Positions 1-34,294 of a stretch of 34,294 nt of DNA are shown here, piece after piece. This DNA is from Nitrosomonadales bacterium (GTDB taxonomy: Bacteria > Pseudomonadota > Gammaproteobacteria > Burkholderiales > SG8-39), in NCBI GenBank assembly GCA_005240145.1, contig SBAS01000065.1, positions 1 to 34,294 on the forward strand, read 5' to 3'. The notes beneath the pieces were generated by a model. The model was not told the DNA's origin. It did not search any database and saw only the letters and a program-made list of their open reading frames with translations. A program made the position numbers and the translations under genes. Position 1 is the first letter of the stretch. Every line of letters begins with the position of its first letter.

Positions 1-94
1 CGCGCCGCGCCGTGAACTCGCGCATCGCAGCCAGCGTCGGCAGGTATTCGGCAATACCGAGTTTCTTCAGCCGGATTTTTTCCGCCACCAGCAT
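1..94 (-). CDS. lipB: Octanoyltransferase LipB, N-terminal fragment (cut by window edge)
   Basis: Only the first 31 codons lie in the window. The translated start reads MLVAEKIRLKKLGIAEYLP and continues with a TLAAMREFTARR stretch. It lines up with the LipB N-terminus (in E. coli, a 'LGLQPYEPISQAMHEFT' region). LipB moves the octanoyl group from acyl carrier protein to the lipoyl domains of 2-oxoacid dehydrogenases and GcvH, the first step of de novo lipoate assembly in the cytoplasm. The ATG shares one base with the upstream ybeD stop (TGATG), so the two are translationally coupled. The ybeD-lipB neighbourhood supports the call strongly although the fragment is short. Confidence 0.85.
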   Translation of the reverse strand, partial: MLVAEKIRLKKLGIAEYLPTLAAMREFTARR

Positions 95-381
95 CACAGC
101 ACCATGACCACGGTCGGGTGGTCGCACAGGTCCCGGTAAAGGGCGTCGAGCTGCTCGCGCGAGGTGGCGTTGACGGTGGCGGTCAGGCTGATGTACTTGC
201 CCTTGCCGCTGGGGCGGGATTCGAGCGTGCCGGGCAGGAAGTCGGGCGCGTGCCGCAGGACGATTTCGATCACCGCAGTCGCAAAGCCGCTTTCCCTGCG
301 CCCGATGATCTTGATCGGAAAAGCCGTGGGGAACGCGAGGAAGGATTCCGCCTCAAGCGGCTTGTCGTTGCTTTCCTGCAC
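94..381 (-). CDS. ybeD: YbeD/DUF493 family protein
   Basis: A small protein of about 95 residues. The sequence has the family pattern: an FPTAFPIKIIGRR beta-strand region, then VIEIVLRHAPDF, a KGKYISLTATVNAT strand and a closing VVMVL. The fold is ferredoxin-like (ACT-like). Its biochemical role is not established; it is usually found just upstream of lipB and is suspected to link to lipoate metabolism. I place the start at a GTG at 381 because the family begins a few residues before the FPT motif. A longer reading to 417 would run through the 3' end of dat. The gene overlaps dat by 29 nt and lipB by 1 nt, so it sits inside one transcript. Confidence 0.85.
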   Translation of the reverse strand: MQESNDKPLEAESFLAFPTAFPIKIIGRRESGFATAVIEIVLRHAPDFLPGTLESRPSGKGKYISLTATVNATSREQLDALYRDLCDHPTVVMVL

Positions 382-1225
382 GCATGACCTTTTGCTTGAA
401 CTCCTGGTACAGCGCATGCACGCGGCGGAACATGGGCCCGGGCTTGCCGCCGGCCACCGGCTTGCCGTCCAGCGTCACGATCGCGAGCACTTCCTTGGAC
501 GATGAAGTGACCCAGACCTCGTCGGCGCCGCGCACCTCGGCTTCGTCGAGCTCGCGGAATTCAAGTGGCAGCCCGGTGGCGGCGGCGATCTCCGCGATGA
601 CGTCGTAGGTGATGCCCGGCAGGATGAGGTTCGATTTCGGCGGCGACAGGATCACGCCGCCCCTGACCACGAACACGTTCGAGGCCGAGGCTTCGGTGAG
701 TTTGCCCTCGCGAAACAGGATCGTCTCCACCGCGCCCACGTCCGCGGACACCTGGCGCAGCAGGCAGTTGCCGATGAGCGAGATGGACTTGATGTCGCAG
801 CGGCGCCAGCGGTCGTCCGCCGCCGTAACCGCCGCAGCGCCGCGCTCGACCAGCTCCTGCGGCGGATTGACGAGCGGATTGGACATGACGAAGACCGTCG
901 GCACGCTGTCCTTCGGAAACGCGTGGTCGCGCCTGGCGACGCCGCGCGTCACCTGGAAATACACGCCCTGGTCCTCGAAGGCCTGCTTCGCCACCAGTTG
1001 CTGGATGATGTCGCGCCACTCGGGGCGGCTGTAGGGATTGCGGATGCGCACCGCGGCGAGGCTGCGCTCCAGGCGCGCGAGGTGCTCGTCCATGCGGAAC
1101 GGCACGCGCGAGTAGACCGGGACCAGCTCGTAAATCCCGTCGCCGAAGATGAAGCCGCGATCGAGCACCGGCACGCGCGCTTCCTCGAGCGGCAGGAAAT
1201 TCCCGTTCAGAAAAACAGTGCTCAC
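353..1225 (-). CDS. dat: D-amino acid aminotransferase (class IV PLP aminotransferase)
   Basis: A 290-residue fold-type IV PLP enzyme. Visible marks are the N-terminal VFLNGNFLP and VLDRGFIFGDGIYE segments, the PLP lysine in RCDIKSISLIGN, and the LTEASASNVFVV stretch that carries the cofactor-contacting Glu and Asn. Such enzymes interconvert D-alanine and D-glutamate with their 2-oxoacids. Branched-chain aminotransferase and 4-amino-4-deoxychorismate lyase belong to the same fold, but the order dacC-dat-ybeD-lipB favours the D-amino acid enzyme. The GTG at 1225 is chosen because upstream codons run back into dacC and do not look like family sequence. It starts 16 nt after dacC ends. Confidence 0.85.
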   Translation of the reverse strand: MSTVFLNGNFLPLEEARVPVLDRGFIFGDGIYELVPVYSRVPFRMDEHLARLERSLAAVRIRNPYSRPEWRDIIQQLVAKQAFEDQGVYFQVTRGVARRDHAFPKDSVPTVFVMSNPLVNPPQELVERGAAAVTAADDRWRRCDIKSISLIGNCLLRQVSADVGAVETILFREGKLTEASASNVFVVRGGVILSPPKSNLILPGITYDVIAEIAAATGLPLEFRELDEAEVRGADEVWVTSSSKEVLAIVTLDGKPVAGGKPGPMFRRVHALYQEFKQKVMRAGKQRQAA

Positions 1226-1241
1226 CGGAGCGTCCCGTCGG

Positions 1242-2357
1242 TTAGCGTAACCAGAGCCGCAGTGTATCCCAGGCCCGCACGAATATGCCCGCCGCGGGCA
1301 CCTCTTCGAGCGCGACCACCGCATACTCGCCGAGCGGCTTGGCGTCGAGCGTGACGCGCAGATTGCCGACGCGGGTGCCCGCCGCCACCGGCGCCACCAG
1401 CGGCGAATGCGACAGCAATTCGGCCTTCAGCTTGTCGCCCTGGCCCTTGGGGACGGTCACCACCAGGTCGCTGCGAAAGCCGGCCTTGAGCATGCTGCGC
1501 GTTCCCTTCCACACTTCGATCTCCTTCACCGCCGCATCGCCCGCGTAGAGGCGCACTGCGTCGAAGGCCTGGAAGCCCCAGTTGAGCAGCTTCTGCGATT
1601 CCTGCGCGCGCATCGTCTCCGAAGTCGAACCGAGCAGCACCGAGAGCAGGCGCCGCGGCCCGCGCCTGGAGGAGGCCACCAGGCAATAGCCCGCCGCCTC
1701 GGTGAATCCGGTCTTCATGCCGTCGACGCTCTGGTCCAGCCACAGCAGCCGGTTGCGGTTCACCTGGGTGATGCCGTTGTAGCGGTACTCGCGCTGCGAG
1801 TAGTACTGCGCGTACATCTCGGGGAAATCCCGCACCAGTGCGGTCGCGAGCAGGTGGATGTCGCGCGCCGTCGAGTAATGCTGCGGGTCGGGCAGCCCGG
1901 AGGAATTCATGTATTTCGTGTTCTTCATGCCGAGCCGCTCGGCCTCGCGGTTCATGACCGTCGCGAAGGCCTCCTCGGTAGCGGCGATGGCTTCGGCGAG
2001 CGCGATGCACGCGTCGTTGCCCGATTGCACGATCATGCCGCGGATCAGTTCGTCCACGTTCACGGGCCGGCGCGGCTCGATGAACATGCGCGAACCCGGC
2101 GCGCGCCAGGCGCGCTCCGAGACGTTCGCCTGCTGGTCGAGCGAGAGTTTCTTCTCTTTCAGCGCGGCGAACACGATGTAGGCCGTCATGAGCTTGGTGA
2201 GGGAGGCCGGCTCGAAGCGCTCGTCGGGCTTCTCCGCAGCGAGGATCTGGCCGCTCGAGACGTCGGCGAGCACCCAGGCGCGGCCGACGAGCTGCGGCGC
2301 CTGCGCCAGAACGAGAGCGGGCAGGAGAAAAACGAAGCAAAGAAAAATACGTTGCAT
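1242..2357 (-). CDS. dacC: D-alanyl-D-alanine carboxypeptidase (penicillin-binding protein 5/6 type)
   Basis: A 371-residue low-molecular-weight penicillin-binding protein that trims the terminal D-Ala from peptidoglycan pentapeptides in the periplasm. A signal peptide of about 18 residues ends at ALVLA-Q. The three active-site motifs are present: SLTK at residues 52-55, SGN at 112-114 and KTG at 215-217. The C-terminus (AGIFVRAWDTLRLWLR) looks like the amphipathic helix that ties this class to the inner-membrane surface. The ATG has a purine-rich AAAGG upstream. It follows rlpA by 19 nt, and the neighbouring dat would handle D-amino acids. Whether it is the dacA, dacC or dacD orthologue cannot be told from sequence alone. 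Confidence 0.93.
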   Translation of the reverse strand: MQRIFLCFVFLLPALVLAQAPQLVGRAWVLADVSSGQILAAEKPDERFEPASLTKLMTAYIVFAALKEKKLSLDQQANVSERAWRAPGSRMFIEPRRPVNVDELIRGMIVQSGNDACIALAEAIAATEEAFATVMNREAERLGMKNTKYMNSSGLPDPQHYSTARDIHLLATALVRDFPEMYAQYYSQREYRYNGITQVNRNRLLWLDQSVDGMKTGFTEAAGYCLVASSRRGPRRLLSVLLGSTSETMRAQESQKLLNWGFQAFDAVRLYAGDAAVKEIEVWKGTRSMLKAGFRSDLVVTVPKGQGDKLKAELLSHSPLVAPVAAGTRVGNLRVTLDAKPLGEYAVVALEEVPAAGIFVRAWDTLRLWLR

Positions 2358-2376
2358 GACGCCTTTACTTTCTCGA

Positions 2377-2958
2377 CTAGGGTTTTACCGGCAACAGGGT
2401 TTCCACTTCAACGCGGGCGCTACCGGCCTCGACGTAGCCCAGTTTCCAGGCTGCGGTGTACGACAGGTCGATGATACGGTCGGAATGGAACGGCCCGCGA
2501 TCGTTGATTCGCACTACCACGCTACGGTTGTTGGCAAGATTGGTAATGCGCACGTAGCTCGGGATCGGCAGCGTGGGGTGTGCGGCGGTCATCGCGTACA
2601 TGTCGTAGCGCTCGCCGCTCGATGTAGGCGAGCCGTGATAGCGGCGACCGTACCAACTGCCCACCCCGGTCTGCCTGAACGGCGCCAGGCTCGTTATCGG
2701 CACGTAGTCCTTGCCGAAGACCTTGTAGGGACGGTTGGCAAACCGGTGCAGGGGTTCGGCCTTCGGCACGGCATCGGGGATCGACGCCAGGTGCGGCGGC
2801 GGATTCGCGCCCGGGCCGTCATCCTTGTAATACGCGCCTTTGCCGCTCGGGGCAGGCGCGGCCGCGGGGGGCGCCGGGGCCGCGGGCGGCGGCTGGTGCC
2901 GGGAAAAGCTGGCGCAGCCCGAAACGGCGAGGAGCGCGGCGAATACCGCCAGCCTCAC
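2377..2958 (-). CDS. rlpA: RlpA-like septal ring lipoprotein, short form without SPOR domain
   Basis: A 193-residue lipoprotein. The N-terminal hydrophobic stretch ends in a lipobox (LAVSGC), predicting lipid anchoring at Cys15. A Pro/Ala-rich spacer (residues 22-40) is followed by the double-psi beta-barrel domain with GVGSWYGRRYHGSPTSSGE, the YDMYAMTAAHPTLP segment and VVVRINDRGPF. RlpA proteins are lytic transglycosylases acting on peptidoglycan glycans lacking stem peptides, or septal-ring factors. Longer homologues carry a C-terminal SPOR domain; this one ends right after the barrel. The GTG start overlaps the pyrC' stop by 4 nt (GTGA), so it belongs to the same message. Confidence 0.88.
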   Translation of the reverse strand: MRLAVFAALLAVSGCASFSRHQPPPAAPAPPAAAPAPSGKGAYYKDDGPGANPPPHLASIPDAVPKAEPLHRFANRPYKVFGKDYVPITSLAPFRQTGVGSWYGRRYHGSPTSSGERYDMYAMTAAHPTLPIPSYVRITNLANNRSVVVRINDRGPFHSDRIIDLSYTAAWKLGYVEAGSARVEVETLLPVKP

Positions 2959-4220
2959 CGTCGCTCGTACACCACTTTGCCGGCGACGATCGTGGCGCGC
3001 ACGCGCCCGGCGAGTTCATAGCCGAGAAACGGCGTGTTCTTGCCCTGGCTCTTGAGCGCGCCGGGGCCGACGCGCCAGAGCTCATCGGGGTCAAATAGCA
3101 CCAGGTCCGCAGGCGCGCCTGTCGCGATGCGCCCTGATTGCACGCCGAGGATGCGTGCCGCATCGCTGGTCACGCGGGCGAGCGTCTTAGCGAGCGGCAA
3201 ATTCGCCTGCGCGCCCCACTTCAGCGCGAGCGGCAGCAACAGTTCAAGGCCCGTGGCGCCCGGCTCGGCTTCGGCGAACGGCTTTTGCTTCTGGTCCTCG
3301 TCCACCGGCGTGTGGTCGGAAACGGCGCAGTCGATGGTGCCGTCGGCAAGGCCGGCGGCGAGCGAGGCGCGGTCACGCTGCGAGCGCAGAGGCGGTTCCA
3401 GCCGGCAGTTCGAATCGTAGTAGCCGAGATCCATTTCCGACAAGTGCACGTGATGAATGCCGACGTCGCAACTGACCGGCAGGCCTTCGTCCTTTGCCGC
3501 GCGAACCATCTCGACTGCTACTGCGCTCGACAGGCGGCAGACATGCACGCGGCTGCCGGTGGCGCGCACCAGCTGCAGCAAGCTGCCCAGCGCAAGCGTC
3601 TCCGCGAACGCCGGAATGCCGGGCAGTCCGAGCCGTGTCGCGACTTCGCCGTCGTGCGCGACGCCGCCGCGGGCGAGGGAACCGTCCTCGACGCGCAGCC
3701 ACACCGGAAAACCGAAGGTGGCGGCGTACTGCATCGCGCGCCAGAGAACATTGGTGTCGGCGAGAGGCGCGTTGGCCTGCGAAAACGCGACGCAGCCCGC
3801 TTCGGCAAGCTCGGCCATTTCGGTAAGGCGCTCGCCGGCCAGCTTCACGGTGAGCGCGCCTATCGGATACACGCGCGCGCGGGCAAGCGCCTTGGCGCGC
3901 CGGCGCAGCATGTCCACCAGCCCCGGCTCGTCGAGCGCCGGGTCGGTGTCCGGCGGACAGGCAAGGCTCGTCACCCCGCCCGCGACCGCGGCGTCCATTT
4001 CCGATTCCAGCGTCGCCTTGTATTCGTAGCCCGGCTCGCGCAGCCGCGCCGAAAGGTCGATCAGGCCCGGCGCAACGACAAGACCTTTGGCATCAATTGT
4101 TTTTTCAGGTTTATCTTTAAAAGATTCAACCAGACGGCCTTCAGAAACATAAACGTCCCCAATCTGGTCCCGTCCGCTGGCCGGGTCCACGACTCGGCCG
4201 CCTTTGACAAGCAGCTTCAT
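2955..4220 (-). CDS. pyrC': Inactive dihydroorotase-like subunit (pseudo-dihydroorotase of the ATCase complex)
   Basis: A 421-residue amidohydrolase-fold protein aligned over its whole length with type I dihydroorotases (PGLIDLSARLREPG, then SDHTPVDEDQ near residue 301). The catalytic metal site is gone. The HxH motif expected after PGLID is S57-A-R59, the position of the bridging carboxylate/lysine reads AFS147, and the 'HxED' histidine is Arg176. In pseudomonads a similar dead PyrC' is known to hold the aspartate carbamoyltransferase dodecamer together, and the same role is inferred here. Its ATG overlaps the pyrB stop by one base. An active dihydroorotase must be encoded elsewhere. Residues about 33-47 are coded by an unusually A/T-rich patch. 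Confidence 0.9.
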   Translation of the reverse strand: MKLLVKGGRVVDPASGRDQIGDVYVSEGRLVESFKDKPEKTIDAKGLVVAPGLIDLSARLREPGYEYKATLESEMDAAVAGGVTSLACPPDTDPALDEPGLVDMLRRRAKALARARVYPIGALTVKLAGERLTEMAELAEAGCVAFSQANAPLADTNVLWRAMQYAATFGFPVWLRVEDGSLARGGVAHDGEVATRLGLPGIPAFAETLALGSLLQLVRATGSRVHVCRLSSAVAVEMVRAAKDEGLPVSCDVGIHHVHLSEMDLGYYDSNCRLEPPLRSQRDRASLAAGLADGTIDCAVSDHTPVDEDQKQKPFAEAEPGATGLELLLPLALKWGAQANLPLAKTLARVTSDAARILGVQSGRIATGAPADLVLFDPDELWRVGPGALKSQGKNTPFLGYELAGRVRATIVAGKVVYERR

Positions 4221-5182
4221 CAGTTACCCGCCACGATGGACATCACCGCCATGCGCACCGCGATGCCAAAGGTGACCTGCGGCAGGATCACCGAATGCGC
4301 GCCGTCGGCGACCGACGAATCGATCTCGACGCCGCGGTTCATCGGCCCCGGGTGCATCACGATCGCCTCCGGCCGCGCGAGCGCGAGCTTGTCCGCGGTG
4401 AGGCCGTAGTGCTTGAAGAATTCCTGCGCCGAGGGCAGCAGAGCGCCGTTCATGCGTTCGTTCTGCAGCCGCAGCATCACCACCACGTCGCAATCCTTGA
4501 GCCCGGCGCGCATGTCGTGGAACACGCGCACGCCGAGCGATTCGACCCCGGCCGGCAGCAGCGTCTGCGGTGCGATGACGCGGACTTCCGGCACGCCGAG
4601 CGTGGTAAGGCCGTGGATCAGCGAGCGCGCGACGCGCGAATGCAGCACGTCGCCGACGATCGCGACCCTGAGCTGCGTGAAGTTCTTCTTGTAGTGGCGG
4701 ATCGTGTACAGGTCCAGCAGGCCCTGCGTCGGGTGCGCGTGCCGCCCGTCGCCGGCGTTGATGACGTGCTCGTGCGGCTTGACGTGGCGCGCGATCAGGT
4801 GGGGCGCTCCCGAGGAGCTGTGGCGCACGATGAAGACGTCGGCGTGCATCGCCGAAAGGTTGGCCACTGTATCGAGCAGCGACTCGCCCTTGGATTGCGA
4901 GCTTACGGCGACGTTCAGGTTGATGACATCGGCCGAGAGCCGCTTGGCGGCAATCTCGAAGGTGGTGCGCGTACGCGTCGAGGCTTCGAAAAACAGGTTG
5001 AAGACGCTCTTGCCGCGCAGCAGCGGCACCTTTTTCACTTCGCGCTCGGTGACGCCGGCGAAGGACTCGGCGGTATCGAGGATCTGGGTGAGGATTTCCG
5101 GCGGCAGGCCTTCGATGGAAAGCAGGTGCTGCAGTTCGCCGTTGGCGTTGAGCTGCGGATTGTGAGGGGAACTAGGCGGCAC
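4220..5182 (-). CDS. pyrB: Aspartate carbamoyltransferase catalytic subunit
   Basis: A 320-residue enzyme that joins carbamoyl phosphate and L-aspartate, the committed step of pyrimidine synthesis. The carbamoyl-phosphate loop [13 protein letters not shown] (Ser68-Thr73) is intact, as are the SKGESLLDT loop and the [12 protein letters not shown] motif. The sequence opens with [20 protein letters not shown], typical of the class that pairs with a dead dihydroorotase. The GTG at 5182 gives an 11-nt overlap with pyrR, and the family start is close to this point. No regulatory pyrI gene is present, which agrees with a PyrB-PyrC' complex. Confidence 0.95.
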
Positions 5183-5672
5183 GTTCGTACTCCAGCGCGA
5201 GTTTGCCGTCGGCCGCGCGCTTCAGGCGCAGCCGCATGCCCTCGGGCACTTCGACCCGTGCGCCGCAGTACTGCGCCCCGATCGGCAGCTGCCGGCCGCC
5301 GCGGTCGGCGAGCACCACCAGCGCGATGCTCCTGGGGCGGCCATAATCGAACAGCTCGTTCATCGCCGCGCGCACCGTGCGCCCGGTGTAGAGCACGTCA
5401 TCCACCAGCAGCAGGTCCTTGCCCTCGACTTCGAACGGGATGCGCGTGCGCTTAGGGTCGTGCTTGAGGCCTGCCTTGGCATAGTCGTCGCGGTAAAAAG
5501 CGATGTCCATGAAGCCGAGCGGATCCTTCATCCCGAGCAGCGGGTGCAGGCGCTCGGCGACCCAGGCGCCACCGGTGTGCAGGCCGATCATGGCGGTGGC
5601 GGGCGTGATGCATCCGCGCAGCTCGGCGGCGAGCTTCGGCAGGAGGCCCTCCGCGTCAGGAAGCTTGCTCAT
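5172..5672 (-). CDS. pyrR: PyrR-type uracil phosphoribosyltransferase / pyrimidine regulator
   Basis: A 166-residue type I phosphoribosyltransferase. The PRPP-binding signature [16 protein letters not shown] is complete, preceded by a substrate loop ([15 protein letters not shown]) and a DIAFYRDD segment typical of PyrR. In Gram-positive bacteria PyrR binds a pyr leader RNA and attenuates transcription; it also makes UMP from uracil and PRPP. Here the genes overlap (17 nt with ruvX, 11 nt with pyrB) and I see no attenuator leader. UMP salvage is therefore the safer role and any regulatory role is unproven. Confidence 0.92.
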
Positions 5673-6132
5673 GCGGCTCCTTGAAGTACTGCTCGAGAAT
5701 GATTTGCGCCGCCTGCGAATCGAGCGTCTTGCCGCGTGCGAGTTGCGCGCTCTTGCGCGCGCCGTAGGCCGCGCGCATGCGGCTTTCGACCTCGACGGAG
5801 CTGTAACGCTCGTCGACCAGCTCGACCGGGAGCTTGAAGCGGCCGTTCAGCTGGCGCGCGAAACGTTCCGCGCGGCGGGTCATCTCGTGCGGCGCGCCGT
5901 CTTCTCCCAGGGGGCGCCCGACCACCAGTAGCGCCGGATGCCACTCGTTCACCATGCGCTCGATCGCCGTGAGCCGGCCGGGCTGGCTACTGGCCGTGAT
6001 GCCCGGCAACGGATGCGCGGTGCCGAGTTCGGCTTCGCCCACCGCAACGCCAATACGCTGCAGGCCAAAATCGAACGCGAGGACGGTGCGCGCGGTTGTG
6101 CTTGTAGTTGAACAGCGGACCTTGTCAGGCAT
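5656..6132 (-). CDS. ruvX: RuvX/YqgF family RNase H-fold nuclease (putative Holliday junction resolvase, pre-16S rRNA nuclease)
   Basis: A 158-residue RNase H-fold protein. The acidic residues of the active site are visible in [27 protein letters not shown] and [16 protein letters not shown], and the [10 protein letters not shown] motif is intact. Family members are implicated in 16S rRNA 5'-end maturation and resemble Holliday junction resolvases. The ATG at 6132 overlaps the yqgE stop by 8 nt. A further in-frame extension upstream (to 6201) lies wholly within yqgE and is not family-like, so it is not used. yqgE-ruvX is a widely conserved pair. Confidence 0.93.
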
Positions 6133-6709
6133 GTCCCGCCTGATCGGCGAGCCGCGCGTAGTCGATCCCCAGCAAATGCATGGCCGCGGCCAAGCGCTCA
6201 TCGGCCGGGATGTCGAACAGGATCGCGTCCTTCGCCTCCACGGTTAGCCAGGCGTTTTGCTTGAGTTCGTGCTCGATCTGCCCGGCCGACCAGCCCGCGT
6301 AGCCCAGCGATACGAGCATCTTCGAGGGGCCCTCGCCGCGGCCGACAGCCTCCAGAATGTCCTTGGAGGTCGTCAGGCCGATCGTGTCGTGAATCCCGTC
6401 GCGCACCCCTGCGCTCACTTTCAGGGTCGACTGCCACTCCCCGGCGGGCAGGTGCAGGACGAAGCCGCGGTCGGTCTGCACCGGGCCGCCGAAATAGATC
6501 GGCGCGTCGGCGTAGGCGTGGTCCTTGAGGTTCAGCGACAGGCGCTCGAACAGCGCCTGCAGGGTCATGTCGATGGGGCGGTTGACGACGATGCCGAGCG
6601 CGCCTTGATCGTTGTGCTCGCACACGTAAGTCAGTGATTTGGCAAAGTACGGATCGGCCATGTTGGGCATGGTGATCAGGAAATGATTCGTCAGATTGAT
6701 CGATGACAC
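6125..6709 (-). CDS. yqgE: YqgE/AlgH family protein (UPF0301)
   Basis: A 194-residue protein with the family's opening [19 protein letters not shown], followed by [18 protein letters not shown] and a late [14 protein letters not shown] motif. It is cytoplasmic with no membrane segment. AlgH was named as an alginate regulator in Pseudomonas, but its molecular function is unknown. The start is a GTG at 6709, which puts the LTNHFLI motif at the usual distance from the N-terminus. It is first in the ten-gene minus-strand run. A TAAAAT -10 box ends only 10 nt before the GTG, so the 5' leader must be very short. Confidence 0.93.
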
Positions 6710-6719
6710 GCTTGACGCT

Positions 6720-6725
6720 ATTTTA
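6720..6725 (-). promoter_or_regulatory. -10 box for the yqgE-...-lipB operon
   Basis: TAAAAT on the minus strand in the GGTAAAATAGCG context common in betaproteobacterial sigma-70 promoters. The predicted start of transcription is near 6713, three or four bases before the GTG of yqgE. No convincing -35 hexamer is seen at 16-18 nt. Inferred from sequence only. Confidence 0.5.
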
Positions 6726-6760
6726 CCGCATCGCCACGCTCGTAACCTGCGCGCCGCCGG

Positions 6761-6766
6761 TATACT
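6761..6766 (+). promoter_or_regulatory. -10 box for the histidine kinase operon
   Basis: TATACT on the plus strand, 20 nt before the kinase ATG, making this a divergent promoter region with the yqgE promoter. The -35 region is not recognisable, so it may need an activator. It is followed by a GGGGAA ribosome binding site next to the ATG at 6787. Confidence 0.5.
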
Positions 6767-6786
6767 CGGGCGCCCCCGGGGAACCC

Positions 6787-8361
6787 ATGCGCATGGTCCG
6801 CATTATCGGCTACACCTTCATGGCGCTGGTCCTCGCCGGGGGTTGGGCCTTCATCTACTGGCAGTCGAGCGCGGTGGACCTTGCCGCGGTCGAAGGCGCG
6901 CGCGCCTCGCTCGCCGAGCTGCGCGCCGCGGACGCGGGCTGGAACCAGCAACTGGTGAGCGCCCAATTGTCTGCGCGCGGCGCGCCAGGCGCCCAAGCGC
7001 GCCTCGTCGCGCCTTCCCATCGCTACCGGCTCGCCTACGCGAAGCTCGAAGTGCGGGCGCTGCGCCTGGGCGATGCGCAGGTTGGCCGCGAACTGGCGCA
7101 GCTGAAACGCTCTTTCGAGGAAAAAGCCGCGTTGCTGGCGCGCCTTGCTGAAGCGCAGAAGGCCGTGGCGGAGGCGCAGCGCGCCGAACCCGCCGATGAC
7201 GCCAAGCTCGCCGCGCTGCGCGCGAGCAGCGACGAGCTCTTCGGCCAGGCCTGGTTCGCCACGACCACCGGGCCGCGCCTTGAAACACTTGGCCGCGCCA
7301 TCGACCGCGCCTTCGACGCTGCGCTCACCGAGGCCGAGTTCTACCGCGTCGGCCTCCTCCTCTACTCGGGCTTCCTGCTCGCGGTGCTGGCGTTCCTCGT
7401 CTGGAGCCTGGACCAGCGCAGTCGGCAGCTGCGCGAAGCCAATGAAACCCTCGAAGCGCGCGTGCGGGACCGCACACGCGAACTCTCCGGCGCGCTCGCC
7501 AAGCTGAAGGAATCCGAGGCGATGCTGATCCAGAGCGAGAAAATGTCCTCGCTCGGCCAGATGGTGGCCGGCATCGCGCACGAGGTGAACACGCCGCTCG
7601 CGTACGTGAAGTCGAGCCTCGATGCCGTCGGCAAGAGCGTGCCGCGCGCGGGCAGGCTGGCAACGGAAACCGAGCGGCTGCTCGCGCTGCTTGCGGCGCA
7701 AAACGCCGACGAAGCCGCGCTCGGCGCGCAGTTCGCGCTGGTCCGCAGCCTGGTGGCGGAGCTGGGCGGCAAAAGCGGTGGGCGCAGCGCGCTCGAAGAC
7801 CTCGAACGCCTGGTGAAGGACGGGCTCTTTGGTATCGACCAGATTTCCGAGATTGTCGCCAACCTGAAGAATTTCAGCAGGCTGGATCGCGGCCTGGTCG
7901 GCGAATGCGACCTGCACGAGGGCATCGAGAGCTCGATCCGCATCGGCCACGCGCAACTCGAAAAGCGCGTCGTGCGCAAGCACTTCGGCAAGATCCCGCG
8001 CGTAACCTGTTCGCCATCGCAAATCAACCAGGTAATCCTCAACCTGCTCGCCAACGCCGCGCAGGCGACGCGCGAGGGCGACGGCACGATCACGGTGTGC
8101 ACCGCGATGCGCGATGCCGCGCACGTCGTAGTCGAAGTGGCCGACAACGGTTCGGGCATCCCGGCGGATGTGCTGCCGAAGATTTTCGATCCGTTCTTCA
8201 CCACCAAGGCGGTCGGCAAGGGCACCGGGCTGGGGCTTTCGGTGAGCTACAAGATCATCGAGAACCACGGCGGCAGACTGGAAGTGCAGTCCAAGCCCGG
8301 CACCGGCACGATTTTCAGCATCGTGCTGCCGATTCATCCGCCCGCCGCGCCGGCCGCGTAA
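6787..8361 (+). CDS. Membrane sensor histidine kinase
   Basis: A 524-residue sensor kinase. Transmembrane segment 1 (about residues 6-25) and segment 2 (about 187-207) flank a mostly helical periplasmic domain of about 160 residues rich in Ala/Leu/Glu. A cytoplasmic coiled coil (208-250) leads to the H-box [11 protein letters not shown] with phospho-acceptor His265. Next come an N-box ([15 protein letters not shown]), a G1 box (VADNGSGIP), an F box (IFDPFFTTK) and a G2 box ([14 protein letters not shown]). All catalytic motifs look intact. The ATG at 6787 is preceded by GGGGAA; a reading from 6703 lacks that site. The signal is unknown. The gene 6 nt downstream encodes a Ser/Thr kinase with receiver domains, a likely phosphotransfer partner. 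Confidence 0.93.
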
Positions 8362-8367
8362 TTTCCT

Positions 8368-10275
8368 ATGGCGCCGGAAAAGGTCGGCAGGTACGAGATT
8401 TCGGGCGAACTCGGCCGCGGCGGGATGGCTATCGTCTACCGCGGCCTCGATCCGGTGATAAGGCGCGCCTCGGCGCTCAAGGTCATCTGCAAGGCGGAGC
8501 TGGATGCGCACGAAGCGGCGCGGATCCTCGAGCGCTTCAAGCGCGAGGCGCAGGCCGCCGGCAGCCTGCAGCACCAGAACGTGGTCGCGATCTACGAATA
8601 CGGCGAAGACGACGCCTACGCCTGGATCGCGATGGAGCTCATCGAAGGGCGTTCGCTGCGCGACCACATGCTGGGCGGCTGGCGGCCCGACCTGTCCCAA
8701 CTGCCCACGGTCCTCGAGCAGCTGCTCGAGGCGCTCGACTACTCGCACGGCCGCGGCATCGTGCATCGCGACATCAAGCCCGGCAACATCCTCATCAGCG
8801 CCATGGGCGAGGCGAAGATCAGCGATTTGGGCATCGCACGCATCGAGCGCTCGCACCTGACACAGCAGGGCGAAGTGCTGGGCACCCCCTACTACATGGC
8901 GCCGGAGCAGTACGAAGGCCAGGAGATCGACGAGCGCACCGACATCTACTCCGCGGGCGTGATCGTCTACGAGGTACTGTGCGGGCGGCGGCCCTTCGAT
9001 GGCCAGGGCGGCAACCTGATGCGCCAGATCCTGCAGGAGCCGCCGCCGCCCGCCTCCACCCACGAGCCGCGCCTGCCGGTCACCATCGACATGGTGCTGG
9101 CGAAGGCGATGGCGAAGAAACCGCAGAACCGTTACCGCGGCGCGCGCGAGTTTCTCGACGCCCTGCGCCACGCGTTTCCCGGCGGCGCCGCAGGGACGAA
9201 AACCACGATGCTGCCGCCGCTCGCCGGTAACGTGGGCGCGCTGCGCCGCGCGCTCGGCACGCCGGCAGCGCCGCCAGCGCCGCCAGCGCCGCCAGCGCTA
9301 CCAGCGGACAAAGCCGTTGATAAAACACAACCCATCATCGCGCCGGTGGCCGCGCCGGCGAAGTCCAAAGTACGCAAGCCGGCAATTCTTTTCGTCGACG
9401 ATGAAGAACGCGTACTGAATGCCCTGAGCTACCTGTTCCGCGACACCTATGAAGTCGAGGTCGCGAACGGCGGCGCGCCGGCGCTCGAGCGGCTGCAGGC
9501 GCGGCGCTTCCACGTCCTCGTCAGCGACCAGCGCATGCCGGAAATGCCGGGTGTGGAGCTGTTGCGCCAGGCCAAGGGCATCGCGCCGGGCACGGTGCGG
9601 CTGCTGCTCACGGGCTACTCGGACCTCGCCGCGATCGTGGGCTCGGTAAACGAGAGCGAGGTGTTCCGCTTCGTCTCCAAGCCCTGGCAGGAGGAAGACC
9701 TGCGCGCCACCGTCGCGGAAGCGGTGGACGTGGCGATCGCGCTTGAAGCTGCGGCGGCCGGCCCCGCTCCGACGCTGCCGCCCGACGCCGCGGTGCTGGT
9801 GCTGGGCGAGGCGGCGCTCGCTCGCGCAGCACGCGAACTGGCAAAGGACAAATACCGCGTGCTCGAGGCGGCCAGCGTGGACGCGGCGCTGGAGATCCTC
9901 GCCGCCGAGGAAATCGCGACGCTGATATGCGACCTGGACCTCGGCGCCAACGACCCGGCGGCGTTGCTGCGCATCCTGAAGAAAGGCTCGCCGCAGACGC
10001 AACTCATCAGCATCTCGGCGGCCTCCGACTCGGAGTTGATCATCCGCCTCATCAATGAAGCACGCATCTACCGCTTCCTGAAGAAACCGGTGAACTTTTC
10101 TCTGCTGCAAGCCGCGCTGGGTGCGGCGCTGCAGCGCTACGCGCGGCTCGCCAAATCCCCCGCGTTGCTGCGCGCCGAATCCGCCAATAAGGCCAAGCAG
10201 GATGCGGCCGAGGATTCGATCCTGGGACGCCTGAAGTCGCTCGGCGGGCGCTTCGCCGCCGCCTTCAAGAACTGA
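8368..10275 (+). CDS. Hybrid Ser/Thr protein kinase with two C-terminal receiver domains
   Basis: A 635-residue soluble protein. Residues 8-270 form a Hanks-type kinase: glycine loop GELGRGGMAIVY (13-24), Lys38 in ALKVI, HRDIKPGN (133-140, catalytic Asp135), DLG in place of DFG (153-155) and APE (178-180). A Pro/Ala linker (about 295-335) carries a tandem APP repeat. REC1 (about 338-455) has the acidic pair Asp344/Asp345, phospho-acceptor Asp387 in SDQRMPEMPG, Thr415 and Lys438 (SKPW), so it looks functional. REC2 (about 475-590) keeps Asp522/Asp524 and KKP but has lost the N-terminal acidic pair (VLVLGEA), so it is probably not phosphorylated. It follows the histidine kinase by 6 nt, and phosphotransfer from that kinase to REC1 is inferred. 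Confidence 0.92.
   Translation: MAPEKVGRYEISGELGRGGMAIVYRGLDPVIRRASALKVICKAELDAHEAARILERFKREAQAAGSLQHQNVVAIYEYGEDDAYAWIAMELIEGRSLRDHMLGGWRPDLSQLPTVLEQLLEALDYSHGRGIVHRDIKPGNILISAMGEAKISDLGIARIERSHLTQQGEVLGTPYYMAPEQYEGQEIDERTDIYSAGVIVYEVLCGRRPFDGQGGNLMRQILQEPPPPASTHEPRLPVTIDMVLAKAMAKKPQNRYRGAREFLDALRHAFPGGAAGTKTTMLPPLAGNVGALRRALGTPAAPPAPPAPPALPADKAVDKTQPIIAPVAAPAKSKVRKPAILFVDDEERVLNALSYLFRDTYEVEVANGGAPALERLQARRFHVLVSDQRMPEMPGVELLRQAKGIAPGTVRLLLTGYSDLAAIVGSVNESEVFRFVSKPWQEEDLRATVAEAVDVAIALEAAAAGPAPTLPPDAAVLVLGEAALARAARELAKDKYRVLEAASVDAALEILAAEEIATLICDLDLGANDPAALLRILKKGSPQTQLISISAASDSELIIRLINEARIYRFLKKPVNFSLLQAALGAALQRYARLAKSPALLRAESANKAKQDAAEDSILGRLKSLGGRFAAAFKN
9271..9297 (+). repeat. Three perfect tandem 9-bp copies coding Pro-Pro-Ala
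   Basis: The unit CCGCCAGCG occurs three times in a row inside the linker of the hybrid kinase and codes for the APPAPPAPPA stretch. A partial copy precedes it. Copy number could vary by slippage without breaking the frame, changing linker length. Confidence 0.85.
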
Positions 10276-10279
10276 ACGC

Positions 10280-10465
10280 TCAGATCTCCATCATTTCGAA
10301 GTCGTCCTTGCGCGCGCCGCATTCCGGGCAGGTCCAGTTCATCGGCACGTCCTCCCAGCGCGTGCCCGGCGCGATGCCTTCACCGGGAATTCCCGCCGCT
10401 TCGTCATAAACCCATCCGCAGATGAGGCACATCCAGGTCTTGAATTGAACTTGCTGTTCGGTCAT
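10280..10465 (-). CDS. Rubredoxin
   Basis: A 61-residue iron protein. The two iron-binding knuckles are complete: MCLICGWVYDEAAG and WTCPECGARKDDFE, giving four cysteine ligands, with the conserved PGTRWEDVP loop between. It carries single electrons in the cytoplasm; its partner is not evident from the neighbours. It is convergent with the hybrid kinase (4 nt apart) and divergent from thiD (44 nt), so it is probably transcribed alone. Confidence 0.96.
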   Translation of the reverse strand: MTEQQVQFKTWMCLICGWVYDEAAGIPGEGIAPGTRWEDVPMNWTCPECGARKDDFEMMEI

Positions 10466-10479
10466 GGTTGGCGGGACAG

Positions 10480-10485
10480 TAAAAT
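10480..10485 (+). promoter_or_regulatory. -10 box for the thiD-thiE-hemL operon
   Basis: TAAAAT in a CAGTAAAATTGC context 24 nt before the thiD ATG. The -35 region is weak (TTCGGT at 17 nt spacing). No TPP riboswitch could be placed, because the leader is under 25 nt. Confidence 0.45.
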
Positions 10486-10509
10486 TGCACCGGATATTAA
10501 CGCATACGC

Positions 10510-11301
10510 ATGTCGTCTTCCCCGCCGCTCGTCCTCGCCTTTGCCGCTTCCGATCCGAGCGGCGGCGCCGGTCTGCAGGCGGACCTGCTGACCATCGCGA
10601 GCCTCGGCTGCCATCCGCTGTCCGTGCTAACCGCGGTCACGGCGCAGGACACGCGCGGCGTCAACGGGCTGCTCGCACTCGAGCCGGACTGGATCACGCG
10701 CCAGGCGCGCGTGGTGCTGGAGGATATGCCGGTGGCCGCGTTCAAGCTGGGCGTGCTCGGCTCGGCGCGCAACGCCGCAGCGGTGGCGGCGATTCTCGAG
10801 CAGCATCCGCGCGTCCCGGTCGTACTCGACCCGGTGCTCGCTTCCGGCCGCGGCGACCCGCTCGCCGATCGCGAAACCGTCCAGGTGATGCGCTCGGCGC
10901 TCCTGCCGCGCACGACCGTGCTCACGCCCAATAGCCTTGAAGCACGCCAGCTCGCGCTCGCCGCGCCGGACGCCGGGCTGCCCGGTTGCGCGCGCTCGCT
11001 TGCGGCACTCGGCTGCAAATACGTCCTCGTCACCGGGACGCACGAATCCGGCGCGCAAGTCACCAATACGCTTTACGACAAGGACTCAAGGCTGCGCGAA
11101 GACGCCTGGCCGCGCCTGGCGGGCGAATACCACGGCTCGGGTTGCACGCTGGCCTCCGCCCTCGCCGCGTTGCTTGCCAGGGGACTGGTGGTGGAGCAGG
11201 CAGTCCGCGAGGCGCAGGAATACACCTGGCAAACGCTATCCGCCGGGTTCTCGCCGGGTCACGGCCAGTCGATTCCCGATCGCTTTTTCGCCTCCCGATG
11301 A
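10510..11301 (+). CDS. thiD: Hydroxymethylpyrimidine/phosphomethylpyrimidine kinase
   Basis: A 263-residue ribokinase-fold enzyme that phosphorylates HMP and then HMP-P to HMP-PP for thiamine synthesis. The sequence shows FAASDPSGGAGLQADL at residues 10-25, a VLDPVLASGRGDPL segment, an LTPNSLEA motif and the anion-hole motif GSGCTLASALAALLA near the C-terminus. Its stop overlaps the thiE start in an ATGA. The promoter sits less than 30 nt upstream. The length matches the single-function enzyme, so it is not a ThiDE fusion. Confidence 0.95.
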   Translation: MSSSPPLVLAFAASDPSGGAGLQADLLTIASLGCHPLSVLTAVTAQDTRGVNGLLALEPDWITRQARVVLEDMPVAAFKLGVLGSARNAAAVAAILEQHPRVPVVLDPVLASGRGDPLADRETVQVMRSALLPRTTVLTPNSLEARQLALAAPDAGLPGCARSLAALGCKYVLVTGTHESGAQVTNTLYDKDSRLREDAWPRLAGEYHGSGCTLASALAALLARGLVVEQAVREAQEYTWQTLSAGFSPGHGQSIPDRFFASR

Positions 11302-11912
11302 TGCTGCGCGGTCTCTATGCCCTGACACCGGAGCTCGCGGACAGCGAAGCGCTGTTGCGCCAGGTCGCGCAGGCGCTCGAAGGCGGGATCGCGATGCTGC
11401 AGTATCGGCGCAAGGGGAGGCAGAGCATTGAAGAAGCGAAAATCCTTGCGCGCATGTGTCGCGATCGCGCCGTGCCCTTCATCGTCAACGACAACATCGA
11501 ACTCGCGCTCGCCTGCGGGGCCGAGGGCGTGCACCTTGGCCGCGACGACGGCGATCCGGCAGCCGCTCGCGCCAGACTGAAAGGCAGGATCCTCGGCGTG
11601 TCCTGCTACGACTCCCTGCCGGCCGCGCGCACCGCGGCCGCCGCGGGCGCGGACTATGTCGCCTTCGGCAGCGTGTTCCCCTCCCCCACCAAACCCGGCG
11701 CGGTGCGCGCGCCGCTTTCGCTGTTCGGCGCCGCGCGCGTCCTCGGCGTGCCGCTGGTCGCGATCGGCGGCATCACGCTGCAGCTCGCGCCGCAGCTGCT
11801 CGCAGCGGGCGCCGACGGCCTGGCGGTGATCTCGGATCTTTTCGAGGCGCCGGATATCGCCGGGCAGGCGCGCGCCTACGGTAAGCTGTTCCATCATGAC
11901 CACGCGCAATGA
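11298..11912 (+). CDS. thiE: Thiamine-phosphate synthase
   Basis: A 204-residue TIM-barrel enzyme that couples HMP-PP with the thiazole phosphate to make thiamine phosphate. Visible are MLQYRRKG (diphosphate contact), [36 protein letters not shown] and VAIGGI. The usual GVSTH-like motif reads GVSCYDS. There are two adjacent ATG codons; the first (11298) overlaps the thiD stop and is chosen. The 3' end overlaps hemL by 17 nt. The barrel is complete. Confidence 0.94.
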
Positions 11913-13173
11913 ATCCCTGTTCGAGCGTGCGCGGGAGCGTATCCCCGCGGGCGTGAATTCGCCGGTGCGCGCGTTTCGCGCCGTCGGCGGCACACCACCG
12001 TTTTTCGAGCGCGCCTCCGGCGCCTGGCTCTTGGACGCGGACGGCAAACGCTATGTCGACTACGTCGGTTCCTGGGGACCGATGGTGCTCGGCCACACCC
12101 ATCCGCAAGTCGTCGAGGCCGTGCAGGCCGCGGCGGCGATGGCCCTGTCCTTCGGCGCGCCGACCGAAAGCGAAATCGAACTGGCCGAAGCCATTTGCCG
12201 CCTGGTGCCTTCGGTGGAAATGGTGCGCCTCGTCTCCTCGGGAACCGAGGCGACCATGTCCGCAATTCGCCTTGCACGCGGGCACACCGGGCGCAGCCTC
12301 ATCGTCAAATTCGAGGGCTGTTACCACGGTCACGCCGACAGCCTGCTCGTAAAGGCCGGCTCGGGCGCGCTCACCTTCGGCCATCCGAGTTCCGCCGGCG
12401 TGCCGCCGGAAACTGCAGCGCATACGCTGGTACTGGATTTCAACGATATCGCCCAGGTGGAAACCCTGTTCAAGGAGAAAGGCCATCAAATCGCCTGCGT
12501 GATCGTAGAACCCGTCGCCGGCAACATGAATCTCGTCCTGCCCAAAGCCGGCTTCCTCGAATCGCTGCGCGAAAACTGCAGCCGGCACGGCGCGGTGCTG
12601 ATCTTCGACGAGGTGATGACCGGTTTCCGCGTCGCGCTCGGCGGCGCGCAGGCGCGCTACGGCATAAAACCGGATCTGACAACGCTGGGCAAGGTGATCG
12701 GGGGCGGGCTGCCGGTCGGCGCTTTCGGCGGCAAGCGCGACATCATGGAAAAAATCGCCCCGCTCGGTCCCGTCTACCAGGCCGGTACGCTGTCGGGCAA
12801 CCCCGTCGCCGTCGCTGCAGGTCTGGCGACGTTGAAGCTTGTAGAGGAAAAAGATTTTCAATCGAAAATAGAGAAAACCACACGATCACTGGTCGATGGC
12901 CTGATCGAGGAAGCCCGCAAAGCAAAGACCGTTTTCTGCGCGCAATCGATCGGCAGCATGTTCGGCCTGTACTTCCGCGCCGCGCCGCCCACGAGCTTCG
13001 CCGAGGTCATGCAGTGCGACAAGGATCGCTTCAACCGGTTTTTTCACGCCATGCTGGAGCGCGGCGTGTACCTCGCGCCCTCGGCCTACGAGGCGGGCTT
13101 CGTTTCGGCAGCGCACGGCCCAACGGAAATCGACGCGACGCTTGCCGCCGCGCGGGAGGCCTTCAAGGCTTAA
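11896..13173 (+). CDS. hemL: Glutamate-1-semialdehyde 2,1-aminomutase
   Basis: A 425-residue PLP enzyme that turns glutamate-1-semialdehyde into 5-aminolevulinate, the haem precursor, in the C5 pathway. It opens with a typical [13 protein letters not shown], carries the [16 protein letters not shown] and [14 protein letters not shown] motifs, the [11 protein letters not shown] loop, and the PLP lysine Lys266 in [16 protein letters not shown]. Full length. Codons near positions 12835-12905 are strikingly A/T-rich compared with the rest (the region coding [17 protein letters not shown]). It shares the message with thiD-thiE, an arrangement I recall in betaproteobacteria. It ends 9 nt from the convergent PLP enzyme gene with no clear terminator. 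Confidence 0.96.
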
Positions 13174-13182
13174 TCGGGGCAG

Positions 13183-14319
13183 CTAGCGCCCGAGCGCCTG
13201 CTCGAGGTCGGCGATCAGGTCGCCGGTGTCTTCGATGCCCGTGGACAGGCGCAACAGGTCGGTGGGCACGGGCGTGCCTGCGCCTTCCACGCTGGCGCGA
13301 TGCTCGACGAGGCTTTCCACGCCGCCAAGAGATGTGGCGCGCTTCCACAATTGCACCTTGGCCGCGGCCGCGATGGCGGCGGCTTCACCGCCGCCTGCAC
13401 CGCGCACGCGGATGGACAACATGCCGCCGAATCCGCCTCGCATCTGTTTCGCGGCGACGGCGTGCCCCTTGAACGACCCCAGGCCCGGATAGAGCACCTC
13501 CTCGACCTGCGGATGCTTGTCGAAATGCTCCGCGATCGCCTGCGCGCTCGCACTCGCTGCGCGCACGCGCGGGAACAGCGTGCGCATGCCGCGCGTGAGC
13601 AGCCAGGCCTCGAAGGTGCCGAGCACGCCGCCGACCTGCGCGCGGATGGCGCGGACGCGCTGCCACAGCGCCGTATCTTCCCGGGTGGTGAGCGTTCCCG
13701 CCATCACGTCCGAGTGGCCGTTCAGGTACTTCGTTCCCGCATGCATCACGATGTCGGCGCCGAACTCGAACGGACGCGTCAGCACCGGGGTCGCGACCGT
13801 CGAATCCACCGCCACGACGGCGCCTGCCGCGTGCGCGATCTCGCAGCTGAGGGCTATATCCGTGATCGACCAGAGCGGATTGGCCGGCGTTTCGATCCAC
13901 ACCAGCTTCGTCTTGCCGGGCTGTATCGAACGCCGCAGCGCATCCGCATCGGTCATGTCGATGAAATCCACGCGCAGGCCCCATCGCGTGGCGAAATTCG
14001 CCAGCCAATTCCGCAGCGACCAGTACATCACCTTCGGCGCCAGCACGTGGTCGCCCGGCGCAAGGGCCTGAAAAACGGCCGTGGCCGCCGCCATGCCGGA
14101 AGCGAAGAGCAGCGAAGCGTGACCGCCTTCAAGGGCGGTCAGCACCGCTTCGGCCTGGTCGAACGTCGGGTTCTGATCGCGCGCGTAGCCCCGGCCGGAG
14201 CGGTACTGGTTGTCCGGGTCGCGTATGAATGTCGTCGAGGGGTGGATCGGCGGCACGATGGCCCGCGTTTTTTCATCCACCCAGCCAAGCGCCTGGGCTG
14301 CAATGCTCGCGGGCTTCAT
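13183..14319 (-). CDS. Transsulfuration-type PLP enzyme (cystathionine gamma-synthase / beta-lyase family)
   Basis: A 378-residue Cys/Met-metabolism PLP enzyme. The PLP lysine is Lys197 in HAGTKYLNGHSDVMAG, with Asp172 (VAVDSTVATP) holding the pyridine ring. YARDQNPT (45-52) matches the family's YSRxxNPT motif and SLGGVESLVEH is present late. The usual YGGT motif is replaced by MYWSLRNWL, so this is a divergent subfamily. I cannot tell gamma-synthase from beta-lyase or gamma-lyase by eye. A strong AGGAG site lies 8 nt before the ATG. It follows mgtE by 31 nt on the same strand. Confidence 0.88.
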   Translation of the reverse strand: MKPASIAAQALGWVDEKTRAIVPPIHPSTTFIRDPDNQYRSGRGYARDQNPTFDQAEAVLTALEGGHASLLFASGMAAATAVFQALAPGDHVLAPKVMYWSLRNWLANFATRWGLRVDFIDMTDADALRRSIQPGKTKLVWIETPANPLWSITDIALSCEIAHAAGAVVAVDSTVATPVLTRPFEFGADIVMHAGTKYLNGHSDVMAGTLTTREDTALWQRVRAIRAQVGGVLGTFEAWLLTRGMRTLFPRVRAASASAQAIAEHFDKHPQVEEVLYPGLGSFKGHAVAAKQMRGGFGGMLSIRVRGAGGGEAAAIAAAAKVQLWKRATSLGGVESLVEHRASVEGAGTPVPTDLLRLSTGIEDTGDLIADLEQALGR

Positions 14320-14350
14320 CGGTCTATCTCCTGAGTGCCGGACGCATCCC

Positions 14351-15724
14351 TTATAGCAAGAACAGCGTGGCCAGGCCGAGAAAGATGAAAAACCCGCCCG
14401 AATCGGTGCAGGCGGTGATCAGCACCGAGGAGCCGACCGCGGGATCGCGCCCGAAGCGGGCGCGCAGGTAGGGAATCGCCACGCCCATGCCCGCGGCGAG
14501 CAGCAGGTTGAGCAGCATCGCGAGCGCCATCACGCCGCCCAGCGCGACATTGCCGTAGAGCAGATAGGTCGCGAAACCGAGCAGTCCGCCCCAGACCACG
14601 CCGTTCAGGGTCGCCACGCCGAGTTCCTTGCTGATCAGCTTGGCCCAGTACGACGCCTGGATCTGGCCCAGGGCCAGCGCGCGCACGATCATGGTGATGG
14701 TCTGGTTGCCCGAATTGCCGCCGATGCCGGCGACGATCGGCATCAGCGCGGCAAGCGCCACCAGCTTGCCGATCGAGCCTTCGAAAGCGCCGATGACGCG
14801 CGAGGCGATGAAGGCGGTCACCAAGTTCGCCGCGAGCCAGGCCCAGCGGTTCTTGAAACTGTTCCAGACCGGGGCGAAGACGTCTTCCCCCTTCGACAGG
14901 CCGGCTTCGGCGAGCTGCGTTTCCGCGCTCTTCTCGCGGATGTGGTCCATGACCGCGTTTACCGTCACGCGACCCACCAGGCGCCCGGTGATCAGGTCGA
15001 CCACCGGCGCCGAGGCGAGGTCGTAGCGCTCGAAAGCCTGCGCCGCGTCCTCGGCACGGTCTTCCGGGCGCAGCTTCACGCTCTCGGGCACCATGACTTC
15101 GGCGACCAGCCGGGTCAGGTCGGACACGATCAGGCGCGCGAGCGGCAGCGTTCCGGCCAGGCGCTCGACGCGATCCACGACGAACAGCTGGTCGGTATGC
15201 GCCGGAAGTTCGTCCAGGCTGCGCAGGGTGCGCGTCGCCGCCTCCAGCGTTGCGTCCTCGCGCACGGTGATCTGGTCGAAATCCATCAGCGCGCCGACGG
15301 TGCCCTCGTCGTAGGAGAGCGCGGCGCGCAGCAACACCCGTTCCTCCTGCGGCAGCGCGCGGATGACGTCCTGCACCACCTGTTCGGGCAGATCCGGCGC
15401 GAGGTCGGCGATTTCGTCCGCTTCGAGCGTTTCGGCCGCCGCGACCAGTTCCTTCGTATCCATGGTCGCGATGAGCGACTCGCGCACCGCATCCGCGAGC
15501 TCGAGCAGGATTTCGCCCTCGCGTTCGGCCTTGACCAGGTTCCAGATCAGTTGCCGCTCCTCGAGCGGCAAGGCTTCGAGAACGTAGGCGACATCGGCCG
15601 GGTGCAGCTTGTCCAGCGTCGCGCGCAGTTCGGCCGACTCGCTCTTGCGCGCAAGCTTCCCCTGCACCTCGAGCAGATTCTGGTGCAGGTCTTCGACTTC
15701 GAGGCGCGTCGGGAATTCGCTCAT
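14351..15724 (-). CDS. mgtE: Magnesium transporter MgtE
   Basis: A 457-residue Mg2+ channel. It has the N-terminal superhelical domain (about residues 20-130; LHPADVAYVLEALP), two CBS domains (about 135-255; VAEVMVPESVKL and PVVDLITGRLVGRVTV) and a C-terminal membrane domain with about five helices holding PIVAGIGGNSGNQT. The ending reads SVLITACTDSGGFFIFLGLAT, which carries the pore-lining acidic residue. The N-terminal and CBS domains act as Mg2+ sensors that close the pore. The ATG at 15724 (MSEFPTRLEVED) is chosen; an upstream extension would overlap mtgA. It starts 10 nt after mtgA ends. Confidence 0.95.
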   Translation of the reverse strand: MSEFPTRLEVEDLHQNLLEVQGKLARKSESAELRATLDKLHPADVAYVLEALPLEERQLIWNLVKAEREGEILLELADAVRESLIATMDTKELVAAAETLEADEIADLAPDLPEQVVQDVIRALPQEERVLLRAALSYDEGTVGALMDFDQITVREDATLEAATRTLRSLDELPAHTDQLFVVDRVERLAGTLPLARLIVSDLTRLVAEVMVPESVKLRPEDRAEDAAQAFERYDLASAPVVDLITGRLVGRVTVNAVMDHIREKSAETQLAEAGLSKGEDVFAPVWNSFKNRWAWLAANLVTAFIASRVIGAFEGSIGKLVALAALMPIVAGIGGNSGNQTITMIVRALALGQIQASYWAKLISKELGVATLNGVVWGGLLGFATYLLYGNVALGGVMALAMLLNLLLAAGMGVAIPYLRARFGRDPAVGSSVLITACTDSGGFFIFLGLATLFLL

Positions 15725-15734
15725 GCGGGTCGGG

Positions 15735-16463
15735 CTAGGGTAGCTGCGCCGCCGGCATGCGCGCGAGGATGGTTTCGATGCGGCCGGCGACGTAGGGCGT
15801 GGTGCGCCCCTGCGCGTAGCGCCGCGGGCTGGGCAGAATCGCCGCGAGGAACGCCGCCTGCGAGGCGTTGAGGGAGGCCGCATCGATGCCGAAGTGGTGG
15901 CGCGCGGCAGCTTGCGCGCCGAACACCCCGTCGCCCCACTCCGCGAAATTGAGATAGAGCTCGAGGATGCGGCGCTTGCTCAGGGTGGCTTCCAGCATCC
16001 AGGTGATTGCCGCCTCCTGGCCTTTGCGCAACCACGAGCGCTCGCCCCAGAGAAACAGGTTCTTCGCCAGCTGCTGGCTGATGGTCGAAGCGCCCGAGAC
16101 GACCTTGCCGCGCTTCTGGTTCTTTTCCATCGCCTTGGAGATCGCTTCCCAGTCGAAGCCCTCGTGGCCGACGAATTTCGCATCCTCTGCGGCAACCACG
16201 GCGCGCTTGAGCTGCGTCGAGATGCGCTCGTAGTCGGCCCAGTGGTGCGCCAGCTTCGCCTTGGGATCCCTCTCGCGCAAGCGTTCCAGGCGCGCTTCCA
16301 TGAACGCGCTGGTGGAAGGCTCGTACGCGCGCCACCACAGCACGTGCGCGAAGAACCAGCATTGCACCATGGCCACCACCACCACCAGAGCGCCCAGCGC
16401 GTAGCAGAAGACCTTCCAGGAAAGGAACGCCCAGCGCAGCGGGCCAACGCGACTAGTTTTCAC
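15735..16463 (-). CDS. mtgA: Monofunctional biosynthetic peptidoglycan transglycosylase
   Basis: A 242-residue glycosyltransferase family 51 enzyme that polymerises lipid II into glycan strands at the periplasmic face of the inner membrane. A single N-terminal membrane anchor spans about residues 17-42. Motifs are AVVAAEDAKFVGHEGFDW (catalytic Glu93), GASTISQQLAKNLFLW, RKGQEAAITWMLE and KRRILELYLNFAEWG. There is no transpeptidase domain. The GTG at 16463 is used because it gives the usual length of the family; it overlaps the aroE stop by 11 nt. The ribosome site is weak, so translational coupling to aroE is likely. Confidence 0.94.
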   Translation of the reverse strand: MKTSRVGPLRWAFLSWKVFCYALGALVVVVAMVQCWFFAHVLWWRAYEPSTSAFMEARLERLRERDPKAKLAHHWADYERISTQLKRAVVAAEDAKFVGHEGFDWEAISKAMEKNQKRGKVVSGASTISQQLAKNLFLWGERSWLRKGQEAAITWMLEATLSKRRILELYLNFAEWGDGVFGAQAAARHHFGIDAASLNASQAAFLAAILPSPRRYAQGRTTPYVAGRIETILARMPAAQLP

Positions 16464-17256
16464 GCAGCGCTGCGAGCACCGGCGCGGTGTCGGGGCGTAC
16501 CCCGCGCCAGACGAGGAAGGATTCCGCCGCTTGCTCGACCAGCATGCCGGCGCCGTCGCGCGCTTCGGCGCCCGCGGCGCGCGCCATGGCAAGAAACGGG
16601 GTGTCGCGCCCGTACACCATGTCGTAGCCGAGCGCGCCCGGCGCGAATGCGCCCGGCGGCAGCGGCGGTGCTTCGTCCGTGAGGCCGCTCGAGGTGGCGT
16701 TGATGAGCAGGTCGAATTGCGCATCGCCCAGATCGCCGTAGCCGCCGCCCCCGGTGGCGCCAAAACGCTGCGCCAGCGAGCGCGCTCTGGCCGCGGTGCG
16801 GTTCGCAATCACGAGGCGCTGCGGCCGCGCCGCAAGCAGCGGTCCGAGCACGCCCTGCGCCGCGCCGCCCGCTCCCATCAGCAGCACGCGCTTGCCCGCG
16901 AGCGCACGCCCGAGGTTGGCGGTAATGTCGCGCAGCAGGCCGATGCCATCGGTGTTGTCGCCGCGCAGGCCGCCGGCTTCGAAAATGAGCGTGTTCACCA
17001 CTCCTGCGGCACGAGCTCTTGTGCTGAGGGCGTCCCGGCAAAGGTCGAACGCCTGCGCTTTGAACGGCACGGTGACGTTTGCGCCGCGCGCGCCTGCCTG
17101 CCGAAATTCTTCCACGCTGCGCGCGAAACCTGCGAGCGGCGCTTCAAGCCGCGTGTATTCGATTTCCTGGCGCGTCTGGCGCGCGAACTGGGCGTGAATC
17201 CACGGCGATTTCGAGTGGGCGACGGGATTGCCGATCACCGCATAGCGATCGGCCAT
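16453..17256 (-). CDS. aroE: Shikimate dehydrogenase (NADP+)
   Basis: A 267-residue enzyme that reduces 3-dehydroshikimate to shikimate in aromatic amino acid synthesis. The substrate site shows NPVAHSKSPWIH, NVTVPFK with catalytic Lys66, and GDNTDGIGLL with Asp103. The Rossmann loop GAGGAAQGVLGPLL is followed by the NRTAARA motif that favours NADP. Full length. It begins 3 nt after the TonB-like gene ends. The type II 3-dehydroquinate dehydratase of the same pathway (aroQ) lies further along at 23347. Confidence 0.95.
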   Translation of the reverse strand: MADRYAVIGNPVAHSKSPWIHAQFARQTRQEIEYTRLEAPLAGFARSVEEFRQAGARGANVTVPFKAQAFDLCRDALSTRARAAGVVNTLIFEAGGLRGDNTDGIGLLRDITANLGRALAGKRVLLMGAGGAAQGVLGPLLAARPQRLVIANRTAARARSLAQRFGATGGGGYGDLGDAQFDLLINATSSGLTDEAPPLPPGAFAPGALGYDMVYGRDTPFLAMARAAGAEARDGAGMLVEQAAESFLVWRGVRPDTAPVLAALREN

Positions 17257-17259
17257 GCC

Positions 17260-18174
17260 CTACTCGGTCCAGACCTTGTCGCCCTGAGCGAAGAACCACG
17301 TGCGGGTGATCACCAGCAGGTCGGTGTCCTTGCGGATGTCGGCCGAGAACGCCGAAAACGGCGCCGCCATCTGCACAATGCGGAACGCGGCCTGGTCGAG
17401 CACCTTGAGGCCCGAGGCCCTGTTGAGGTCGATTGATTCCACCGAGCCATCGGCACGAATCGTCACTGTCAGCTGCAGCGTGCCGTAGAGCTTGCCGCGC
17501 GCCTCGGCCGGATAGTTGTGCGTGCCGAGCTTCTCGATCTTGGCGCGCCACTCTTCCTCATACTGCGCGAAGCGGTACTCGCGCGTGTTGGCACCGATGA
17601 AACGCTTGCGCGGCCGCTCCTGGTAGGCGTGCGTCTGGCGCGCGATCTGGGCCTGCAGATTGAGGATCGCCAGCGAGCGCTCCGCCAGGTCGCGCCCGAA
17701 AACCTGCGGCGGCGCCTCCTCGGCTGCCTGGCGCGCCGATTCGGTGGGCGCTCTGGTGCCGGTATCGCGGCTCAGCGCGAGAAGCCGCTGCTGCTGCGCT
17801 TCCAGTTCGGGCTGGCGGCGCTGGGTTTCGGCCAGATCGCGCCCGGGATCGCGCGGGTTGGTGACCGGCGCGGCGGTGGTCGCGCGGCGCTTGTCGTCGG
17901 TGTTGCCGCCGCCGTCCAGGTTCGCTTGCGCGAGCGCCTTGGCGCCCGAGGGCTTGTCGCGCGTCTTGGAATTCACCAGGATCACTTCGAGCGGCTGGCT
18001 GGCGGATTTCCAGCGCAACGCGTCCGGAAAACGGAACTGGATCGTCAACAGGACGGCATGCAGGAAAATGGAAACCGCGATCGAGATCGCCAGCACGCGG
18101 GACTGGCGGTCCAGGCCGCTCCAGTATTCACGCGGATCCAGCAAAGGGTTTGCGGTGGCGCCGTGCAAATTCAC
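17260..18174 (-). CDS. TonB-family C-terminal domain protein
   Basis: A 304-residue protein. One membrane segment (about residues 27-47, ISIAVSIFLHAVLLTIQF) is followed by a long charged, Gln/Arg/Ala-rich periplasmic region (about 60-200). A C-terminal domain reads HNYPAEARGKLYGTLQLTVT, then IRADGSVESIDLNRASG and VLDQAAFRIVQMAAPF. That pattern is the TonB C-terminal fold, which transmits proton-motive energy to outer-membrane receptors. Unlike classic TonB it has no long Pro-Glu/Pro-Lys spacer, and no ExbB/ExbD genes are nearby, so its receptor is unknown. The start is uncertain: a GTG at 18174 with a poor ribosome site, or a nearby TTG. Confidence 0.85.
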   Translation of the reverse strand: MNLHGATANPLLDPREYWSGLDRQSRVLAISIAVSIFLHAVLLTIQFRFPDALRWKSASQPLEVILVNSKTRDKPSGAKALAQANLDGGGNTDDKRRATTAAPVTNPRDPGRDLAETQRRQPELEAQQQRLLALSRDTGTRAPTESARQAAEEAPPQVFGRDLAERSLAILNLQAQIARQTHAYQERPRKRFIGANTREYRFAQYEEEWRAKIEKLGTHNYPAEARGKLYGTLQLTVTIRADGSVESIDLNRASGLKVLDQAAFRIVQMAAPFSAFSADIRKDTDLLVITRTWFFAQGDKVWTE

Positions 18175-18235
18175 CTCATGAAGCGAAGTTCTCCAGCCAT
18201 TTTAGGCTCTGAGCGGCGATTCCGCTTGTGCAGGA

Positions 18236-20101
18236 TTACACGGGGGCGACCGGACCCAGCGTCTCGCGCCAGGTGCAGGCCAGAGTGCGCTCGATGAGGT
18301 CGGGTGCGGCGAGCGCCAGCCGCACGCGCTGACCGGCCGCGAGCACCGGCAGCGACGGCACGCGTACCGCCAGCGGCAGGCCGTCGAGGCGCACCAGGTT
18401 TTCGCGCACCACTACGCCCTCGGCCTGCTCCACACCCTCCTGCGCCAGCCAGCGCAGGCACCAGTAGTGCTCCATCGCGCGCTGATGCTCGTCGTAGCCT
18501 GCGGTGGTGACTTCGAAGTCGCGCAGCGCCGCGAGCAGCGCCTCGGAGCTGCGCGCAAAGGGCGGCGGCCGGCCGCGCAGGCAGGCCACCAGCTGCCACT
18601 GATTCACGAGATCCACGTAGCGGCGCAGCGGCGAGGTCATCCAGGCATAGGTCGCGACGCCCAGGCCTTCGTGCATTTCGGCGCGCACGCTCAGCCTGAC
18701 CTTGCCCGAGGACTGCACGCGGTAGATGCCGGCGACGTCCTTCTCGGCGAGCTGCTCGCCCCAGCTCGTGTTGGCGAGGATCATGAGCTCCGCGACGAGC
18801 TTGTCGAGCGGCGCGCCGCGCTTGCGCGCATGGATCGAGACGCGCTCGTCCGTGACACGGAACGTGTAGTCGACGTTGCTGGCATTGACGCTGGGCTTGC
18901 CGCGCAGTTTCTCGAGTGCCAGCGCGAGCAGCCAGAGGGTATGCAGTTCGGTTTCGAACGCGAGGCCTAGCCGCGCGGCGTGGGGTCCGCCCGCCTCGAA
19001 AGCGGCGTTCAGCGCCCCCTGCGCGTCATGGCGCAGGTTGGCGGCAACTTTGACGCGCTCGAGCCTGGTATGCCGGCCGCGCAGCGCGAAATCCTGCGCC
19101 CCCACGTTCAGGTACAGCGACAGGACCGGCCGCTCCTCGCCCTCGTCGAGCGACAGGCGCCCGACCGCGTCATCGGGGAGCATGGTGAACTTGCGCCCCG
19201 GCATGTAGGCCGTCGAGAGCCGCGCGCGCGCGATCGCGTCGAGCGCAGAGCCAGGCGCGAAGGCGAGGCCCGGTGCGGCGATATGGATGCCGACGCGCAT
19301 TTCGTCCTCCCCGACCCGCGTCACCGAGAAGGCGTCGTCGATCTCCGTGGTGCCGATGTCGTCCAGGCTGAAGGCCTGACAGGCGGCCAGCGGCAGGTCC
19401 TCGGGAAGGATCGGCGACTCGTGCGCCGGAAACCCGGTGCCCCTGGGATAGAACTCGTGCACGAAGCGCCCAAGGTGGTAGGCATGGCTGTCGCCGAGCA
19501 GGCCGCAGCGCTCAAACAGGCGCGCCGCGGTTAAACCGGTCTGCGCGCAGGCCTCCTCGAGGGCCTTGCTCTCGGGTTTGGCGCGGTCCGGCGCATACAG
19601 CAGCTCGTCGCGCAGCTGTGCAATCTCCGGCGGGCACTCGTAGCGCGCGAGCTGTTCCGTCCAGGCGCCGATTTTCTCCTGCAGGAGCTTTTTCTTCTCC
19701 ACCCCGGCCAGCGCAAGCTTGAGCGTCTCGGCCGGCGCGGCCTGAAAGCGACCCTTGCCGCGGCGATAGAAATACATCGGCGCCGAATGCAGCTTGAACA
19801 GCACCCCTGCGCTTTCCACGGGCGCCGGTTCGCGCCCGACATAGTCGCGCGCCAGGTCCTCGAAGCCGAATTCGGCTCCCTTGCGGCACTGCCAGAGGAA
19901 CTCCGTATCCAGGCCGTCGGCGAATTTGTGCGCCTCGGCGAGCAATTCCGCCGCCGCGGGCCGCTCGAAACTCAGCACCACGCTTGCCGCCTTGATCTTG
20001 CTGCGGCGACCGTGCGGGGTCTCCACCTGGTAGGAGGCCGGGTTTTGCGACAGCACCGCCGCGGCCTTGTACTCGCCCGCGTCCTCGTACAGGACATTCA
20101 T
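18236..20101 (-). CDS. rnb: RNase II/RNB-family exoribonuclease
   Basis: A 621-residue RNB-domain protein. The catalytic stretch reads SLDDIGTTEIDDAFSV: of the four canonical aspartates, one is Glu, as in the 'TEIDD' subfamily. A late TSPLRRYVDLVNQWQL carries the phosphate-binding arginine. An N-terminal region of about 240 residues replaces the clear cold-shock domains of E. coli RNase II, and a short S1-like tail ends the protein. It should degrade single-stranded RNA from the 3' end to mononucleotides. It starts 2 nt after the esterase gene stops. 61 nt separate its end from the TonB-like gene. Confidence 0.88.
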   Translation of the reverse strand: MNVLYEDAGEYKAAAVLSQNPASYQVETPHGRRSKIKAASVVLSFERPAAAELLAEAHKFADGLDTEFLWQCRKGAEFGFEDLARDYVGREPAPVESAGVLFKLHSAPMYFYRRGKGRFQAAPAETLKLALAGVEKKKLLQEKIGAWTEQLARYECPPEIAQLRDELLYAPDRAKPESKALEEACAQTGLTAARLFERCGLLGDSHAYHLGRFVHEFYPRGTGFPAHESPILPEDLPLAACQAFSLDDIGTTEIDDAFSVTRVGEDEMRVGIHIAAPGLAFAPGSALDAIARARLSTAYMPGRKFTMLPDDAVGRLSLDEGEERPVLSLYLNVGAQDFALRGRHTRLERVKVAANLRHDAQGALNAAFEAGGPHAARLGLAFETELHTLWLLALALEKLRGKPSVNASNVDYTFRVTDERVSIHARKRGAPLDKLVAELMILANTSWGEQLAEKDVAGIYRVQSSGKVRLSVRAEMHEGLGVATYAWMTSPLRRYVDLVNQWQLVACLRGRPPPFARSSEALLAALRDFEVTTAGYDEHQRAMEHYWCLRWLAQEGVEQAEGVVVRENLVRLDGLPLAVRVPSLPVLAAGQRVRLALAAPDLIERTLACTWRETLGPVAPV

Positions 20102-20103
20102 GC

Positions 20104-20667
20104 TCAGCGCCCCATTCCGGCAAAGGCCAGGATGCGCTCGATGTGCTCGGGAAAGCCCTGCAGCGAGTGATCGCCGCCCTCCCGTATGACCGTGCGCGCG
20201 CCGGCGTACTTGTGCACCGCTTCGCGCCAGTCGAGAACCTCGTCGCCTGTCTCCAGCAGCAGGAGATACTTCTCCGGGTCGATGCGCTCGACCAGCAGCG
20301 CGCGCCAGCCTGCCAGATGCGCGCGCGTCAGTTCGTAGGGCGCGCCGGTATGCAGGTTCTTCTGCGTGCCGAGGTAGGCTTCCAGTCCCAGGTGCGGCGT
20401 GATCGCCGGATTGATGAGCACCGCTCTTGCCCCATGTTTCTCGGCGAGATAAGTGGCATAGAAGCCGCCAAGGGATGAGCCCAGATAGCAGACGTTCGAT
20501 TTGCCCCTGACCAGCTTTTCTATTTCCCTGATCGCTTCGCCGGGAGTATCGGGCAGCGCCGGGCAGGCGTAGTGCGAGGCGAGCCCCCTGCCCTCCATGG
20601 TCGAACGCATCAGCTGCGCCTTGTGGGAGGCAGGCGAGCTGTTGAAACCGTGCAGGTAGACCAGCAT
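20104..20667 (-). CDS. YqiA-like alpha/beta-hydrolase (UPF0227 type esterase)
   Basis: A 187-residue small esterase. It begins LVYLHGFNSSPASHK (oxyanion region), has the nucleophile elbow GSSLGGFYATYLAE, and ends with a catalytic His in GGDHSLQGFPEH. The Asp member is probably in LETGDEVLDW. The natural substrate is not known; YqiA of E. coli hydrolyses short acyl esters in vitro. The ATG at 20667 gives the family start; an upstream frame runs into mpl. It lies 7 nt after mpl and 2 nt before rnb, so all three are likely cotranscribed. Confidence 0.88.
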   Translation of the reverse strand: MLVYLHGFNSSPASHKAQLMRSTMEGRGLASHYACPALPDTPGEAIREIEKLVRGKSNVCYLGSSLGGFYATYLAEKHGARAVLINPAITPHLGLEAYLGTQKNLHTGAPYELTRAHLAGWRALLVERIDPEKYLLLLETGDEVLDWREAVHKYAGARTVIREGGDHSLQGFPEHIERILAFAGMGR

Positions 20668-20674
20668 CGCGGCG

Positions 20675-22045
20675 TCAATTCCGCCCGAGCGCGGCAAGCA
20701 GCTTCTGGTGGATGCCATCGAAGCTGCCGTTCGACATCACCAGGATCCGATCGCCGTCGCGCGCTTCGGCCGCGATCGCAGCGACGAGCGCATCGAGCTT
20801 CGCCTCGCAACGGGCGCCCACGCCCAGCTGCGCGAAGAGCGCGGCGGCGTCCCAGGCAATACCTGCGCTGTAGATGTAGACGCGGTCGGCGCGCGCAAAG
20901 CTCGCCGGCAGCGCTTCGGCCATGACGCCTTTTTTCAGCGTGTTGGAGCGCGGCTCGAATACGGCAAGGATGCGCCCGGCGCCATCGCGCTCGCGCGATC
21001 CTTTGATGCGCTCGCGTAGAGCGGCGATGGTTTCCCGGATCGCTGTCGGATGGTGCGCAAAATCGTCGTAGACACCCACGCCCCGTGCCGTGCCTTTCAG
21101 TTCGAGGCGGCGCCGCACGCCGCTAAAACCGGCCAGCGCCTCGAGCGCGGCTTGCGGTTCCACGCCGGCATGGCGCGCGGCGGCGACCGCGGCAAGCGCA
21201 TTCAGGCGGTTGTATTCCCCCGCGAGCGTCCATCGGAGGCGGCCGACTGCCCTGCCCTGCCAGGCAATCTCGACGGTGCCCTCCCTGTCCGGCTCCCCCG
21301 TCTCCCATCCCCCCGCGACACCGAATTCTTCCGTTTGGGTCCAGCACCCGTGCCCGAGAACCCGCTTCAACGCGGGGTCGCGACCGTTGACGATGATCCG
21401 GCCAGAGCTGGAGATGATACGCACCAAATGATGGAATTGGCGCTCGATATCGGCAATATCGCCGAAGATGTCTGCATGATCGAACTCCAGGTTGTTCAGA
21501 ATGGCGGTCTTTGGCCGGTAATGCACGAATTTGGAGCGTTTGTCGAAGAACGCCGTGTCGTACTCATCGGCCTCGATGACGAAGTACTCCGAGGTACCTA
21601 ACCGGGCCGATACGCCCAGATCCGGGGCCAACCCGCCGATGAGGAACCCCGGGGCACGCCCGGTGGAGGCCAGGATCCAGGCAAGCATGGAAGAAACGCT
21701 CGTCTTGCCGTGGGTCCCAGCAACAGCCAGCACCCACTTACCTATCAATGCGTGCTCGGCCAGCCACTGCGGGCCAGAAACGTAGCGATCGCCACGGTCG
21801 AGGATCGCCTCCATGAGCTGATTGCCGCGCGTCACGACGTTGCCTACCACCCACAGATCCGGGGCGAGGCGGAGCTGGTCAGCGCCGTAGCCTTCTAGGA
21901 GTTCGATGCCGAGCGCGCTCAATTGCTCGCTCATCGGCGGATAGACCTTGGCATCGCAACCGGTAACGCGATACCCCGCCTGCTTCGCAATGGCGGCGAC
22001 GCCGCCCATGAAGGTGCCGCAGATGCCGAGAATGTGGAGATGCAC
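20675..22045 (-). CDS. mpl: UDP-N-acetylmuramate:L-alanyl-gamma-D-glutamyl-meso-diaminopimelate ligase
   Basis: A 456-residue Mur-family ligase that attaches recycled murein tripeptide to UDP-MurNAc. It opens with HLHILGICGTFMGGVAAIAK, has the ATP loop VAGTHGKTSVSSMLAW, the EADEYDTAFFDKRSKF segment characteristic of Mpl (MurC lacks this form) and a late GVYDDFAHHPTAIRETI. Length matches the E. coli enzyme (457). The GTG at 22045 is chosen because the family starts at the HxHILG strand; longer readings cross the divergent promoter region. It is the first gene of an mpl-esterase-rnb transcript. Confidence 0.94.
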   Translation of the reverse strand: MHLHILGICGTFMGGVAAIAKQAGYRVTGCDAKVYPPMSEQLSALGIELLEGYGADQLRLAPDLWVVGNVVTRGNQLMEAILDRGDRYVSGPQWLAEHALIGKWVLAVAGTHGKTSVSSMLAWILASTGRAPGFLIGGLAPDLGVSARLGTSEYFVIEADEYDTAFFDKRSKFVHYRPKTAILNNLEFDHADIFGDIADIERQFHHLVRIISSSGRIIVNGRDPALKRVLGHGCWTQTEEFGVAGGWETGEPDREGTVEIAWQGRAVGRLRWTLAGEYNRLNALAAVAAARHAGVEPQAALEALAGFSGVRRRLELKGTARGVGVYDDFAHHPTAIRETIAALRERIKGSRERDGAGRILAVFEPRSNTLKKGVMAEALPASFARADRVYIYSAGIAWDAAALFAQLGVGARCEAKLDALVAAIAAEARDGDRILVMSNGSFDGIHQKLLAALGRN

Positions 22046-22076
22046 TGCGAATGCTGCCGGCCGGGGGAAGGCGGCG

Positions 22077-22082
22077 ATTGTA
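22077..22082 (-). promoter_or_regulatory. -10 box for mpl
   Basis: TACAAT on the minus strand, 31 nt before the mpl GTG, in a GCGTACAATCGCC context. The -35 position has only GCGATC. It is divergent from the TATGAT box at 22097-22102, the two being 14 nt apart, so the two polymerases would interfere. Confidence 0.45.
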
Positions 22083-22096
22083 CGCGAGCACTGCGC

Positions 22097-22102
22097 TATG
22101 AT
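22097..22102 (+). promoter_or_regulatory. -10 box for the gene at 22110
   Basis: TATGAT on the plus strand ends 7 nt before the ATG at 22110. Transcription would begin at or next to the start codon, giving a leaderless message. No good -35 hexamer is seen. Confidence 0.45.
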
Positions 22103-22109
22103 CGCCCGC

Positions 22110-22748
22110 ATGAGCCGCAATAACGGGCGGCAAAACGGCATGCGGGCACGCATCGCGGCCGCGGCGGCCCGCCTCATGGCCGAAGACGGCATCAACGACT
22201 TCGCGCTCGCCAAGAGAAAAGCCGCGCGCGCGCTGGGCGCGGCCCCGACCGAGGGCCTGCCGGGCAACGACGAAATCGAAACCGAGCTGCGCGCCTACCT
22301 CGCGCTCTACCAGGCCGAGGAGCATCCGGAGCGCGTCGCCGGGCTGCGCGCCATCGCGCTCGAGGCGATGAACGTGCTGGAGCGATTCAAGCCCTATCTC
22401 ACCGGGACGGTGCTCGCGGGCACTGCCGGCCCGTACGCGGAAATCGAGCTGCAGCTCTTTCCGGAAAGCACCAAGGAGGTCGAGCTCTTCCTCATCGAGC
22501 GCAACATTGCCTACGCGGCGAGCGACGAGCGGCGCTACACCGGCGATCGCGCGCGCGCCGTGGCGGTGATCACGCTCGACTGGCAGGGCGTGGCGCTGAT
22601 CCTGTCGGTGTTCGATCCACGCGACGAGCGCTCGGCGCTCAAGACCACGCGCGCCGGCCGCGTAACGGTTCGTGCCGGGATCGCGGAGGTGCGCGCCCTG
22701 GTGGAACTTAAGCCGGGCGGTGCGGCGCATGAAGCCCGGCCGGCGTGA
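22110..22748 (+). CDS. Uncharacterised protein divergent from mpl
   Basis: A 212-residue protein I cannot assign. The N-terminal 35 residues (RIAAAAARLMAEDGINDFAL then AKRKAARALG) resemble the helix pattern at the start of TetR regulators, but no full DNA-binding domain follows. The middle (GTVLAGTAGPYAEIELQLFP then VELFLIERNIAY) looks like a nucleotidyltransferase-type beta sheet (GT...xIxL), with the usual aspartates replaced by glutamates. The rest is beta-rich. There is no signal peptide or membrane segment. The ATG at 22110 fits a leaderless start; an ATG at 22098 lies inside the -10 box. It overlaps the thioredoxin gene by 20 nt. I recall similar proteins beside mpl in betaproteobacteria but could not check. 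Confidence 0.8.
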   Translation: MSRNNGRQNGMRARIAAAAARLMAEDGINDFALAKRKAARALGAAPTEGLPGNDEIETELRAYLALYQAEEHPERVAGLRAIALEAMNVLERFKPYLTGTVLAGTAGPYAEIELQLFPESTKEVELFLIERNIAYAASDERRYTGDRARAVAVITLDWQGVALILSVFDPRDERSALKTTRAGRVTVRAGIAEVRALVELKPGGAAHEARPA

Positions 22749-23292
22749 AGCCCTGATTCTTGGCGCCGCGGGCCTGGCGGCCGCCGCGGCCGGCTTCCTG
22801 CTCGGGCCGCTCGTGCTCCGATCTACCGGGAATGACGGTTCGGGCGAGGCCTCGGGAACCGGCGATAGCGCGCTGCGTGCCGGCGCCTTCCCGGATTTGA
22901 CCGGACAGATACGCCGGCTGAGCGAGTGGCGGGGAAGGGTCCTGGTCTGCAACTTCTGGGCGACCTGGTGCGCGCCCTGCCGGGAGGAAATCCCCATGCT
23001 CATGACGGTAAGGGCAAAATATGCCTCAGCCGGACTGGAGATTGTCGGTATCGCCGTTGATAATCCCACTAACGTCCGTCAATTTGCAGCAACGTTCAAG
23101 ATCTCGTATCCGGTCCTACTGGCCGAAGCCGATGGGCTCGACCTGATGCGGGCGCTCGGGAATAGCGGCGGAGGCCTGCCCTACACGGTGGTCGCGGATC
23201 GGCAGGGCGGGGTCGTGTATCGCAGGCTGGGGGTATTGAAGGAGGCGGACCTGGATGCGATCCTCGCCCCATTGGCTCGGAACGCCGCCTAA
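22729..23292 (+). CDS. TlpA/ResA-like thioredoxin-fold protein, exported
   Basis: A 187-residue thiol-disulfide oxidoreductase. An N-terminal twin-arginine-like start (GRREALILGAAG) and hydrophobic stretch (residues 9-30) suggest export or membrane anchoring. The thioredoxin domain holds FWATWCAPCREEIPML with redox Cys81 and Cys84, and a cis-proline region in SGGGLPYTVVADRQG. Members reduce cysteines in the periplasm, for example for cytochrome c maturation; no such partners are nearby. The ATG at 22729 overlaps the previous gene by 20 nt. Whether export uses Tat or Sec cannot be decided. Confidence 0.9.
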   Translation: MKPGRREALILGAAGLAAAAAGFLLGPLVLRSTGNDGSGEASGTGDSALRAGAFPDLTGQIRRLSEWRGRVLVCNFWATWCAPCREEIPMLMTVRAKYASAGLEIVGIAVDNPTNVRQFAATFKISYPVLLAEADGLDLMRALGNSGGGLPYTVVADRQGGVVYRRLGVLKEADLDAILAPLARNAA

Positions 23293-23321
23293 GGGAGAGG
23301 GAAGGGAAGGGCAATTTCGGC

Positions 23322-23327
23322 TAAAAT
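23322..23327 (+). promoter_or_regulatory. -10 box for the aroQ-accB-accC run
   Basis: TAAAAT in a GGCTAAAATGCC context, 19 nt before the aroQ ATG at 23347. The -35 region (GGGAAG at 17 nt spacing) is poor. The preceding 30 nt are a G/A-rich tract. Confidence 0.5.
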
Positions 23328-23346
23328 GCCACCTTCTGTAGCGAAC

Positions 23347-23811
23347 ATGACCAAAAAACCGAAATCCAAATCCGTACTGGTATTGCACGGCCCCAACCTG
23401 AACCTGCTCGGCACGCGCGAGCCCGGGATCTACGGCCGTGAAACCCTCGAACTCATCAACCGCCGTCTGCTCTCCAGCGCGAGGGAGGCGGGGATCGGGC
23501 TGGAGTGCTTCCAGACCAACCACGAGGGGGTCATGGTCGACCGTGTCCAGGAGGCTGGGCGACAAGGGGTCGGCTTCATCGTACTCAATCCGGCCGCCTT
23601 TACCTACTCCAGCATCGCCCTGCGCGATGCCCTGACCGCGGTGCAGATCCCGTTCATCGAGGTGCATCTGTCCAATATCCACGCCCGCGAACCCTGGCGC
23701 GCGCAATCCCATTTCACCGCGGTCGCCGTCGGCAGCATTCTCGGCCTGGGCGGCCGCGGCTACGACCTGGCTCTCGACTACGCCATCGCGCGGCTGCAGT
23801 CCCGCCGCTGA
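23347..23811 (+). CDS. aroQ: 3-dehydroquinate dehydratase, type II
   Basis: A 154-residue type II dehydroquinase, which forms a dodecamer and converts 3-dehydroquinate to 3-dehydroshikimate. Motifs: VLHGPNLNLLGTREPGIYG with catalytic Tyr, QTNHEGVMVDRVQEA, IVLNPAAFTYSSIALRDAL, and FIEVHLSNIHAREPWR with the catalytic His. The ATG at 23347 starts MTKKPKSKSV; an earlier ATG at 23326 overlaps the -10 box. In many betaproteobacteria aroQ sits directly before accB, as here. Confidence 0.96.
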   Translation: MTKKPKSKSVLVLHGPNLNLLGTREPGIYGRETLELINRRLLSSAREAGIGLECFQTNHEGVMVDRVQEAGRQGVGFIVLNPAAFTYSSIALRDALTAVQIPFIEVHLSNIHAREPWRAQSHFTAVAVGSILGLGGRGYDLALDYAIARLQSRR

Positions 23812-23832
23812 CTCGTTACCGCTAATCCGGAT

Positions 23833-23849
23833 GGCGGGCCTGGCCCGCC
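23833..23849 (+). promoter_or_regulatory. GC hairpin just before the accB ribosome site
   Basis: GGCGGGC-CTG-GCCCGCC forms a 7-bp perfect stem with a 3-nt loop in the 53-nt aroQ-accB gap. It is followed by GCAGGAGAGAAAATC and the accB ATG, with no T-run, so it is not a normal terminator. It could affect processing or initiation. Confidence 0.5.
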
Positions 23850-23864
23850 GCAGGAGAGAAAATC

Positions 23865-24326
23865 ATGGACCTGCGCAAGCTGAAGAAGCTCATCGACCTG
23901 GTTCAGGAGTCAGGCATCGGCGAGCTCGAAATCACCGAAGGCGAAGAACGCGTGCGCATCGCGCGCGGCGGAGCCGTCAGCGTCACCCCGCTAGCCGCCC
24001 CTGCCCCCGCCGGCATCGCCGTGCCCGCCGTCGCCGCTGCGGCGGCGCCAGCCACGCCGCCCGCGCAGGGCGCCGCCGAACCGGCGCCGGAAGGGCACCT
24101 CGTCAAGTCGCCGATGGTGGGGACGTTCTATCGCGCCCCCTCGCCCGAGGGCAAGCCCTTCGTCGATGTCGGCGCCACGATCAAGGCCGGCGACACGGTC
24201 TGCGTCATCGAGGCGATGAAACTCATGAACGAGATCGAGTCCGACGCCTCGGGCGTGGTGAAGGCGATCCTGGTCGAGAACGGCCAGCCGGTCGAATACG
24301 GCCAGGCCCTCTTCGTCATTGGATAG
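23865..24326 (+). CDS. accB: Biotin carboxyl carrier protein of acetyl-CoA carboxylase
   Basis: A 153-residue carrier. The N-terminal region ([18 protein letters not shown]) leads to an Ala/Pro-rich flexible linker (about 42-75). The biotinyl domain carries Lys119 in [14 protein letters not shown]. Biotin on this lysine is carboxylated by AccC and passed to the AccA/AccD transferase to form malonyl-CoA for fatty acid synthesis. A GGAGAG site lies upstream of the ATG. accC follows 7 nt later. Confidence 0.97.
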
Positions 24327-24333
24327 CTGAGCG

Positions 24334-25695
24334 GTGTTCGAAAAGATCCTCATCGCCAACCGTGGCGAGATCGCCCTGCGTATCCAGCGCGCCTGCCGCG
24401 AACTGGGCATCCATACCGTGGTGGTGCATTCCGAAGCCGATACCGAGGCGAAGTACGTCAGGCTCGCCGACGAATCGGTGTGCATCGGCCCGGCTCCGGC
24501 GGCGGCGAGCTACCTGAACATTCCGGCCATCATCAGCGCCGCCGAGGTGACCGACGCCGAGGCGATCCACCCGGGCTACGGTTTCCTGTCGGAGAACGCC
24601 GACTTCGCCGAAAAGGTGGAGGCGAGCGGCTTCGTCTTCATCGGCCCGCATCCGGAGAACATCCGCCTCATGGGCGACAAGGTCAACGCCAAGCAGGCGA
24701 TGATCAAGGCCGGCGTGCCGGTGGTGCCGGGATCCGAGGGCGCGCTGCCGGAGCAGGGCGCGGAGACCGTGAAGATCGCGCGCAAGGTCGGCTATCCCGT
24801 GATCATCAAGGCCGCGGGCGGGGGCGGCGGGCGCGGCATGCGCGTGGTGCATACCGAGGCGGCGCTGCTCAACGCGGTCAACCTCACGCGGCAGGAGGCG
24901 CTCGCCGCCTTCGGCAACGGCACCGTGTACATGGAGAAATTCCTCGAGAACCCGCGCCACATCGAGATCCAGGTGTTCGCCGATGAGCACAAGAACGCGG
25001 TCTACCTCGGCGAGCGCGACTGCTCGATGCAGCGCCGGCACCAGAAGATCATCGAGGAGGCGCCGGCGCCCGAACTCACGCCGAAGCAGCGCGAGCGCAT
25101 CGGCGAGCGCTGCGCCGAGGCCTGCCGCAAGATCGGCTACCGCGGCGCCGGTACGTTCGAGTTCCTGTACGAAAACGGCGAGTTCTATTTCATCGAGATG
25201 AACACGCGCTTGCAGGTCGAGCATCCGGTGACCGAGATGATCACGGGCCTCGACCTGGTGCAGCTGCAGATCCGCGTCGCCAACGGCGAGAAGCTGCCTT
25301 TCCGGCAAAAGGACATCGAGCTGCGCGGCCACGCCATCGAATGCCGCATCAACGCCGAGGATCCCTACCGCTTCACGCCTTCGCCGGGCCGCATCACCTC
25401 CTACCACCCGCCGGGCGGGCCGGGCATCCGCGTCGATACACACGTCTACGCCGGCTACACCGTGCCGCCCAACTACGATTCCATGGTGGGCAAGGTCATC
25501 GCTTATGGCGCGACGCGCGAACAGGCGATCGGACGCATGCGCATCGCGCTTTCCGAAATGGCGGTCGAAGGCATCCAGACCAACATTCCCCTGCACCTCG
25601 AGTTGCTGCACGACCTGCGCTTCATGCGCGGCGGCACCTCGATCCATTACCTCGAGCAGAAGCTCGCCGAGGAGACGAAGCAGAAAAAAAAGTAG
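24334..25695 (+). CDS. accC: Biotin carboxylase subunit of acetyl-CoA carboxylase
   Basis: A 453-residue ATP-grasp enzyme that carboxylates biotin on AccB. It starts [20 protein letters not shown] with a GTG codon at 24334. The glycine-rich ATP loop [35 protein letters not shown] and [15 protein letters not shown] (catalytic Glu and Arg) are intact. The gene ends in an A8 run read as Lys-Lys-Lys-stop. prmA begins 4 nt later. Confidence 0.97.
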
Positions 25696-25699
25696 GCCG

Positions 25700-26551
25700 G
25701 TGGCCTGGCTCTCGATCACATTGGAGCTCGAACCGCCGCAGGCCGAGGCCTTGTCCGATGCGCTACTCGAGGCGGGCGCAGAATCGGTCGCGCTCGAGTC
25801 GACCTCGAGCGATCCGGCCACGCTCGAACCCGGCGCGCGCCTGCGCGTCGTCGCGCTCGCCCGCGCCGCCGCCGATCCGGCCGCACTCGTGAGCGCCGCC
25901 GCCACGATCGCCGCAATCACGGCACCGGAGTACACGGTGGCGCCGCTCGCAGAGGAGGACTGGGTGCGGCGTTCGCAATCCCAGTTCGGCCCGATCCGCA
26001 TCGGCGAACGCTTGTGGATCGTGCCGAGCTGGCACACGCCGCCCGAACCGCAGGCGATGGTGCTACGGCTCGATCCGGGCCTCGCCTTCGGCACTGGCAG
26101 CCACGTCAGTACGCGCCTGATCCTGCAGTATCTGGAAAAGCACCTGCGTGCCGGGCAGAGCGTGCTGGACTATGGGTGCGGCTCGGGTATATTGGCCATC
26201 GCCGCCGGCAAGCTCGGCGCGGGCGAGATCGCTGCCACCGACATCGACCCGCAGGCGCTCGCAACCACCGTCGCGAACGCGGCCGGTAACGACGTCGTCC
26301 TGAGCGTGACGGCGCCGGAGTCGCTGCCCCCCGGAGCTTTCGACCTGGTGCTCGCCAACATCCTCGCCGCCCCCCTCATTGCACTGGCGCCATTGCTCGC
26401 CGCGCGCACGCGCGCCGGCGGGCGCATCCTGCTCTCCGGCATCCTCGAATCGCAGGCGACCGAAGTCGCGGCGACCTATGCGCCGGATTTCCATGCCAGT
26501 GTCATCGCCGTGGACGAGGGCTGGGCATTGGTGGGCGGAGAGCGCAGGTGA
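25700..26551 (+). CDS. prmA: Ribosomal protein L11 methyltransferase
   Basis: A 283-residue SAM-dependent enzyme that trimethylates L11. The N-terminal L11-recognition domain (about 1-60) shows EALSDALLEAGAESVALE. The linker contains DWVRRSQSQFGPIRIGERLW, then LDPGLAFGTGSHVSTRL and the SAM motif VLDYGCGSGILAIAAGKLG. LVLANILAAPLIAL matches the PrmA N-I-L-A motif. The start is a GTG at 25700 right after the accC stop; the family N-terminus begins within a few residues. Its stop overlaps the next gene by 4 nt. Confidence 0.95.
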   Translation: MAWLSITLELEPPQAEALSDALLEAGAESVALESTSSDPATLEPGARLRVVALARAAADPAALVSAAATIAAITAPEYTVAPLAEEDWVRRSQSQFGPIRIGERLWIVPSWHTPPEPQAMVLRLDPGLAFGTGSHVSTRLILQYLEKHLRAGQSVLDYGCGSGILAIAAGKLGAGEIAATDIDPQALATTVANAAGNDVVLSVTAPESLPPGAFDLVLANILAAPLIALAPLLAARTRAGGRILLSGILESQATEVAATYAPDFHASVIAVDEGWALVGGERR

Positions 26552-27318
26552 ACCTCACCACCCGCTGCCCTGAATGCGGTACCGCGTTTCGCGTCCAACC
26601 GCTGCAACTGTCGGCGCGCGGCGGCAAGGTGCGCTGCGGCAAATGCTCCCACGTGTTCGACGGCGTGACCGCGCTGGTGGCCGAAGGCCAGCAGGGCAGC
26701 CAGACCGAGGCGGAGACCGAACCGTCGCCGCAGCTTGCGCTGTTCGAAGCGGCGCGCAAGGGACCGCTCGGCGCCGGCGAGGCCGCGAACGAAGACGCGA
26801 CCGGGGCGGAATTCCTCGAAGAGCCGCCGCCGCCCCGGCGCCGCGTCGCCTGGGCGCTCGGTGCCGTGCTCGCGTTCCTCGCGCTCGCGGCCCAGGCGGT
26901 GCATTATTTCCGTACCGAGATCGCGGTGCTGGTTCCCGAGACGCGACCCTACCTTGCCGCGGCCTGCGCCACGCTCGGATGCGAACTGAAGCTGCCGCGG
27001 CGGCCCAAACTCATGGCGATCGAATCCTCCGACCTGCAGGCCGACGGCCGGCGCGACAACGTGATCGTGCTCAACGCGGTACTGCGCAACCAGGCGCAAT
27101 TCGCGCAGGAGTACCCGGCGCTCGAGCTCACGCTCACCGACGAGCGCGACGAAGCGGTGGCGGGGCGCGTGCTCATGCCGGCCGACTACCTCGCGGGCCA
27201 CAGCGCGGAGCAACTCGCGCGCGGCATCGGCGCGGGCACCGACGCGGCCTTGCGCATTTATTTCGACACCGGCGGCATGCGCGCCATCGGCTACCGCATG
27301 TACCTGTTCTTTCCATGA
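26548..27318 (+). CDS. Zinc-ribbon membrane protein with DUF3426-type periplasmic domain
   Basis: A 256-residue protein. The first 38 residues form a zinc ribbon (MJ0042 type) with Cys7, Cys10, Cys30 and Cys33 (RCPECGTAFRV and VRCGKCSHVF). A charged linker follows, then one membrane segment (about 99-121) and a C-terminal domain (about 125-256) of the kind called DUF3426, seen in the ELTLTDERDEAVAGRVLMPA stretch. Function unknown. The GTG start overlaps the prmA stop in GTGA. The prmA-zinc-ribbon-carbohydrate-kinase order is one I recall in betaproteobacteria. Confidence 0.88.
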   Translation: MNLTTRCPECGTAFRVQPLQLSARGGKVRCGKCSHVFDGVTALVAEGQQGSQTEAETEPSPQLALFEAARKGPLGAGEAANEDATGAEFLEEPPPPRRRVAWALGAVLAFLALAAQAVHYFRTEIAVLVPETRPYLAAACATLGCELKLPRRPKLMAIESSDLQADGRRDNVIVLNAVLRNQAQFAQEYPALELTLTDERDEAVAGRVLMPADYLAGHSAEQLARGIGAGTDAALRIYFDTGGMRAIGYRMYLFFP

Positions 27319-27334
27319 CAAGGGAGCAACGTAT

Positions 27335-28270
27335 TTGAAAACGCTGGTCACCGGCTCGATGGCCTACGACACGATCATGGTGTTCCCGGACCGCTTCCGC
27401 AATCACCTGCTCGCCGACCAGCTGCATATCCTCAACGTCTGCTTCCTGACCCCGGAGATGCGGCGCGAGTACGGCGGCACCGCCGGCAATATCGCCTACA
27501 ACCTGAAATTGCTGGACGATGACCCGCTGCTGATGGCGACCGTGGGCGAGGACATCGCGCCCTATCTCGAGCGGCTCAAGCGCCTGGGCATCGGCACCGG
27601 CGCGCTCAAGCACATCTCGGGGCAGTTCACGGCGCAGGCGTTCATCACCACCGACCTGGACAACAACCAGATCATCGCCTTCCACCCCGGCGCGATGAAC
27701 CACTCGCACGAGAACCGCATCGGCCCGGAGCTGGGCGCGACGCTCGCGATCGTCGGCCCGGACGGCAAGGAGGGCATGCTGCAGCATTCGCGCCAGTGCG
27801 CGGCGCACGGCATTCCGCTGCTGTTCGACCCGGGGCAGGGGCTGCCGATGTTCTCGGGCGATGAATTGATGGAAATGGTAAAGCTCGCCGACTTCCTCGC
27901 GGTCAACGACTATGAGGGCAAGCTGCTGGAGGAGAAAACCGGCCGCAAGCTCGAAGTGATTGCGCGCGACCTGAAGGCGCTGGTGCTGACGCTGGGCGCG
28001 CAGGGCTCGGTGATCTTCGCCGGCGGCAAGCGCCACGAAATCGCCTGCGTGGCCGCAGACAGCGTGCTCGATCCGACCGGCTGCGGCGACGCCTACCGCG
28101 CCGGCCTGCTCTACGGCATCGGCCACGGCTGGGACTGGCCCAGCACGGGGCGCCTCGCTTCGGTCATGGGCTCCATCAAGATCGCGCACCGCGGCGCGCA
28201 GAACCACGCGCCCTCGCTCGATGAAATCTCGATGCGCTACCAGAAGGCTTTCGGTCCCTCACCGCTCTAG
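27335..28270 (+). CDS. PfkB-family sugar/nucleoside kinase
   Basis: A 311-residue ribokinase-fold enzyme. The N-terminus (TLVTGSMAYDTIMVFPDRF), the glycine-rich YGGTAGNIAYNLKLL and the second PfkB signature DPTGCGDAYRAGLLYGIG (catalytic Asp) are present. Substrate cannot be assigned: adenosine kinase and other PfkB sugar kinases fit. The start is a TTG at 27335 with an AGGGAG site 9 nt upstream. It ends in a convergent 4-nt overlap with the HIT gene. Confidence 0.88.
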   Translation: MKTLVTGSMAYDTIMVFPDRFRNHLLADQLHILNVCFLTPEMRREYGGTAGNIAYNLKLLDDDPLLMATVGEDIAPYLERLKRLGIGTGALKHISGQFTAQAFITTDLDNNQIIAFHPGAMNHSHENRIGPELGATLAIVGPDGKEGMLQHSRQCAAHGIPLLFDPGQGLPMFSGDELMEMVKLADFLAVNDYEGKLLEEKTGRKLEVIARDLKALVLTLGAQGSVIFAGGKRHEIACVAADSVLDPTGCGDAYRAGLLYGIGHGWDWPSTGRLASVMGSIKIAHRGAQNHAPSLDEISMRYQKAFGPSPL

Positions 28271-28680
28271 GCGAGCTGCCGGCGGATTTTTTCCGCGTGG
28301 CTTTCGAGTTTTTCCCGCGGCGGATTCTTCACCGGCCAGACGAGCTCCATGCCATCGGCGGCGTGGCGCGGCAGCAAGTGCACGTGGTAGTGGAACACCG
28401 TTTGGCCCGCCGCCTTGCCGTTCGCCTGATAGACTGACAGGCCTTCCGGTTCAAATGCTTTTTTTATCGCCTGCGAGATCTTGACGCTAGCGCGAGCGAT
28501 CGCTTCGGCCTGCGCCACTTCGAGCTCGAAAAGACTGGCGGCGTGCTTTTTCACGGCCACCAGCACGTGGCCCGGATTGACCTGGCCCAGGTCCATGAAG
28601 GCGAGCGTGTGCTCGTCCTCGTAAACGCGCGTCGATGGAATCTGGCCCGCGACGATTTTGCAGAACACGCAATCGCTCAT
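28267..28680 (-). CDS. HIT-family nucleotide-binding hydrolase
   Basis: A 137-residue histidine-triad protein. The triad is His97-Tyr-His99-Val-His101 in FHYHVHLLPRH, the central catalytic His being 99. A CVFCKIV motif near the N-terminus offers two of the cysteines often used to bind Zn. HIT proteins cleave AMP from phosphoramidates, adenylated amino acids or dinucleoside polyphosphates. It is coupled to apaH by an ATGA overlap. Its true substrate is not known. Confidence 0.92.
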   Translation of the reverse strand: MSDCVFCKIVAGQIPSTRVYEDEHTLAFMDLGQVNPGHVLVAVKKHAASLFELEVAQAEAIARASVKISQAIKKAFEPEGLSVYQANGKAAGQTVFHYHVHLLPRHAADGMELVWPVKNPPREKLESHAEKIRRQLA

Positions 28681-29492
28681 TCCTTCCCTCTCGCAAGTTG
28701 ATAGCCGGGAGAGGGTACCTGCACCAGCCAGCGGTCCTCAAGCCGCAGCGCCGTAAGCGGCCCGCCCCAGACGCAGCCGGTATCGAGGCCGGCGACCCGA
28801 GGATTCAACTGCAGCCCGGCCTGCGACCAGTGCCCGAAGACGATTTGTGCTTCATCCGCCCGCCGCGTCTCATGCCACACGCTGAAGCCCGCAGGCGGCG
28901 TCTTGCCGGTGGCGTGAAACTCCATCGTCCCGTCTGCAGTGCAAAAGCGCATCCGCGTCATCGCATTCACGATCACGCGCAACCGGTCCCAGCCGGCAAG
29001 CGAATCCTCCCAGCGCTCCGGCGTGCTGCCATACAGGTTCTTGAGGAAGTCCTGGTAATCGGCTCCGGTCAGGGCTGCTTGCACCTCTTTTCCCAGCGCT
29101 TCGGCCTGCCGAATGCTCCAGGTCGGCAACAGTCCCGCATGCACCATCGCCCAGTTGCCTTCGACGTGCACCAGCGGCCGCGTGCGCACCCAGGCCACGA
29201 GCTCTTTCGCATCCGGTGCGCCAAGCACGTCGGTAAAGGTGTCGTCCTTGCGTTTGCGCTCGAGCCCCTCGAACTGCGTCAGCAGGTGCAGATCGTGATT
29301 GCCGAGGACCACCGTGGCGCACTCGCCCAGCCCCATGACGAAGCGCAGCACCTCAAGCGACTTGGGGCCGCGGTTGACCAGGTCGCCCACGAGCCACAAC
29401 CGGTCGCAGGTGCGATCGAAACCCACGCGCTCAAGCAGCAGCTGCAGCTCGTCGTAACAGCCTTGCACATCGCCGATCGCGTAGGTTGCCAT
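28677..29492 (-). CDS. apaH: Symmetrical bis(5'-nucleosyl)-tetraphosphatase
   Basis: A 271-residue metallophosphoesterase that cuts Ap4A into two ADP, keeping the alarmone low; it also removes Np4 caps from RNA. Metal-binding motifs are intact: YAIGDVQGCYDEL, WLVGDLVNRGP and VVLGNHDLHLL, with MVHAGLLPTW and a late GLDTGCVWGGPLTALRLED. Length matches ApaH. It begins 12 nt after the nucleotidyltransferase-like gene ends, so the two may be cotranscribed. Confidence 0.96.
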   Translation of the reverse strand: MATYAIGDVQGCYDELQLLLERVGFDRTCDRLWLVGDLVNRGPKSLEVLRFVMGLGECATVVLGNHDLHLLTQFEGLERKRKDDTFTDVLGAPDAKELVAWVRTRPLVHVEGNWAMVHAGLLPTWSIRQAEALGKEVQAALTGADYQDFLKNLYGSTPERWEDSLAGWDRLRVIVNAMTRMRFCTADGTMEFHATGKTPPAGFSVWHETRRADEAQIVFGHWSQAGLQLNPRVAGLDTGCVWGGPLTALRLEDRWLVQVPSPGYQLARGKE

Positions 29493-29504
29493 GCTTGCAG
29501 CGGA

Positions 29505-30029
29505 TCAGGATTCCGGCAACAGCTCGCCAAGCGCGTACAGCGTCTTCTGCGGAAAGCGCTCCTGCGGGTAGTAGTGCGCAATGACTTCCATGGCCTTCGC
29601 GTAGCTCCTGATATCCAGCAGGCGCAGAAGGAAGCGCACGTCGTCCTCGTCGTGGAACTCGGCGCCGATCCGGAATGCCAGGCATTTCATTGCCAGAAGA
29701 TACCCCGGCTGCGCCACCATGACGCGCAGGTGGCTCAGTTCCAGCCAGGGTCGGTAGTCACCGCGCTCGCTGAGATAACCCTTTACCGCGTCGTTCAGCC
29801 AATCGGCCGCGACACCCGAGCTCGCCGCGACGCGCGCCGCCGCTTCGCGCACCTCACGTGCCGGGCGAAAGTGCGCGTCTACGTCCTCGGTCGACTGCCG
29901 CGCCGCATGCGCGAGGCACATAACCGCTCCGCCCACGAGGTAGAGCTCGCCCTTGATCTCACCGGCGGCGAGTTCGTCATTCAATCTGCCGAACAGACCG
30001 CGCAATTCCTTCGCCGAAAGCCCCGCCAC
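29505..30029 (-). CDS. Nucleotidyltransferase-fold protein (DUF6036/AbiEii-like), second gene of a putative two-gene module
   Basis: About 174 residues. The core ELYLVGGAVMCLAHAARQST is followed by EDVDAHF. This matches the minimal nucleotidyltransferase pattern of GG, then a T-x-D-x-D-like pair of carboxylates. Such folds include AbiEii-type toxins and MNT antitoxins that attach nucleotides to RNA or protein. The C-terminal part is helical with HDEDDVRFLLRLLDI, a feature of AbiEii/DUF6036-like proteins. I choose a GTG at 30029, one base after the upstream stop with AGG nearby; a TTG at 30047 is possible. Cotranscription with the RHH gene is certain from spacing. Whether it acts as a toxin is inferred. 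Confidence 0.75.
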   Translation of the reverse strand: MAGLSAKELRGLFGRLNDELAAGEIKGELYLVGGAVMCLAHAARQSTEDVDAHFRPAREVREAAARVAASSGVAADWLNDAVKGYLSERGDYRPWLELSHLRVMVAQPGYLLAMKCLAFRIGAEFHDEDDVRFLLRLLDIRSYAKAMEVIAHYYPQERFPQKTLYALGELLPES

Positions 30030-30030
30030 C

Positions 30031-30516
30031 TCAGACCTGGCCGCCAACCACGGTATCCACGAAGAGATTGCGTCGCCGGAAAGCCGCCGGAGAATTCCTC
30101 AGCAGGTGCAGGCGCAGGCTCGTCAGTGCACTGCCGAAGGCCGGCTGCGCCAATGGCGGAATTTCCCGCGTCCAGGCAGGGGGGTTTTCGCCGGACTGCG
30201 CGCAAACATGCTCGACCATCGCGGCGACGGTATTGGCTAGCTGCTCCGGCAAGCCGGCCGGCGGCCGCGCCTCGATCGCGCTCGCGAGTTCTCCCGCGGC
30301 GAGATTCGCGAGCCAATGGCTGAACGCCGCGAGGGGGATCCGCCTGTCGTCCGCCTGCAGGATGTCCCGCAAATGAGCACGCCACTGCGCCGAACGGCCC
30401 GGCAGCAGCTTGCCCAGCACGTAGGCCGACATTCCCAGGCCGGCCTGCCGCGCGGCGCGTTCGATCTGTGCTTTCTCGGCCAGGGTCACGCGAATCTGCA
30501 GTTGGGCGGACTTCAT
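30031..30516 (-). CDS. Ribbon-helix-helix protein, putative repressor/antitoxin
   Basis: A 161-residue protein. The first 40 residues fit a ribbon-helix-helix domain: strand AQLQIRVT, helix EKAQIERAARQAG, then GMSAYVLGKLL, like the DUF1778/MobC type. The remaining 120 residues are helical and unrecognised. RHH domains bind palindromic operators as dimers, and a perfect 20-bp palindrome lies 30 nt upstream over its own -35 box, so it very likely represses itself. The ATG at 30516 is 6 nt from the -10 box. It overlaps or abuts the nucleotidyltransferase gene. It could instead be a mobilisation-type accessory protein, but no relaxase is near. Confidence 0.75.
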   Translation of the reverse strand: MKSAQLQIRVTLAEKAQIERAARQAGLGMSAYVLGKLLPGRSAQWRAHLRDILQADDRRIPLAAFSHWLANLAAGELASAIEARPPAGLPEQLANTVAAMVEHVCAQSGENPPAWTREIPPLAQPAFGSALTSLRLHLLRNSPAAFRRRNLFVDTVVGGQV

Positions 30517-30522
30517 GCGGGC

Positions 30523-30551
30523 AGCATGAGTGATTCCGGAATGATTGTCAA
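30523..30551 (-). promoter_or_regulatory. Promoter of the RHH/nucleotidyltransferase module
   Basis: On the minus strand, TTGACA (30546-30551), exactly 17 nt, then CATGCT (30523-30528): the best sigma-70 match in the window. The -10 ends 6 nt before the ATG at 30516, pointing to a leaderless message. The -35 shares five bases with the palindrome. Confidence 0.7.
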
Positions 30552-30566
30552 TACATCTGTATTGAC
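30547..30566. promoter_or_regulatory. Perfect inverted-repeat operator
   Basis: GTCAATACATCTGTATTGAC: two 9-bp arms (30547-30555 and 30558-30566) around a 2-bp centre. It covers the -35 box of the RHH gene promoter and sits in the 62-nt gap between comM and that gene. It is AT-rich in a GC-rich setting. A repressor-binding site is inferred. Confidence 0.75.
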
Positions 30567-30578
30567 GTTTTCAAACTT

Positions 30579-32078
30579 CTAGAAAGACGCGTCCAGCCGC
30601 CGATACTGGATGGCTTCCGCAATGTGCGCGGCACCAATCGCCGCTTCGCCCGCGAGATCCGCAATCGTGCGCGCCACGCGCAGCACGCGGTGGTAGGCGC
30701 GCGCCGAGAGCAGCAGCCGCGCGAGGGCGTGGCGCAACAGTTGATCGCCCTCCTTGTCGGTGGCGCACAGGCGATCGATGTCGCGCGTGCCGAGCAGGCT
30801 GTTCGGCACGCCTTGGCGCTCGAGCTGGCACAGGTGCGCGCGAAGGACCCGCGTGCGTATCGCCGTGCTCGATTCCGTGGCGCCTGGCGTCATGAGATCG
30901 GCGTCGCGCGGCGCAGGAACTTCGAGTTTGATGTCGACGCGGTCGGCGAGCGGGCCCGAGACACGGCCGCGGTAGCGCGCGATGCGCTCGGGCGTGCAGC
31001 GGCAGCGCCCGGCGGGCGAACCGCAATGGCCGCAGGGGCAGGGATTCATCGCCGCGACAAGCTGGAAGCGCGCCGGGAACTGCGACTGGCGCGCGGCGCG
31101 CGAGATCGACACCTTGCCCGATTCGAGCGGCTCGCGCAGCGATTCGAGCACGTCGCGATCGAACTCCGGCAGTTCGTCGAGGAACAGCACGCCGCGATGC
31201 GCGAGAGAAATTTCTCCCGGTCGCGGCAAGGCGCCGCCACCGACCATGGCCGCGCCCGAGGCGCTGTGATGCGGCGAACGATAGGGCCGCTCGCCCCAGC
31301 GCGCCGCTTCGAAGCCCGCGGCCGAGACCGAATGGATCGCCGCCACTTCGAGCGCCTCGGCTTCGGAGAGCGGCGGCAGGATCCCCGGAAAGCGCGCCGC
31401 GAGCATCGACTTGCCGGTGCCGGGCGGTCCCATCATCAGCACGCTATGCCCGCCCGCGGCTGCGACTTCGAGCGCGCGCTTCGCCTGCGGCTGGCCTTTC
31501 ACTTCGCTGAAATCCGGATAGACGTGCGCAGGCGCACGCTCCGCCGCTTCGAAGCGTGGCAGCTTCGCCTCGCCGCAAAGGTGCGCGACGACTTCGAGCA
31601 GCGTGCGGGCGGGGAGCACGTGTGCGCCCTCGGCGAGCGCCGCCTGCGGCGCGTTCGCTTCGGGCAGCACGAACGCACGCGACGAGGCGCGCGCCTGCAG
31701 CGCCATCGCCAGCGCACCGCGCACCGGCCGCAGGTCGCCGGTGAGGGAGAGTTCGCCCGCGAATTCGTGCGCGGCGAGTGCATCGGGCGCGATCTGCCCG
31801 CTCGCGGCGAGGATGCCGATGGCGATCGGCAGGTCGAAGCGGCCGGAATCCTTGGGCAGGTCGGCCGGGGCGAGATTCACCGTGATGCGGCGCGCGGGAA
31901 ATTCAAACTGGGTGTGGTTGAGCGCGGCGCGCACGCGATCCTTCGCCTCGCGCACCTCGGTGTCGGGCAGCCCGACGATGGTGAACGAAGGCAATCCCGG
32001 CCCGAGGTGCACTTCCACCGCCACTTCGGGCGCATCGATTCCCGCGAGCGCGCGGCTCGCTACTGTTGCCAGCGACAT
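30579..32078 (-). CDS. comM: ComM/YifB-family AAA+ ATPase (Mg chelatase-like)
   Basis: A 499-residue ring-forming helicase that promotes branch migration during natural transformation and recombination. The N-terminal Lon-like domain opens SLATVASRALAGIDAPEV and includes FTIVGLPDTEVREAKDRV. The AAA+ domain has Walker A GPPGTGKSMLAARFPGILPP, Walker B GVLFLDELPEF, and a PYRSPHHSASGAAMVGG motif. A CPCGHCGSPAGRCRCTP zinc-like insertion follows. The gene is complete. An excellent GGGAGG site lies before the ATG at 32078. It starts 34 nt after ubiK stops. comM is a known insertion site for islands in Acinetobacter, but here it is uninterrupted. Confidence 0.95.
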   Translation of the reverse strand: MSLATVASRALAGIDAPEVAVEVHLGPGLPSFTIVGLPDTEVREAKDRVRAALNHTQFEFPARRITVNLAPADLPKDSGRFDLPIAIGILAASGQIAPDALAAHEFAGELSLTGDLRPVRGALAMALQARASSRAFVLPEANAPQAALAEGAHVLPARTLLEVVAHLCGEAKLPRFEAAERAPAHVYPDFSEVKGQPQAKRALEVAAAGGHSVLMMGPPGTGKSMLAARFPGILPPLSEAEALEVAAIHSVSAAGFEAARWGERPYRSPHHSASGAAMVGGGALPRPGEISLAHRGVLFLDELPEFDRDVLESLREPLESGKVSISRAARQSQFPARFQLVAAMNPCPCGHCGSPAGRCRCTPERIARYRGRVSGPLADRVDIKLEVPAPRDADLMTPGATESSTAIRTRVLRAHLCQLERQGVPNSLLGTRDIDRLCATDKEGDQLLRHALARLLLSARAYHRVLRVARTIADLAGEAAIGAAHIAEAIQYRRLDASF

Positions 32079-32112
32079 GGGCCTCCCGCTGCAAACAACG
32101 CAGCACGGGGCG

Positions 32113-32349
32113 CTAAGGTTTACGCGCCTCGAGTTCGGCGACGCGGGCTTCGAGCGCGGCGAGCTTCGCCTGGGCCTGCTCGAGCAGCTTCTTGTGGACT
32201 TCGAGGTCCTCGCGCGCGGCGAGGTCGAAGCGCTCGAAGAAGGCGCCCAACAGCGCGTGCAGGTTTTTCTCCACATCCTGGGCGGGTGAATTGCGCAGCG
32301 CCTCGGCCAGGCGCGCGCGCAGATTTTCCAGCGGATTGGCCTCATCCAT
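32113..32349 (-). CDS. ubiK: UbiK/YqiC-type BMFP-domain accessory factor
   Basis: A 78-residue helical protein (MDEANPLENLRARLAEALRN), ending in a coiled coil (about 45-76, with heptad Leu/Ala in EQAQAKLAALEARVAELEA). The family trimerises and assists aerobic ubiquinone synthesis by gathering the Ubi enzymes, binding lipids. The ATG at 32349 is used; the frame stays open upstream but is not family-like. It is followed by comM. Confidence 0.88.
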   Translation of the reverse strand: MDEANPLENLRARLAEALRNSPAQDVEKNLHALLGAFFERFDLAAREDLEVHKKLLEQAQAKLAALEARVAELEARKP

Positions 32350-32390
32350 GCCCGCGAGGGTACACGAGCGAGATAACCCTACTGGCGACT

Positions 32391-32407
32391 CGCACCCCGG
32401 CAGGGCA
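32391..32407. promoter_or_regulatory. NtrC-like binding site 1 (distal)
   Basis: CGCACC-N5-AGGGCA resembles the NtrC dyad TGCACC-N5-GGTGCA: left half 5 of 6 and right half 4 of 6. Its centre is about 128 nt before the predicted start. Inferred by eye. Confidence 0.45.
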
Positions 32408-32411
32408 TGTC

Positions 32412-32444
32412 CGTGATGCGAACACCCCACGCTGGTGCATCACG
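32412..32444. repeat. Inverted repeat around NtrC-like site 2
   Basis: CGTGATGC (32412-32419) and GCATCACG (32437-32444) are perfect 8-bp inverted arms around a 17-nt spacer that contains most of the NtrC-like site. There is no T-run, so it is not a terminator. Confidence 0.6.
32423..32439. promoter_or_regulatory. NtrC-like binding site 2 (proximal)
   Basis: CACCCCA-CGC-TGGTGCA: the right half is a perfect TGGTGCA and the left half matches 4 of 7 of the NtrC dyad. It is centred about 96 nt before the predicted start and 32 bp (about three helical turns) from site 1. Confidence 0.55.
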
Positions 32445-32500
32445 CTCCCTCGGGTTTCCCATGCCATCCGTAACTCATTGATTAATAGTCTAAATTCACC

Positions 32501-32516
32501 TGGCACACAAAGTGCT
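32501..32516 (+). promoter_or_regulatory. Sigma-54 (-24/-12) promoter of torF-glnK-amtB
   Basis: TGGCACACAAAGTGCT matches TGGCAC-N5-TTGCT with the GG and GC elements exactly 10 bp apart. The start is predicted near 32527, with a 29-nt leader. An AGGGAG ribosome site lies 8 nt before the torF ATG. Nitrogen control through NtrC is strongly suggested by glnK and amtB downstream. Confidence 0.85.
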
Positions 32517-32555
32517 AATGGGATCCAGCGTCCATCGATCCAGGGAGATTTATCC

Positions 32556-33756
<1,201 letters not shown>

Positions 33757-33766
33757 GGAGAACAAG

Positions 33767-34294
33767 ATGAAGCAGCTGATTGCAGTGATCGCGATGCTCG
33801 CGCTGTTCGCAGGCGCAGGCGGTGCGCTTGCCCAGGACAAGGACAAGGCGCCCGAAAAAGCCGCTGCCGAGGCGAAAGCCGAACCGGCCAAGGCGGAGAC
33901 CAAGCCTGCGCCTGCGCCCAACAAGGGCGACGTGGCGTGGATGCTGACTTGCACTGCGCTGGTGCTGATGATGAGCGTGCCGGCGCTGGCGCTCTTCTAC
34001 GGCGGCATGGTGCGGGCGAAAAACATGCTCTCGATGCTGATGCAGGTCTTCGTCGTGTTCTCGCTCGTCACGGTGCTGTGGTGCATCTACGGCTACAGCC
34101 TCGCGTTCACCGAGGGCAACGCCTATTTCGGCGGTCTGGACCGGCTGTTCCTGAACGGCACCTTCGACAACGTCAAGGGCGAGTTCGCCATGGCGGCGAC
34201 CTTCTCCAAGGGCGTCGTGATCCCGGAACTGGTGTTCGTCGCCTTCCAGGCGACCTTCGCCGCGATCACCTGCTGCCTGATCCTCGGCGCCTTC
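33767..34294 (+). CDS. amtB: Ammonium transporter AmtB, N-terminal part (cut by window edge)
   Basis: 176 codons are present and open to the last base. A signal peptide (about 22 residues, ending GGALA-Q) is followed by a charged Ala/Lys/Glu/Pro linker (residues 24-51). Then come the first Amt helices: GDVAWMLTCTALVLMMSVPA and LALFYGGMVRAKNMLSMLMQ, then VVFSLVTVLWCIYGYSLAF and IPELVFVAFQATFAAIT, the last holding the Phe/Ile region before the gate. It is a trimeric ammonium channel controlled by GlnK. An AGGGAG site lies before the ATG. The PGLALFYGG motif reads PALALFYGG. Confidence 0.95.
   Translation, partial: MKQLIAVIAMLALFAGAGGALAQDKDKAPEKAAAEAKAEPAKAETKPAPAPNKGDVAWMLTCTALVLMMSVPALALFYGGMVRAKNMLSMLMQVFVVFSLVTVLWCIYGYSLAFTEGNAYFGGLDRLFLNGTFDNVKGEFAMAATFSKGVVIPELVFVAFQATFAAITCCLILGAF

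Follow-up and report, generated by a model that had tools for sequence, protein, structure and literature searches.

The window, a stretch of DNA of 34,294 nucleotides, contains two adjoining genes on the plus strand, which also carries all features described below. The first encodes a sensor histidine kinase of 524 amino acids (HK, 6787..8361) and the second a Ser/Thr kinase-REC1-REC2 protein of 635 amino acids (STK, 8368..10275). The HK stop codon ends at 8361 and the next ATG begins at 8368, leaving a gap of 6 nt, and thus the coordinates, gene order and spacing are as described in an earlier note on this DNA. The same note had reported a Hanks-type kinase joined to two receivers and lacking a DNA-binding domain. 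Both points are borne out by Pfam: in the STK protein it detects Pkinase (residues 9-257) and a pair of Response_reg stretches, and at E <= 1 it detects no domain for DNA binding. From the N- to the C-terminus the protein comprises the Hanks-type Ser/Thr kinase, a disordered linker, REC1, REC2 and a basic helical tail. In the window's genus the pair sits between yqgE and a rubredoxin gene.

The HK harbours HisKA (29.7 bits) and HATPase_c (100.3 bits) domains, both above the Pfam cut-off. Two predicted transmembrane segments, marked by hydropathy maxima at 6-24 and 188-206, enclose a putative extracytoplasmic sensor (TM1, sensor region and TM2, residues 6-206, 6802..7404). This region is DAHL-like: the window HK scores 21.1 bits against the Pfam DAHL model, under the cut-off of 38 bits, and 49 of the 57 aligned HKs match the model at E <= 0.01 (best 5.2e-26), a count made with no bit cut-off applied to the individual members. 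The predicted autophosphorylation site, His265 (7579..7581), lies in an H-box reading HEVNT and is present in 84/84 sequences. Among the 57 aligned HKs, H265, E266 and T269 are each invariant, as are N419, N423, D453, G455, G457, G477, G479 and G481 of the HATPase_c N and G boxes. The HExxT motif is typical of histidine kinases that also dephosphorylate their own regulator. The best match of the HK core is the NCBIfam model T2SS_HK, with 232.7 bits, below the family cut-off of 450.

The kinase domain of the STK protein (residues 9-257, 8392..9138) is PknB-like, matching Pkinase with 162 bits, and its top Foldseek match is a PknB kinase domain. The Gly loop, K38, the HRD motif (residues 133-135), N140, D153 and the APE motif (178-180) are all present; the DFG motif reads DLG, with the Asp kept. 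Across the family K38 is found in 84/84 sequences and D135, N140 and D153 in 83/84, while Pkinase and Response_reg are each matched in 57/57 members of the aligned set. The window protein thus has the sequence hallmarks of a Hanks-type Ser/Thr kinase. Its nearest solved structures and profile matches are the kinase domains of PknB, StkP and PknA. However, whereas PknB-type kinases carry an extracellular sensor, the STK protein has neither a PASTA match nor a transmembrane segment, and instead has receivers as attached regulatory domains. The same genome contains ten other kinase-domain and four other receiver matches, none of them combined in one open frame, and in nine kinase-only relatives (46-52% identity) a Pfam scan at E <= 1e-4 reveals no receiver.

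The kinase is connected to REC1 by a Pro/Ala-rich linker that is predicted to be disordered (residues 273-335, 9184..9372; pLDDT < 50). At the C-terminus, a basic helical tail (residues 598-635, 10159..10272) is predicted at low confidence (helix pLDDT < 50); its net charge is positive in 51 of 57 members, with a median of +5. A relative in another order, G498, encodes an HK and a tandem REC-REC protein that lacks the kinase domain. No second stand-alone protein of this type was recognised in loci L086-L116, where receiver matches fall in other proteins and L087 is without a match. The separation of kinase and REC1 by some 60 disordered residues, the charged tail and the kinase-free tandem receivers of G498 would all suit a constitutively active kinase, with REC1-REC2 and the tail steering localisation or partner choice instead of catalysis. 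We regard this arrangement as unlikely, as control by dimerisation could still operate across the linker and confidence in the tail model is low.

REC1 (residues 340-449 by Pfam, 9385..9714) has a full receiver active site, and D344, D345, D387, T415 and K438 are each found in 84/84 sequences. Asp387 (9526..9528) is the predicted phospho-acceptor. With a mean pairwise identity of 0.640, REC1 ranks highest of eight regions compared, the linker reaching 0.193 and the HK sensor 0.277. Among receiver families a NosR-family model matches REC1 best (196.5 bits, below its cut-off of 400), and HupR receivers are among the nearest folds. The window pair differs from T2SS_HK-like and NosR/HupR-type systems in having no HD-GYP or sigma-54 output by Pfam.

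REC2 (residues 475-596, 9790..10155) is modelled, as part of a monomer, with the alternation of beta and alpha elements of a receiver, and resembles a pseudo-receiver. The earlier note had called it degenerate for want of the N-terminal acidic pair, which is correct in part: the pair position is occupied by Gly480 and Glu481, so that one acid is missing while the other is kept, and Asp522, Ser550 and Lys573 are retained. The acidic pair was located by counting from the start of strand beta-1, with locus L146 shifted by one by hand. At least one acid is missing in 50 of 57 members, but the remaining 7 have the full five-residue site; the degeneracy seen in the window protein is therefore not fixed in the family, and the pseudo-receiver is not a family-wide trait. 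The REC2 Asp is kept in 84/84 sequences although the site is usually incomplete. In Foldseek searches with the tandem receiver model the best matches are PleD entries covering both domains, superposing with an rmsd of ~10 A across the two, and the likeness to PleD is thus one of domain type and order, not of packing. A second structural comparison (VIA-align) gave mostly rows of single receivers on REC1 and barely tested REC2.

To place the pair in its family we analysed 83 further distinct homologues, namely 56 at 52 loci and 27 from 29 further loci that included two repeats, L256 and L257, which duplicate L182 and L186. A homologous HK lies upstream on the same strand in 84/84 distinct genes, counting the window, a regularity well in excess of coincidence. 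For the first 56 homologues it lies just upstream in every case, with gaps of -4 to 145 nt including 12 overlaps of 4 nt; the gap range covers these 56, the 27 others having been scored for a same-strand upstream HK. Loci L037-L041, repeats of genomes already represented, were excluded from the 57-protein set and used in the structure alignments. Of the 43 matches of one search, 13 were left out, being the lowest-scoring and including three that were partial or cut at contig ends, while every genome matched in the searches of 61 and 399 genomes was included. Within the order, 43 of the 399 genomes sampled carry a homologue, whereas three wider samples, which overlap in part, yielded no full-length homologue from beyond it. 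This agrees with the earlier statement that the order kinase-REC-REC is uncommon.

The two genes also share their history. HK and STK searches match the identical 18 of 61 genomes, and the HK and STK trees have 34 of 54 internal splits in common. Four genomes have tandem HK-STK-HK-STK copies, which either tree divides between the same two clades. HK-REC covariation was scored as APC-corrected mutual information over 86 rows, including two repeats (Neff 47). Block means are slightly positive for REC1 (0.101 for alpha-1 and 0.267 for beta5-alpha5) and slightly negative for the matching REC2 blocks (-0.118 and -0.087), but the top 30 covarying HK-STK pairs of this alignment are scattered over kinase, REC1 and REC2, and no HK-REC1 signal stands out. 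Several open frames of 1119-1340 amino acids raised the prospect of a natural HK-STK fusion, which was rejected: at every checked locus the two proteins match in different frames, and the long frames owe their length to GC-rich sequence that stays open ahead of the STK start codon.

With HisKA and HATPase_c domains, a full receiver site and a genomic partnership, the pair has the sequence hallmarks expected of a two-component system. There is strong support for the proposal of the earlier note that HK and STK belong to a single signalling unit: a pairing shared by all examined homologues, the congruent trees, the joint loss and the invariant REC1 site and phospho-accepting His.

Within the window's genus the pair is found in 5 of 13 genomes. 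Of the eight genomes without it, six have yqgE and the rubredoxin gene adjoining, with nothing of the pair between them, and G007 retains only a broken C-terminal remnant. In the sister genome G008 (locus L146) the kinase has lost the HRD Asp, the Asn of the catalytic loop and the DFG Asp, and its activation segment is partly missing; the phospho-accepting His of the HK and the REC1 site are still intact there. The empty junctions, the remnant and the pseudokinase might indicate a dispensable, decaying accessory unit with little current function in this genus. We consider this highly unlikely: in the window pair both frames are open and no catalytic residue is lost, and the three nearest orthologues share 78-81% identity with it in STK and 73-75% in HK.

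As the dead kinase of G008 coexists with an intact HK and REC1, Ser/Thr phosphorylation is not indispensable, and since the kinase is dead there and absent from G498, other outputs may exist beside it. The post-translational response postulated in the earlier note is plausible as such but is qualified by these two relatives, one close and one distant. The persistence of HK and receivers in both also fits a flow in the reverse direction, in which Ser/Thr phosphorylation of the HK or of the receivers by the Hanks-type kinase would tune the His-Asp step, REC-REC being the output; phosphorylation of response regulators by Ser/Thr kinases is reported for many bacteria in PMC6213207 and PMC12189002. 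We consider such a reversal distinctly unlikely, given that the catalytic residues of the kinase are intact in 83 of 84 sequences and that Pfam recognises no other effector domain in REC-REC.

The gene directly before the HK belongs to a LivG/LivF cluster (transporter ATPase type) in 19 of 52 loci, and a member lies within one gene of the HK in 24 of 52; a profile match gives the cluster its name at a single locus, L162. A general function in the liv operon was rejected, as the LivG/LivF gene is absent beside the pair in the window's genus and in seven loci where the pair has a cbb3-oxidase neighbourhood. The transporter is therefore not a universal signal source.

The reading of the pair as a His-Asp-Ser/Thr pathway is well supported by genomics. 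That phosphotransfer would then gate the Ser/Thr kinase is its natural extension, in which phosphorylation could turn the kinase either on or off. Probably the two genes constitute a dedicated unit in which the HK phosphorylates the REC1 Asp, a PleD-like change of oligomeric state follows, and the kinase domain is switched and acts on Ser/Thr substrates. The membrane-bound HK would sense an extracytoplasmic signal through its DAHL-like sensor, autophosphorylate at His265 and hand the phosphate to Asp387 of REC1. Phosphorylated REC1 would then alter its packing on the pseudo-receiver REC2 and shift the oligomeric state as in PleD, and the new oligomer would switch the PknB-like kinase, in all likelihood by uniting two kinase domains. 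The switched kinase would phosphorylate Ser/Thr substrates, and the HK, with its HExxT motif, may reset the switch by dephosphorylating the regulator.

The model for this switch is PleD of Caulobacter, with the order REC-pseudo-REC-GGDEF. According to PMC12632262, phosphorylation of the PleD receiver changes the contacts between receiver and pseudo-receiver, leading to dimerisation and output activity. The window protein shares the canonical receiver followed by a pseudo-receiver, and PleD is its best structural match over both domains. In contrast to PleD, whose output is a diguanylate cyclase, its output is an N-terminal Hanks-type kinase, and this type of protein has an HK as adjoining partner in every case examined. 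Having no GGDEF domain by Pfam, the STK protein may therefore work like PleD but is not a PleD.

A functional parallel is SypE of Vibrio fischeri (serine kinase-REC-PP2C), in which, as described in PMC3610818, a receiver-controlled output is the Ser phosphorylation of another protein. However, SypE combines an HPK-like kinase with a PP2C-like phosphatase, whereas the STK protein has a true Hanks-type kinase and two receivers and by Pfam neither SypE domain. The same paper states that the SypE serine kinase is thought to be off, presumably through receiver phosphorylation, under overexpression of RscS. Together with the HupR receivers near the REC1 fold, one of which is titled 'inhibitory phospho- state', this could indicate the opposite sign, with REC1 phosphorylation switching the kinase off and the kinase working while the HK rests or acts as a phosphatase. 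We think an inhibitory sign rather unlikely; both precedents have other output domains, and the sign cannot be read from the sequence.

HstK of cyanobacteria, known here from a title cited in PMC2176072, also unites both phosphorylation systems, but with Ser/Thr and His kinase in one chain, whereas in the window they are separate proteins linked by receivers. The word 'receiver' is absent from the main text of PMC2877116, a classification of prokaryotic kinases. Among the papers listed in literature searches, none could be recognised by title or abstract as dealing with the gene pair or with a protein of the order Hanks kinase-REC-REC, which does not prove that none exists.

Returning to the PleD-like switch, a broader version of it is doubtful. 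In this version the transferable unit would be the HK with the dimer switch, to which betaproteobacteria added a Hanks-type kinase as output, giving a dedicated His-Asp-Ser/Thr cascade. In lineages where the pair follows a livKHMGF-type operon, Ser/Thr phosphorylation in the cytoplasm might then be set by how branched-chain amino acid uptake stands, or by the transporter as co-sensor, the kinase domain in some lineages being a pseudokinase scaffold or absent.

Descriptions of bacterial signalling usually treat two-component systems and Hanks-type kinases as distinct networks connected through cross-talk, and kinase-receiver fusions appear in published censuses of response regulators. Very probably, a membrane sensor in some betaproteobacteria switches a eukaryote-like protein kinase via two attached receivers. 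As the two genes occur together in every case examined, two major signalling systems seem to be directly wired together; they appear hard-wired, with one sensor and one kinase that are inherited and lost together. The input of a Ser/Thr kinase could thus be set experimentally via one Asp, which would allow its substrates to be found by comparing the phosphoproteomes of D387A and wild type. The pair also offers a test of whether receiver and pseudo-receiver form a general dimer switch for outputs beyond diguanylate cyclases.

The histidine kinase gene (HK; 6787-8361, plus strand) of the window, located in a genome of 3.24 Mb in 130 contigs, encodes a 524-residue protein with HisKA and HATPase_c domains (Pfam). 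Hydropathy predicts two TM segments (residues 6-24 and 188-206), between which lies a DAHL match below the Pfam threshold. ARAGORN calls a tRNA-Glu (ctc) within this coding sequence (7646-7739, plus strand), the sole tRNA call in the window and most likely a false positive. The second gene (STK; 8368-10275, plus strand) starts 6 nt 3' of the HK gene, the spacing that the earlier note had given, and encodes a 635-residue protein with a Pkinase domain (9-257) and two Response_reg stretches, REC1 and REC2 (Pfam); hydropathy finds no TM segment in it. An AlphaFold model built from nine sequences (mean pLDDT 72.2, pTM 0.48) places the kinase, a low-confidence linker (273-335), REC1, REC2 and a low-confidence C-terminal helix in this order. 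Modelled alone, REC1-REC2 forms two alternating beta/alpha receiver folds (mean pLDDT 81.3, pTM 0.74).

Structure comparison assigns the kinase part to PknB as the top match (E 3.3e-23, 37% identity), with PknB, StkP and PknA leading the profile hits. For the REC1-REC2 model PleD entries come first and span both domains (1w25: E 9.7e-14, 278 columns, rmsd 10.2; 9g86_A: Z 20.6 over 251 residues, rmsd 9.7). The high rmsd over both domains means that the relative placement of REC1 and REC2 in the model either differs from PleD or is poorly predicted. REC1 alone resembles single receivers, including that of HupR (Z 20-22).

A homologous HK gene lies directly upstream and on the same strand in 56/56 STK homologues at 52 loci, with gaps of -4 to 145 nt (below 20 nt in 44 of the 56, a 4-nt overlap in 12). 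The same presence, strand and order are found at 29 further, shorter loci, two of which repeat counted genes while 27 are new, giving 84 distinct genes with the window. Searching 61 relatives with the HK retrieves the same 18 genomes as the STK, at the same places, and none of the 61 carries either gene alone (thresholds 1e-100 and 1e-70). The HK and STK trees have 34 of 54 internal splits in common, including 25 of the 37 and 34 well-supported ones, and in four genomes with a tandem duplicate the copies separate alike into two clades in the HK and the STK tree. This constant pairing, the common splits and the like sorting of the copies show that the pair has been inherited and duplicated as a single unit. 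Two same-family members (L148, L150) cluster with other families in both trees, so the pair was probably also transferred as a unit. In the tandem HK-STK-HK-STK loci L153, L175, L176 and L185, one kinase of each two reads HQD for HRD.

At E <= 1e-100 the STK protein matches 18/61 relatives and 43/399 genomes of the host order; in two families of the order 43/74 and 11/28 genomes match. The class sample yields one match in 370 genomes, the window's own, and the phylum sample three in 397: the own genome, another of the host order and a third that matches in the kinase part only. A phylum profile search matches 18/398 genomes, of which only the own and one same-order genome match at full length, 15 others match in the kinase part and one, G498, in the receiver part. 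Thus, no full-length homologue was found outside the order in the class sample (370) or the overlapping phylum samples (397, 398), in agreement with the suggestion that the kinase-REC-REC order is uncommon; since scoring in the order, class and phylum samples was limited to three candidates per genome, rare members may be missed. Two STK homologues (G1171:C71:110466-112445 and G1174:C23:143223-145220) each contain one in-frame TAA inside the match. Separately, three large Hanks-type kinase open frames lie close together on one strand at G000:C121:12158-19209, the 1013-residue one with an internal TAG.

HK H265, kinase K38 and E60, and REC1 D344, D345, D387, T415 and K438 are each present in 84/84 distinct proteins, which bears out the reading of REC1 as functional-looking at Asp387. 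Kinase D135, N140 and D153 are found in 83/84; the window kinase has DLG for DFG, with the Asp retained. In REC2, D522 is kept in 84/84, position 550 is T or S in 80/84, and position 573 is K in 76 and R in 8. The REC2 acidic pair is variable among the 57 aligned proteins (both acids in 7, first only in 35, second only in 9, none in 6), and the five-residue site is complete in all 7 members that keep both acids. The earlier note had described the window REC2 as lacking this pair; the first acid is indeed gone (Gly480), but Glu481 is kept. According to PMC12632262, D, T and K are each conserved in about 65% of known pseudo-receivers, in which the second acidic position (DD2) is lost far more commonly than the first (DD1). 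In contrast, the Asp is kept much more strictly here, and the window REC2 has lost DD1. For these two reasons REC2 may have a role beyond that of a spacer and could retain some residual phosphorylation.

Two exceptions concern the kinase. In the sister genome G008 (L146:5557-7365) the HRD Asp, catalytic-loop Asn and DFG Asp are gone (HGA for HRD, Glu for Asn, Gly for Asp) and the activation segment is shortened, making it an apparent natural pseudokinase. Pfam still matches its kinase fold (84.6 bits); the REC1 site and the HK phospho-His are intact, HisKA scoring 21.7 against a cut-off of 26.9 (Pfam), and the G008 pair lies on long branches in both trees. G498, of the same class and another order, encodes near purM/purN-like genes (named by eye; L279:5314-7680) a 465-residue HK with HATPase_c, a marginal CBS match, a HisKA match slightly below cut-off and no DAHL match (Pfam). 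It is followed by a 314-residue protein with two receiver stretches (39% identity over STK residues 344-624), in which a domain scan found no kinase domain; as read from the sequence, this protein has a complete REC1 and carries Glu in REC2 at the Asp522 position. This kinase-free form occurs in one genome in 398 of the phylum profile search. Given the residues lost in G008 and the kinase-free G498, sensor and tandem receiver can occur together where Ser/Thr kinase catalysis is lacking.

In the window's genus the pair lies between yqgE and rubredoxin-thiD-hemL (window, L139, L140, L146, L149). Eight same-genus genomes, six of them less than 90% complete, have no match: in six yqgE and rubredoxin are adjacent with no pair between, one also gave no yqgE match, and one (G007) carries at this position a broken remnant comprising the REC1 end, REC2 parts and the tail (L220:2035-2471). 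From the location of this remnant, G007 once had the pair and lost it, apparently by deletion.

In the window, both genes flanking the pair, identified by eye as yqgE and rubredoxin, lie on the opposite strand. Elsewhere, the gene directly before HK belongs to a LivG/LivF-type ATPase cluster in 19/52 loci (24/52 within one gene). In L162 the best NCBIfam names are LivH, LivM, LivG, LivF and branched-chain amino acid binding protein, none of them reaching the curated cut-off. The predicted HK start falls 4-11 nt inside the upstream ATPase gene in L043 and L162-L167. At seven loci of a single family the genes 3' of the pair are, by the names given in L174, a copper-type P-type ATPase and ccoN. 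As such other contexts occur and the ATPase is absent beside the window pair, the transporter link is a lead limited to some lineages.

In the most economical mechanism, every biochemical step of which we infer, HK would act on Asp387 of REC1, the resulting change at the REC1/REC2 pair would alter the activity of the kinase domain, and this would in turn alter Ser/Thr phosphorylation of substrates. Precedents for single elements are described in three papers: in PleD a receiver and pseudo-receiver pair controls a different enzyme in such a manner (PMC12632262), PknB is activated by kinase-domain dimerisation (PMC12189002), and in SypE serine phosphorylation is governed by a receiver, presumably in the opposite sense (PMC3610818). 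PP2C_2 has three matches in the genome, each on a contig other than the window's, and these could oppose the kinase. The HK-STK pair is a conserved and, within the genomes sampled, lineage-restricted variant of the already known response regulators with enzymatic outputs, and the proposal is testable.
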